Of a stretch of 64,000 nt of DNA, positions 1 to 64,000 are shown one piece after another. The translations under genes were made by a program, and so were the position numbers. Position 1 is the first letter of the stretch, and each line of letters opens with the position of its first letter. The stretch covers positions 3,203,001-3,267,000 of the forward strand of contig CM067312.1 of NCBI GenBank assembly GCA_034231615.1, given 5' to 3'. Under the pieces are notes generated by a model, which had not been told where the DNA came from, did no database searches, and worked only from the letters and a program-made list of their open reading frames with translations. The stretch is from Meghimatium bilineatum. Its lineage: Eukaryota; Mollusca; Gastropoda; Stylommatophora; Philomycidae.

Positions 1-169
1 GCTCATGTATTGGCAGGTCTGAAAGAAGAGCAAAGAATACTGGCTGTAACACCTACCTTTCATGCATGATTTCAGAGATAACTGGGGAGGGAGGGGGTTG
101 AGCATGGTCTTTGTTGGTCTATTTTGTAGAAGATAAAAGGGAATAAAAATTTTGATGTAGCGGGGCCGA
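1..169. other. PLRG1 intron sequence, nothing recognised
   Basis: Presumed intron upstream of the first visible PLRG1 exon. I see no exon, RNA gene or repeat with a second copy in this part. Confidence 0.4.
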
Positions 170-357
170 AGAGTGTAAAATGTCCCATCCCATATACGGT
201 AAAAGTGACTCAGAAGGCATGCTGAAGTTGGATTTGTTAGGTCGAAATGCACAGACATCAAAGCTAAGCTGTAAACCATGAGACAAGCATTCCATTCTCA
301 GGACTACATCCTGCTAATCTTCAGGAGCTTTAGAGCGAATGTGAAGAAGAAGAAGAT
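170..357 (-). repeat. SINE-like repeat, family S1
   Basis: Minus-strand copy of the commonest short interspersed repeat here. In plus sense its start reads TTCTCAAACTCCTGCAGATT, then AGCAGGATGTAGTCC, a segment with GTGTCATGGTTTACAGC, CATGGCTTCTAGGTCACTTT, GGGATGGGACAGCCAACT, and an end near GACATGCATGGCAGGTAA. About nine copies are in the window. I see no tRNA head. Confidence 0.75.
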
Positions 358-1317
358 ATCTAAGCTGTAAACCATAACACAATGTGACTGTGCCCTCTGC
401 TAACTAGTACGACTTTGAGAACAATAGCAGAAAAGAAATTAATCTGTTAAAAAGTCCCTTCAGTTTCCATAAATTTATTTAGAACATTACATTCTCTGAC
501 AAATCAGTTTTATCAATAAATTCTGGCAACCAAAAAAAGACAGCATTACAAAATGTATTGTGACATTGGAGGATCCTTAGAGATACTCCTGACATATATA
601 TCACTATTTGTAAGACAGATCAGTGCAGACATTATTATCAATCCCATAAGCCTCAAGGGTTGTAGGGCACCGCTATCATGCCTCTATGTTCAAAATTGTG
701 GAGAATTTTAATCCTGACTAATCCTTAATATTATCAATCCATACTTTCTTTTGCCCTCTTCTCCCTGATTCAACTGTTCCCTTCAAGACATTCTTGGAAT
801 GAGAATTGATGTCTCTCCACGTGCCCAAACTACATCAGCTTGCGATGTTTCACCACAGACAGGAGATGCTCTTGTTGATTTGCAAGTTCATTTATTGTTT
901 CTCACATATATGTTGATTTTATGTTCTGTATAATTGATTTATTTTATGTTCAGGATAATTTATTTGCAATACTCATCTGTAACATTTGACAAAAACACTT
1001 TTAGTCACTGAGCAGGTCGTGCTATTTCGACTGAGAACGGGACACTGCCACCTGGGAGCACACTTGCACCGAAACAAAAAAAGTTTTATTTTGTTGCCTT
1101 GTGATTTGTGTGTGTTGATTCTTTGATAAAGTCCTGATTGGTCGCAGCATACGAAACATTGTTTTCTCATTTACATTTATTTACATTAATTATAATTTGT
1201 ATTTGTTTATTATTATTTTTTTAGTGACAGTAACATTGTATTATCTTATCCTTAGTGTTGTCATTGACTGTGTTACTGTTGCACTCTCCCACTGTGTCGG
1301 ATGTCATCTGACACTTA
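358..1317. other. Intronic DNA, no gene seen
   Basis: AT-rich DNA without a supported exon. Around 1118-1160 there is a weak member of the TTGATAAAG...GGTCG...GAAAC motif group described under the hammerhead-like repeats. Nothing else was recognised. Confidence 0.4.
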
Positions 1318-1575
1318 GTATCACCAGGCTTGATGGATTACGAAATGAAGACATCAGGGACGGAATAGGTATAACACCTTGTACAGAATACATAGAAAGG
1401 CAGCAGATCAAATGGTTTGGCCACATTATGAGAATGCATCACGACAAGTTGCCTGTGAAGGCATATAATGAAATGAGATCAGGGTACAAAGGGCATCTTG
1501 AGCAAATACGGTCATAACACAGCTGAGGCGACACATCTGGCCTTGGAGCACAAGCTAGAGCTCCAATCACCCCCA
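1318..1575 (+). repeat. LINE 3' fragment, family LC
   Basis: The translation contains YIERQQIKWFGHIMRM and KAYNEMRSGYKGH, the region after the reverse transcriptase of endonuclease-type non-LTR elements. Minus-strand relatives lie at 7440-7735 ([16 protein letters not shown]) and 34765-35560 (YIRRQQIKWFSHASRL). The copy is truncated at 5' and broken. Confidence 0.7.
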
Positions 1576-1685
1576 ACATTTAATGGCAAAAATGAATAAC
1601 AAACCACCTGGGAAAAGACAATAGACTTAGTGTTATCATTGATTATGTGCGTTACTGCTACAATAACCACTTTGTCGGATATCCT

Positions 1686-1905
1686 CTGACACTTCTTCTT
1701 CTGTGTTCGTTCTCAAACTTCTTGAGATTAGCAGGATGTAGTCCAGAGAGCAGAATGTGCTGTGTCATTATTTACAGCGTAGCATTTTGACCTGGCAGGT
1801 TCAACTTCAGCATGGCTTCTTGTCACTTTGACCAGATATGGTGTGAGACAGCCAACTAGACCCCAAAATGTCCTAACTTACCTCTTATGACATGCATGGT
1901 AGGTG
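1686..1905 (+). repeat. SINE-like repeat, family S1, near full length
   Basis: Shares with the other S1 copies TTCTCAAACTTCTTGAGATT, AGCAGGATGTAGTCC, a GTGCTGTGTCATTATTTACAGC segment, CAGCATGGCTTCTTGTCACT and a 3' end at GACATGCATGGTAGGT. Confidence 0.75.
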
Positions 1906-1974
1906 AAAAAAGTTGCTCTTCTTTGCTCCTATTTCCAGACTATCTGTGTGTGTTCGTCCATCACAAGTGATGAT

Positions 1975-2250
1975 GACCATTTTTACATCCACGTTTGAAA
2001 ATTCAATTAGAATTATGACCATGCATAATAGTTCGCAGATGGCTAGTGAGCCCTATACGAGCTGTAAATATCCTTGGACAGTTCGGGCATGGAATGACCA
2101 CTGTAGTTGGATTTTGGTCTATCCATGACTTTCTAGCTACTCTCTGCTGTTGGGCTGCAGCGTTTCTCCTCTTTTCACAAGATGATGTGCTCTTTTTTAC
2201 TGTAGAGCGCCATGTAGATCTATTTTGTGCATGTTCTTCCCATGTGTCCT
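1975..2250 (+). repeat. Interspersed repeat, family V
   Basis: The part reading TTTTGGTCTATCCATGACTT, then a GTAGAGCGCCATGTAGATCT block, matches the minus strand of 10570-10850 over about 250 bp at roughly 75-80% by eye. The two copies are opposite in orientation and flank most of the visible PLRG1 gene. No coding capacity is evident. Confidence 0.65.
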
Positions 2251-2706
2251 GGTCTATTTCAAACGCTTTCCTAGAGTCAGTGGGAAAACCTTTTCCCTAC
2301 GGGTGAATTTTCGTGGATGTGAAAATGACTTGCACTGGGGATTGTGATTTTCTACCTCACACTCTTGTCGGACCTCATTTGAAACCAGTGGCAAGACGAA
2401 TCGAGACGACTGGAAGTGAAGTACGATGCAGTGGATGGCCATGGTTTTCTACGTGTCTCACCATGTCCAATACGGTCCACACCACGTTGCTGGCGTTCGC
2501 CTACATTACCCAGACTATCTACCCTGATAATGATGTCTGGGCAGGTTTGTGTAAAAATGGAATGTCAACATAGAATATATGGCAATAATATGAAGAAATA
2601 AAACATTTCAGTTTGAATTGCAGAATACCTGGCCACTCATGGTCATTGTTTAATATGGTGATTTCACTTATTGTTTACTAACATTCTTACATGTGTTGAC
2701 CATCAG

Positions 2707-2799
2707 GTGTGGGACATACGTACCAAGGCCAGTGTTCACACAATGGTTGGTCATACTAATACAGTTGCTGAGGTCAAATGTCAGGCTGCTGAACCTCAG
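2707..2799 (+). CDS. PLRG1: PLRG1 exon (first one in the window)
   Basis: 31 codons, phase 0 at both ends. The acceptor is ...gaccatcag and the donor CAG|gtaagt. It encodes the end of one WD blade ([12 protein letters not shown]) and the start of the next ([12 protein letters not shown]). Confidence 0.93.
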
Positions 2800-5700
2800 G
2801 TAAGTCTTCTTCATTTGTTCTCAAACTCCTGCAGATTAGCTGGACATAGTATCACGGTTTACAGCTTTTCTGTGATATTTGTGTTTTCAGCCTGAGACAT
2901 CCGACTTCAGCATGTCTTCTGGGTCATTTTGACTCTATGTTGGATGGAAAGTCAACTCCATCCTGTCCTTAATTGCTCTTATGATATGCATGAAAGGTAA
3001 GCAGTATTGATCATTTTTGTTCACGTTTCTGGCCATAGCAACACATGGATGAGGTAAGCTTGTGAATGTGACTTGAGTTGGTAGAGATAAAATCACCAGA
3101 TTCTGCCGAAGACGAATATGTCGAGCCATTGACGCAAAAAAATGATGCATTTCCATTCTCTGGACTACATCCTGCTGGAAATCTAGATGAACCATTGTCC
3201 TGTTACAACAGAGATCCAGCGGGAGTTTGAGAATGTTTGTTGCAGAAAAAGAATAAAAGCACCAGATTTTCAGAGGCAACACAACAGGCTGTAAAAATGA
3301 GGGCTATGGTAACCTGCGACAAATGTCTATCCCCAGGTGAACGATGCTTGATCGTATCCACTCTTGCCAATAAGCATAGGGTGGGAGTTTCAGCTTTTGT
3401 TCCAAGACCAAATGTGGTGCCTTGGTTGCATTAAGTCCTTGTTTGTTAAAGGCTCTTGATGCTTTCTATCCCCAGTTTTCTTGGTTTAATTTTGGCCTTA
3501 TGCCTGAATATTCTATTGTTATATGCTCTTATTGGTATTTGGTTTGGGCTCATTCTTATAAAGTGATCAAACCATTTTACTTGCTGTCTTTCAATATGTT
3601 CAATACATGATATCATACTAACTCTTTTCCTAATTTATTTTACCTACCGGTAGTTTAGTAACCATTGCAGCTTTTCTCAAACACTTCATGTTACATGTAA
3701 CAATTTTTCTCTGCTGCGAGGCTGATAAAGACCATGTTTGATGTTGGTATAAATATTGTAGATATTATCTTTTGATTTCCTTCGTGATGTTTGGGTAAAG
3801 GAGTAACGGTGAAAGTTGGTAGGTCACTGTGTTTGCTTTCTGACACCATGTTTCTAATTCTCTGTGTACTCTTCCATCTTTGGAAAAAATGCTGCCTAGA
3901 TATTTAAATTCTTTGGCTTGTTTAACTTTAGTGTTATCTATTGTTATAACCATTGGTGTTGCCAAGTTGCTAATTTTCATAACTTCCTGTTTTTGTGTGT
4001 TTTCATGTTGTACTTCTTACATGCTAATAGCAATAGATTGATGTGGTTTTGCAAATGTTCATCTTTGTATATTAGACTTTGTATATTAGACTTTGTATAT
4101 TAGACTTTGTTCGTCGGCAAAGTCTAATAAGTTTGATCTCTTTTTGCCAAGATGGTGGATTCATAGCAGTTAGATAGAGAAATGTGTAAACTCTTTTGTA
4201 GCAGCTAAAGGTTAAAAACATGTTTGTATTTTTTCAATTCAGGTTATCTCAGGCAGTCATGATTGCACAGTTCGGTTATGGGATCTTGCCATGGGCAGGA
4301 CAAGAGTTACACTTACCAACCACAAAAAGAGTGTGAGAGCACTAGCTCTGCATCCAACACAGTAGGTGTATTCACATTTTACTGACCAAATTCGATGGTC
4401 GTTGAATTTCTGTTATATATCTTTGGTGACCAACTTTGTTGCAAATTGTCATAACCATTACGTTTCATAAATAGGTAGCGAGTGTTACTAAAAATAGCTG
4501 GTCTGGTATTGTACTTTATTACAAAATGGCGGCATCCATAAAATAGTCTATGAGTATTAATCACGAAGACACAATGTTTAGAAGGTGTCATTTTTTTATA
4601 TATATATATATATATATAAAGCAAGGTAAATCCACGCCTAGCATTATAACAAGTAGAATTTCACCTTTGAAATAACTCTGGAGCTTTCAAATTCATTTAC
4701 AGAATGCAAACATTCATTATGACACATACAAAGTTTCAAAACTCTCTCACGTGAGGTTGATGCCGATGTCAAAACAATTTGCAGACGCCTTCGGTAATGT
4801 GAGATAAGTATGTTCTAGATTGCTGGTCAGTAAAGTGTCAACTTGACTTGCTTCCAGTTTTATATGGATTGTCTTCCCAGCTACTCAGTTCATTTTTCTG
4901 CTGCTCAACATCATCATCATATATATTTCCTGCTGGACAGTACATCTCCACAACTATATATTTCCTGCTGGACAGTACATCTCCACAACTATATATTTCC
5001 TGCTGGACAGTACATCTCCACAACTATATATTTCCTGCTGGACAGTACATCTCCACAGCTATATATTTCCTGCTGGACAGTACATCTCCACAGCTATATA
5101 TTTCCTGCTGGACAGTACATCTCCACAACTATATATTTCCTGCTGGACAGTACATCTCCACAACTATATATTTCCTGCTGGACAATACATCTCCACAACT
5201 ATATATTTCCTGCTGGACAGTACATCTCCACAGCTATATATTTCCTGCTGGACAGTACATCTCCACAACTATATATTTCCTGCTGGACAATACATCTCCA
5301 CAACTATATATTTCCTGCTGGACAGTACATCTCCACAACTATATATTTCCTGCTGGACAGTACATCTCCACAGCTATATATTTCCTGCTGGACAATACAT
5401 CTCCACAACTATATATTTCCTGCTGGACAATACATCTCCACAGCTATATATTTCCTGCTGGACAGTACATCTCCACAACTATGTTTCTGCTGTAGTCAGT
5501 CAATTCATTTTTTCCAAAGAAACACTCATTTGTGTACAATAATTCTTTTTCCTGGAGAAACACTTATCCACAACTTCTTTTTCTTCTTCATTCATTCTCA
5601 AACTCCTGCAGATTAGCAGGATGTAGTCTTGAGTAATATTCCTTCCAATTGTTTTCTCAAGTGAAAAAAATCTAAAGATGTCTGAATTGTGAATATTTCC

Positions 5701-8700
5701 TTGTGAAGTCTGAACTGTGAATATTTCATTGTCAAGATGTCTGATCTGTGAATATTTCCTTGTGAAGTCTGAACTGTGAATATTTCATTGTCAAGATGTC
5801 TGAGCTGTGAATATTTCCTTATGGTTTTTTTTTACCTAAAAAATAAAATAAGGTCATTCCCTAGTTCTTTATGTGCACAAGTATTACATTTCATGAGCTG
5901 TACCTTCTAAGAACATGCATGGCACATTAAAGAGAATATTGATCTTGAGAATGTGTTGTCATGGCTTACATCTTGACTGCAATGTTTGCGTCGTTCAGCC
6001 TGATGCAAATGACTTGTGTATGGCTTCTAGGTCACATGACACTCTGTGGGATGGGACAGCTAACTACACCCCCAAAATCTTCTTAGTTGCATGTTACGAC
6101 ATGCATGGCAGGTAACAGTGTCTCTACTGTGACTGGCAACATATGGACAATCTATTCTCTTTGCAATAAAGAGATGGATCTGTGGTCGGATACTCCACCC
6201 AGAAAGTTAGATTGACCCAAAATACCAGCCGAGGTCAGATGTGTCAGGTTGAAATGTGCAGCTATCACAGCCAACCACGACACAATGCATTCCATTCTCT
6301 GGACCACATTCTGATAACTACCAATAGTTTGAGAACAAACCGAAGAAAGCAGACAGAAATCTAACCATACTCATCCAAATGTCACTGTGTGCCTTGAAAA
6401 TTACGCTGTGTATTCAATCAGTGAATCCATTCGATTGTAAAATGGGAACAATGACAGATTCAAACTTCTGACAGATGGGTAAAAGGAATAAACACATGGA
6501 CTGCTAGATCAACAACTGACATATAAATAGGTGAAAGGCATGGACTCATGGATCAGCAACCGATAAATAAATGGGTCAAAGACATGGACCAGTGGGTCAG
6601 CAACTGACAAATAAACAGATCAAAGTCATGGGCCACTTTGCAGAAATGAGATTTTATACAAATATGATTCAGGAAAGTCTAACATCCTTTTGTTTTTATT
6701 ATTTTAGATATGCTTTTGCTTCTGGGTCTCCTGACAATATCAAACAGTGGAAGTTCCCAGATGGCAACTTTCTGCAGAACCTGTCAGGTCACAATGCTAT
6801 CATCAACGCTCTTGCATGTAACTCAGATGGAGTACTAGTCTCTGCAGGTAGGTTTATAGTTTTTGGTTGTATTCTGCGTTCATTCTCAAATTTCTTGTGG
6901 TTAACACGCAAGAAGTAGTCAGGAGAACAAAATGTGATGTGTAAGTTTACGACTTGCTGTGATATCTGCACCTTTCGGCATGACTTCAGGTCACTCTGAC
7001 CTATGGGATGGGACAGCCAACCCCTAACTCCAAAAACCTACTTTGGTCACTTCTTACAATATGTTACAGTTAGCCAGTGTTACTAGTCTTTGCTCCCCTT
7101 TTGGGTTCCGGTAGCACTGGGGTGATTTTTGTCTTGTCAGATATGCATTCTATTAAGTCAGTGTAAAAGTTTTCATGGATCAGAGAAATTCATCTATTAG
7201 TTACATAGTGTTGCTAGTGAGCTGGCATCACAAACCAAACTTATTGAATTAGCTCGTGTTTCAAACGCTGACCATCCATATTTTGCTTGCGATACAGTTT
7301 CGTTTATTAGTCTATCGTCTTTTCTCTGCTTTTGCTGTAAGATGTAGAAGGATGGAATGACGATCGGTTTTTGGACTTTGGCACGTTTAGTCCCTTGATA
7401 TGCAGTAATGTTGACACCTCAGAATATTGGTAACTCCTTCAATCCACCTTCTTCTTGGTCTTCACTTAACTGCCTTTTGCTGTTTCCATTGTCATGTTGT
7501 ATGCTCTTACTGCTGGCCAAAAAGGTTTCATTCTCATTAGGTCACCAAACCATTTCAGTCTCTGTTTTTCAATATATTTGACCAGAGATATTGCTCCAAC
7601 AGTTCTTGTAATCTCTTCATTCCTCACATGATCTCTTCTTGTTTTGTTTGATGCTTTTCTTAGACATCTCATTTCACATGCAATCAGCTGTCTATCTCTA
7701 TAGTTAGTGTCCTCCTTGTCTGACATTTAAAACATATTGTTGGTATGTTACAAAACAGACAGAGAAATGATGAACAACTGAATATCATCCATACGGATGT
7801 TCCAAATTCTGACTGTTGGATTTCAGTTTTGCTGCAGTGAGTACATATTTTCAAGTTGTTTTAATTTGATTTGAAAATTACTATTTATTTAATATTGTGG
7901 TTATGCTAATACAATCAAATTCTGTTATAACAACTTGGTTCAGACTTACGAAATAAGTATGTCCATCTATCTATCTATGTTCTAAACCCTTTATTGTCTT
8001 TCAGGGGTAGAAGAGCTCTCTCGAGATGGCCTTTGTGTGTGCTGAGTCTGTGGAATTTGTCACCATTTTTATTTCGTTGGTCCATCGTTTTCATGGACGG
8101 CTTCTAGGTCTGCCGTCACTGTATCGGATAGCTTGCTGTGGTATTCTGTCTACTGATGTGTGCAAACCATTTGATCTGTTGGCTCTTGTGTTTATCACTA
8201 TATGCAGTTCAAACAAAGGATAAATAGGGAAATTTGTTATAGAAGGATGTGCTATAGAGGGGTTCTACAGCGTTTAAACATTGTATTTAGAAAATATTTG
8301 TCAAATGGCTATTGTCTTGATAATGTAACAATTGTTTTTTTAAATTCCATAGCTGATAATGGTAGCATGCACTTCTGGGACTGGAAAACAGGCTACAACT
8401 TCCAGAGAATTCAAGCTGCTGCACAACCTGGTTCCATTCACTCAGAAGCTGGCATCTTTGCCTTGTGCTATGATCAAAGTGGCTCCAGACTTATCACAGG
8501 TGAAGCAGACAAGACCATCAAGATATACAAGGAAGATGACACTGCTGTAAGATTTATGTCTTGTTTGAGTTTTGATATACTTTTTTTATTCTGTTTTACA
8601 AAGCTTATCTGTCCTCTTTATCTGTTTAACACTTTACTGACCAGCAATCCAGTGTACTTATCTCTCATTACCAATAGTTAGCTAGTTCCTTTCATGCTGC

Positions 8701-9348
8701 AGGTGGCACATAGGGTAGCGCTTTGGATTCTTTATGTGTTCCGTCCGCTGCCTGCAGTTTTAGTTCTTGTATGTTTTTGCAGCCTGTTATTTCCTCTTCT
8801 TTATGTATGGTGTTCTTTAGGCCTTCCTTATTTTCATTTACCCTCAGGTGTCCACATAAGGGTGTGTTGGTTTATTCTGTTTTCATCTAGTTTTAAAAAT
8901 GTGACCCAGGTATTTCCATCTGCGTTTTCTTATGTTTGAAACTTATAATTGGTGTGTTTGTGTTTCTTAAATCACTATTGGTGACGAAATCGCTCCATTT
9001 TATGTTCATCAGTTTCCAGAGACATTTGTTTTCGAAGTTGTTTAATTTTTGGTCTGTTGCTCGAGTTGATTTCCAGCTTTCACTTCCATATGTTAATACT
9101 GAGACAATACAGGAGTTGAATAGCTTTAGCTTGGTGTTTCTTCCTAGATATTTTGATCTCCAGATATTGCTACTTTTCATTACCAATGAGTGTTCACAAA
9201 TATTTTAGACATCAATATCAAATCTTTAAAAATTTGTATAAATCGAACGAGAGAGAGAGGTGAAATTTTCTGTCATAACAAATGTTTGCATTTTGAGAAT
9301 GAATTCTAAATCTCTAAAGTTATTTAAGATTGAAATTCTACCTTATTA

Positions 9349-9443
<95 letters not shown>

Positions 9444-10395
9444 TGGATGTAAATTTACATGACTTTCTATATATGTATAACAAAACCAATGTATTGTGAC
9501 TGGACTTCTAGTTGATGGAGTAAAGAATAGGACCACTATTTTCTTTCTAGGTATGTCACAGGAGGTGACAGGAAATATGGGGGGATAGGCTGATAATTAA
9601 ATCTGTCACCTGTGAAAAAGTCATTGTCAAATCTTATCTCAATTTCTTACTCTTGTCATCTATGAAATAATCCCCATGGATGATGAAGAAATATGCAGGC
9701 CAGTGCACCTTTGTGACAGAATTGCTGGTGATGGGGAACTCTAGATGTGCCATCACTGAGGATGGGTCAACAAATCTGATAGAGTAATGATGAAACATTG
9801 ACCCGGAAGGGTATGCTTAGAAGTTAGTAAAGTGGATACAATTTTGGATCAAATCAGAATAAGGTTGGGAACAATTTAGTACTTTTTTTGTGTGTCCACT
9901 GGATCTCTCTTGTAGTAGGACAATGGTCCTACTAGATTTCCAGCAGGATGTAGTCTTGGGAATGGAAAAATGTCAGTTTTACTTGTGCCATTGGTCAGAC
10001 ACATCTGACAATGGTAACTAATACCTGCAGTGTTTTACCACCTAAACTGAGCAGTAGGCATCTGTAGCTTTATCGCTGTTGGCCCAGTCTTATGTGAGAT
10101 CATATCCCCGTACTGTACCAACATATGAGAGATCATGTCCCCGTACTGTACACTGTGACACCAAACCACAGTCAAGCATGCTGGATCTTTTCGCTACTGT
10201 AGATATTGAATATCAACACGGATGCACACAATTTAGTCCTAATTTGCTTACATTGTGATTCTCCTTGGGGTTTTTGGCCATAGGAAAAATACTTTTGTTT
10301 CATACATTCTAATATTACTATTTTTTTGGTTTCAGACAGAAGAGACACATCCTATCAACTGGCGACCGGACATTTACAAGAAGAAAAAATATTGA
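2707..10395 (+). CDS. PLRG1: PLRG1 (PRP46) C-terminal half, five exons, 5' partial
   Basis: Pleiotropic regulator 1 is a WD40 propeller protein of the nuclear PRP19/NTC complex, needed for pre-mRNA splicing. Coding exons are 2707-2799, 4243-4361, 6708-6847, 8353-8546 and 10336-10395. They total 606 nt, or 201 residues plus a TGA stop. All introns are GT/AG and phases join cleanly (CA|A for Gln at the second junction, G|CT for Ala at the third). Diagnostic stretches are [64 protein letters not shown] and [15 protein letters not shown], and the end is basic (IYKKKKY). These match the last blades of animal PLRG1. The human protein is about 514 residues, so roughly 300 N-terminal residues lie before the window. 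The introns (1.4-2.3 kb) contain repeats only. Identification is very secure; the symbol is by orthology. Confidence 0.96.
2803..3000 (+). repeat. SINE-like repeat, family S1
   Basis: Begins TTCTCAAACTCCTGCAGATT a few bases after the PLRG1 exon donor at 2799 and runs to the ATGCATGAAAGGTAA end. The element therefore sits almost on the splice site. Confidence 0.7.
3020..3240 (-). repeat. SINE-like repeat, family S2
   Basis: A related but distinct family that shares the GGATGTAGTCC core with S1. In plus sense it starts with a block on the pattern of CTTGTAGTAGGACAATGGTC, AGATTTCCAGCAGGATGTAG, and continues TCAGACACATCTGACAATGG. Other copies are 9898-10025 (+) and 57590-57749 (-). Here it forms an inverted pair with the adjacent S1 copy. 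Confidence 0.6.
3420..3990 (-). repeat. LINE fragment (post-RT region)
   Basis: The minus-strand translation at 3980-3765 reads [20 protein letters not shown] and [14 protein letters not shown], the typical YLGS segment after the reverse transcriptase palm of a non-LTR element. The downstream part (3700-3420) is broken by stops. 5'-truncated relic. Confidence 0.7.
4243..4361 (+). CDS. PLRG1: PLRG1 exon
   Basis: 39 codons plus 2 nt. The acceptor is ttcaattcag and the donor CA|gtaggt. It encodes a complete WD blade core ([12 protein letters not shown]) and then [17 protein letters not shown]. The intron after it reaches a piggyBac-type MITE only about 12 bp past the splice site. Confidence 0.95.
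4373..4837. mobile_element. piggyBac-type MITE in PLRG1 intron
   Basis: About 465 bp bounded by inverted ends: left ACATTTTACTGACCAAATTC and right (reverse complement) CACTTTACTGACCAGCAATC. These match the two ends of the piggyBac relic at 14946-18806. There is no transposase. It contains a short (TA)n run at 4596-4618. The usual TTAA flanks are degraded. It begins about 12 bp past a PLRG1 splice donor. Confidence 0.6.
4921..5480. repeat. Minisatellite, 16 x 35 bp
   Basis: Exactly sixteen tandem 35 bp units containing TTCCTGCTGGACAGTACATC and CCACAACTATATA. Units differ only by A/G at two sites (CAGTACATC versus CAATACATC; CAACT versus CAGCT). The unit has no stop in any plus-strand frame and 35 is not a multiple of 3, so long artificial ORFs run through the array. 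Confidence 0.97.
5580..5640 (+). repeat. SINE S1 fragment
   Basis: Only the S1 start is present: CATTCTCAAACTCCTGCAGA followed by TTAGCAGGATGTAGTC. Confidence 0.65.
5665..5820. repeat. Tandem repeat, about 60 bp, 2.5 copies
   Basis: Alternating half-units AAGATGTCTGA-CTGTGAATA TTTCCTTGTG and AAGTCTGAACTGTGAATATT TCATTGTC, repeated almost without change. Confidence 0.85.
5890..6118 (+). repeat. SINE-like repeat, family S1 (variant 5' part)
   Basis: Carries the S1 blocks TGTTGTCATGGCTTACATC, ATGGCTTCTAGGTCACATGA, GGGATGGGACAGCTAACTAC and the end GACATGCATGGCAGGTAACA. Confidence 0.75.
6180..6358 (-). repeat. SINE-like repeat, family S1
   Basis: Minus copy: GTCAGGTTGAAATGTGCAG, CAATGCATTCCATTCTCTGG, ACCACATTCTGATAACTACC, AGTTTGAGAACAAACCGAAG. 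It faces the S1 copy just upstream, giving an inverted pair. Confidence 0.7.
6473..6640. repeat. Degenerate tandem repeat, about 48 bp, 3.3 copies
   Basis: Successive units share ACATGGACTCATGGATCAGC AACYGAYAAATAAATGGGTC AAAG with point changes. Confidence 0.75.
6708..6847 (+). CDS. PLRG1: PLRG1 exon
   Basis: 140 nt, starting with the last base of a split Gln codon and ending with the first base of a split Ala codon. The acceptor is attattttag and the donor GCAG|gtaggt. It encodes [19 protein letters not shown] and [19 protein letters not shown]. Confidence 0.95.
6868..7085 (+). repeat. SINE-like repeat, family S1
   Basis: TTCATTCTCAAATTTCTTGT, AGAAGTAGTCAGGAGAACAA, CATGACTTCAGGTCACTCTG and GGGATGGGACAGCCAACC follow 20 bp after a PLRG1 exon donor (6847). 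Confidence 0.7.
7440..7735 (-). repeat. LINE 3' fragment, family LC
   Basis: The minus translation includes [20 protein letters not shown] and [18 protein letters not shown], the tail of a non-LTR ORF2 product. Truncated and in a PLRG1 intron. Confidence 0.7.
7962..8200 (-). repeat. LINE 3' end (LC-like) with (ATAG)n tail
   Basis: Starts at CTATCTATCTATGT and shares GGGGTAGAAGAGCTCTCTCG AGATGGCCTTTGTGTGTGCT with the copy at 43020-43200 (GGGGTACAAAAGTTCTCTGG AGATGGCCTTTCTGTGTGCT). The tetranucleotide run would be the 3' tail of a minus-strand element. Confidence 0.55.
8353..8546 (+). CDS. PLRG1: PLRG1 exon
   Basis: 194 nt. The acceptor is aattccatag and the donor GCT|gtaaga. It encodes the last two blades ([14 protein letters not shown] and [18 protein letters not shown]). 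Insect and vertebrate PLRG1 have SGADNG where this copy has SAADNG. Confidence 0.95.
8625..8690. repeat. Solo piggyBac terminal sequence
   Basis: TTTAACACTTTACTGACCAG and CTTATCTCTCATTACCAA match the left end of the element at 14942 (TTAACACTTTGCTGACCAAG, CTATCTCTCATTACCAA) over about 50 bp. I do not see a matching right end nearby. Confidence 0.6.
8694..9190 (-). repeat. LINE fragment, family LD
   Basis: The minus translation reads [40 protein letters not shown] and [16 protein letters not shown], the conserved end of a non-LTR RT protein. It ends in frame-broken GRPKE-like sequence near 8700. Relatives: 18128-18592 (+), 57750-58573 (-), 59453-59700 (+). Confidence 0.75.
9350..9441. repeat. 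(TA)n microsatellite
   Basis: About 45 uninterrupted TA dinucleotides in the last PLRG1 intron. Confidence 0.97.
9500..9800 (+). repeat. Interspersed repeat, family W
   Basis: Contains GGACTTCTAGTTGATGGAGT, GGAGGTGACAGGAAATATGG, AATCTGTCACCTGTGAAAAA and ATAATCCCCATGGATGATGA. Other copies are 48680-48960 (+), 54885-54985 (-), and 14775-14941 plus 18811-18870, split by piggyBac. Non-coding, about 300 bp. Confidence 0.75.
9898..10025 (+). repeat. SINE-like repeat, family S2
   Basis: CTTGTAGTAGGACAATGGTC, TAGATTTCCAGCAGGATGTA, GTCAGACACATCTGACAATG. Compare 3020-3240 and 57590-57749. Confidence 0.6.
10336..10395 (+). CDS. PLRG1: PLRG1 last exon with stop
   Basis: Twenty codons including TGA at 10393-10395. 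The acceptor is ggtttcag. It encodes [19 protein letters not shown], the conserved PLRG1 tail after the propeller. Confidence 0.94.
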   Translation, partial: TEETHPINWRPDIYKKKKY

Positions 10396-10453
10396 AAATG
10401 GTGTTTTCCTCTGCTCAATTATATTGCTGCATTGTATTTGCTTCATTTATGTA

Positions 10454-10459
10454 AATAAA
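10454..10459 (+). terminator. Poly(A) signal AATAAA of PLRG1
   Basis: A canonical AATAAA hexamer lies 59 bp after the PLRG1 stop, followed within 40 bp by a T/GT-rich stretch (cacgtgtttactgtt). Cleavage is expected around 10475-10495. Confidence 0.7.
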
Positions 10460-10569
10460 ATGATATTCACACGTGTTTACTGTTAAAGGTCTGTTGTATA
10501 ATGTGCTGGTATTGAGTTCTGAGAGGTACAGTGTTTTTGTGGAAAGTTTAACCCTAAAAGCTGTGACAT

Positions 10570-10850
10570 TGTTCTGTTAATTTGCACAAAATAGATCTAC
10601 ATGGAGCTCTACAGTAAAAAAAAAAGATTCATCTTGTTAAAAGATGAGAAATGTGGCAGCTCAACAGAGGAGAGTTGCTAGAAAGTCATGGGTAGACCAA
10701 AAACCATCTACAATGGTCATCATACCCCTAGGACAATTGTTCAAGGACATTCGTGACCAGAATAGGTCTTATTAGCCATTTATGACCTCATAGTCAAGGA
10801 CATAACTCTAACTGAATTTCAAAAGTAGATGTAACAACTGGCCATCATAA
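10570..10850 (-). repeat. Interspersed repeat, family V
   Basis: The reverse complement aligns with 1975-2250. It lies just after the PLRG1 poly(A) signal. Confidence 0.65.
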
Positions 10851-12627
10851 TCGTTTTCAGTAACTGACGCCAGGTGTTCTGAATGTCTCCTGTCCAACAA
10901 AAATAAGAGCTTTACTTCGGCTTATGATCGGGTGAGCACGGTTTTGTTTTTTCTCCTTCCTTCGGAGGGGTCTGCTTGCGATCGAATGGGCTTTAGAACG
11001 AGTATACACAGTAAATGGAAGCTACAGACATGAGCAAGACAACATTAACACAATGAACACAAACGAAGCCAATATATCCAGACTGAAACTGTATATTGCA
11101 ATATAGAGGAAAACTTACACTAAATTGGTATCAGCAACTTTTCAGCCAGCATCTGTGAAGAAACAATACAGACACCACAACCAATATTACAAGACTGTAC
11201 CAACTGAACTGTTTAGAGAATACAGGAGAACTTACTAATACACTTGACTGCGGTTTTCTTATACAGTGTAAATTGTTGTCAAATGTACTCAACCATAGAG
11301 TGGGACAGGTTAAGAGAAAACATTGATCAGCGGACATTCATTTAGAGCTGGAAATAAATTACATATGGCAGAGTCACCAGTAAACATTAACCCACTCAAT
11401 CTCGGCCAATCATGAAAACTCGGTGCTTCATGCCCAGAGCAAGGGAAATAACTCCGCTAAAATAAGAGGCGATTGTGCAAGAAAATTTATATAAAATACA
11501 ATCTGCAATCAATTTTTATGATGCAAAGTCCAATTAACAGATCAATAAAAGAGGTACAGATCTGTGAACATATCTTTGTGAATGTCATGTAAGACAAGCT
11601 TACTTGTTATGTAACATGGGAGAGGGAAAAAAAAGAGGACAGTTTCTTGTCAACTTTATTTACTTGTCAAAAGTATTTGCTGATAAATGTTCAAATGAAA
11701 ACCAGTTCACCAGTAGACATCATTCTGTTAACTAATTACTCCGGGCATATAGACCTATATATCTGGTCAAACAGGTTTCTAAAATGAATCTCATTTTCCC
11801 AAAAATGATACTAGCATACACAGACGTTGGTTTCTTTTGCGTCTACTTCAAATATTGACTGACATGGAAATAATAGTTAAGATAGTTAAGATAGGCCTAG
11901 TCATAACCAGTCACTGGATGAGGCACTTGCAGGACCAGATTTCTCGTGAAATTGATCAATATTGACACAGATCAGCTGTGTTTACTATTCGTAATCATTG
12001 CTAAGTTTGTGGCGTGCGGGGCGGAGCACGCCATCACTAGACCTACTATCGACGATGGTTGTTACTTTCACTAAATATTGATCTAATTCTCCTTCAATGT
12101 CTGATTCACTCACATTTTTCTCTAAGATTCCATTAAAAATATTGCCTATCAACATGATCTCAATCATAAGTAGGTCCATTCTTTTATTGAGTTTTGAAGG
12201 TCATATTCGATAACTCACTGCTCCTAACAGCTGTTATAAACATATGGAAAAATACACTGGAAGCCGCCATTACCGATAATCATGTCAGCGTTAAATTTAG
12301 CATGTCTATTTGAAAGGCATCTGTGGTGGACGACGGCAGTGTAGTACCCCATGTGTATGGCAGCATGCATATATATATATATATGTTAGTCTAGTATGGA
12401 AATGGTGCATTTTCTGAGACAGAACTAATTTTGCAATATTTATAGTTCAAAACATCAACTGGTAAAATACAACAAATCAACCACAATGCACTAATTGTGC
12501 CTTTCAACCAAGTGTCAGAGCACTTACACAATAGCTCTGGTAATAATTTATATTGTTTAGCTTTGGTTTCTGTGAAGATTCAGAACATTGACACTGTGCT
12601 ACGTTGATAATGATACTTGACATAATA
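10851..12627. other. Intergenic DNA, no gene seen
   Basis: AT-rich with only short broken frames. A perfect 7 bp stem GGCGTGC...GCACGCC lies at 12011-12032 and a short (AT)n run near 12370. Nothing else was recognised. Confidence 0.45.
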
Positions 12628-12965
12628 AATATCATCATCAAGTGCCATCTCTGCAGTGAAGTTTGGCTGCAACGGACCTCCAACATTCTCTCTCTTGCTT
12701 TGGTGGTGCACTCTGTTAGACTGTAACCTGTCCATCTTGTGACGTTTTACTGCCGCTTGTCTATCTCTTGCTCTCCTCCCTTCGACTTTACCATCAAATA
12801 ATATCTTCAACAAAGTTTTTAATCCAAAGGTCTAAAAGTATAAAATACTTTATTTGCCTGATCTATATTTTAATAGTTTTTTTTTCATACGCAGTGTTGT
12901 TAGAACCTCTTTTTCTTTGCATAAAGTTCTCCCTATTCTTCTATATATCCAGATCCTGGTAGGAC
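12628..12965 (-). repeat. LINE 3' fragment, family LA
   Basis: The minus translation includes LFDGKVEGRRARDRQ, MDRLQSNRVHHQSKR and NFTAEMALDDDIYY, ending in an ATGATGATA tail. Same family as 15867-16699. Confidence 0.75.
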
Positions 12966-14774
12966 ATCAATTATGTCTTCTAATTGTTTGTTTATTGTCC
13001 AATAATAAGCATAACTAGACAGATATTCCAGTAACAATATCAGATTAATACAGTATTTATAACTAGACAGAAACTAGCAACACTATTGTTAGAAAATGTT
13101 TATTCTCTTGTCAAAACTGCTATTCTACAACCGAACATACACAAAATCAATCGAAGAATCACTTATAGGGTTGTACATTTCTTGCTACATTACGCAGAGA
13201 TGTGTCCACATTTGTAATGAAACAAACCATACATTATTTACGGAAATGAAATTTCGGTAAACTAAAGAGTCAGTAAACCACAGCATTCAATGATCTGCGC
13301 ACTATGCACTGAGTGGCTCCCAATGCTCTCCTGGATGACCCTGGGGACAGGGCTCTCAGTGCGCTGCATGCTTTCAATTCATCGGCAGCAGAAGTTGCGA
13401 CTTTTTAACCTCCTAGTCACGACAGAAGAATGAAATTATGCATAATTTTTTAAAAGTTGGAATGTGGACACATCTCCCTATAATGAACCCATATCTTTTA
13501 AACTGGACAGAGGTTATTGGGAAAACACATACAAGTGCTTCTATGAAAGTATGGACTCTAATCTTAATGAAATAATGTACACAAGCAACTGCATGTAACA
13601 TGTCTCCAGGTTATCAAATATCAAGGAGAATCATACTGTGGTGATGAGGTGCTAGAAAAACTCAACATCTCTTGAGATATTCATTAGTGATGTTTGTGAA
13701 GTAAACTATCTATAGCCTTCTCCACTTGGTCTCTGCTCATGTTTGATAGGGGAAGACTGGATTCTTTGCCATGCTCTGTCGATATACAAATAAACTTTTG
13801 TTACAGGTTTACTTATGCCACACAAGGTATGTACTTCTTATAAACAATCATACATCAAATTAAATGTCTACAATCTAGTTCATTTGTAATATTATTTTTA
13901 TTGTTTTTTCTCCATTATCCTACATGTGTTCTTGAAAAAGACCCTTTAGTCAAAACGATTAAGTGTGTTTTGTAAACTTGACTACATTTTGTCATGATTT
14001 AGACTGAACAGTAAAATAAATTACTTTATACTTTTCATTAAAACCTATTAAACGTCACCACACTTTGCGACTATAGTCAAAAGATAAAATTTATTTTCTG
14101 TAGCTGTTCACGACTATAGCTGTCCTACCTCCATACCTCTTTCTACAAAAATATCGTGATTGTAAACAAACGTTATTTACCCGGTTAAATAAGAGAAATG
14201 AAAGTGGGCCTAATTAGTTTCTAACTAAATAGAATGCGTTATAGATCAGTTGTGATTGTGTTCATCTGCCACTGTATTCCGTCAAAGTCATTCAAAATTA
14301 CAACTTATTTTGAGAAATATTTTTCTAAATTCAGATTTCTTTTGCATAGCCAATAATATTAGTTCAATTGACGTGATTAATTTTTTTTTTTACAAAGATG
14401 AATGTTATATGAAAATGTAGTTTAATTATAAAATAATGGCGGAGTAATCTAGGTCTATGCCACGGCATTTATCCTGCATTTTATATATCGGAAATCTTTA
14501 CCAAATTCTAGGTCTAGTTGGTAATGTTCACAAATGATATCAGATATCACACATACCCCAACAAAACATACATCATTATATGCAGTAACCATTCCTTTAT
14601 TTCCACATACAAAAATAAAATTATACACACAGCTTTAAAAACAAACAAGTTATTGCATATCCCAAATTCCCTCCATAAATAGCGCGTAAGGGCACAAAGA
14701 CAAATGCTGTGGCAGGCAAAAATGATTAAATTTTTAATTCTGCATGGTGAAGGTTAAGAAAACTTCTCTCGTGT
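12966..14774. other. Intergenic DNA, no gene seen
   Basis: The only recognisable piece is a repeat at about 13905-14035, sharing CTTGAAAAAGACCCTTTAGT, CAAAACGATTAAG and GTTTTGTAAACTTGACTACA with 56945-57040. It belongs to the hammerhead-like motif group. Confidence 0.4.
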
Positions 14775-14941
14775 GGTAACTGGGACCTGGACACGTTCAG
14801 GGTGCAAAGGATTGGACCACTGTCTTATTTCCAGATATGTCAAAGGAGGTGACTACAGAAAGTTGAGAGTTGGCTGACAACCTGTCACCTGTGAAATAAT
14901 CATTGTCATATTTTGTCTCAATTTCTTATTATTGTCTTCTA
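14775..14941 (+). repeat. Family W repeat, 5' half (interrupted by piggyBac)
   Basis: GGGTGCAAAGGATTGGACCA through GACAACCTGTCACCTGTGAA to TTATTGTCTTCTAT. The sequence resumes at 18811 with ATGATCTCAGTGGATGATGA, as in the uninterrupted copy at 9650-9690. Confidence 0.75.
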
Positions 14942-15489
14942 TTAACACTTTGCTGACCAAGAATCCTGAGCATTTCTATCTCTCATTACCAAGGCTATTT
15001 GTACATCTTAGAGAAATTTTGAGCATAAAAAATTGAAAACACATTGTATAAAAATGTTCTGACTCACAATGGATGTTTCTTATGCACAATAAACTTAATA
15101 TATGTAACTTAGTCATGTGATCATGGTGGCCATCGTGAATGTACTAGGTTATTTATAGATATTTGCAGGTGCTTTTCAAAATCAATTATTTTCCCTGAAT
15201 TTAAGATGAATGTGCTGATGGTCAATGCACTAAAATGTGAAGAATATGGACAGTAATCAATAAAACGTACATTATTGACATATGAATTCAACAAATTACA
15301 TTTCAATAAATGATAAAATTTGGTAATAAAAATGAAATTGTTTTAATTGTATTTTTATTTCTTGAGTAAATTATGTGTCAGTGGATTCTAGTAACGAATA
15401 ACTGAATGTTTTGAATAGTTCTGTAAATCTGGTTAGTCTGAACTGCTTTCTTCATTAGTGGTGGTTGAAGTTGTAGGAATGAGTGGCTG

Positions 15490-17390
15490 CTAAAGTTTCC
15501 TTCGATGCCGCTGATAATCCTCACCAGTGTGATATAATTTGAAGCAGGGCATCAAGCATAGAGATACATTGCAATCAGTGCAGTACATGCAGGTCTGACT
15601 CCTTTTTCCTGCAGTTTTACACACTATACAGTCTGGTTTGTACCTTGACCTTTCATATTTATCAGGAAAATGTCGTCCAGTAAGTTGTTCTGTTGTAGGC
15701 TGTGGAATTGTTGTTCTCATTTTTTGTCCAAGAACAGCTTGTTCTATAACAACAAGACTGATATTCTGCCTGAACTTGTTTGCAGTGATAGCAGGATTAA
15801 CACTGTTATAGATGATATGTCCATTTACCAGTGCAGTGTCAACTAGGAAGTGGTATAATGGTAGATCAATTCAAGATCAATGGGAAAATAATAAACAACC
15901 TTAGATATGCCGATGACACTGTTCTTTTAGCAGAAAGTGAACGAACTACAAAGACTAATAGACCAAGTCAATAAATCAAGTAATGAATATGGGTAATATG
16001 AATATAAATATCCAAAAAACAAAAACCATGATAATCAGCAAAGACACAGAAGAACAAGAGCTAAACATAAACATACATGGAGAGAAACTACAACAAGTAA
16101 AGCATTATCAATATCTTGGACACAAAGTCACAAATGATGGCAGACGTGAAACAGAAGTTCAAAGAAGAATAGGAATGGCTAAAAGTACCTTCAATGACAT
16201 GAGGAAAATATTAACATCTAAACAAATTACAAACAAGTTGAAAATGAGAATTATAAAATGCTATATCTACTCTATTTTAATGTATGGCTCAGAAACATGG
16301 ACACTAAATAAACAATTAGAAGACAGAATTGATGTGGTGTGTATATTTGAGATGTGGGTATATAGAAGAATAGGGAGAACATCATGGAAAGAGAAGAAAA
16401 CAAATAAAGAGGTGCTAAAGACACTTAATATGAAGAAAGAACTACTAAGAGAAATAAAGATCAGGCAAATAAAATATTTTGGTCACATTAAAAGACATGA
16501 CACCTTATTGAAGATCTTACTTGAGGGTAAAGTCAAAGGGAGGTGAGCAAGAGGTAGGCAGAGATACAAGTGGGAGAGTAACATCACACGATGGACAGGT
16601 TACAGTCTAGCAGAATGTACCACCAAGACAAGAGATGGGATGTTGGAGATCCGTTGCAGCCAACCTTCGTTGCGGAGTTGGCACTTAATGATGATGATGA
16701 ATGGTAGATACCACTTATAGGAAATGTGGGTATTGATAGCCAGCTCTAAATTGGCAGAAGTGGTCAGCTCCTCTCATGTATTTGCTGAATTTGTCTGCAA
16801 GAAAAGGTTTGTGAATTGTCCTACCTTCAGGAATACCTCTATTTCTAATGGTCTTGTCAATAACTGGAGTGGATAGTAGATATAAGGTTAACCCTTTTTG
16901 TATCATGCCAAGTGATGTCTAGCATATTTTTATCTTCTGACACAAAAGATGGCATCATCTGTTTTTTTCAGTTTCAGAATCTTGTTGAGTGTAAGTTGGC
17001 AAAATGATCTCAAGAAGAGGTCTTATCTTGAACAGGCGATCATAGCCAGGCTGTCCCGTTGAAATTCTAACCTGATTATTATTGAAGAGAAGATTTCTGT
17101 GAAGCACTTTTGAATAGGGTGTGACATTTAACCAATAGTTCTTGCACAAGTAGTCAGAAACAGCTGGTTTACAACACATTCCCATTGCAATATGTAGGCC
17201 AATGAAAGCAGAGATCACATATACTGTATCAGTTCTGCCCCAAGACAACTACGTGAATTTAGCACTGCCTGTGTGGTCATCTAGGTGGTTTTCACCATAT
17301 CTATTCACTTCTGTGATATGATGAATGACAGTGTCAGGGAAAATGTTTAAACAAATTGATGCACTGAAATCCATCTGTGCTTGTCATGAC
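15490..17390 (-). pseudogene. piggyBac transposase relic, split by a LINE
   Basis: Reading the minus strand from about 17390, residues resembling the DDE_Tnp_1_7 family appear: FIGLHIAMGMCCKPAVSDYL, GQPGYDRLFKIRPLLE, then VIDKTIRNRGIPEGRTIH, and RGADHFCQFRAGY, where the family has a GVD-DQ motif. After the LINE comes YHFLVDTALVNGHIIYNS, and then a C-terminal Cys/His finger (CIVCKTAGKRSQ, CMYCTDCNVSLCLMPCF, YH). Frames are broken by stops (for example before SWGRTDTVY). The element lost coding capacity before or after the LINE hit. Full-length relatives are usually about 550-600 residues. Confidence 0.85.
15867..16699 (+). mobile_element. LINE insertion, family LA, 5'-truncated, with target duplication
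   Basis: 833 bp flanked by AATGGTAGAT at 15857-15866 and 16700-16709. It opens inside the RT domain (INGKIINNLRYADDTVLLAE, carrying the catalytic YADD box), then HYQYLGHKVTNDGRRE, ILMYGSETWTLNKQLEDRID, IRQIKYFGHIKRHDTLL and LEGKVKGR. The 3' tail is (ATG)n. One frameshift separates the YADD part from the long frame at 15983-16546. It is the best preserved LA copy here. Confidence 0.9.
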
Positions 17391-17399
17391 ACCTTGTTG

Positions 17400-17831
17400 T
17401 TCATTCTATGAAGCAAGAGTACTTAGCTCAATAAGTTCATTCTATGAAGCAAGAGTACTTAGCTCAATAAGTTCATTCTATGAAGCAAGAGTACTTAGCT
17501 CAATAAGTTCATTCTATGAAGCAAGAGTACTTAGCTCAATAAGTTCATTCTATGAAGCAAGAGTACTTAGCTCAATAAGTTCATTCTATGAAGCAAGAGT
17601 ACTTAGCTCAATAAGTTCATTCTATGAAGCAAGAGTACTTAGCTCAATAAGTTCATTCTATGAAGCAAGAGTACTTAGCTCAATAAGTTCATTCTATGAA
17701 GCAAGAGTACTTAGCTCAATAAGTTCATTCTATGAAGCAAGAGTACTTAGCTCAATAAGTTCATTCTATGAAGCAAGAGTACTTAGCTCAATAAGTTCAT
17801 TCTATGAAGCAAGAGTACTTAGCTCAATAAG
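17400..17831. repeat. Minisatellite, 12 x 36 bp
   Basis: Twelve units, identical by eye, of TTCATTCTATGAAGCAAGAG plus TACTTAGCTCAATAAG. Because 36 is a multiple of 3, the plus frame reads a 12-residue SFYEARVLSSIS repeat. It lies in the piggyBac 5' region on the minus strand. Homogeneity suggests recent expansion or gene conversion. Confidence 0.97.
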
Positions 17832-18127
17832 TTCATTTCTAGCAGGGTTTCTCCATGCTCAATGATTGTTTTGCATGTCAGTTCTTTCATGGCCAATTCT
17901 GCCACACCTAATTTCACTTTCAACCCTATTCACACTTACTAAAACACCTGCATCGCTTATGTTGTTATTATCGAATTATCGTAATTAGCCTATCATTTAG
18001 GCTATCAAAACTACTCCATGAAACATGCACTTTCAGTTTAAGATTCGCTCCAAGAACAGAATCATCTCTGCTGTAATGTTGGTCAACATTTTCTACCATG
18101 GTAATTATATCAAACACACTAAGAAAC

Positions 18128-18592
18128 ACCACAAAACTCCAACATCATCCCTATTCTATCATATGGATGCGAAAGTTGGAAAGCCATAAAAGCCACAGAT
18201 AAGAGACTAGACTCCTTTGAAAACAAATGCCTACGTACCATCCTGAATGTTAAGTGGAGTGACTTTAAATCTAACACTACTATAAGAGAGGAAAGCAAAC
18301 AAACCTATATATCTTCCTTCATTAGACAAAGGCGTTGGACTTACATCAGCCAGTTCTCAGAATGAACAGCCTAATTCCCCAGCAGTCACTATGGTGGGTG
18401 CCACCTGGAGTAAGAAGAAGAGGGAGACCTAGAGAAACTCTACGAAGAACCATTAATAGAGAAGGCATGTCAATGAACCTAAACAACACGCAACAATTGA
18501 AAGACCTGGCAACACAAAGACAGAAATGGAAAGCTATGGTTTCTTCCATATGCGCCGCCTATGGCCCTGGAGGAACATAACATAACATAACA
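18128..18592 (+). repeat. LINE 3' fragment, family LD, (AACAT)n-tailed
   Basis: The translation includes LRMNSLIPQQSLWWVPPGVR, RRGRPRETLRRTINREGMSM and QRQKWKAMVSSICAAYGPGG, then the tail AACATAACATAACA. Nearly identical, in reverse, to 57750-58200. Confidence 0.85.
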
Positions 18593-18810
18593 ATTATATC
18601 TAACAGGCAAACGTGTGCACAAACAATGGCATTTTAATAATTTTTAGCCACCAAATACAGCTAAACGTCGTAACTCAGGGGAGCAGCCATTTTGGAATTG
18701 CGTAGTGCCTCAGATGAGGTATATTTAGTAACAAATATCACTATGGGGCTGTATTTCTCATGCAAAATAGTAATTTCGATGATCGTCGAAATTGGTCACC
18801 AAAGTGTTAA

Positions 18811-18870
18811 ATGATCTCAGTGGATGATGAATAGATGCAGGCCAGTGAATACAGACATTTGCAATAACAA
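18811..18870 (+). repeat. Family W repeat, 3' half
   Basis: ATGATCTCAGTGGATGATGA and GATGCAGGCCAGTGAATACA continue the copy interrupted at 14941. Confidence 0.7.
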
Positions 18871-19483
18871 ATAAAATACAAGTATTGAGGTTATTAGGAG
18901 GAAGGCAGTGAGTCGAAATGAGATATGGAACAATGTCAAGCAAATCTATAAGTGATGTTCGTTGCATGTGGTTGGAGAACAAGACTGAAAATTAATCAAT
19001 ATTCCAAAGAAAGGCTCTCCCGGTCACCATAGTGGCAACATAATGAGTCTGTCACTGAAGCCTCAGCACTGCCATGATGTGAAGCTGGAGAAATATTTTA
19101 TAAATAAGATATAGATATATGCTCACCGTATCTTGCATATACTTTTGGCTGTACATTGCTTGCTTCCCGTACAAGAAATGGAAATGTTGGGTTATTTTTC
19201 TTCAGTGCTACATAATTTTTCTCCAAGAACTCCCTGCACACAAAAAATTAAAATAAACCAGACATGAGATGATTTTTCTGTGAAGTTGCTTGCACACTGA
19301 AGTACTTACTACCAACTTATTTTATAACTAAACTCTACTACAATGATATTTGAATTATGACAGCTTACCATTTGGTATTTAATTTCACTGTGTAGACAAC
19401 CTGTTTAAAGTCACAGTGTATAATGTGGGCCTGAGTAAGGCCTGTCCAACTTCGACTTTATTTTACTGTTTTATATAGGCCTA
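18871..19483. other. Intergenic DNA, no gene seen
   Basis: No supported frame or repeat copy recognised. Confidence 0.4.
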
Positions 19484-20875
19484 TCTGGCTGAAGTAAAGT
19501 ATAGTTCGTCGCTGTGACCTTTGCTCTAGTTTCGATGTGTTTTCTGACCTTTGTTGTGTGATTTGGCAAGCTTACAGGTAAGTACTTAGAGTAAGGTTAG
19601 GATTAGAAATAATATTTCTAATGTGTGCGCGCACCTCGCTCCGTGTGTAGCGGGCAGAAATACTGATCGCTCACCACAAATAATAGGAAATTGTAAAAAT
19701 GTGTAAATTGGAAAACAAACAGATTATGCATAAGTTCGTCTGTGTCTAGATTTGAACTCAAGTGATTGTCGGATGTGACGTCACGGCAGCCATTATTTTG
19801 ATTGGTGTTACACAGGAATCCATGATGTTCGATAGTTAAAATTATCAACAGTGTGCTATTTTTAGTACAGTGAAGAACTATTCTTTACTTTCACCACCTA
19901 TCCTACTAAATAGGACCTGATGCTAGTATTAAGTTCCTTAGGCATGAGGTCTAGATAATAATATATGATTGTAATCTGATAATTATTTATTAGTAGGCCC
20001 TAACACCAGCCTGAAGCCTATTTTTCAGGAAACCCACTGCAGATTTGCTAATGAAATACTCCGTCTAAAGGTAGGTACTTGGACATCTGAGATTAGCGTG
20101 TTTGGAAAAATTTGCCTAGGCTATAAATTTCTTGTGACTTTTACTACATTTTAGTGATGTCGTCGCGTGTCATGTTTTAAACTAGATTTATTAAGTTCTT
20201 TCACCATTTTTTTTTATATATGTAACTTTTAAGGATACAAGACGATGCAGAAAAAAGCAGTTAATTATTTTAAAACAGCAACATTTGTTTTAATTATACA
20301 AATTGGCCACCATTTTGAATATTAATTAGTTGTACATGCTTCTGATAATCACAGCAATGTGATCAACAGATGCGTCTTGTCTTTGCGAATACAAAAATAT
20401 ATAATTTTGTGGTATTTTATTATGTTTAATAGATATTTAATTTATTTTCATTATAATTATGCAAATTAGCAGCCATTTTGAATATCAATTAGTTCTGTCA
20501 CTATCTGAACATTGCAGAAATGTATCAACATAAACGTCTTGTCTTCACGAACACAAAAATGTATAGTTTGTGTCTTATATTATTGAAAATAACAAAGATA
20601 ATTCAGAAATTGTCAGCTCAGCTACACTTTGTGGTCACAAGTTTTATTTATTTTTTCCTATATGTTTCATGTAAATTATTTTGGGTGAAAGTACAGAATA
20701 GTTCTCCGCTGTGCTATAAATAGCACACTGTTGATAATTTTAAAGATCCAATGTCATGGATTCCCGTGTAACACCAATCAAAATAATGGCTGCCGTGACG
20801 TCACATCCGACAATAACTTGAGTTCAAATCTAGACACAGACGAACTTATGCATAATCTGTTTGTTTTCTAATTTA

Positions 20876-21771
20876 CGAGGCGTGTTCAAATGAAAACGGG
20901 ACTTGTTACACCACGCGTGATAGAGCGCACTGATATTGATGACATTTTGCACTAGTAATGAGTATCCAATAATTTACATACGGTCACGTGTTCATCTTCC
21001 CAGCATGCATATGTGCTGCAGAAGACTGTTAACAATATGGCGGGTGTGATTCCGAACCCGTCCAAAGTGAATCAGCGTGCTGTGATCCAGTTTCTTTCAT
21101 TTGAAGGATGTCAAGCAGTAGACATTCATCGGAGAATGAAGGCAGCATATGGTGACAAATGTTTGTCGAGGACCAGAGTGATGGAGTGGGTGCGTATGTT
21201 TAAAGACGGACGTGAGTTAACGGCAGATCTTGCACGGCCAGGTCAGGCGCATATTGTTGCAACAGAAGAAGCCATAGCCGTGCTTGATAAAGCAGTACTG
21301 ACTGACCATCAAGGCTAAGCGACCAGGCAGACTTTCTCAAGGTGTGATTCTTCTCCACGACAACGCTCGTCCGCACGTCGCAAAAATTGTGCAGGAAACA
21401 TTGGCAAAGAAGAATTGGGAAGTTCTTCATCACCCAGCCTATAGTCCCGATTTATCCCCGTGTGATTTCCATTTGTTCGGACCGTTGAAGAAAGCACTAA
21501 AGGGACAGCGATTCAACAGCGACGCAGACGTGAAGACAGCGGTGACCACATGGTTCAGAGAACAGCCACGCAACTTTTTCTCGGACGGCATTCGACGTCT
21601 ACCTAAACAGTGGGATGCTTGCCTAAATGCATACGGAGATTTTTTCTGATGAACCCAGGTGCATTCTTATTCACAAGTGGTTGCTTTGTTCAATTCCGTT
21701 GAAAATATTAAATTGCGTATGATACTTTTTAAATAAATCCACAAGTCCCGTTTTCATTTGAACACGCCTCG
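20876..21771 (+). mobile_element. mariner element, internally deleted, at a TA site
   Basis: Terminal inverted repeats of about 31 bp (CGAGGCGTGTTCAAATGAAA at left, its complement ending at 21771) between TA 20874-20875 and TA 21772-21773. The opposite arm of the host foldback preserves the empty site with one TA. The inner sequence holds both ends of a transposase gene with the middle missing. Confidence 0.93.
21037..21649 (+). pseudogene. mariner transposase, internal deletion and frameshift
   Basis: The N-terminal part (VNQRAVIQFLSFEGCQAVDI, HRRMKAAYGDKCLSRTRVME) is the helix-turn-helix DNA-binding half. After about residue 93 the frame breaks, and the segment holding the first catalytic Asp is absent. 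The C-terminal part retains LLHDNARPHVAK and HHPAYSPDLSPCDFHLFGPL, carrying the second and third Asp of the D-D34D triad. About 200 of the usual 340-350 residues remain, so it is catalytically dead. Confidence 0.9.
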
Positions 21772-21997
21772 TACACATTTTTTACAATTTCCTATTATTT
21801 GTGGTGAGCAATCAGTATTTCTGCCTGCTATACACGGAGCGAGGTGCGCGCACACATTAGAAATATTATTTCTAATCCTAACCTTACAAGTACTTACCCG
21901 TAAGCTTGCCAAATCACACAACAAAGGTCAGAAAACACATCGAAACTAGAGCAAAGGTCACAGCGGAGAACTATAATGTACTGTACTTCAGCCTGGA

Positions 21998-22879
21998 TGA
22001 AGTAAATATAGGCATCTAAAAATAGCAGATATTATGCCTTAGTTATTGCCATTTGAAAACAATGAAGTTATTTTAATGTTCATAAACCATTTGTTCACAC
22101 ATGTATGAATTTTGAACGATCCATGTTCTTGTATAGACCTTGCTTTTTCAATTTCTGCAAACCTATGTCTATCCAATTTTTATCGACATGCTTGTCCGCC
22201 ATTTTTAATTTTAATACTGGCTGTTGTTTCTTGTTATGCTGATAGCAGGTAACAATCATGTATTTAAATAAATATTCTTGTTTTAGTATCGTAATTATCA
22301 TGTCTCTCATTTACATATTGCTTTTATAAAAATCATATGCGCATCTGCTGTATAAATATCTAGATCATGCAGTAACAATGTAAAATTTATATCAACATTT
22401 GCGAGTCTGTTCTGCCATGCCATTGCCATGACGACGGAAGTGTTTTTTATCAATAACATGTAGGATTAATAAACATAAATTTGTTCAAAAGTCCTTAATA
22501 ATTTTGAATTAGACCTATACCTATTTTATAAATATATAAGGCATAAGGCCTAATGATGTTAGTAAGTTGCATTTTAATTAGGCCTATGTAATCATTATTG
22601 GTACATAACTTTTAAGTAACTTCCCGTGTAGTGAGTGAGCTCACATTTTCTCACAAAAGTCCTAAATTGCAAGGCAGCAATAGGGATCTTGCACATAAAG
22701 GATATTGGAAACAATCAGCTGAGGGGAGTACCTGTCCTATATTTATATCATTGACTGGAGTTTGTGAGGCTTCCATTTTATGTATAATGAAATGTAATTT
22801 ATTTAATTTATCAATGAAATTTTCTGCATTTTGTTCTTTTAGATGCAGAAACTTATTTATATTTTTGTTGTTATAGACG
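21998..22879. other. Intergenic DNA, no gene seen
   Basis: AT-rich. No supported exon, RNA or duplicated repeat was recognised. Confidence 0.4.
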
Positions 22880-23726
22880 GCATGATGGCAAGCAAGAAGA
22901 CTAGACACGATCTGAAGGCACACGTAGCTCAATTTGCACCTGAATACCCAGTAAAGAAAGGCTATGCTGCACGGCTGTTACTGGACCCCACCAATACCCC
23001 AGTAGATGTGATGAGGAAGATCCAGACTTGTGCTCGCTGCGGAACCAGATAAGTGTATCAGTGAATCTTCTCTTCTTTCAGCTGTGAAGCGTGCAGAAAA
23101 CAGTGCAGACTGATCCGATGCTTCTGATGTCCTGTGAGACGACTGTGTTTGGTGATACCATGGACATTGATGCTGCATTTATTAGATTACATGCAATAGA
23201 TACTTTAGATTTAGATAAATTTAAAGAAGCTGTTTCGTGTCTGGCAAAAGCTTTCACCAAGAAGCTTGAGCTCCAACTAGCACGATATCTGTCTGGAGAT
23301 CTTTCTGCGCCAAATGCTAAGATGTTAGCTGATACTGCTGCAGCTCCACTGCACAACATGCAGGCAGAAAGAACTCTAGGGATGATGGATGCTATGTGGC
23401 GCAGAGCTCCTAATGCTAAACTGGGCTTCATCGAAGGCAAAATTAAAGGGATACTTAATGATACACTTGGGTATCTCGAGTCACTACCTGAATCTTTGAG
23501 GGAGCGACTCGTAAAAGAATCTGCCACTAGAGGACGCCAAATTCAGACATTAAGAGATCAGATGGAAACAGCAAGAGATGAAGGTTTTGCCAGGAGACAG
23601 GATGATGCTAGTAATAGGGAAGATTTGAGAAAGGAGATAGAAGCAGAATTTCAAGGGCTATCTAGCTGTTGTGTTTATAATGCTATATATTTTTATATGT
23701 TTATAATAGTTTATAATAAACTATAA
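22880..23726 (+). pseudogene. Unrecognised protein fragment, frame-broken
   Basis: First piece: MMASKKTRHDLKAHVAQF, GYAARLLLDPTNTPVDVMRK. Second, in another frame: AEPDKCISESSLLSAVKRAE. Third and longest: TVFGDTMDIDAAFIRLHAID, KLELQLARYLSGDLSAP, APLHNMQAERTLGMMDAMWR, KLGFIEGKIKGILND, ending in a charged helical tail. At least two frameshifts are needed. Base composition is clearly protein-like (GC higher than neighbours). The NMQAERTLG...MMDAMWRRAPN block looks like the end of a transposon-type protein with a late conserved Glu, but I cannot name the family. It could also be a processed gene copy. Confidence 0.5.
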
Positions 23727-23829
23727 ATCCAATTTGAAAATTTAGTATGCTAGGCATTTTAGTTGCCTAATTAAATTAATAGGTCGCCAAGATAATCGAA
23801 ATTATTTTACTATGCTATAATAAACAATT

Positions 23830-24398
23830 ATAACAGCAGATGGAAGAAGTTCAACAGAAATAAGATGCAGAATAGGACAGGCAAAAACAACATTCAGAAA
23901 AATGAAAAATATACTGTGTAATATGACCTTGTCATTAGAGGTGAGAAAGAGAGTTCTGCAGTGTTATATAACCCCTATACTAACATATGGGTGCGAGTCT
24001 TGGACAATAAACAAACTGGAAAGTGGGAGATTGGAGGCAACGGAGATGTGGTTCTACAGAAGAATGCTGAGAATACCATGGACTGCCAGAAAAACTAATG
24101 TAGAGGTGTTAAAAGAGTTAAATGCGAAACGGACCTTAATCAACAATATAAGAAAAAGGCAATCTTCTTTTTTTGGCCACTTCATGAGACAGGCAGGTTT
24201 AGAGAACATAATCACAACAGGCAAGATTGAAGGCACCAGAGACAGAGGGCGACAACGTGAGAAAATATTAGACAGTTTGACAACCTGGCACGGCAAAGAA
24301 ACAACAACGACTTTGATACATAATACTGTGGACAGAGAGCTGTGGAGAGCCATGACCGCCTACGCCACCCGGCATGGCACCTGATGATGATGATGATA
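23830..24398 (+). repeat. LINE 3' fragment, family LB
   Basis: Frame 23902-24384: RVLQCYITPILTYGCESWTI, TEMWFYRRMLRIPWTARKTN, KRQSSFFGHFMRQAGLENII, TGKIEGTRDRGRQREKI, ending CATGGCACC with a (TGA)n tail. Long open frame, 5'-truncated. Relatives: 25425-25546, 34090-34400 and 43755-43925. Confidence 0.85.
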
Positions 24399-25424
24399 AT
24401 AAACAATAGGCATACTATTATTATTTGTTACGAGGAAAAGTTATCTATAAAACACATAACACGTTTTATAAATGTGTTACCTTAACCCCTTACTGGAATC
24501 AGATTTCAAGCAGAGATGAAACCTTAATTCTTTCAAATAACTACCAATCTTTACAGCGGACGACGCCATTTTGACATTGAATATTCAAAACTCAAAACTT
24601 TCTTTGATCGAATAAAAGAAACATAACTGATAATTTTTATATTTTAATAAGGAAATAATAGGACAATATGTATCGTTTATAAACATATATATATACTATA
24701 CTCATACTTACAAATTGAATGTATGATGCAGATTCTTAATAATAAATAATAAATTCTAAATAATAACAGTTCAATAGACTATTAAAAAGTCTGCGTATCA
24801 TAGATATTTCGTTGGCTACTTTTAAGTAGCAGACGAGAGAAAGTGCAGCTGAATCTCAAAAACAAGTTCACTTGGTGCACAAGTTGTTCACTTCAGTCTA
24901 TGGATATTGTGTTCTGATAAAGCAATTTCGTAGAATAGGCATATGTAGATAATATAATTGCTTTGTTAATTGTAACTTGTTTAGTTAGTTCACAAAACAT
25001 TGTGGAATGTTGTTTAATTTTAAGTTAACAGATGTGTTTCTGTGTTTCTGACTTGAGAAGTTGTGTAGTGCAGTGTAAACAACGATCGATGTCCCACTCA
25101 TATTTGAGTTACGTAGTGTAAGCCTTTACTTTATTTAAATAATGTCGCGTAGCTAAGTTATATGTAGGATTAATCCGAATGTGTGTACTTTTTATATAAT
25201 AAGAACATGCCTACAATGTTGTGATAATTGTTGTTATATTGTGCATTAATAATTGAGTTACTGTTTATAAAATGTGATAAACATTTTTTTATTATAATTA
25301 GGGCCTATAGTATTTTATATTATAGCCATTTCCAATTGTTTTTGAATGATTCATAAGAAGAGCACATAGTAATAGTACTAACACCTTTATATTTACCATG
25401 GACGGCAAACAAAAGAACTCTGTG
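24399..25424. other. Intergenic DNA, no gene seen
   Basis: AT-rich (about 70% by eye). No exon or repeat copy recognised. Confidence 0.4.
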
Positions 25425-25546
25425 TGAGCTGGAGGAAACTGAGATGTGGTTATTGAGAAGAATGAGGAAAATTCCATGGACAGCCAAGAAACTAATGTGG
25501 AAGTTCTCACAGATGTTGGAGTAAAAAGAAAAATTATAGAAAAAAT
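25425..25546 (+). repeat. LINE fragment, family LB, degenerate
   Basis: Resembles TEMWLLRRMRKIPWTAKK of LB. It is cut off by the minus-strand I-like LINE that begins at about 25548. Confidence 0.6.
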
Positions 25547-27219
25547 TAGAAGCAGTCATTCTTCTTCTTTCGTTCACTTGAAACATGTCTATATCTGTAA
25601 TTCTGTCTCCTTAATAAACTCACTGTCTTTTGTAGTTCATACAGTGTCCCATAGAGCTTTGATTCCAGTGTTGTTTCCTCTGGCCAATATGTCTGCCTCA
25701 GCGTTTCATGCTCAGAACACTCTTGAAGTATATGTTTGGCACTCTGTGCTGCCTGTACACATGGCCGTGTTGCCAATCTTGAACTTTGTATACATGTGAC
25801 TGTGGAGTCGGTTGTGTCCTGTTCTGAGACGTAGAATTATAACTTGTTCTGGTCTGTTCATAATGTGATAGTCATCTTGTGTTGGTGTTTGAGGCTTTCT
25901 TATTGACTTGATCATCTGTTTTTTCTGATGATAGGTGATTGGTATATCTGGTTGGTCTTTGGCAGCACCTTCCTTAGCCAGTTGGTCTGCTTTTTCATTT
26001 CCTGGTATTCCACAGTGAGAGGGTATCCACTGCATGGTTACCCTATACTGGTAAGACAATTAGCTAAGTAATTTTTCAAGTCTGTTAGTTTTCCAGACTG
26101 GAGAGCTTGAAGCACTGACCTTGCATCTGTCAGGAATACCACAGGCTGTAGGTCAGAGTTGGAGTTCAGCAGTTTTTTAGCTGCCACACTAATTGCCTGG
26201 ATTTCTGCATCATAATTATTGCAGAATTTTCCTGTTGGTGTTCTGATTGTATCTCTAGGCTTGTGTAGATATTCTATATATATACACCTGCACCTCCATT
26301 CCTCATGGCGTTCTGTGCTGACCCATCTGTGTATACTCTGACCCATATATCTTGTGGATATTCCTCATCCAGGAAACTGAGGGTGACTGTCCTTCGCTGA
26401 ACACTGTTCTGTTCGTCCTCGCTTAGTATTCCTTTCACATGGGTCTGAATGTATATTGGCATTCCATGTCTTTCACTCCCCGGGGTTTGTTCTGGTACAG
26501 GCCTTAAGGGGCTGTCAACTTCAGGTAGGTCTGTAAGTTGTCTGCGGAGTCGTTTAGCTTGATGGATAAAGCTGCTTCTTTTCAGTCGTCCCATTGCTAG
26601 ATTTTGGAATCTTTCCTTCATTGGATGACTTGGCATACACTGAAACTTTTCTGCCTGAATTAGTACTTTTGTGTCTCTGCATTCGCCAAGTGTTTGCATT
26701 CTTCCCATTTTCTGCATCTCTGCTATGGGTGTTGATTTCATTGCTCCCAACATTATTCTAAGTGCCTGGTTTTGCACTTTATCTAGATCTTGTAATGTGG
26801 TGTTGGATGCAGGACACCAAGCAGATGAACCATATTCCAGGTGTGGTCTTATGCCTTGCTGGTAAACTTATATTCCCACTGGCTCCCCATGTGTTTCCAC
26901 TTAGTTTTCTCAGGATAGCTAACTTCCTCCTGGATTTTGTTGTTGCTTTGTTTATGTGCTGCTTCCATGTCAGTTTATCATCAAAAGTAACTCCGAGGTA
27001 TGTGGGTTGTTTGTCTTCTTTCAAGAGCTCTCCATCTATTTTGATATGACCGGCTTTTTTATTTGGTGAGAGGGTAAAGAGTGTAGTGCTGCACTTATCT
27101 GTGTTAATGCTGACACACCATATATTAGCCCATAAGCTTAGGGCATCAATAGCTCTTTGTATTTGTTTAGTGGCCACTGTCGCATGTTCTTCCGTGCACC
27201 AGATCACCAGGTCGTCAGC

Positions 27220-28147
27220 TTACATTGCCACTTTGATCCCATGTGGTAGTTCAGCAACTAGGTCATTGATGTAAACCAAGAAAAGTGTGGGTGACAGGAC
27301 TCCTCCCTGGGGGACTCCATGACGCAGTATAACTTTCTTGCTCTTGCGACCATCTAATTGTACCCTGGCTCTTCTATTATGCAGGTATGCTTTTACCCAT
27401 TTGTACATTCTTGAGCTAACCCTGCAATTTCGCAATTTCTTTAGGAGCCCTTCTTTCCAGACCTTATCAAATGCTTTTCTGAGGTCTATCCATGCTGCTA
27501 GTACCAGTTTCTTTTCTTGGAAGGCATCCTCAATCTCTTGGGAGAGGTAGGTTGCCTGATCTTCAGTAGAGTAGCACTGTCTGAAACCTGCTTGCTGTGA
27601 TACCAGAAGGTTTTCAGTTTCAAGGTACCACTGCATCCTAAGATTGATAATGCGTTCCATTGTTTTGCATAGACAGCTTGTGAGGCTGATGGGCCTGTAG
27701 TTGGAGACTGTGTTGCCATCTTTTCCTGATTTGAGGAGTGGTATCATTATTGCTTCTCTCCACGCCTGTGGTACATTACCCATGGACCAGCTTGTGTTAA
27801 AGATCTGCAGTAACTTTGCTCTTGCTGCAATTCCCAGGTTTCTAATCATTTCATTGGACACTCCATCAGCTACAGGGGACTTTTTCATTTTCAATTTGGA
27901 TATTGCATGCTCCAGTTCTCTCATTGTGATTGGTGCCTCCATGACTTCAGGTATAGGTTCGCCGTGTCCAATGTTTTGCTGGTTCTCTCGAACCTCCTGT
28001 TGTTTGTCTGGGCTGACTTTGACGTTATTGTCTTCTGCAAAGTAATCAGCTGCATGTTTACCTGTTAAAATGTTTCTATCTTTATAAAGTGTGATCCTGG
28101 TATTTCTCCCTGTACCTTCATCATTTAGTTGTTTTACAAGTTTCCAT
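27220..28147 (-). pseudogene. Reverse transcriptase part of the I-like LINE
   Basis: The longest uninterrupted piece (about 310 residues) covers RT blocks 0-4, up to a stop codon immediately before ADD. The minus strand carries tgaGCTGACGACCTG where YADD is expected. The Tyr to stop change makes a full polymerase impossible. Confidence 0.85.
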
Positions 28148-29358
28148 GGGGTGCGAAGGGAACGCATTGCTCTAGGCGGACCCAGGGTTAGCAGATAACC
28201 AAGATCCCAAATGTACCTCCACGTGGTGCACCCTGGAAACAGAAATAAAGCAGCTCAAGCTGATTCTGGCCAAATCATTTGGGGATCGTGTCCGAGAATG
28301 TGGAGGTAGCAGATAGAAAGAGATTTGACTGCACAAGAGACAGACAATATCTCCGACACCACCAGCATCACCACATATAGCGACACTGTCGACATACAGT
28401 GAAGCTAGTCAGTCCAGTCCGAACATTGGAGGGGCGGCCAATGTAAAATGCACGTAAAGGTAGATGCATGGCGAGACAATTAGATTTCATACCGAGTACA
28501 ATGAAAGGGCAGAACAGCGCTAGAGGGCAGCGTGAACTGCAAATAGAAAGTGAAAAGTCTCTAGGAAAGTTGAACTACAAGCTCCGTCAGCTCGAGACGA
28601 GCATCTAATTACCTGTGTTCCTTACAGACAGAGACCCAGACCCATCCATTGGCGGCTGGTAAAGCAAGAAGACCTAATCCAACTCTAATGTCGAGCCTTC
28701 CTAAACCGGAAATATGCTCGCGAAGAGAAAGGGTTCCGTACCCTATGGGCTCAGGCACAAAAGGGACAACGATTTAGCCCTGTCCCAACTCTACTGTCAG
28801 GTTTTCCTACACCGGAAATACACTTGAAGAGAGAAAGGGTTCAGTACCTGATGGGCTCAGGCGCTATTGGGACAAGGACGCTCAGCTCTAGAACGCCTTG
28901 CTCTCAAATGCGTGGTGTGAGACTCGGACAAGGGGTACACGATGTCTGTGAATGAAACCTCGGCTAAGAGGGCGAAAGAGCCAGGGTCTAACTCCTCTGT
29001 TGAGTTCTTCCCCTTAAGGAACCAGGCTCACGGATGAGAAATGGTTCAGTAGCCAATGGGCACAGGTACAGCACGTCCAATTACACGAGGCGAGTTTATA
29101 GACAGTGGAACACCTCGTGCGAGTCAGACGAGAGCAAAAATCGTCTGGGCGAAGAGTCGCCACTATGCGTGCCTGGAGACAGATATAGAGGCTGTCACAG
29201 GCTAAGGGTAGCCCACCCGAATTGTCAAGGCATGCCGAAATCGGATGTGCTAGGTCTACAAGGCGCATAACGGTGGCACAAAGTAATCACGCTCCCGGCG
29301 GAAATCGCACGGATATCCGTGATGGTTACAATGGAGCGAACGCAAAACAAACAAGCAA
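28148..29358 (+). mobile_element. Unclassified 1.2 kb insertion with 12 bp target duplication
   Basis: Flanked by ACAAGTTTCCAT at 28136-28147 and 29359-29370, and interrupting a continuous LINE reading frame (WKLV). It is about 50% GC against roughly 35-40% around it. The plus-strand right end is AAAACAAACAAGCAA, like a (CAAA)n tail, which suggests retroposition in plus sense. It holds two clear copies (near 28682 and 28785) and one weaker copy (near 28990) of a block with ACTCTAATGTCGAG, CCGGAAATA, GAGAAAGGGTTC and ATGGGCTCAGGC. A 78-codon frame (29034-29270) is open but unlike any protein I know. Confidence 0.75.
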
Positions 29359-29490
29359 ACAAGTTTCCATAATTTCCTAGTATCTCTTTCTAGGTTCAGC
29401 CACTCTGTTTTTTCTTTCCATCTGCTCCATCTGGCTTGTAACTTGGCTCTTTGAAATTTAGCCTTTGTTTGCTGATATTTAGTCCGCACG

Positions 29491-30929
29491 ATCAGATGCT
29501 TTTGAGATAAATGAGCATGAGTCTATATCGAGAATGTGTGAATTGGGAATGAGGATAGGCGTGGCAAATGTCAAAATACTCTGAACAATAAAGCTAAATA
29601 ACAATAAAGCCAATAGAGAATTTAATTAATTTTACCCGGGTTTACACATATGCACTGTACGCGATAAGTTTCGTTAACATGCACTAGTGCTGACATTTTT
29701 ACCCCTTGGTGCACAGAGTTTGAACTTGGCTCACAAGACTTACGTATAGAAGTATGTGTAAAAGTTTCTATAACAAATAATAGAACTGATTCAAATAGAA
29801 AATGCTGAAGAAGATTAACTTTTTGGGTAGAAGGTTTGCTCAGTTGATGTTCTGTTCGATATTTATCAGTCCAGATAGAAATTTTTTTTCTCACAAGCAT
29901 GCTCATGTTAGAGGGAATATAATCCACAAGCATGCTCGTGTTAGAAGGAACAAAATCCACAAGCACTTTAGTGTTAGAGGGAGCATAATCCATATGTACT
30001 CCACCCCACTTAACTACCTGAGATCGAACATAATTCTTTCTGAACACAAGACAAATGAATTAAATGCTATATTAGGAAGATACCCAAAGCTCACAAAATA
30101 CTAAATGAACTCTAATTGAAATCACTGTTCTAAAATATGTATTTGTTCTTATATAATTTACTTAATCGTAAAGCACGGTAGCCTAGTATATAGTCAGCAT
30201 GTTTACTATCATTGGGTTACAGCGTTTAGGTTCGAAGTCATATTAGTATACACAAAAAACCCAGGTCATGATTTCTTGCCTGATATGACCACAACTCCAG
30301 TAGGTGACCCAGCTGTAAATGGATACCTGACACATGTGTTGGGGAAGGTAAAGACAGCAAGAAAGAGAACTGGCCACTTCATCTAATAGTTGCTGCGGCT
30401 TAGTACATGAAGAGTTATCTTTATCAACCGATGGCAGGTTGCTGTCATGGGATGTACCTTTATTTGACTTAATCATATAAGAAATATCTCAACAGAAATA
30501 TGATTATCTCCAGAGACTGAGTTGTCAACATACTGAGATTTGAAAAATGAGACACTGAACTAGGAAAGTAGACATAAATGTTAATTTCTTTCTTTGCAGT
30601 ATTATTATAAGCAGTATCCTTACATTAGAAGTAAGGTAGTACCATCAAAGAGTGAACGTTTGTGTACTGCCAGAGTTTAAAAGGAGCCCAAAGAGTATTA
30701 ATATTACAACCTGTCATGTATGTGGTAGGAGGAAACTAAGGCGGTTTGGCATGGACATATCTGGGCTCTATCATCAGCACAAAGTGGCAACTTGGCTGCC
30801 TTCTGGATTCTATTATCATCCTCATCAATATTGTATTCGTTAGCTTCCATTTTGATAATTGTCCAGTAAATTTTCTCCAGTTACAGTTTTAAACCTCAAA
30901 GTGTGTATTTATTCTGTCCTTCAGCTAAA
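29491..30929. other. Intergenic DNA, no gene seen
   Basis: Contains the 33 bp repeat at 29892-29990. At 30175-30240 a tRNA-like stretch (GTAGCCTAGTATATAG... GGTTCGAAGTC) is too degenerate to call. Otherwise nothing recognised. Confidence 0.4.
29892..29990. repeat. Tandem repeat, 3 x 33 bp
   Basis: Three units of CACAAGCATGCTCATGTTAG AGGGAATATAATC with several substitutions between them. Confidence 0.9.
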
Positions 30930-30930
30930 C

Positions 30931-31010
30931 CAGTGTTTATCAAACTTTTTCCAGTTACAGCCATCTTCGTATAGATTTTTATAGGTCAGAACCCCCAACC
31001 AGTGCTGTAA
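30931..31010. repeat. Possible hAT-type MITE end
   Basis: CAGTGTTTATCAAACTTTTT resembles the CAGTGGTTCTCAACC ends of animal hAT MITEs. No convincing opposite end was found. Confidence 0.25.
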
Positions 31011-31664
31011 GTAGTCTCAGTAAAGGGGGTTAACTTAAAAAGGATAATTACTTCATCTTTGTGCGATTTTTTTGTGATCTTTTTCTACAATTGGTTACTT
31101 CATCTTGATGATTTCATAGCCTCATTACTAATGGAATTTCATACATCAAGCACAATAGCATTGTCATTTTTATGGAAAAATATAGTAGATCCATATTTAA
31201 AGTATTCAGAACTGTACTGATACTTCTTTTTTTGGGAGTATCTTCTGTCGTGAATGGGGATACACATTATATAAACAAAGGTATGATTTATGAAAATTCC
31301 ATGTCAGACTTTAAAAAAAATACTAAAATAGAATACATTTTTCCAAGAAAAACAGTAACAGACACACATTGAAAGCTAGAGCACTTTCTCCTGTTGGGTG
31401 CTACATTTAGTTTACAAAGGTAGACAAAGTGTATTTCCGAATTTCAATGCAACTAAGCCTTAGTTTACTGTTGTAGAAATGTTTTAGGTTATTTTAATTC
31501 AGTTATAACGCTTCTCATTTTCAATAGAAGCTTGTCACTGGTTTCAATAATCCTAGTTGGGCCAAGTTTCAGATAGAGTTAAATTAACATAAACCTTCTT
31601 GTTAAATATTCTAACGTACAGTATTTTGATTCCACGTCTCTTGGATGGAAGCACAATTTTGAAA

Positions 31665-32042
31665 ATGCAAGAAAAAGAAGCAGATACAGTTGATAGCCAT
31701 AGTACAGAGACAAAGAAATCAACAATAACATTTTCAGCCATATTTCTGGGCTCAATGTCAGTAAATCGTTTGTACACACAAACATTACAACCATGGGTTA
31801 TGGCTGAGATATACAGAAAAAAAGAAAATGTTCAAGATGTGTTCATAGAGATAGTTGGAGACAGTTTGGTAGTCAGCAACAGAGCAGTGCAAGCACAGCA
31901 GGTATTGTGGGAGCAACATCTGAAAGGTGTGACCAGGTTTGCAAAACTTCACCAGGATCGCAAATGTTTTGCATACCTAACACGTTACCAGCTGACTGCT
32001 GACTTTCAGTGCCATGTTTATCTTGCTGAATCTGAAGAAATA
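31665..32042 (+). CDS. TBC1D1/4-like exon 1 (first PTB domain)
   Basis: 126 codons, donor ATA|gtgagt. The reading frame stays open upstream to about 31600, and a possible acceptor (ctaacgtacag) ends at 31621. The coding part may therefore begin inside a second exon starting at 31622; the first Met in good position is at 31665. It encodes most of PTB1. Confidence 0.85.
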
Positions 32043-35000
32043 GTGAGTCATTTTTTTGTTGTTTTAGCATGTCATGTACAACAAGTCAAGTTAAATTACT
32101 TACCCCGGTAAACATTAGTTAGTTCTTGAAAACACATGTTTACACCACGTCAATAAACATTTCAATCTTGTGAACAAATGTTTACTCAACCTCAACAGAC
32201 ATTTAAATCTTGCGAACACATGTTTACAACACTCTAACAAACATTTCAGTCTTGTGAACACATGTTTACAACACCTCAACAAATATTTCAGTCTTGTGAA
32301 CACATGTTTACAACACCTTAAACATTTCAATCTTGTAAACAAATGTTTACTTAACCTCAACTAATATTTTCATTTTGTGAACAAATATTTACACCTTCCT
32401 CTTATGGTCCATGCTGTATGGCGTTAGTTATCATGTCTTTCCACATCCTTCTATTTCGTATGCTATCAATCATTTCTGGTGCCGATGTTCTCTCGTGCCA
32501 CAATGCTAGATTGTCAAGAATCTTCTCTCTTGGTCTTCCCCTACCTCTCTTGTTCTTAACTTGGTTGTTGTTACAATGTGTTCCATCCTACCTCTTCTCA
32601 TGATGTGTCCCAAAATGTGGACTGTCTCTTTCTGATGCGGATAAGCAGTTCTCTTTTTTAAATTAAATTATTTCAAGATATCTTCATTATGCTTGTTATC
32701 TGTCCATGGTGTTCTCAGCATACTTCTATAAAAACCACACCTCTGATGCTTCAATATAATTTTTTACTGTTCTGCTTATCATCCAATATTCACTTCCATA
32801 CATCAAAATTAGTTCTATAGAACTTCTAAGAACTCTCTTTTTCAATTCAAAGATTCATTACATAGGATGTTCTTCATCTTGTGAAATGTTGCCTTTGCCT
32901 GTGAAATTCTACTTTTGATTTCTTCATAGCTGTCATTCCCCCCCCCCCCCCCCCCCCTAAATATATAGTTTTTAGTTTATATTCCTATTTTAATTTTTTT
33001 TAAACGTCCATATTTAGCACCATAAGTACTTTTTTTGGCCCACCAAAAAAGAACAGTACATGCGTTTTATATTTAAAAATCCGTCCGGATTAGTAGTAAT
33101 TACTGAAATTTAACACCAAATGACCTTTTTTAAAAAATGTCTGCGGGGGGGGGGGGGGGAGGAGGCAGGACCGAAATCTGTATCAATATGGAAAATCCAT
33201 ACTAGTTGACACTTACTCTTCTTTAATACATCTTTAATACTCGGCAACACGCGGGCGCTATCTATGTTTATATATGTTGTGTTTATCTAGCAGCGGGGTT
33301 TTAAACATCTATCTCTCCTCTTTCCTATCCATGACCATGCTGGAAAAGTTAACACACTGGACAGACAGATACAAGTGGAAGGAGAAACACAATGTGGATA
33401 AATGACAATTTGTATACCACCAAGGCAAGATACATAGTCATGGAGCTTTCTTTCACACACAGAAGACTCCCAACTCTTATCGGTGAAAAATACTTTGCAG
33501 GCATTGAAACCGCATCAAATCTGCAACCATTTTATGGTATTTATTTGGCCTACTTTCGACCACTCAACCCATATTACTGCATGGTTTCAATAGGGCCTAT
33601 AAATAACTCAAAAGAAATACAGTATTGTACAAACTTCACCTCCTAACCCCTTGGTTTATGAGCGTTTGTCAGAACCTTCTGGCAGACCCATGTGGCGCAC
33701 GTTTCCTCCAACAGATGTGAGAGAGTGATATGCATGTTTGTTTAATCCTGTCGTTACTCACTGATTACACAAATATATTGCTCATTCTGACCCGTAGTTG
33801 TTCCCAGTCATACTGGCGCTAGTATTATGTCCAGCTAGTCAAGCCAAAATGAGGTAAACAGGTTACTAAAACACTTACCTTGCCTATTAATAAAAAATAT
33901 ATTTTAAAAAGTATATATTAAAAAAAACATACAATAAAACTAAACAGGACAATTCTCCACGTATCGGCTCAAATTGAACCTTTTTCAAGAGACAAACAAC
34001 AGAAAACAACAAAATAAAAAACAAAATAGATAACTAGATTTCATCAAGCCCCGTCTCCATAGTGCAGGGATGGCAACGCATCTAGTAAAAGAGAAAATGC
34101 GTGCATTCATTATAAACAAACCGAAAGTGGGAAATTAGAGGCACTATAGATGAGTGCAAGAATAATAAAAGAAAAAGATAAGAAAAATACCCCTTTTGTC
34201 ACTTTATCAGACAGGCAGGTTTTAAGAACATAGTCACAACAGGCAAGACTGAAGGGAACAGAGACAGATGGGGACGTGAAAAAATATTCGTGTGACAACC
34301 TAGCAAGGCTTGGAAACAACGATCTTGATAACAATACTGTGAACAGAGAACCATGGTCACCTACGCCAACCAGAATGGCACATGATAATGATAGATGAGT
34401 AATGATGAGGTTGTGTGGTGGTGGGGTGAGTGGGTTTGGGGAAGGAAGGATACAAGAAGAATCATCATTTGAAAACGCATGGAATGAATGTGAAACCAAA
34501 TATAGACATAAAGATATATATAAAACCAAACCTAAACATACATAGAAATGTATACACACACCAAGAGTTAAGAAATAAATATATAACAAAATGGACACAG
34601 ATGTGTGAAGGATACCCACACAAAATGCACAGGCATGTAAATGTATCCACACATAGGAAAGGGCTCACACCAGAATAGGCATACATATTGACACAGAATG
34701 GAGATACGTGCATTAACATAAACAAGCGCTCACATAAATATATATATCAATTATTTTGCTTGACTATTTGTTCATTAGGTTACTGCGGCACCATCCACTT
34801 TGTCGGACACCCTCTGACCATTTGGTTATTTATATTATGTCCAGCACTGGCAGTGAAGACGCGTCATCAATTGCAGTGTTGTCTTTCTTCTTTCATTTCG
34901 CTTTATATCGCTTTATGCCTAGCAGCGTCATGGGTAGTTCTCCGGAGATGACTTTTTTGTGTGCTTCATATATGTTTGTTTTCGTTGACTCTTTTATTTC

Positions 35001-38000
35001 TGTTATCCATCGTTTTCAAGTCTGCCCCTGTCTTTATATACATTGTATCTGTATAGCTTTTTGATGTGCACAGTCTGATGGTAGTCTGGAAGCATGTGAA
35101 AACCACTTAATCTGTTGTCTTCTGATGTAATCCAGTATTGAAACTGTGTTAGTCTTTTTGTTTTTGATTGAGTCTCTTATTAGTACTCCGAGAAATCTAC
35201 TTAGACAAGTCATTCTGAAGTAAAATTTATTTTGGATTCTGTTGTTAGTGTCCACCTTTGACATTGGTAAAATAGTGATGGTGTGATGATCGTTTTATAT
35301 AGTGTAGTTTTTGGAGTTCTGTTCATATATTTGTTTTTGAAAATAGAAGGCATCGGCCCCAAGATCCGGTATGCTATGTTGCATCTATGTCGGATTTCTT
35401 TGATGTTTGTCCCATTCGATGATGTGATGCTTACAAGATAAGTGAATTCTTTCATCTATTTAAGTTGTTGGTCATCGATTAGAATTGTGGTGTTTCTTTC
35501 TGTTTTTTTCGATTGATATTGCCTCGGTTTTGTCTGTGTTTATCTTTATGTTAAAGTCCCTATATGTTGTTTCGGATGCTGACGTGAAATAATACACACA
35601 GCAATAAAAAGGGTATAATCATATAAATAACAATACACAGGACATAAATGATGTTTCTACCAAAGGGCCTTTATCAAGATAAGAACATAACATCAAAAAA
35701 TGACGAGTAGAAATGACAACGACACAAACAAACGTGTCCGAGCGAAATATGTATGGCATTGTTGATGAGTCATCAATCGCAGTGCTACTATTTCATCTAT
35801 TTAACTGCTTGTGTTCGTTATCGTTCATATATTCGGAACCTCAATTTCTCCACATACTTGCCATCATTGCATGCTTTATAACTGTTTAGCTAGACTGATT
35901 CTATGTAGCCCAATACACACACATTCTCTCTCATACACAGCTTTCACGACTACATTATACGCACACACTCAAGACAACTGTTAAAAATGTGTGTTGAGTG
36001 GCTTTAGCCTGGACATTTTCAGCTTATGTTGCTATCATACTTGCAATAAATACTTCTTTTATGAGTGGATAAAATATGGCAACTGAATCATATACGAGTA
36101 CAACCCAGTGAAATGCCCACTTATATGTGTGTTAATGTGTACGTGTGTGTGTGTTCATGTGTACGTGTGTGAGCGCTCACACTTGTTTCGGGCTTATTTT
36201 AAGCTCGATCAATGATGTCAGGGTAGTAATCTAGCAGCTTTTCTCCTGCTGTTGTCTTTATAATTTGTCAGTTTTTTCGTGGCGCTCCTTCCTGGGCTCC
36301 AGGTGCATCTGCAATTAAATTGTGTCCGTTTCAAAATTTGCAATATTGTAGATGCTTGCTATGTGAAACGGGAATTTAGGAGAATACAGTATTTGCACAC
36401 TACAAAACATACAGTAGAGATATACACACTGCAAAATATACAGTAGTACTATATACACACTACAAATATACAGTAGTACTATATACACACTTTACTGGTA
36501 GTATTCCTATTCATGATGTGGCCATCACCCCAGCATTTTTTTGGCTGCAGTTATTTTCTAGGCAATATAAATACGTCAGTAGTTTGCCAGTGCTTTCTGA
36601 GCGGCCCGGATGCACAATTGTCTGTGGCGGGGATCAAACTCAGTACCATGGCCGTCACAGACGGGCCCTGTACCACTCCGCCACAGATCCGGACATATAT
36701 ATACTTCAAAACATATAGTAGTTCTATACACACTAAAAATACAGTAGTACAATACACACTGCTAAAATACAGTAGTACAATACACACTGCAAAAATACAG
36801 TAGTACAATACACACTGCTAAAATACAGTAGTACAATACACACTGCTAAAATACAGTAGTACAATACACACTGCTAAAATACAGTAGTACAATACACACT
36901 GCTAAAATACAGTACATATATTTATATAGTATATGTAGGCCTATATATAATATACATAGGCCTATATATATTATTTAGGTCAGCCATATAGTTTTTCATC
37001 CGGTGTTCACTTACGAATCCGCACTCGTGATCAAATTATCCTCTATACACATTCAATCTATTGCCAGCTTGTTAAATGATTGTTGTAGCTATATAAGTAA
37101 GAGGAGACATCAAACAGCAATGCGTTTGTACAATAATAATTTAAAAAAACCGATGAGCATGTACTTAGAATGAGAACAGACTTCCACCACTAGCATTAAA
37201 ATGGGTACCGGTTGGCAAAAGAAAAGGAGGAAACGACTTCTTCGCAATACAACGATCAAAAAAGGTATGACTATGGGTCTCAACAACATGCAATAATTAC
37301 ACACAGTAGCATCACATTGCTTGAACTGGAGAGCTCTGGTTTCTGCATTATGCGACGTATTCGGTGCTGAAGGAAGATAGATATATTAGATTATATTAGC
37401 TAACTAGGTAGGCAGATATATAAGATAGACAGATATATTCGATTATATTAGCTAACTAGGTAGGTAGGTAGATATATAAAATAGACAGATATATAGATTA
37501 GATAGATGTATAGCTAACTGATATCTTTGTCATGATTAGATAAAGATAAGTCTTGTATAAAATGTTGAAGGAGGAAAGAGAGGCGATTGAGGATTTTTCT
37601 CTTCTGTTAGTGGATGGTTCTTCGAAACATAGTGGTTACTGCATTTGTCTTTGGGGTTGTCCATAAATAAAGTCAACACATTTTTTGACACTCCCCACCC
37701 ATTTTTGTCAAGAATTCAGGAACCCAACCCCTCTGGTTAATTATGTTTTTTTAATACGAAAAAAGTGCGAAAAGATGACATACTTTTTGTAGATTTTAAT
37801 CATTTATTTTTCCTAATTCCAGCAATTTAATTGTGGTGTATAAAAATTGTATTGTTGATGTCAACACCCGCCGCTTCCCTTGTCAACAACTGTCACACTT
37901 TTTCCTGAACCCCTTTCCCCTAATTGTTGACTTATGAACAGCACCTAGTATTGCCGAGGTATCGTGTTCTATCCGGGTCGTATCGTCTTGCTTACCAATT

Positions 38001-38656
38001 ATTTATTTTTTTCTGAGATCCCTGAAGATTATTTCTTGCGGGTGATGTACCGTCTCGTGGACAGGGATAGAGTACATCTGGGAACACAGAGTTCAACTAA
38101 GTCAATCCTCTACCTCTTTTGACATCTTCCGTTACTAAAAATAACTTGATATATATTTACCTTCCTTGCTACAGCTACGCGAAGTGAAAAGATTCATCTA
38201 GGCATCTAATCGCGAACAAATTCATGTAGTTTTTGGAACTTTGACTGTCTCAGTAGCCCCTCCGCTACGGAAGCCTTCAGAATCATATGGGCCCTATTCA
38301 ACACCATGTCTTCACCTAGTTCCTATTGCTTGTAGTGTGTGTCTTTCCAGTGTTATCTCAGGTATACACTGGATGGTTTGCTGCAGGGTGTTTTCATTTC
38401 CTGTTTTCAACTGTCGAGTTTGACCTTCACATGTGTAGTGTGAGACCAGTGCAAATTACAAGTGCTTATCCTTGAAGGAAATAAAATGTAAATATACTAT
38501 CGCACAGTTGTGTACAACGTCATTTGCTATATTCGTTTTTATAATCCCCTGCCTTCTGTTATTTATAAGACTGCAACACGTGTGTGCTATGCCACGGCCA
38601 TCTAGATACAACAAAGTATTAACTACATGAATATTCCACGTCACAGTAGCAGGCGG

Positions 38657-38740
<84 letters not shown>

Positions 38741-41700
38741 TATATATATATATATATTGCCTAGATTTCTCTTAAATTTAGTAAATAAGCCTACATTTTC
38801 GAGTTATAATATGGTGAAAACTGGTTCAAGGTCGCGATAATCACTAGTTTAACGTTTTCATCAGAAATATTCTAAATTCCTTCTCAGTAGGGTCCCATGT
38901 GCTGACTTAGTCATCTGGGCTGACCCCACTGTTCATTGGTCACTTCTTTGCTTATATTATGTGTCGCTAGCCAATGGTTAGTTAAAAAAAAAGGGGTGCA
39001 GAGACGTTGAAGCGAGCACTTGTGCTCGCTTCGCTCGCCAGGACCAGGACTCATACTGGTTCAGACCTTGCTACGCCTCCCCGCGGAGCACCCTGGGCAA
39101 CAGAGAAATCTGGCTAAGGTAGCAAGGATCGGACGATCTCCAGCTGAGGTGGGAACCTGCTGTGGACTTGGAAACTTCCAAGAGAGAAACGACTCTTTCA
39201 TCTACAGTTCGTCCCGGGATTTCAAGCAAGCCTCAGCAAAACTTTCGTCAGCCTTTTCGACTTTTCGCCAAGGCTCAAGTACGTTTCGCCAGTCCCCAGG
39301 TCACCCCGACGTCGTGATATCGCCAGAAAAAGTCCTTTTTAGGACTAGGTGGAAAGCGACGTGACCAGGCATAGCGAGTGCCTGGTCGAATCCCCCAACT
39401 AACCAAACCTAACCAAAGGTTAGTTAAAATAAAACTTCTTATTTCGAGGTACACTTCTTTCAACTGCGGACGTTAGTTCAATTAAGTTATATCAGAGCTT
39501 TTAATTATCAAAAAATTGAGGTTGCGGTATTGGTAATACTGTCACCATGTGCTACGGAGACTATTAGCCAGCTAATTACAAGAAAACACAAGAAACGTCA
39601 AATAGCATCACCAAATAATGTCCATAAGTAACGTTAACATTGTTTTCGAAATTAAATGGAACACCTTATATGGAACAAAACAACAGCTCATAAACACATG
39701 CATATATCACACAATGGCATTGGGTCAAAGGTTCTGAACCCATGGACTGCAGAATCAGCAACCACGCACCAACCAACTAGCAATATACATGCAACATATT
39801 TACTGTTAACTAGGGTTGTAATGTCAAAATATATGTTTTTTTTACTTGTAAAATTTCAGGTAAAATAGGGTCAAAAACTTTCAATACGTTTTCAAAGTAA
39901 CCAACAATAGCATAGGGGCCTATAAACATAAATTATTAAAACATAAATTTCATTTCCGGTGACACAAATGACTAAATTTGTAAGCCATTTGTTCATGGCT
40001 AAATTCTGGCAACTCTGCCGCTTACCCCAAGGGTACATGTCATGATAACATCTTTGCACTTTTATAAATGAGATCATCATATAACTAATGTAAAATAGCT
40101 TGTGCGTATCTGTTTGTGGTTTTAGCCGACTAAAACCCCATATTTTCCTAGTATCAAGGCGATCACCAGCTTGTGATGAAACAACACTATTTAAAAAGAA
40201 ATTAAAACAACGTTCTGTATAAGCCACATTCACCAAATATTGTCATTGTATTACCGGTATACATTCTCCATTTAGTGTCAACAAGCCCATATATAGGGGC
40301 TGGGGTGGGGAGGATCACACCCATTCTTAGGTATTTAGAACATGACTTATGGTACTAAGGTGGGGGAACCCCCCCCCCCTTTTCCTTCAAACGCCAACGA
40401 CTATCTGCAAAAAGTAACCAAAATTAAAATGAAACAGGAAGTTATAGTGAAAGTGAACGAACGACGCTTTTATGGTTTTTGCCTTCTATATTTAAGTAAA
40501 ATATCCCCCCCCCCCAAATCCCCCCTTTCATCATCATCAAGTGCCGTCTCAGCAACGAAGGTTGGCTGCAACAGATCTCCAACATCCACTGTCTCTTGTC
40601 TTGGTGGTGCACTCTGCTAGACTGTAACCTGTCCATCCTGTGATCTTACTATCCCACTTGTATCTCTGTCTACCTCTTGCTCTCTTCCCCTTGACTTTAG
40701 TAGAGGGTAAAGGGTTTCCTTTACTGAAAACGTATCTACTACCTTGAGTGTGAGACCATCACCGCTTTGTGATACCCTCAGACAATTTTATGGCCCGCCA
40801 AAATTTTGCTCCTGCCCCCACCCCCAAAGTAATATACAGTTATTGCTAGTCCACTACTGGACAGTATGACTTAGGCTAAGAACTGCATTCTGTCCATATT
40901 GCTCGGTCATCTGTGTTATTCATCACCATCATACATGTGTGTGTACATCACATTCTTTCACGCCACATTCCAGAATGGCTGTTATCACTTTCACTTCCAT
41001 GGACTTGCAGTGTTATCTATTTGCGTGCCTTACTAAGCCTGCAGATAAAGGGGAGCAACTTCCATCCTCACCCAAGGTAGTAGATTCATTCTATAGGGGG
41101 GGGGAATGGGAGGTTACCTAGAAAGCAAGTACATTCTTGCATTTTCGTGGTTGAGATCTCCGTTTTGATGAAAAATGTGACCTTTTGTGAAAAAACGTTT
41201 GGGGATTGGGGGGGGGGGCTTTTGGCTCTCCTTATGATCAAGTTTCTAGTGCTAAAAGCCATCATCCCCCCCTTATCTATGGGCCTGCTCCCACCTCTTA
41301 GACTATTACAACATTGCTTCTAGTAAGGGATAAAAGTTTCATAATCCGGTAACCACCTTTAAATAGAAAATAGGTGGCTAGAGTAACACATGGCAAATAT
41401 CAAAATAAACAGAAATAGATATTAGTGTTACCAAAATAAGTCGATAAAACAACCTAACAACGAGCCACAGTACCAGACGACGTTTCGACTAAAAGCCTTC
41501 ATCAGGACAAACAAAAGACCGCAGTCAACAAATCTTAAGTAGAGGCAATGTGGTAGTGATTGGAAGGAAAAAAGAGGGAAGAAGTATAGTAGCTAGTGGG
41601 AGATGGAGGAAGCAAAGATGAGGCTTTTTATGTGCTCTCTTCCCTCCTTACTTACCATTTTTCGTCTTCCCCTCACACCTTTTTCCTCCCTGTCATGTCA

Positions 41701-44700
41701 TCTTTGCTTCCTCTATCTCCCACTCGCTACTGTACTTCCTTCCTCTTTTTTCCTTCTACCACATCACTACCACATTGCCTCTATTTAAGATTTGATGACT
41801 TTGGTATTTTTTTTGTCTTGATGAAAGCTTTTTAGTCGAAGCGTCGTCTGTCACCGTGTATCGTTGTCAGGTTGTTTTATCCACTTCTTTTGGTAACACT
41901 GATACCTATTTTTATTCATTTGTATTACTTTTAGTACTTGTGTGACGTATGGCTGAGCGGTTAGAGTGTGGTATCACACCCATGAGGTCCAGAGTTCGAT
42001 CTCCGGGAAGGGCTGGCTTTTTTTTCTGTCGGAGTGTAAATTAAAAAATTCACCCTGAACATGACGTGGCGACAGCAAAGGTCATGCGACCTTTATGGCA
42101 CAGGCCATTCGAATACTCCACTCTCTGTAACTCCCTAACGGGAAAAATACAGCATTTCAGTATTTATAAAAAAACACAAAAAAACTGTTAGTACTTAAAG
42201 GAACGTAGCTAAATGTGGGTAACCTGCCCTCCCCCTTCCCAACGTTTTCCTGAAGAAAGGTGAATTAAAAATCTAATGAAGATAATAATAAATGTTCGTA
42301 AAATTGGCTATTAATTTTTTAGGTAAAATTCCCACTTACTGCCCTGTATCATACCCATAAGTAGATTGTATTCATAATACAATGAGTAGTCTGTTGTAGG
42401 TCCAACTTCGTATTTTTATCGCCAGATCATGCGAATTTTATTGTACAGTTGATGTTAGAATAAAAATCATAACTTCCGTGTGTTGACAGGGCCCGATAGG
42501 GGAGTAAAAGAGTAGCAATACTGTTTACCTTCGATGCATGTCGCAAGACGGAACTAATGATGTTTTGGAATTGAGTTGGCTGTCTCATCCTATTTAACGT
42601 CAGTAACCCAAAAGTCATGCTGAAGTTGGATATGTCAAGCCGAAATGCGCAGATATCGTAGTATGGCTGTAAACCATGACACATCGCATCCCGTTCTCCG
42701 ATTAAGCCCTGCTAATCTGCAGGAGTTTGAGAACGAACACAAAAGAAGAATATACGTCTCTATAGCAGAAAGTTAGTCTACTTTTCTTTGTCTGCGTTTG
42801 TTCTCAAACTCCTGCATATTGGCAAGATGTAGTCCTGAAAATGGAATATATTTCAGCCTAACTCATCCGACTACAACATTGCTTCTATATCACGTTGACG
42901 CTTTATGGGATGGGACCGCCAACTGACAAATACCTTTCTTAGTCTTCTCGTATTATATGCATGACAGGCAACATAAATTATTCTTCATTCCCCGTTCAGT
43001 CACCAGTGAGACAAAGGACGAGTTCGTCTATCTATCTATACACTATATCCCTTGTTTGCCTTCCGTGTCAGGGGTACAAAAGTTCTCTGGAGATGGCCTT
43101 TCTGTGTGCTGTTTGTAAGCTTGTTCCTGTGGCATCTTTGATTTCTGTGATCTATATTTTACATGGTCTGCCTCTGGCGTTACAGTGGTTATATTCGTTT
43201 ATATCGTCTATTATATATGCTATATTCGTCTAGAGTTCGTCTATATCCTTACATTATACTTCACTAGCTGGGGACGAGTTCGTCTTTATCCCGACACATG
43301 TTTGAGCGAATCGCTGTAGCTATGAGTAAATGTTGAATTATGAATGAATCAAGGCACGACATCCCTTCAGTATGTGTGTGCGTGCACCTGTTTCCCCTAT
43401 CTCTCTACACATGGATGATGGAGCAAGCCATGTTTTGTGTAGGTGATTGTTCAGCTTGCTGCGGTATGGACAAGCAGTTACCGTCTTCGCTAGCCAAGTT
43501 TGAACCTGTGTTTCCCCGTCACATATCCCCACTTGTCAGCATCTGCAGGTTCTCAGTTGACATTTGGCGTTGTTCACACGACTATCTCAGACAGTGGAGT
43601 GCATATATATACCATGTGCTTCTCTCTGTGGACATTTGACTATCACATTTATGGCCTGAAGTTTGTCTTGTCGTGTCTGTCTATAGACAATCGAATCTTG
43701 TGTACTCATTTATCTAATCTTAACTTATGCAATCTTAAGTTCAATAAATCAATCAAGTGCCATGCCGAGTGACGTAGGCGATCATGTTTCTCCACAACTC
43801 TACGTCTCTTTCATAAATTCAATTGGTGACATTTTCTTATGCCAGAGTGACAACCCATCTAGCAAATTCTCTCTTTGACTTCCTCAGTCTCTTCTCGCTT
43901 TAACCTTTCAGGTTCTTAATAAATATTCAGTTTTGCTCGTCTCATCATTCTTTAATCATTTAATGACATCAAATATACAAATGGTTAAATGGCAGTCCTA
44001 CGTTGAACAGGATGGACGTTTCGACCAAAAGGTCTTTATCAAGAAATACAGAATGAAACAACAAATGCAGAATGAAACAACACAATCAAACGTAGACTAC
44101 ATGTACCAGTAATGTGATACATATACAAGTCTGAAAAACAAATAGAGAAGCAGTGATTCTACCCATTCAAAGTAGGACCATGACCTGGGTATTAAAAACC
44201 CCCAACATGATCATGTACTCTTGAATATAAAAAAAATCTTTGCATAGAGCTACCCATTGGACGAGGAAAAAACTTCAAACATATGTCGGGGAGCACATAG
44301 GCCTATTGTTCTATTTTCTGACCGAATCAGTGTTGAGACTTGGAACCCTGGAGTCTGTGCTCAACGTAGACTGGGAGGTAGTCCATGTCTTTGAGAACAT
44401 AACAACCAAAGTTTAACGCGACTGTCGTCGTTACCCAACACGGCTCATACAGAGAAAATATTGTGTTCAGTATCCAAGAGCACACGGGAAAGGATATATT
44501 TCTTACACAAGATTTGTTCGTTGACTGCAATGCTCATCGTTCGTAATAGGCGCAATCTACCTACTTCTGTGGGTAATAAACGCAATCTACCTACTTCTGT
44601 GGGTAATAAACGCAATCTACCTACTTCTGTGGGTAATAAACGCAATCTGCCTACTTCTGTGGGTAATAAACGCAATCTACCTACTTATGTGGGTAATAAA

Positions 44701-45882
44701 CGCAATCTACCTACTTTTGTGGGTAATAAACGCAATGCAAAGAATCAAAACACACCGTGCATGGTGATGGATTGGAGGCCATAACAAATGAGAAATGCGT
44801 AGGTCAGATCACCTAGCGTGTTTGTCGAAGCAGCACCTCGTTTAGAAAGGTGTATCGACCCTAAGTTTAATTCTACTGGTGCCGTTGCTCAACACGGCTC
44901 ATACGAAAGAAAATAGGTTTGGACCTAGGGACACGAATGGTTGTAGTGGAATGGTCTTCCTAAACGAGGAATATTTCGTCTCCTGCGAAGCGCCTCATTG
45001 GAGAAAAGCTGCACAGTGAGTGACTCATAAAAATACCAGCTTGTCTCGTAACATTGATAGAAGGCATCTTTATATAGGCAGTACATTAAGCTGAGAGCAG
45101 AAGTCTTCTGTTTATGAAATAAAGTTCAGAGAAACCACCACACAGCACATAGGAAGTTCTAATTGTTGGAAATTCCTTGGGATAGTTACGAAATCCACAA
45201 CAATCTAACTTAAGTCAACACATCTTATTTCACATGACCTATCAAATACTACTATCTATATGTTTGTCTGCTTAACCGTCCCAGTATGGACGGCATGGAT
45301 ACCATGGGATTTTGAATCAGCAACCAACCAACAGAAACGCATGTTCTGATCATACAGCCAAACTATGTGTGATCAGAACATAACATACTTATTTCCAGTG
45401 GCAATATACGGTTGAGATATACGCATGGACATTAAATAAAACAGTAACAACGATAATCGTCGTTTTCGAAATGAGATGCTACAGAAGAATTTTACGTACA
45501 CGATACTAAAAAGACAAATCACGAAGTGTTAATATCAATAAACGTTGAAAAGGGCTGATTCCTTAGCAACATCTTAACAAGAATCCTATAATCTATTTTG
45601 TCGTATAAAGAGATATAACAGCATGGAAAGATTAATAACTGAAGGCAGAATTGACGACAACAGGGAAATATGGCGCCCAAGACGACGATTGTGCAGCGAT
45701 ATATCAGATTGTTTAAACATGTCTCTAGCCGCGGGTCGTTAACTTGCCCAGAATCGCTGAGTGTTCAGAGAATCCACAAGGAAGACCAAAATCTGGAAAG
45801 AATATGTCACATGATGATGATTCAACAAACCCATTACTCATTGCCACAATCATGTACAGCATCTATCTTGTCTTACCTTATG

Positions 45883-45935
<53 letters not shown>

Positions 45936-48900
45936 GCACATATATGCAGTGCAGGATTTACCTATGAGCTAAACAAGCTATAGCTTACGACTCCCACTTT
46001 TTTTGGGTCCTCCCCCCCCCCCCAAACAATGTTTTATTTCACTATCTATATACTTCTTAATTGTAAAAATTCCCCCATATCTCAAATATCTTAGGGCCTT
46101 ATCAAGTCTAAATCCGGCACTACACATATGCCTATATATCCATATATGAATGGATAAGCTCTGTAGCTCTGATTTTGTGTATAGAAATCGCAATGGCTTG
46201 ACCGATTCGGATGAAGTTTGGCACGTTCACTAATTGGGTCATAATCTCACCTGTAGTCGGTATGAGAAATCTTAAAAGTTGTGAATTACTGTCCAAAATC
46301 AATATCGATTGAGTAGAAAGCCAATGAAAAAGAAGAGGAAGACATTATGGGCTACATAGAAATAGATGGACATGGTGGTGTTCATGTCTAACTTATGTAG
46401 TCCTAAACATACACATAGATGAAAATGGTCGGTGGTATTCTTGTCTAGAATGATGTAAATCTGTAGTCCTATACACACAAATAGATGGACATGTAGATGG
46501 AGTTCCACCCCATAACTTCCTTAGTCACCTCTTGAACATGCATGGGTGGTAAACAATGTTGCTATTTTTTATTCCCCATTTGAGCTCTGGCATCATTCTT
46601 GTAGCTTCGACAGCAATCTCCACTGATCTCTGAACATATGCTCTTGTAAACGACATGGCCCAGGATCAGACCTGTGACCTCTTGAGCACACGGGAAATGG
46701 CTTAACCACTATTCCAGGGAGATCCATTATCAGAAACTGCTTAGAACCTCTGATATAAATTATATGCTGATTGTAGCGGTTTGTTACAGCTTGAGATCTG
46801 TCGCAGTGAAAGACAGATGTGTTCTCATGTGTCAATTGATCATCTTGAGAGAATAATAGATACACCACACTGTCTCTACTAGAGTATCTTAATTTAACTT
46901 CAAAGCAGATGGGACTAACCTGAAATAGATCAATATTTTCCAGTAGTTTTTTTTTATCTTGATAATAACAGATAGGGGATGTATTAAATTAATTTAAATA
47001 TAGTCCAGGCAAAGGCACAGTGTCACAAGATGAAGAACATTATAATTAATATACCTTTGTCAAATGAGTTGAGAAAGAAAAACTGTCAATAAAAAAACTG
47101 TCAATACTACATTTTCCCCATTAAGGAGTTGCAGGGAGGGGATTGAATAGCTGTGTGATAAAGGCAGCATGCTCTTGCTGTAGCCAAGTCATGTACAGGG
47201 TGAGTTTTTAAATTTACCCTCTGACAGGAAAAACCCAGTCCTTACCGTAGATCGAACTCTAGACCTCACTAGTGTGAGACCAACGCTCTAACCTCTCGAC
47301 CATGCACCAGATTGAGAAAGAAAGTACTTAGATAATAATAATTCAGCCCGTAAGTCCTCATCAGAATGTTGAGGTCCTACATTGAAGACATCAGCAAACA
47401 AAAGACAGATTCCATATTATACCGATACTCTAGTGGAGGTATTTTAAAGAGCAAAATTTTATTTGGTGGGGGCTTACCTCCTCTCCGAAACTTCCCTAAC
47501 CAGCAGTTGGAAATAACACAACTGTCATCCTGCATTATTCTGCCAAAAAGATGACTAATCTAATATAGAAAAGAAATGATGATGATGAAGTAATCTCTTT
47601 AGCTGTGAGAAGGTATCTCTTAACAGCATATGGCCTTTTTTGGACGAAGCATATGTCTATCTCAGCTGAATAACTGAGGTGACACCCGAGCTTGTATAAA
47701 GTTTGTTGTCTTAAAGGCTTGGTTGCATAAAGGAAGAGTTCAAGGGTACATGTTTTGTCCCCAAAAGGAGGCATTCCTTTGTGCCAGTTTCCCGTAAATT
47801 CTGCCTACCTCTTGATCACCACCCCTCGACTCTACCTTCAAGAGTTGTGATAGACATCCACATAAAGTGTTTCGAATAGATAGACATGGTGGATGGTATT
47901 CATGTCTAGCTTGATGTAGTCCTTAATTACAGGAATATATTCAAATAGATGGACATGCTGTACTGTTTGAAAATGATTTTAACTGAATTAATTGTGACGT
48001 TTTGATCCCAAAGAAGTTATAGGACCAACATACCCCTGATCATGTCCACAAAGCTAATGGAACAATGATGAACTAGTTGGCCCAGAAGTATTGGCTCATC
48101 TCAGGCCTATATGTTACAGTTCTGGCAGAATTTACAAGATACTGACATGAAGGAATGTCTCCTTTTGGGGATAAAACATGTATCCACAAACTCTTCCTAA
48201 TGCAACCATGCTTTTAAGGGACAAAACATGTACCCATAAACTCTTCCTAATGCAGCCAAGCCTTAAAGGGACAAAACATGTACCCATGAACTCTTCCTAA
48301 TGCAACCAAGCCTTTAAGACAACAAACTTTATACAAGCTCAGGTGTCACCTCAGTTATTCAGCTGAGATAGACATATGCTTCGTCCAAAAAAGGCCATAT
48401 GCTGTTAAGAGACACCTTCTCACAGCTAAAGAGATTATTTAATCATCATCATTTCTATTCTATATTAGATTAGTCATCCTTTTGGCAGAATAATGCAGGA
48501 TGACAGTTGTGTTATTTCCAACTGCTGGTTAGGGAAGTTTCGGAGAGGAGGTAAGCCCCCACCAAGTAAAATTTTGCTCTTTAAAATACCTTCACAAGTG
48601 AGAGGGAAACATCATGAGATGAATGGTACTGTCTAAGGCAAGAGACAAAAAATGTTGGAGGTCCATTGCATCCAATCTTGTGGTAACCAGGGCCTGAACT
48701 TCTAGTTGAGGGTGCAAAGAACAGGGTCACTATCTACTTTCCAGGCATGTCGTAGGAGGTGACTAAGGAAAGTTGGGGGATAGGTTGGCAACTTGTCACC
48801 TGTGAAAAAAATTGTCATTGTACATTCTATCTCAGTTTCTTTATGTTTTGTCTTTGATTAAATAATCCCCAGGAATGATGATGTGATGCAGGACAGCGGG

Positions 48901-51900
48901 CATTGAACCTGTGCTCTTTTGTGGCACACTCTCAGGTGATAGAGAATGTGCCATCAAGAAATCTGACAGAAAAATAATGAGATAGTTGTCTCAGAGATGT
49001 GCACACTGTACAGGACATATTAATCTTGAGATACTATCACACTGGAATGTCTCCCTTAGATTAATCATGGATTGATAACCCCCCCCCCCTTCTACACAAT
49101 CCATGCCCCTTGAGACAACCTTATATGAGTGAGGGTGTCCCCTCAATAATACAATAACAGAGAATAACATGTGTTGTTGTAACGACACGAAAGGGAGGGG
49201 GGGTGCTCTTATAACTGGCAACATTTCCTAGTCCGTCTTACTGCTGAGAAAAATACTTGTGCATATATGCATGTTTACTCAACTTCAGTGATAATGATGA
49301 TGATCTGCATAACAGAAATGTTTTCTCTCTCACAGATACCACAGTTATTTCAAGCTATCCGAGACGCATCTAAAGATGTCTCTAACAAGCCTGTAAGTGC
49401 TGAGACTTCTGGTCTGGATAGTAAAAGTGGAGTGACAGATGGCGGGGATTCAGACAGAAATAAATCTCTCTTTGAGGTTAGTTGTGTCAGAGATCTCCGT
49501 GTAGCTTTAGTTGGAGATAAAGAAATTAGAAATGTTCAGCCTGTGTTTCCTGTAGTATCATGATGTTGATGTTGTATAGGAGACGTTCCAGAAATGGGCA
49601 GCCCTCTTTAGCGCTGTAGCAGTTCCAGTAACCAATGTTAATGTTATTTTTGTGAATTCTATTGGTTTTCCTTATGAATTTCTTCTTTCTCTTCCCTCTA
49701 TTGTTAACACAGCGTTTTCTGACTTTATGGTGTTCCAAGTCTAATGCTGCTGTAACAGACGTCGACATCAGGGTATAACTCTGGCCCTTGCGACAGGTTT
49801 CTTTGTTATTCCGCCCACACACACTGTGCCCGTCCACGAACTGTGAGGGCTGACACTCAAGTGTTATTTTTATGTCTAACAGATATTTCTGAATATATTG
49901 CATAGTGAGTTAAACATCTAAAATTCCTCGACTTTACCCTCAAGCAATGTCTTCAACAAGGTGACATGCCTTTTAATGTGTCCAAAATTTTTAAAATTTT
50001 TAAAATCTTTATTTCCTTTAATAACTCTTTCTTCATATTAAGTGTTTTTAAGCACCTCTTTGTTTGTTTTCTTCTCTTTCCATGATGTTCTCACTATTCT
50101 TCTATATACCCACATCTCAAAGGCATCAATTCTGTCTTCTAATTGTTTGTTTATTGCCCATGTTTGTGAGCCATACATTAACATAGAATAGATATCATCA
50201 TCAAGTGCCATCTCCGCAATGAAGGTTGGCTGCAATGGATCTCAAACATCCCCTGTCTCTTATCTTGGTGGTGCACTCTGCTAGACTGTAACCTGTCCAT
50301 CGTGTAATGTTACTCTCCCACTTGTATCTCTGCCTACCTCTTGCTCACTTCCCTTTGACTTTACCCTCAAGTAAGGTCTTCAATAGGGTGTCATGTCTTT
50401 TAATGTGTCCAAAATATTTTATTTGCCAGATCTTTATTTCTCTTAGTAGTTCTTTCTTCATATTAAGTGTATTTAGCACCTCTTTATTTGTTTTATTCTC
50501 TTTCCATGATGTTCTCCCTATTCTTCTATATACCCACATCTCAAAGGCATCAATTCTGTCTTCTAATTGTTCATTTAGTGTCCATTTTTCTGAGCCATAC
50601 ATTAATATGGAATAGATATAGCATTTTATAATTCTCATTTTTAACTTGCTTGTGACTTGTTTAGATATATTTTCCTCATGTCATTGAAAATACATTTAGA
50701 TGTTACTATTTTCCTCATGTCATTGAAAATACACTTAGCTATTCCTATTCTCCTTTTAACTTCTGTTTCATGTCTGCCGTCATTTGTGATTATATGTCCA
50801 AGAAATTGATAATGTTCTACTTGTTATAGTTTTTCTCCATATATTCTCCTTTTAACTTCTGTTACACATCTGCCATTATTTGTGATTATATGTGTGAGAT
50901 ATTGATAATGTTAATATAATAATATAATAATTTCAGGTGAAGTATTTGGGAAGGGCCAAGGTTGGTGCCAGACGGTTGACCTCAGACTCTGATTACATCG
51001 ATAGTGTGGCAGAGCGTCTGATAGTGAGGACTGCAGAGAAATTGGAAGAAGTAGACCAGGAAAGAAAGAGGCAGGAAGAACAGGTGTGAGATCTTGAATG
51101 TATGTTATGTTACACAAATATCTTTGACCTAGTTTTTGGAATGCTGAAGATTTTGTTTTAGAAGTCACTTCAATGTTAATAATGATGTGAGAGTTTGCTA
51201 CAGATTACAAATATGGAGAGATGGACACAGATGTGAGAGTTTGATACAGATTACAAATATGGAGAGATGGACACAGATCTCAAATATGTCTTTTTCTTCT
51301 TAGGATAATTTCTTTCAGTTCCCTATGGAACTTAAGGCTGCAACCGTTGCTCTCCAATTATTTCTGTTCCCGTCTGTCTTCTATATAATGGTCCCCACAA
51401 GGTCCAAGTTGATTTGGTATCATCCTCCACTATTCTTCACCAGGCGTTGCTTGGTATTTCAATTCTCCTAATTCCATGTAGATTCAAGTACAGTGCCTGT
51501 CTGGTTTTTTTGTCAAATATTAGTATTGTTGATAATTTCTATACATTTCGTATAGAACATATATTCATACTTATCAACTTCTAACAGGATAATTCAGAAT
51601 TTTAGTCCAAAATATTCCTAGGATTCTGGGATTTATACCCAAAATTTAGTCCCATATTATAAATTAAATAGACTTCATGAAATATAAATATTAAATGTCA
51701 ATTGGGACAATGTAAATATTAAAAGTCAATTGGGGAATATTCAATGAAAGCTGAGTATTTTTTTGTATAAATGAAGACAATTTGTACTAGTTGAGAGGAA
51801 CGGTAGATGTGTAAGAGGAATGGTAGATGTGTAAGAGGAATGGTAGATGTGTAAGAGGAACGGTAGATGTGTAAGAGGAATGGTAGATGTGTAAGAGGAA

Positions 51901-54900
51901 CGGTAGATGTGTAAGAGGAATGGTAGATGTGTAAGTCAGATATTCAGAAATAAAATAGAATGTATGCAGATCAACAAATGTCTAGTATGTTAAAAATGTG
52001 CATGCTTTAGAGCAGTGGTCCTCATCCTGTTTTGTTGTTTGTGTCTCCCCTTTGGGACATTTTGTATTCTGTGTCACCTGATATCTAAAAGATATAAGTG
52101 TCACACACTTTATGTGCACATCACCAGGGCATTTTAAGGTTTATTAGTCTATTCTTTGTTGTTATGCTTAGGGATGTGCTCATCACCAGAGTATTTTAAG
52201 GTTTATTAATCAATTCTTTGTTGTTAGGGTTTAGTGTTAGGTTTAGGGATGTGTACTTCATCAGGGCATTTAAGGTTTATTACTCTATTCTTTGTTGTTA
52301 GGGTTAGGGTTTGGTTTGTGCACATCATCAGGACAGTTTAAGGTTTATTAGTCTATTCTTTATTGTCATTTATTGTTTAATTAATTATCTTCTTGTCACC
52401 TCCAATTTCAAATTTTGTCACCCCTGCAAGTCTATGGAGCCTCCTAAGGGATGCCCTATGCTTCACATTCAGAACCACCGGTGTGGAAAAGTTGGGACGA
52501 GTAGTTCTCAATGTGGGCCTTATGGCCAATTTTTGGTTGGGGTTTGGGGGCGCTACAAAGGAAAATAAACTGTAATTTGAGTTGTCTTGAACCATTCATG
52601 TTTGGCCACAGAAAGGTAACTATTTCAGTGATATTTAATACAATATAGGTCTATAACAATAAGATTGGAATGATGTTGACACAATTTTCAGTTGTATGAT
52701 TTCAGTCATACATGTTGTCTTTGTCTAATCATCACTTTCACTGCAATATACAGGCGCAAGATGTGTGGCGGAGACGGCATGGTAGTGGCACAAGTATCCA
52801 ATCTCTTCCAGAGACTTTTGATGATGTGATTGAAGACTTGACTACCGAAAACAAGCTTGAGATACAGAAAGAAAACATGAAGACAGCTGCTCCCATGTAT
52901 CCAGAGCTGGTGTCAGCTGGTGTCAATGATGCAGTTAGTTGTTTGGAGAAGGATGTTGCTTCAAGGTCAGTGCCTTTACAGGACGTAACAGTTTCAGCAG
53001 ACCATAGTAGTCAGTCAGTATTCCAGAGTAGAGACTCTTGTTCAGATGCTGAGTCTAGCAGGGATAGTCTAAATTCCTCACATGAACAAAAACTGAATAA
53101 TTTACACTTTGGGCAGACACCACAGTTGAAGACCATTAAATCATCAGAAACAAATGATGCTTCACGAAGGCGTCATTCCTCCCAGACAGAAGACAAAAGT
53201 TGGTCAGGGTTGAAATTCTTGTTCCAAGACCAAATGTATGATAGACAGCGCTTGGAAAGCAGTGAATCTCTAGACAGCATTGGTAGTATTCATAGACAGC
53301 ATGCGTTCAGTGGAATCATGGTTCTGCAGATCGGTCAACAAGACATCTCATTGATCAGCCTTGATAAGAAAGTTTCCATTCTGGAATGCAAGTTTAAGGA
53401 TATTTCCTCATTATCACAGGTTGGTAGACTTTTACTATCAGAAGGTAGTACACAGGATTTGAACCAGATCCGTTCAGCTGATACCAACTTGAGACTATAT
53501 ATTTTGAATGTCTTGACTAAAATAACATTTTTTTACCAGATGTGGATTGGTTAAATTAGTAAAATATATAGGCTCAGGTGGTGTGGCGAATTAGTATCAA
53601 CTGAATGGATGTGGTTCAAATCTCATCTGCTCTCTTCTAACAGTTTCAATAATACCTCAATGCTTCTTAAATATTTTAATTCATGTAATATTTTACTATG
53701 ATACTCTCCTAATTAATTGTCGTTTCTATGGATATACATCTGATATACATCTGGGTGATATTTTTTGGGGGATGAATGTGAAAATTTTTCTTGTGTGTGT
53801 GTGTGGGGGGAGAAACAAGTTTGTTTTAGTCCTTGGATGTTTCTATAGCTTATTATTGCATGAGTGATTATTTAAAAGAAGATAAATTTGGTTTGGATAG
53901 TAATGATGATGAAATAATTCCTTTAGCAGTGCATAGCTAGCGCTTGACAGCCCATACCCTGTCTGACAAAAGCATGGATCCTCAGTTGAGCAGCCGTAAT
54001 AAATCTGATCTCATATAAGGTTTGCTTTCTCAAAGACCTGGTTGTTCTAGGGTGGTTTATGAATACATGTTTTAGGGTGGTTTATGAATACATATTTTAG
54101 GGTGGTTTATGAATACATGTTTTAGGGTGGTTTATGAATACATTTTAGGGTGGTTTATGAATACATGTTTTAGGGTGGTTTATGAATACATGTTTTAGGG
54201 TGGTTTATGAATACATGTTTTAGGGTGGTTTATGAATACATGTTTTAGGCTGGTTTATGAATACATGTTTTAGGGGGGTTTATGAATACATGTTTTAGGG
54301 TGGTTTATGAATACATGTTTTAGGGTGGTTTATGAATACATATTTTAGGGTGGTTTATGAATACATGACACTGAAGGGGAGGCAGTCCACTACTGCAGTA
54401 TCTGAGGATCATGCCATCCTGTCAGAAGTGTAGCATATACTTCTGGGTCAACTATGTGGCCCAGAATATCATTCTTCATTCTGCTGTCATCTTTCTTCTG
54501 TCAGATCTGTTAACTCATCTGCAGTAAGGCACACCAAGCATCCCCCACAAAAAAGACAAAAGTGCAATGTAAACTGGCGAGCATCTCTTCATCATTGATG
54601 GGACCATTTGACAGAAGAAAAAAGTAGGAAATTCAGACAAGAAATGCCAGTACAGTTATGATCTCTTTCACAGTTCACAGATTGTCAGTATATTCAGCAC
54701 AGTTATGGTTCTTTCACAGTTGACAGAATGTCAGTATATTCAGCACAGTTATGATCTCTTTCACAGTTGACAGATTGTCAGTATATTCAGCACAGTTATG
54801 GTTCTTTCACAGTTGACAGATTGTCAGTATATTCAGTACAGTTATGATTTCTTTCACAGTTGACAGAATGTCAGTATATTCCTAAACTTTTCTTAGTTAC

Positions 54901-57900
54901 CTTCTACAATATACCTGGAAAGAAAACAGTGGTCTTATTATTTTAACTCTGAACTAGAAGTCCAGGCCCCAGTTTGCCATATTGGTGAGAATAGTAACGA
55001 TAAAACATGGTTTGGATAGAAATTTTATTTTTTGGTCTCCATGTGGATGTTTAATACATTTCATTTAGTTGGGGGGGGGGGGGGAGTTGGGGTGAATTAG
55101 TGATTCACAGCATGATGAGTTACCTTGGTTACAGCATATCTTTTGTTGTTGTTGTGTCTCTATTTTTATTTCAGTAATGGAGATTAACAGTTTAATAGTT
55201 CTTTGAAATTTCAAAAGATGTTCTAGTAGTTGTAGCTTAGCCTGACAACTTTCTGTATCTTCCCAAATCACCATTATCTTGCAGTGTCTTCCATTTCTCT
55301 TAATTTCTCAATGTCTTCCCTTTCTCTTAATCCCACAAAGTATTCTTTTCTCTTCATCTCTATGTGATTTAAAATTTTATTTTATGGAATTATTGTTTCA
55401 ACCTTGGCATGAAGAAACTTTCATCAAGTTTCTTGGCATGAAGAGGAGTCATCAGCAGTAGTTGTGACTCTGGTTCATTCGCTGCGTGGCTTGTCTGCCA
55501 CTGAGCCAGTGTGGTGAGATCGCATCCAAAGGTGACTAATTGTGCTTCTAACCACATTAAATTGTCTGACCACTACATTTTGTGATTGTCCAGTCCGTAA
55601 GCATCCAATGATGATGTATCGTTATTCTGATGTGAGATGAGCCATACTTGCAAATTTAATTTTTCAAAAGAATTTACTCGATGACCATCAATATTTTATA
55701 GGCATTCCATAATATGGTCAGAGAGTTTTGTTTGTGTTCAGTGAGTTTCATGGAATTCTCATGAACCTGTTACAAGTTATTACCAAAAATGTTGTTTTGA
55801 CCATGTCCTTTTTCATGATCTCATGAATCATGAGATGATTACAATCCAGGTAACCACAAGAAGTTAAGGACCAGGTGGACACAGTCAATAGGTGGAATGA
55901 TGTCCAATCAGCGAATATCTTTCATAAAAGTAACTCCCAAAAAAAAAAGTTTCATTCTTCTTTTGAACAGTATATTTATCGCTGACGTCAGTTCACTCTC
56001 CTATTGTTAATGTACCTTTACTACCATATACTTTTGTTGTTTGTTAGCAGATGAAGAAGTCACATAAAAAGTAGAAAAATGTCTCATACAATATTCATAA
56101 ACACCTCGTCAATTGTGGATATATTTTGCAGGGGAGTCACAAGAAAGACATCTTTGGGATAGTGGCCAGAGATATCAACAGCTCCTTGTACTGTTACATT
56201 CTCAGATGTCTGTCTGAAGCTGTGGTAAGCTCTAGTGAATAGTTGCTTGTGACTGTGTGTATGTTTGTCTGAAACTGTGGTAAGCTCCAGTAAATAGTTG
56301 CTCATGACTGTGTGTGTGTGTGTTTATGGGTATGAAAATCTATTGGAGAAGTTAATGGATTTCTTTACCTTAAATTTTATGTTTCTTCATATGCATGGCA
56401 GGGGTTCCCAAGGTGAGGGACTCACAATAATCACTGAGTCACCATAATCATAGTCTCATCATAACTTATTTATCACAACCACTGACTCTCCACAACTACT
56501 GACACTCTACAACCTCCGACTCATCCTAACCACTGATTCACCATAACTGACTCTCCATAGCCATTGACTCACCATAACTGACTCACCACAATCATTAACT
56601 CATCACAACCACTGACTCACTGGAACCACTGACTCACCACAATCTCAGTTGCACCATAGCCACTGACTCACCAGAACCATTGACACATCACAACTACTGA
56701 CTCATTACAATTACTGACCTAGCTAGATTTTCTAAAAAAATGCCAAAAACATATAAATAATTGTTGGGACAAACCGTTTACCAATATGTTTTAACAGAAA
56801 ACGCAAAGTCCAAAGTTATCAATTTAAAAAATACAATGAATCACATATCTTTGTTTTGCTGCTGTGATTTTTATGTTATTGAATGTTTCAAGACCAGCAC
56901 ATTTTCAGTATTATTTTGATTGCTTATTTTCTGTTTCCTATATATTTCTTCTTGATAAAGATCTCTTGTTAAAACTGTCAGTTCAATCTGTTTTGTAAAC
57001 TAACTATATTTTTTGGCTGCGATTTAGTCAGTTTTGTGTACTTTAAAATGTATAACTTTTTTCCATTAATGCCCACATCATATACTGACTTGTCCCAACC
57101 ACTATCTTATCCCAACCACTGACTCATCCCAACCTCTGACTCATCCCAACCCCTGTCTCATCCCAACACCTGTCTCATCCCAACCTCTGACTCATCCCAA
57201 TCAATGACTCATCTTTACCACTGATTCATCCTAACCACCGACTTGATGTTAGAACTGACTCAATACAGCCAGTGACTTACTAGTTTTACTACAGAAACTA
57301 ATTTGTCATAATCACTGACTCCTCATAATCACTGACTCCTCATAATCATTGACTTCTCTAAAGTACTAATTCACCATTAAAATATTACAACAGTGTATCT
57401 GTGGCCAGATCAATAGCGACACAGTGAAAAATGTAAAGCAATTATGACTATGATTAACATTCAGATTGGTGAAAGGGGATAGTGTGCAGTGTGAACAATG
57501 CTGATAACAGGTTGCAAAGCACAGCTGATATACTAGCAATTTAGCTGCGGACATTCATAATTCAGTAAAATTAAGGGGAAAAAAGTTGAACATATTAGAT
57601 ACCACTACCTATATCGGATGTATTGGCCATTGTCGCAAATAAAATGGAGACATACCATTTCTCTATTCTCTAGACTACATCCTTTTGGATGTCTATTAGG
57701 ATCATTTTCCTGCTACAAGAAAGTTCCAGTTGGAGCCTGAGAACAGATGTTATGTTATGTTCCTCCAGGGCCATAGGCGGCGCATAGGGCAGAAACCATA
57801 GCTTTCCATTTCTGTCTTTGTGTTGCCAGGTCTTTCAATTGTTGCATGTTGTTTAGGTTCATTGACATGCCTTCTCTATTAATGGTTCTTCATAGAGTTT

Positions 57901-60482
57901 CTCTAGGTCTCCCTCTTCTTCTTACTCCAGGTGGCACCCAATATAGTGATTGCTGGGGAATTCTTAGGCTGTTCATTCTGAGAACATGGCCGATGTAAGT
58001 CCAACGCCTTTGTCTAATGAAGGAAGATATATAGGTTTGTTTGCTTTCCTCTCTTATAGTAGTGTTAGATTTAAAGTCACTCCACTTAACGTTCAGAATG
58101 GTACGTAGGCATTTGTTTTCAAAGGAGTCGAGTCTTTTATCTGTGGCTTTTGTGGCTTTCCAACTTTCGCACCCATATGATAGAATAGGGATGATGTTGG
58201 AGTTAAATAACTTGAGTTTTGTGGTGTTTCTTAGTGTGTTTGACGTCCATATGTTGCGTAGTTTATTGAAAGCACCCGCTGCAAGGGCAATACGGTGTAA
58301 AATTTCTTTTTATGAGTCTCCATCCAATGCTAGATTGGTGCCTAAATATGTAAAATTGTTGACTTTTAATAATGGAACATTTTGAATTTCTATGTTGTCG
58401 TTGGATCTCGTAAAATCTAGTATATGAGTTTTTGATGTGTTGATTTTCAACCCTATCTGATTTGAGTAGTGTTGGAGATTGTCAAACTTAGATTGAGCAT
58501 CTGTGTGGTTTGCGCTCAAAAGGGCCAGGTCATCTGCGTAGTCAAGATCTTCGAGAACGGTATTATTAATCCATGAGAACAGATGCTAGACTAAATAAGT
58601 ATCTACACTATGTTTCTCCTCTAACATATACAACAGTCTGCCACATTTTTACAATTCCAAACATATATATTAATGTCAACTATGTCTTCTTTCACAGAGC
58701 AAAGTCTGTCTTGTGTTCTTCATTGCATGCCTCAGAACAATAACTTCATCAAGTCATTTTTATTTTATACTTGCAGGTGACAGAAATTCTGAACACATTA
58801 CATGTAGCATTCACATCAGCTTGTAACAAGCGGAGCGACACAAGTGCTAGTTCTACTGCTGTCAGCACACAGAGCCAGGTGTGCACCTCTTGTCCACTGC
58901 ATCAGTTCCACAGAATCTGTCAAGAAATTCATTGTGAGTATTTTATACTGGGACTATAAAATATGGTGCTACATTATGTTTGAATTTGTGTAGGTCCTAA
59001 AGAAAGCGTTTTAGTCGAAACGTCATCTGCCTTTGTGTAATTTCACTGTTTTACATCATTTTTACTATTCATAGCACTTGAATTTACTAATTTCTATTCG
59101 TACTCACATTTTTTCTTCTTTACTGCAGCCCCTTATATTTCTAGCTTGTTGGTTTATCCCTGACACTGGCGATCTATTTCTGAATATATGTAGATCTCAT
59201 CAGGAGTACATGTTATTTGACTTGATTGAATCTGAATTGATTTATTGATTTAACTTGATATAAACATGGTTTTTAATAAACTAACACAACTTAGATTGTT
59301 TAATTCATTAATGCTACCTGTATTGACACATAATACCTGTATATTGATATACTACCTGTATTGACATACTACCTGTATATTGATATACTACCTGTATTGA
59401 CATACTACCTGTATATTGATATACCACCTGTTTTGACATACTACCTGTATTGACATACAGATGTGAAAGCTGGAAATCCACACAAGAAATATACAGTAAA
59501 TTAATCACTTTTGAAAAAAGTGCCTTTGAAGAATATTGAACATAAAATGGTCCGATTTTAAAACAAGTGATTAACTGAGGGAAGAGACAAGAACCAGAAT
59601 TTATGTATAATGAGAAGATGCTGGCATTACATCAGCCATATACTGAGAATAGATGAAGACAGTCTTCCTAAGGAAGACTCAAGGACACTCAAGGAAAGAT
59701 TTTCTACAGAAATGTTTTAGTTTGAAAGTTGTATTCAATTCTGTGTTTTATATCTAGATCTTGGTTGTAATGTCCACCCAACATAGCATATAGTTTCTAT
59801 TAAACCACCATAGAAGCCAACAAAAATTTGTGATATCATTGCCTTCAACATAGAACACTGAGTGTTTTGTGTGTGGAGATGGTTGCCTTCAACATAGAAC
59901 ACTGAGTGTTTTGTGTGTGGAGATGGTTGCCTTCAACATAGAACACTGAGTGTTTTGTGTGTGGAGATGGTTGCCTTCAACATAGAACACTGAGGGTTGT
60001 GTGTGGAGATGGTTGCCTACAACATAGAACACTGAGTGTTTTGCGTGTGTGTGTGTGTGGAGATGGTTGCCTTCAACATAGAACACTGAGTGTTTTGCGT
60101 GTGTGTGGAGGTGTTTGCCTTCAACATAGAACCTGCCATGCATCTTGTAAGAGGTGCCTAAGGAGGGTTTTGTGATTGTTGCAGTCAGTCACATCCCATA
60201 AAGGGTGAATGTGACCTGGAAGCCGTACAAAAGTTGGATGTGTTAGGCTGAAAGATGCAGATAATGCAGCTTAGCTGTAAACCATGACAGAATGCAATCT
60301 TTTCTCCAGACTACATCCTCCTAATCTGTAGGAGTTTGAGAACGACCAAATGAAAAAGAAGATGATATTTTGTTGTTGTCCTTATTTCAGCTTTGTCACC
60401 TCAAGCTGCTTATGAACTGCTGGTCAAGAAAGTCAATTTTTTGCCAGATAAAGAATTTCACGAGCTGAACCAACTTATGCAG
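31665..60482 (+). CDS. TBC1D1/TBC1D4-type RabGAP, N-terminal half, seven exons, 3' partial
   Basis: Homologue of TBC1D1/TBC1D4 (AS160), which couples Akt/AMPK signalling to Rab GTP hydrolysis on transport vesicles. Exons are 31665-32042, 49336-49476, 50937-51083, 52754-53419, 56132-56224, 58777-58933 and 60391-60482. They total 1674 nt, exactly 558 codons, with GT/AG borders and compatible phases. The first PTB domain is at about residues 20-145 (FSAIFLGSMSVNRL, LQPWVMAEI, CHVYLAE, QLFQAIRDASK). A second PTB starts at VKYLGRAKVGARRL (about 174), is split by a Ser-rich linker, and resumes at MVLQIGQQDISLISLDKK, then FGIVARD, VTEILNTLHVAFTSA and CTSCPLHQFHRICQEI. The same order and the SQG junction occur in vertebrate TBC1D1/4. 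The Rab-GAP TBC domain must lie beyond the window. Met at 31665 is chosen because the PTB begins about 20 residues later, as in the family. A non-coding first exon upstream is possible. Confidence 0.9.
32115..32392. repeat. Tandem repeat, 42 bp, about 6.5 copies
   Basis: Units follow ACATTTCAGTCTTGTGAACA CATGTTTACAACACCTCAAC AA with drift. The array starts about 70 bp after the TBC1D exon 1 splice donor. Both strands are open over several units, an artefact of the 14-codon unit. Confidence 0.9.
32415..32938 (-). repeat. LINE 3' fragment
   Basis: Reverse-strand sequence codes, with breaks, for the GRPREKILDNLALWHER type end found in animal LINEs. In plus sense GACAATCTAGCATTGTGGCA and AGAACATCGGCACCAGAAAT are read on the minus strand. 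Relative: 51295-51620. Confidence 0.5.
32939..33162. repeat. Poly(C) tract and poly(G) tract, about 190 bp apart
   Basis: Roughly 19 C residues at 32939-32957 and about 16 G residues at 33145-33160. On one strand they could pair, or each could form a quadruplex or i-motif. Between them is AT-rich sequence with no repeat recognised. Confidence 0.8.
33163..34089. other. Intronic DNA, no exon supported
   Basis: An 84-codon frame at 33392-33646 has no recognisable motif. At 33955-34010, minus strand, TCTTGAAAAAGGTTCAATTT then GAGCCGATACGT resembles the motif group at 41480. Confidence 0.4.
34090..34400 (+). repeat. LINE fragment, family LB, degenerate
   Basis: Matches 24000-24390 at GGCAGGTTTTAAGAACATAG, TCACAACAGGCAAGACTGAA and CACCTACGCCAACCAGAATG GCAC. 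Full of indels. Confidence 0.65.
34401..34764. other. Intronic DNA, low-complexity CA/TA-rich
   Basis: ACATA/CACA-rich sequence that gives misleading open frames on both strands. No feature recognised. Confidence 0.4.
34765..35560 (-). repeat. LINE fragment, family LC
   Basis: Minus translation from 35455: MKEFTYLVSITSSNGTNIKE, IRHRCNIAYRILGPM, then LDYIRRQQIKWFSHASRL. The 3' end (34765-35030) is the non-coding tail also seen at 7962-8200 and 43020-43200. Multiple frameshifts. Confidence 0.7.
35590..35700 (-). repeat. Hammerhead-like motif repeat (degenerate)
   Basis: The minus strand reads TCTTGATAAAGGCCCTTTGG then TAGAAACATC: the TTGATAAAG - short stem - GAAAC - TC layout shared with 41480, 44030 and 58995. 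Confidence 0.4.
36393..36502. repeat. 28 bp tandem repeat, left part
   Basis: Four degenerate units of ACACACTACAAAATATACAG TAGTACTAT. The array continues at 36694. Confidence 0.8.
36604..36692 (-). repeat. tRNA-derived SINE head inside the 28 bp array
   Basis: The minus strand gives GTGGCGGAGTGGTACAGGGC (A-box-like) and TACTGAGTTTGATCCCCGCC (B-box-like) at tRNA spacing, with complementary ends GTGGCGG and CCGCCAC. It replaces about 190 bp of array, so it looks inserted there. Not a standard intact tRNA gene. Confidence 0.55.
36694..36917. repeat. 28 bp tandem repeat, right part
   Basis: About seven units of ACACACTGCTAAAATACAGT AGTACAAT. The last five or six are almost identical. Confidence 0.93.
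37195..37392 (+). repeat. LINE 3' fragment
   Basis: AAAATGGGTACCGGTTGGCA, AAAGGTATGACTATGGGTCT CAACAACATGC and GGAGAGCTCTGGTTTCTGCA also occur, diverged, at 60960-61225. This is the extreme 3' coding end of an LD-like LINE. Confidence 0.65.
37393..37520. repeat. Duplicated GATA-rich segment, about 60 bp
   Basis: AGATATATTAGATTATATTA GCTAACTAGGTAGG occurs twice, followed by GATAGATGTATAGCTAAC. Confidence 0.75.
37652..37948. repeat. MITE-like element with inverted ends
   Basis: The left end GGGGTTGTCCATAAATAAAG TCAACA faces the right end, whose complement reads TAGGTGCTGTTCATAAGTCA ACAA. Inner parts also pair (TTTTTGACACTCCCC near the left; GTGTGACAGTTG complement near the right). About 295 bp and non-coding. 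Superfamily not assigned. Confidence 0.5.
37949..38659. other. Intronic DNA, nothing recognised
   Basis: No exon, RNA or repeat copy supported. Confidence 0.4.
38660..38757. repeat. (TA)n microsatellite
   Basis: About 98 bp of nearly pure TA with a few slips (TAATATTA). Confidence 0.97.
38988..39417 (+). mobile_element. Unclassified 430 bp GC-rich insert with target duplication
   Basis: Flanked by GGTTAGTTAAAA at 38976-38987 and 39418-39429. A hairpin near the left end has 11 bp arms around TT (GAAGCGAGCAC...GTGCTCGCTTC, 39009-39032). A second near the right end has 9 bp arms (GACCAGGCA...TGCCTGGTC, 39363-39387). The right end AACCAAACCTAACCAAA could be a retroposon tail. A 114-codon frame (39020-39364) is open but its product is unrecognised. 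The GC content stands out from the AT-rich intron. Confidence 0.7.
39430..40528. other. Intronic DNA, nothing recognised
   Basis: Only short homopolymer C runs (40371, 40505). No exon seen. Confidence 0.4.
40529..40700 (-). repeat. LINE 3' end, family LA
   Basis: Minus translation: MDRLQSSRVHHQDKRQWMLE, then ICCSQPSLLRRHLMMM, ending in a (GAT)n tail. It matches 16560-16699. Confidence 0.8.
41394..41922. mobile_element. Foldback element with a hammerhead-like motif in each arm
   Basis: The left arm 41394-41621 is the reverse complement of the right arm 41698-41922 (about 85% by eye), with a 76 bp loop. Arm landmarks are GGTAACACT, CAGGTTGTTTTAT, TAGTCGAAACGTCGTCTG, CACATTGCCTCTA and GGAAGCAAAGATGA. 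On the minus strand the left arm has TGTCCTGATGAAGGCTTTTA then GTCGAAACGTCGTCTGG: CTGATGA, a GGCT/AGTC stem, GAAA and CGTC. An extra A precedes the stem. The right arm copy is decayed (CTTGATGA, GAAGC). No ORF is supported. Confidence 0.8.
41943..42180 (+). repeat. tRNA-derived SINE, family T
   Basis: The head has TGGCTGAGCGGTTAGAG (A box) and GAGTTCGATCTCC (B box) at tRNA spacing. A body follows with CACCCTGAACATGACGTGGC, GGCACAGGCCATTCGA and CTCTGTAACTCCCTAACGGG, ending in an A-rich tail. A second copy on the minus strand is at 47085-47312. Because both share the non-tRNA body, this is a SINE rather than a Ser/Leu tRNA gene. Confidence 0.88.
42590..42750 (-). repeat. SINE-like repeat, family S1
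   Basis: CATGCTGAAGTTGGATATGT, GTAAACCATGACACATCGCA and CTGCAGGAGTTTGAGAACGA identify a minus copy. It is head-to-head with the next copy. Confidence 0.75.
42795..42975 (+). repeat. SINE-like repeat, family S1
   Basis: TGTTCTCAAACTCCTGCATA, GGCAAGATGTAGTCCTGAAA, GGGATGGGACCGCCAACTGA and the end ATGCATGACAGGCAAC. Confidence 0.75.
43020..43200 (-). repeat. LINE 3' tail (LC-like)
   Basis: Similar to 7962-8200, with a (CTAT)n run at the start and GGAGATGGCCTTTCTGTGTG. Confidence 0.55.
43201..43754. other. Intronic DNA, nothing recognised
   Basis: No supported exon. The two overlapping open frames on opposite strands show no family features. Confidence 0.4.
43755..43925 (-). repeat. LINE 3' end, family LB
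   Basis: CAAGTGCCATGCCGAGTGAC GTAGGCGATCATG is the complement of the LB end at 24350-24385 (CATGACCGCCTACGCCACCC GGCATGGCACC). Confidence 0.65.
43950..44070 (-). repeat. Hammerhead-like motif repeat
   Basis: The minus strand reads TTCTTGATAAAGACCTTTTG then GTCGAAACGTCCATCC. A perfect 4 bp GACC/GGTC stem with a TTTT loop, then GAAA and CGTC, is preserved. The CTGATGA box has become TTGATAA. Confidence 0.5.
44551..44736. repeat. Minisatellite, 6 x 30 bp
   Basis: Six units of CGCAATCTACCTACTTCTGT GGGTAATAAA with three point variants. Flanking it are diverged direct repeats (44410-44470 and 44860-44915) sharing ACACGGCTCATAC and AGAAAATA. Confidence 0.95.
44940..45404. other. Intronic DNA, nothing recognised
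   Basis: No exon or repeat copy supported. Confidence 0.35.
45405..45830 (+). repeat. LINE 3' fragment, degenerate
   Basis: Broken translation with FEMRCYRRILRTRY and ERLITEGRIDDNREIWRPRR-like pieces, followed by GATGATGATT. LB/LA type. Confidence 0.5.
45888..45937. repeat. (TC)n(TA)n microsatellite
   Basis: A run of TC dinucleotides passes directly into TA dinucleotides. Confidence 0.95.
45948..46122. repeat. hAT-like MITE
   Basis: The left end CAGTGCAGGATTTACCT faces the complement of the right end (GTAGTGCCGGATTTAGACTT). About 175 bp, including a poly(C) run. The outer flanks both contain CATATATG/CATATG, as a short duplication would give. Confidence 0.5.
46350..46560. repeat. Duplicated segments plus S1 3' end
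   Basis: AATAGATGGACATGGTGGTG TTCATGTCTAACTTATGTAG recurs near 46415 and 46485 and again at 47870-47960. At 46503-46560 the S1 end (CACCTCTTGAACATGCATGG) follows. Confidence 0.55.
46640..46725 (-). repeat. tRNA-like SINE head
   Basis: The minus strand has GGAATAGTGGTTAAGCCATT (A-box-like) and CACAGGTCTGATCCTGGGCC (B-box-like). No intact cloverleaf; tail not identified. Confidence 0.4.
47085..47312 (-). repeat. tRNA-derived SINE, family T
   Basis: Minus strand: CATGGTCGAGAGGTTAGAGC, CTAGAGTTCGATCTACGG, then the shared body CACCCTGTACATGACTTGGC and CTGCAACTCCTTAATGGGG. Second copy of 41943-42180. Confidence 0.88.
47434..48596. mobile_element. Foldback element with about 350 bp inverted arms
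   Basis: The left arm 47434-47780 is the complement of the right arm 48151-48596 at over 90% by eye. Shared landmarks are GAGGTATTTTAAAGAGCAAA, GGGGGCTTACCTCCTCTCCG, TGTCATCCTGCATTATTCTG, GCATATGGCCTTTTTTGGAC and TAACTGAGGTGACACC. The right arm is about 100 bp longer because a 50 bp block (GGGACAAAACATGTACCCAT...) is present about three times at 48165-48320. Loop 47781-48150, no ORF. Fragments of the same family are at 48975-49160 and 53905-54060. Confidence 0.85.
48680..48960 (+). repeat. Interspersed repeat, family W
   Basis: AACTTCTAGTTGAGGGTGCA, GGAGGTGACTAAGGAAAGTT, CAACTTGTCACCTGTGAAAA and ATAATCCCCAGGAATGATGA. Confidence 0.75.
48975..49160. repeat. Fragment of the 47434 foldback family
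   Basis: CTGGAATGTCTCCCTTAGAT, CCTTGAGACAACCTTATATG and GTGAGGGTGTCCCCTCAATA align with the right arm at 48150-48360. Confidence 0.5.
49336..49476 (+). CDS. TBC1D1/4-like exon 2
   Basis: 47 codons, phase 0. The acceptor is ttctctctcacag and the donor GAG|gttagt. It encodes the last helix of PTB1 (IPQLFQAIRDASKDV) and a Ser/Asp-rich linker. It corresponds to the VPEIISSIRQAGKIA region of vertebrate TBC1D1. Confidence 0.88.
49927..50187 (-). repeat. LINE fragment, family LA, first of two in a row
   Basis: Minus translation: SMLMYGSQTWAINKQLEDRI, DAFEMWVYRRIVRTSWKEKK, TNKEVLKNT. It is 5'-truncated and abuts the next copy. Confidence 0.8.
50192..50900 (-). repeat. LINE fragment, family LA
   Basis: Minus translation: MRIIKCYIYSILMYGSEKWT, TSWKENKTNKEVLNTLNMKK, IKYFGHIKRHDTLLKTLLEG, then the (GAT)n tail at 50192. 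About 85-90% like 16250-16699. Ends 36 bp before TBC1D exon 3. Confidence 0.85.
50937..51083 (+). CDS. TBC1D1/4-like exon 3
   Basis: 49 codons, phase 0. The acceptor is ataatttcag and the donor CAG|gtgtga. It encodes the opening strand and helix of the second PTB domain (VKYLGRAKVGARRL, DYIDSVAERLIV) and a charged tail (EEVDQERKRQEEQ). Confidence 0.88.
51170..51290. repeat. Tandem duplication, 2 x 51 bp
   Basis: GTGAGAGTTTGCTACAGATT ACAAATATGGAGAGATGGAC ACAGAT is repeated with one change. Confidence 0.85.
51295..51620 (-). repeat. LINE 3' fragment
   Basis: Reverse-strand GAAGAATAGTGGAGGATGAT ACCAAATC and GGACCTTGTGGGGACCATTA resemble the KTWWRMIPNQLGPCGDHY-type end of LINE products. Low complexity follows. 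Confidence 0.4.
51795..51934. repeat. Minisatellite, 7 x 20 bp
   Basis: Seven units of AGGAAYGGTAGATGTGTAAG with a C/T alternation at one site. Confidence 0.95.
52013..52100. repeat. hAT-type repeat end
   Basis: CAGTGGTCCTCATCCTGTTT matches the CAGTGGTTCTCAACC-type end of hAT MITEs. A possible far end around 52500 (AGTAGTTCTCAATG) is weak. The region between holds the TTAGGG-containing repeats. Confidence 0.35.
52110..52372. repeat. Four diverged repeats of 60-75 bp with TTAGGG-like spacers
   Basis: Each unit has CATCACCAGGGCATTTTAAG GTTTATTAGTCTATTCTTTG TTGTTA. Two are followed by telomere-like GGGTTTAGTGTTAGGTTTAG GG or GGGTTAGGGTTTGG. Confidence 0.85.
52754..53419 (+). CDS. TBC1D1/4-like exon 4 (Ser-rich linker with two basophilic kinase motifs)
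   Basis: 222 codons, phase 0. The acceptor is caatatacag and the donor CAG|gttggt. It holds a long low-complexity linker rich in Ser, Asp and Glu, then re-enters the PTB fold (FSGIMVLQIGQQDISLIS). Two RxRxxS motifs are seen: RRRHGS (Ser 233 counted from Met 31665) and RRRHSS (Ser 365). In vertebrates the same inter-PTB region carries Akt/AMPK/14-3-3 sites. Confidence 0.9.
53905..54060. repeat. Fragment of the 47434 foldback family
   Basis: GATGATGAAATAATTCCTTT AGCAGTG, CAAAAGCATGGATCCTCAGT and CTCAAAGACCTGGTTGTTCT align with the left arm at 47575-47735. Confidence 0.5.
54051..54366. repeat. Minisatellite, about 13 x 25 bp
   Basis: Units GGTGGTTTATGAATACATGT TTTAG with few changes (one short unit, one GGG variant, CATAT for CATGT). 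Confidence 0.95.
54651..54882. repeat. Tandem repeat, about 60 bp, four copies
   Basis: CACAGTTATGATCTCTTTCA CAGTTGACAGATTGTCAGTA TATTCAG alternates with a 2 bp shorter unit (GGTTCTTTCAC). Confidence 0.92.
54885..54985 (-). repeat. Interspersed repeat, family W, fragment
   Basis: Minus sense of GGACTTCTAGTTCAGAGTTA, ACCACTGTTTTCTTTCCAGG and GAAGGTAACTAAGAAAAG. Confidence 0.6.
55070..56131. other. Intronic DNA, nothing recognised
   Basis: A poly(G) run at 55073-55084, a short CTTCCCTTTCTCTTAAT duplication near 55290, and no supported exon until 56132. Confidence 0.4.
56132..56224 (+). CDS. TBC1D1/4-like exon 5
   Basis: 31 codons, phase 0. The acceptor is atattttgcag and the donor GTG|gtaagc. 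It encodes GSHKKDIFGIVARD and YCYILRCLSEAV, matching the HFGFICRES and FQC-EALV part of vertebrate PTB2. Confidence 0.88.
56417..56720. repeat. Degenerate 17-18 bp repeats rich in TGACTCA, block 1
   Basis: Built on ACTGACTCACCATAACC. I count six TGACTCA and one TGAGTCA, the AP-1/bZIP palindrome, in about 300 bp. Confidence 0.85.
56721..57059. repeat. Sequence between the two TGACTCA blocks, with hammerhead-like relic
   Basis: At 56945-57040, CTTCTTGATAAAGATCTCTT then GTTTTGTAAACTAACTATAT matches 13925-14010. Confidence 0.45.
57060..57360. repeat. Degenerate repeats rich in TGACTCA, block 2
   Basis: Units such as CCACTGACTCATCCCAAC. Five further TGACTCA sites. Likely the same array as block 1, split by 340 bp. 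Confidence 0.85.
57590..57749 (-). repeat. SINE-like repeat, family S2, hit by a LINE
   Basis: TCTCTATTCTCTAGACTACA TCCTTTTGGATG and GGATCATTTTCCTGCTACAA G. Its end TGAGAACAGATG is duplicated around the following LINE. Confidence 0.65.
57750..58573 (-). mobile_element. LINE insertion, family LD, 5'-truncated, with target duplication
   Basis: Flanked by TGAGAACAGATG at 57738-57749 and 58574-58585. On the minus strand it opens in the RT palm (LDYADDLALLSANHTDAQSK), then GLKINTSKTHILDF and NNFTYLGTNLALDGDS. It ends with the GRPRETLR...QRQKWKAMVSS block and an (AACAT)n tail at 57750. Single frameshifts are present. Confidence 0.9.
58777..58933 (+). CDS. TBC1D1/4-like exon 6
   Basis: 157 nt, ending after the first base of a Ser codon. 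The acceptor is atacttgcag and the donor ATT|gtgagt. It encodes the closing PTB helix (TEILNTLHVAFTSACNK) and the Cys pair CTSCPLHQFHRICQEI, equivalent to CEGCPLQSLHKLCERI in TBC1D1. Confidence 0.92.
58985..59045 (+). repeat. Hammerhead-like motif repeat (degenerate)
   Basis: GTCCTAAAGAAAGCGTTTTA then GTCGAAACGTCATCTGCC. The GAAACGTC part is intact and the CTGATGA box is changed to CTAAAGA. Confidence 0.45.
59325..59460. repeat. Tandem repeat, 36 bp, about 3.5 copies
   Basis: CTACCTGTATATTGATATAC TACCTGTATTGACATA repeated with small changes. Confidence 0.9.
59453..59700 (+). repeat. LINE fragment, LD-like, degenerate
   Basis: YRCESWKSTQEIYSKLITFE, then LHQPYTENR-like pieces, as in 18180-18360. 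Confidence 0.55.
59839..60132. repeat. Minisatellite, about 6.5 x 44 bp
   Basis: TTGCCTTCAACATAGAACAC TGAGTGTTTTGTGTGTGGAG ATGG, with a (GT)n slip in the later units. It ends directly at the S1 element. Confidence 0.95.
60125..60362 (-). repeat. SINE-like repeat, family S1, near full length
   Basis: GAACCTGCCATGCATCTTGT AAGAGG, TCACATCCCATAAAGGGTGA, GTTGGATGTGTTAGGCTGAA, GTAAACCATGACAGAATGCA and TCTGTAGGAGTTTGAGAACG. It ends 28 bp before TBC1D exon 7. Confidence 0.8.
60391..60482 (+). CDS. TBC1D1/4-like exon 7 (last one seen)
   Basis: 92 nt completing 31 codons with the split Ser. The acceptor is cttatttcag and the donor CAG|gtagat. It encodes LSPQAAYELLVKKV and DKEFHELNQLMQ, parallel to the LQKHLTTLTNQEQATIFEEVQ segment. 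No further exon could be recognised up to the window end. Confidence 0.82.
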
Positions 60483-60879
60483 GTAGATAATATCTTTAGT
60501 TATCTTTCATATATAGAATTTCTTTACGGTCGACGGAATATAAAATGTTGTTATTTGTTGAGAGGTAAGTAAAGACATTGTTGAAAATATTAAACATGTA
60601 CATCAATCAAGTTAGGGGAAATGAGATATCCAGTCAAAACTGGAAGCCACAACCAGCAAGAACAGGTTGGTGTTGTTTCAATTCCTAGAAATTATGAACA
60701 TTTAGCTCTTTCTTCCTGTGTGTGATGTGGTAGTTTCTCACGAGAGCTTTATTCAGAACCTAGAAGACTCCAACTCGCTGCAATATGTACTGTTTTGATA
60801 AGAAATATTTTATTCAGAGCAAATCACAGCAAATGATTCATGGTAAATCAGGTTTTTTTCTACCTTTCCACAACATGCA

Positions 60880-61230
60880 GAGTTGGGGTAATGAACTTCA
60901 GCTTCCCTGCCAAGCATCTTCTCCTATCAAAGATGTCCATAGCAACCAAGATCTGTCCCTTGGTCATTGGGATGTGTGGGCACCAACCAGTGCATTCCCC
61001 ATCATCTGAGAATAAATGAAAATAGACTGCCACTACAAGCAATAAAATGGGAACCAGATGACAAAAGAAAAAGAAGTTGACCAAGAAAAACTCTTCCCAG
61101 AACAACAAAGAAAGAGGTGTATGACTATGGGTATCAACAAAATGCAAGAATTGAACATCACAGTGCTCCAACTGGAAAGCTCTGGTTTCTGCCCTTTGCA
61201 TCAATTCTGCACTGTAGGAACATATGTTGA
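60880..61230 (+). repeat. LINE 3' fragment
   Basis: AAAATGGGAACCAGATGACA, GTATGACTATGGGTATCAAC AAAATGC and GGAAAGCTCTGGTTTCTGCC match 37195-37392. Confidence 0.6.
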
Positions 61231-61693
61231 TTATTACCTTGGCACACCACACATATCTATAGGTGCTTAGATCTCTGCTTCAGTAAATTTGTTGGGTTTT
61301 TTTACTCTCAGGTAAATCTCCGATGGTTCCTGTTCTGTGTTCGTTGAGTGTTCTTTTTGAAATTTTCATGAGTTGTTCTTTCCATGCTACTCTAACCCTT
61401 ACTCCCAATTACCACATTCTCAATACTGACTCATGATCATTGACTTCAAAATCCTCAGATCGTGCAGACTCTTATAGAGCATTGAATACTGTGTCCATAA
61501 GTTTACTGCCTGATATAGAAGCAGAACTAGCCAACATGTCGCTTGCTCATTTCCCTTCACACTTATATGTCTGAGAACAAAGATGAAAGTGATTTTGGTC
61601 AGTGAGAACTAATTCTTATCCCTCTCCATTGACTCCATCCATCGCCAACGCCTTCACCTGATTTAACTTTCTGGATCTACTCATCAAGTCACT
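61231..61693. other. Intronic DNA, nothing recognised
   Basis: No exon was found that continues the TBC1D reading frame. Confidence 0.4.
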
Positions 61694-61897
61694 CAGTATG
61701 CATGCATGAGACTACTCAGGGTTCAGTGAGTATGCATTTATGAGACTACTCAGGGTTCAGTGAGTATGCATGCATGAGACTACTCAGGGTTCAGTGAGTA
61801 TGCATGCATGAGACTACTTAGGGTTCAGTGAGTATGCATTCGTGAGACTACTCAGGGTTCAGTGAGTATGCATGCATGAGACTACTTAGGGTTCACT
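61694..61897. repeat. Minisatellite, 6 x 34 bp
   Basis: GTGAGTATGCATGCATGAGA CTACTCAGGGTTCA, with ATGCATTTATG or ATGCATTCGTG variants. Confidence 0.94.
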
Positions 61898-62159
61898 CAG
61901 CAAACCCATATTCATCCTATAGTTTCTACCTGTATTAGTCAAGCACTCTACTTACAGAATATGGGGGCAATTATCACATCATAACTGACAGAAATCAAAC
62001 AATTTACCTGTTATCTCACTTGTGCTGTAGCCCTAAAACACTTTCCTAAGATCTTCTGTTTAAGACAATGTGATATCATTTCCTGCTACAGTTTCATCTG
62101 TCTCATACATTTGTATATTATGTCAATAATCTCTGAACTTTCAAGAGTTGTTAACCCCT

Positions 62160-62225
62160 GTTTTCTTCTTCTGAGTTCATTCTCAAACTCCTGCAGGTTA
62201 ACAGGATGTAATCCAGATAACACAA
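62160..62225 (+). repeat. SINE S1 fragment, source of the next array
   Basis: CATTCTCAAACTCCTGCAGG TTAACAGGATGTAATCCAGA TAACACAATG is the S1 start. Its next block (GTGTTGTGTCATGG...TACAGC in other copies) is what the following array repeats. Confidence 0.8.
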
Positions 62226-64000
62226 TGTGTTGTGTCATCGTATCACAGATAGAGAGAATGTGTTGTGTCATAGTATCACAGCTTGAGAGAATGTGTTGTG
62301 TCATGGTATCACAGCTTGAGAGAATGTGTTGTGTCATGGTATCACAGCTTGAGAGAATGTGTTGTGTCATGGTATCACAGCTAGAGAGAATGTGTTGTGT
62401 CATGGTATCACATTTTGAGTATGTGTTGTGTCATGGTATCACAGATAGAGAATGTGTTGTGTCATGGTATCACATTTTGAGTATGTGTTGTGTCATGGTA
62501 TCACATTTTGAGTATGTGTTGTGTCATGGTATCACATTTTGAGTATGTGTTGTGTCATGGTATCACAGATAGAGAATGTGTTGTGTCATGGTATCACATT
62601 TTGAGTATGTGTTGTGTCATGGTATCACAGATAGAGAATGTGTTGTGTCATGGTATTACAGATAGAAAATGTGTTGTGTCATGGTATCACAGATAGAGAA
62701 TGTGTTGTGTCATGGTATCACATTTTGAGTATGTGTTGTGTCATGGTATCACATTTTGAGTATGCGTTGTGTCATGGTATCACAGATAGAGAATGTGTTG
62801 TGTCATGGTATCACAGATAGAGAATGTGTTGTGTCATGGTATCACAGATAGAGAATGTGTTGTGTCATGGTATCACAGATAGAGAATGTGTTGTGTCATG
62901 GTATCATAGCTTGAGAGAATGTGTTGTGTCATGGTATCACATTTTGAGTATGCGTTGTGTCATGGTATCACAGATAGAGAATGTGTTGTGTCCTGGTATC
63001 ACAGATAGAGAATGTGTTGTGTCATGGTATCACAGATAGAGAATGTGTTGTGTCATGGTATCACAGATAGAGAATGTGTTGTGTCATGGTATCACAGATA
63101 GAGAATGTGTTGTGTCATGGTATCACATTTTGAGTATGTGTTGTGTCATGGTATCATTGCTTGAGAGAATGTGTTGTGTCATGGTATCACATTTTGAGTA
63201 TGTGTTGTGTCATGGTATCACATTTTGAGTATGCGTTGTGTCCTGGTATCACAGATAGAGAATGTGTTGTGTCATGGTATCACAGATAGAGAATGTGTTG
63301 TGTCCTGGTATCACAGATAGAGAATGTGTTGTGTCATGGTATCATAGCTTGAGAGAATGTGTTGTGTCCTGGTATCACAGATAGAGTATGTGTTGTGTCA
63401 TGGTATCATTGCTTGAGAGAATGTGTTGTGTCATGGTATCATTGCTTGAGAGAATGTGTTGTGTCATGGTATCACAGATAGAGAATGTGTTGTGTCATGG
63501 TATCACAGATAGAGAATGTGTTGTGTCATGGTATCACAGATAGAGAATGTGTTGTGTCATGGTATCACATTTTGAGTATGTGTTGTGTCATGGTATCACA
63601 GATAGAGAATGTGTTGTGTCATGGTATCACAGATAGAGAATGTGTTGTGTCATGGTATCACAGATAGAGAATGTGTTGTGTCATGGTATCACAGATAGAG
63701 AATGTGTTGTGTCATGGTATCACAGATAGAGAATGTGTTGTGTCATGGTATCACAGATAGAGAATGTGTTGTGTCATGGTATCACATTTTGAGTATGTGT
63801 TGTGTCATGGTATCACATTTTGAGTATGTGTTGTGTCATGGTATCACATTTTGAGTATGTGTTGTGTCATGGTATCACATTTTGAGTATGTGTTGTGTCA
63901 TGGTATCACAGATAGAGAATGTGTTGTGTCATGGTATCACATTTTGAGTATGTGTTGTGTCATGGTATCACAGATAGAGAATGTGTTGTGTCATGGTATC
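62226..64000. repeat. Large composite minisatellite, about 57 units of 31/33 bp, runs off the window
   Basis: All units start GTGTTGTGTCATGGTATCA and end in one of three ways: type A CAGATAGAGAAT (31 bp), type B CATTTTGAGTAT (31 bp), or type C CAGCTTGAGAGAAT and TTGCTTGAGAGAAT (33 bp). The first units are C-rich, and then A and B are mixed in runs. Small marks (TCCTGG, GCGTTG) travel with neighbouring units, so blocks were copied together. All apparent ORFs here come from the repeat. Confidence 0.97.

Follow-up and report, generated by a model that had tools for sequence, protein, structure and literature searches.

Structure of the palindrome

The palindrome at about 41326-41923 of the window, the 64,000-nucleotide stretch of Meghimatium bilineatum DNA that was analysed, is probably a single Penelope-like retroelement (PLE) insertion, old and decayed, in which two shortened copies stand head-to-head. 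Alignment to the family majority sequence divides this region into two 5′-truncated copies of the PLE pseudo-LTR. The left arm (41326-41621, minus strand) corresponds to family positions 193-489 with 89.6% identity and ends at site B, and the right arm (41624-41923, plus strand) corresponds to positions 118 to about 412 with 88.7% identity and ends in zone A. The two truncated 5′ ends meet at 41622-41623, between the arm limits 41621 and 41624. Three inverted blocks pair the arms, 41403-41499 with 41825-41921 (84% identity), 41491-41584 with 41739-41832 (80%), and 41563-41621 with 41698-41756 (92%). The inverted arms described in the first-pass annotation are therefore present, and the element is longer than the 41394-41922 given there.

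A putative target-site duplication flanks the pair at the expected place, with the left copy ATTGCTTCTAGTA at 41313-41325 and the right copy ATTACTTTTAGTA at 41924-41936, identical at 11 of 13 bases. This imperfect duplication has a score of 7, which was also reached by 13 of 132 mismatched flank-pair controls, and is therefore weak on its own. Identity between the two window arms is 85%, not above that between arms of different loci, so that it is of no use for tying the window arms together. Rfam microRNA matches within the palindrome were discarded, being far below the gathering scores and present on both palindrome strands. ARAGORN detected no tRNA in the window.

Foldbacks and solitary copies of the family

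The family is abundant, with 94 match rows among the 40 scored of 3,886 candidates. All 14 foldbacks examined have outward-pointing 3′ ends. In 13 of them a zone A end on one arm is combined with a site B end on the other, site B lying about 75 nt beyond zone A, so that only a single arm has the 3′ tail. Left out of the 14 were L087, with an unread left end, L096/L097, which have inward 3′ ends and were treated as separate insertions, the pair C1:163365/171030, and distant extra matches in L024 (73-75%). An end at position 400 in L026 was assigned to neither A nor B. The left arm of L011 ends about 38 nt short of zone A, and the A arm of L088 is 16-20 nt too short.

Target-site duplications of 13-16 bp with a score of at least 10 were found in nine of the 14 foldback pairs (8/12 + 1/2), and in 0 of the 132 mismatched controls. 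Four other foldbacks (L003, L010, L014, and L037) have scores of 5-7. The arrangement characteristic of PLEs, an inverted pseudo-LTR placed head-to-head between the copies of a short target-site duplication, is thus seen in the family, the window's own duplication being weak. The first-pass annotation regarded the inverted placement of two copies in a palindrome as unusual, but it is the typical Penelope structure (PMC3846280).

Abundance, together with two tail-to-tail neighbours among the listed sites, would suit two independent PLE insertions that became neighbours in opposite orientation by chance. Such an origin is very improbable, as the head-to-head orientation and the A and B ends are constant, some arms are joined directly, and a single duplication encloses the whole pair in 9/14. 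Moreover, among the 100 listed sites, seven of the 13 neighbour pairs less than 10 kb apart are head-to-head, against two tail-to-tail and four on the same strand.

The palindrome could also have formed before insertion, if one cDNA or antisense RNA primed its own copying. The arms of the window and of L021 are joined directly, and palindromes at head-to-head junctions prompted the same self-priming model for rotifer Penelope elements (PMC3846280). However, each window arm holds private element sequence (positions 118-192 in the A arm and 413-489 in the B arm, in family numbering), and in L036 an A arm of about 2.3 kb stands opposite a B arm of 131 bp that still reaches site B. Neither arm can therefore be a simple copy of its partner. 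An added template switch could account for this, and we consider a self-primed origin unlikely.

Solitary copies were found as well, 14 of the 23 distinct loci being without a partner arm. Among these 14, the search about 9 kb or more upstream revealed no partner arm at the B-ended copies L007, L016, L024, and L027, nor at the A-ended copies L008, L025, and L030. A MITE or foldback transposon was rejected, since these 14/23 loci hold just one truncated unit, whose 3′ end is fixed.

An intact relative in the same genome

The locus L046 of the same genome encodes a 921-aa ORF with matches to RVT_1 (PF00078, E 6e-4, 20.0 bits against a curated cut-off of 29.6) and GIY-YIG (PF01541, E 1.7e-4, 22.3 bits against 22.6). 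Both Pfam scores fall short of the curated cut-offs. The combination of reverse transcriptase and GIY-YIG in an ORF, expected of a PLE, is thus present in L046 and absent from the window pair. An exact 300-bp direct repeat and the hammerhead-like motif recur in L046 at a spacing of 5,387 bp, the length of its tandem unit, as expected of pseudo-LTRs. The motif lies within the pseudo-LTR, about 0.4 kb before the ORF. This pseudo-LTR can be aligned to the window's family, and the body sequence of L046 adjoins seven of the 12 longer-read family loci. The relationship to minimal PLE hammerheads suggested in the first-pass annotation holds for the family, since the intact L046 carries the motif in its tandem pseudo-LTR. 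The search of the PLE protein against PDB and NCBIfam gave no match, and translation of the upstream parts of L031, L033, and L034 gave no long ORF.

Similar to the canonical GIY-YIG PLEs Pen of Adineta vaga (PMC3846280) and PAc of Anolis (PMC11167929), the family possesses an ORF with reverse transcriptase and GIY-YIG, pseudo-LTRs, tandem units, an inverted head-to-head pseudo-LTR flanked by a short target-site duplication, one arm with a 3′ tail, and a hammerhead-like motif in the pseudo-LTR. However, the tail measures about 75 nt in the window's family, against 30-40 in the canonical elements (PMC11167929, PMC3846280). In L046 the motif precedes the ORF, whereas it overlaps the ORF start in PAc (PMC11167929). 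Metazoan retrozymes (PMC7229834) share dispersed non-coding repeats and type I hammerhead letters, but their tandem units are short, about 150-450 bp, and contain canonical hammerheads. The copies of the window's family are truncated pieces of a longer element with a coding tandem unit of 5,387 bp, and do not correspond to retrozymes.

Proposed route of insertion

We infer two separate priming events on the two target strands. The PLE protein would cleave the two strands of the target at points separated by a few bases. Reverse transcription of the PLE RNA would then be primed within the pseudo-LTR by each freed 3′ end, in RNA zone A for one strand and about 75 nt downstream, at site B, for the other. 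The two cDNAs would terminate early, after which they would be joined 5′-to-5′. The product would be a head-to-head inverted pair with outward 3′ ends and a single target-site duplication around it. The motifs in the arms would be passengers, as the hammerhead-like motif of the pseudo-LTR itself.

In work with a purified PLE protein from a lizard, both strands were cleaved and extended from two neighbouring start sites on the RNA, and the start site did not differ between the strands (PMC11167929). In contrast to PAc, the window's family combines one A and one B arm in 13/14 foldbacks. We tentatively propose that, in PLEs of this family primed on both strands, the strands start at different RNA sites (zone A and site B), that the foldback is the primary integration product, that the tail marks which strand started at which site, and that an abundant PLE-like motif group with C3-G8 changed to U3-A8 represents a naturally occurring compensatory change of the catalytic core. 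Two-site priming is not extended to every insertion, because solitary copies exist.

Several points were counted against this account of the window palindrome, namely the weak window duplication, the scores of 5-7 in four other foldbacks, the solitary copies, the short ends in L011 and L088, the Pfam scores below cut-off, window arms no more alike than arms of different loci, and the strand-independent start sites of the lizard element.

Taken alone, the locus is probably no more than a decayed PLE insertion of an ordinary kind. The family is more useful than the locus, because its motif occurs thousands of times in this genome, one tandem copy is intact, and many foldbacks still allow their ends and target-site duplications to be read. 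How PLEs integrate is poorly known, and tallies of end types, junctions, and arm lengths in this family could therefore put the route to the test.

The hammerhead-like motif

The left-arm motif (41479-41505, minus strand) reads CTGATGA, A, GGCT-TTT-AGTC, GAAA, CGTC, and keeps CTGATGA, GAAA, and the GTC triplet exactly, as first annotated. The same layout had been assigned to each arm, but the right-arm motif (41818-41845, plus strand) is decayed and reads TTGATGA, A, AGCT-TTTT-AGTC, GAAG, CGTC, with changes at core base C3, the final A of GAAA, and the first pair of stem II. The hammerhead core letters CUGANGA and GAAA and the cleavage triplet GUC are thus found in the left arm and in the family majority sequence, and not in the right arm.

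Stem II forms with 4 bp, preceded by one extra A after the core. In stem I, pairing exceeds that of shuffled partners at position 1 only (48 instances), short of a hammerhead stem I. Stem III would be ACGU without a loop, self-complementary and unable to close within one molecule, so that only two molecules could pair. The extra A and the poor stem I had been pointed out before, and both are common to the family instances seen. The motif is probably a degenerate relative of hammerheads with putative activity, and may have acted as a ribozyme in the past.

The minimal type I hammerheads known from PLEs (Cervera and De la Pena 2014; Lunse et al. 2017), as summarised in reviews, share with the family the CTGANGA and GAAAC core, the lack of a usable stem III, and dispersal by thousands. 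Against the descriptions in those reviews, the window's family differs by a stem I unsupported past about three positions, an additional A ahead of stem II in the instances seen, and an abundant group in which U3-A8 replaces C3-G8.

Rfam hammerhead models, run without a known PLE hammerhead as positive control, matched nothing with E values up to 10 in window positions 41200-42160, 20 family loci, L034 (1900-2480, where the motif is decayed), the intact PLE L046 (300-700), and the 16 of 40 short motif loci scanned. The covariance check proposed in the first-pass annotation thus scored the motif as nothing.

An active device, in which the two ribozyme motifs of the foldback cleave, perhaps as a dimer, is scarcely credible. 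The left-arm core letters are intact, motif copies number thousands genome-wide, and the 3-8 core pair switches from C-G to U-A; against these stand the decayed core of the right arm, the weak stem I, the absence of Rfam hammerhead matches, and hammerhead-like folds of +1.9 and +7.3 kcal/mol in the two arms, compared with best folds of -9.0 and -9.5. The foldback is not a ribozyme dimer, because motifs on opposite strands cannot both be sense hammerheads in one transcript.

The pattern YTGATRAARRNYNN{1,4}RRYCGAAACGTC has 2,169 + 2,231 exact matches (4,400) in the 1.61-Gb genome, against 0 + 0 for the reversed pattern, and the motif is therefore far above chance. These copies keep CTGATGA together with GAAA, and the universal loss named beforehand as a counter-indication was not seen. 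Among the 100 listed sites, the 3-8 core pair is also seen switched from C-G to U-A.

There is an appreciable possibility that the motif of this family is no hammerhead but a simple hairpin in the RNA, such as a binding site for a protein. The family majority sequence folds best as one extended hairpin (-7.8 kcal/mol). Base 1.1 is compatible with pairing to U4 in 43/48 instances and with stem I in 38/48, and base 1.2 is A, able to pair with U3, in 27/28 U3-A8 instances; these counts rest on pattern-chosen sites from few lineages. Nonetheless, the exact hammerhead core letters occur where other PLEs have hammerheads, a protein-assisted hammerhead is on record for a PLE (PMC11167929), energy models ignore the tertiary contacts of hammerheads, and the U3-A8 locus L050 adopts a different best fold. 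The C3-G8 and U3-A8 groups offer a natural test between selection for the hammerhead fold and a mere hairpin. Upstream sequence read at three U3-A8 motifs with identical letters gave no PLE protein match and no Pfam match. These three loci look like one duplicated stretch, because they share about 95% identity over 2.6-3.1 kb.

Palindrome in the window and its element family

The inverted palindrome described in the first-pass annotation was confirmed by comparison of its arms, although the element is longer than had been given, covering about 41326-41923. Aligned to the family, the left arm (~41326-41621) lies on the minus strand and the right arm (~41624-41923) on the plus strand. Their truncated 5′ ends are separated by 2 bp, and the 3′ ends point outward. 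A hammerhead-ribozyme-like motif had been claimed for each arm; this stands for the left arm (41479-41505), where the core letters are present, but not for the right arm (41818-41845), where several are lost. A putative target-site duplication, correctly placed, matches at 11 of 13 bases, a score also reached in 13 of 132 mismatched controls. The palindrome is a decayed insertion of a Penelope-like element (PLE), with architecture and motif both of known kinds. Reading this foldback as an unusual ribozyme device found no support, the inverted layout being typical of Penelope elements and the right-arm motif decayed.

The search of the genome (1.61 Gb, 32 contigs) with the element DNA returned at least 94 match rows (40 scored of 3,886 candidates), corresponding to 23 distinct loci among 30 cut out. 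A foldback was present within 1.5 kb at seven of the 23 and at two more on reading about 10 kb; at the other 14, no partner arm was seen in the 1.5 kb or ~10 kb read. Three longer family copies have a total aligned length of 1.3-1.8 kb. Genome-wide, the motif pattern gave 4,400 exact matches, against 0 for the reversed control pattern.

Stretch L046 comes from a motif cluster on contig C1 that forms a tandem array. The open frame of L046 (921 residues) matches reverse transcriptase and GIY-YIG, both slightly below Pfam cut-offs, and the motif occurs twice, spaced 5,387 bp. This order of parts is that described for PLEs (PMC11167929). The L046 pseudo-LTR can be aligned to the window family, and its body sequence adjoins 7 of 12 longer-read family loci, which bears out the PLE link proposed earlier.

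Two other PLE matches were observed. A weak one at window 18957-19082 (-), with 44% across 43 aa (E 7e-4), is to the PLE protein at its GIY-YIG end. L045:4710-5282 (-) represents a more distant PLE lineage, with 39-46% identity to the L046 protein across two short pieces.

Arm ends and target-site duplications

Fourteen head-to-head foldbacks were compared: the window, L003, L010, L011, L012, L014, L021, L088, L089, L090/L091, L092/L093, L094/L095, L036, and L037. The 3′ ends point outward in all 14. Arms end at two alternative positions about 75 nt apart, zone A (...TTTTTGTTCATTTTGA) and site B (...TTTATCCCTT), and 13 of the 14 foldbacks, counting L088 with its A arm 16-20 nt short, combine one A arm with one B arm. 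The exception is L011, whose left arm ends about 38 nt short of zone A. Target-site duplications of 13-16 bp scored at least 10 in 8 of 12 foldback pairs, compared with 0 of 132 mismatched flank pairs, and in one of two further pairs (L036, 15 exact bases). Scores of 5-7 were found for the window, L003, L010, L014, and L037. The 100 listed motif sites include 13 pairs of neighbours less than 10 kb apart (seven head-to-head, two tail-to-tail, and four same-strand).

The prediction was set that seemingly single A-ended copies have a B-ended partner at greater distance. Such partners were present for two of five (L036 and L037); L008, L025, and L030 have none in ~9.3 kb upstream. No partner of the B-ended L007, L016, L024, and L027 was found in the ~9 kb or more read. 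Partnerless copies are possibly one-sided insertions, copies with lost partners, or copies with partners too short for the search.

Origin of the foldback

For Penelope elements, an inverted layout in which one arm carries a tail is described as typical (PMC3846280), and the authors of that study read it as self-priming. In the window, the A arm has family positions 118-192, missing from the B arm, and the B arm has positions 413-489, missing from the A arm; in L036, arm lengths are ~2.3 kb (A) and 131 bp (B). Judged by sequence, the arms are not copied from each other. Because each arm holds sequence missing from the other, simple self-priming, with one cDNA copying itself into both arms, cannot give this foldback. 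Two cDNAs, one primed on each target strand, truncated separately and joined 5′-to-5′, can account for the arm differences and would yield the head-to-head foldback. The protein of a lizard PLE cuts both strands, extends both, and has two adjacent RNA start sites, and these account for that element's optional 30-40 bp tail (PMC11167929), whereas zone A and site B are ~75 nt apart. The lizard study found no strand difference in start site (PMC11167929); against this background, an A/B split would count as a refinement.

The largest foldback case, ~17.9 kb long, is the array L094, L046, L095 (G000:C1:6972600-6990470), in which four motif copies run in direct orientation and another is inverted at the left. 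The array is enclosed by one exact 15-bp repeat, the last bases of which may be part of the element. Sequence was read at the ends and in one unit; motif spacing gives the putative layout of the middle. The array may be a single insertion, copied from a multimeric or circular template RNA as its layout hints, or an insertion enlarged afterwards by recombination.

Hammerhead or hairpin

According to reviews (PMC7761336, PMC6155905), minimal type I hammerheads of this sort occur in PLEs, and thousands lie dispersed across animal genomes. The present motif is called hammerhead-like, any ribozyme activity being putative. In favour of a hammerhead are its core letters, its placement in the pseudo-LTR, its stem II, and its positions 3 and 8. 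Among the 100 motif sites listed, stem II positions 1-4 form standard pairs in 96, 99, 85, and 94, and position 4 alternates between U-A (61) and C-G (28). Positions 3 and 8 are mostly C-G (54) or U-A (36), with U-G in 7 and C-A in 3. Since the search pattern itself restricts most of these places to purine or to pyrimidine, part of the pairing is built in. In active hammerheads, positions 3 and 8 pair. This fits the reported C3G/G8C rescue (PMC11167929).

Against a hammerhead, stem III lacks a loop, and stem I pairing exceeds shuffled partners at position 1 only (48 instances). An extra A precedes stem II. Known hammerhead alignments contain one- or two-base insertions next to the CUGAnGA block (PMC10085705). 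Scans with Rfam hammerhead models, run without a positive control, covered window 41200-42160, 20 family loci, L034, the intact PLE, and 16 short loci with the motif; none gave a match at E up to 10. The majority sequence is predicted to fold best as an extended hairpin (-7.8 kcal/mol, versus +0.3 for the hammerhead-like fold). The 3-8 switch is also compatible with this hairpin, provided that the closing helix shifts its register: of 28 U3-A8 instances, 27 have A as base 1.2. L050, the U3-A8 example folded, has a different best fold.

Since two groups dominate, the 3-8 switch may be a single event. Protein and Pfam comparison upstream of the U3-A8 motifs in L098, L099, and L100 found no U3-A8 element with an open frame. 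Of interest are the regularity of the A/B ends and, separately, the U3-A8 group; this genome allows both to be counted.

Other features

Across 2.6-3.1 kb, stretches L098, L099, and L100 are ~95% alike; all three contain a U3-A8 motif and a tandem satellite. Two further motif copies with unrelated flanks lie in the window at 44015-44042 (-) and 58997-59024 (+); one is a U3-A8 copy whose stem II has 4 bp, and the other is decayed. Directly adjoining the element, ~41945-42015 (+) resembles by eye a tRNA-derived SINE head, for which ARAGORN made no tRNA call. Long open frames at 26274-28254 (-) resemble by eye a non-LTR reverse transcriptase, and the WD40-repeat coding stretch at ~4180-4410 (+) is probably a host gene exon.
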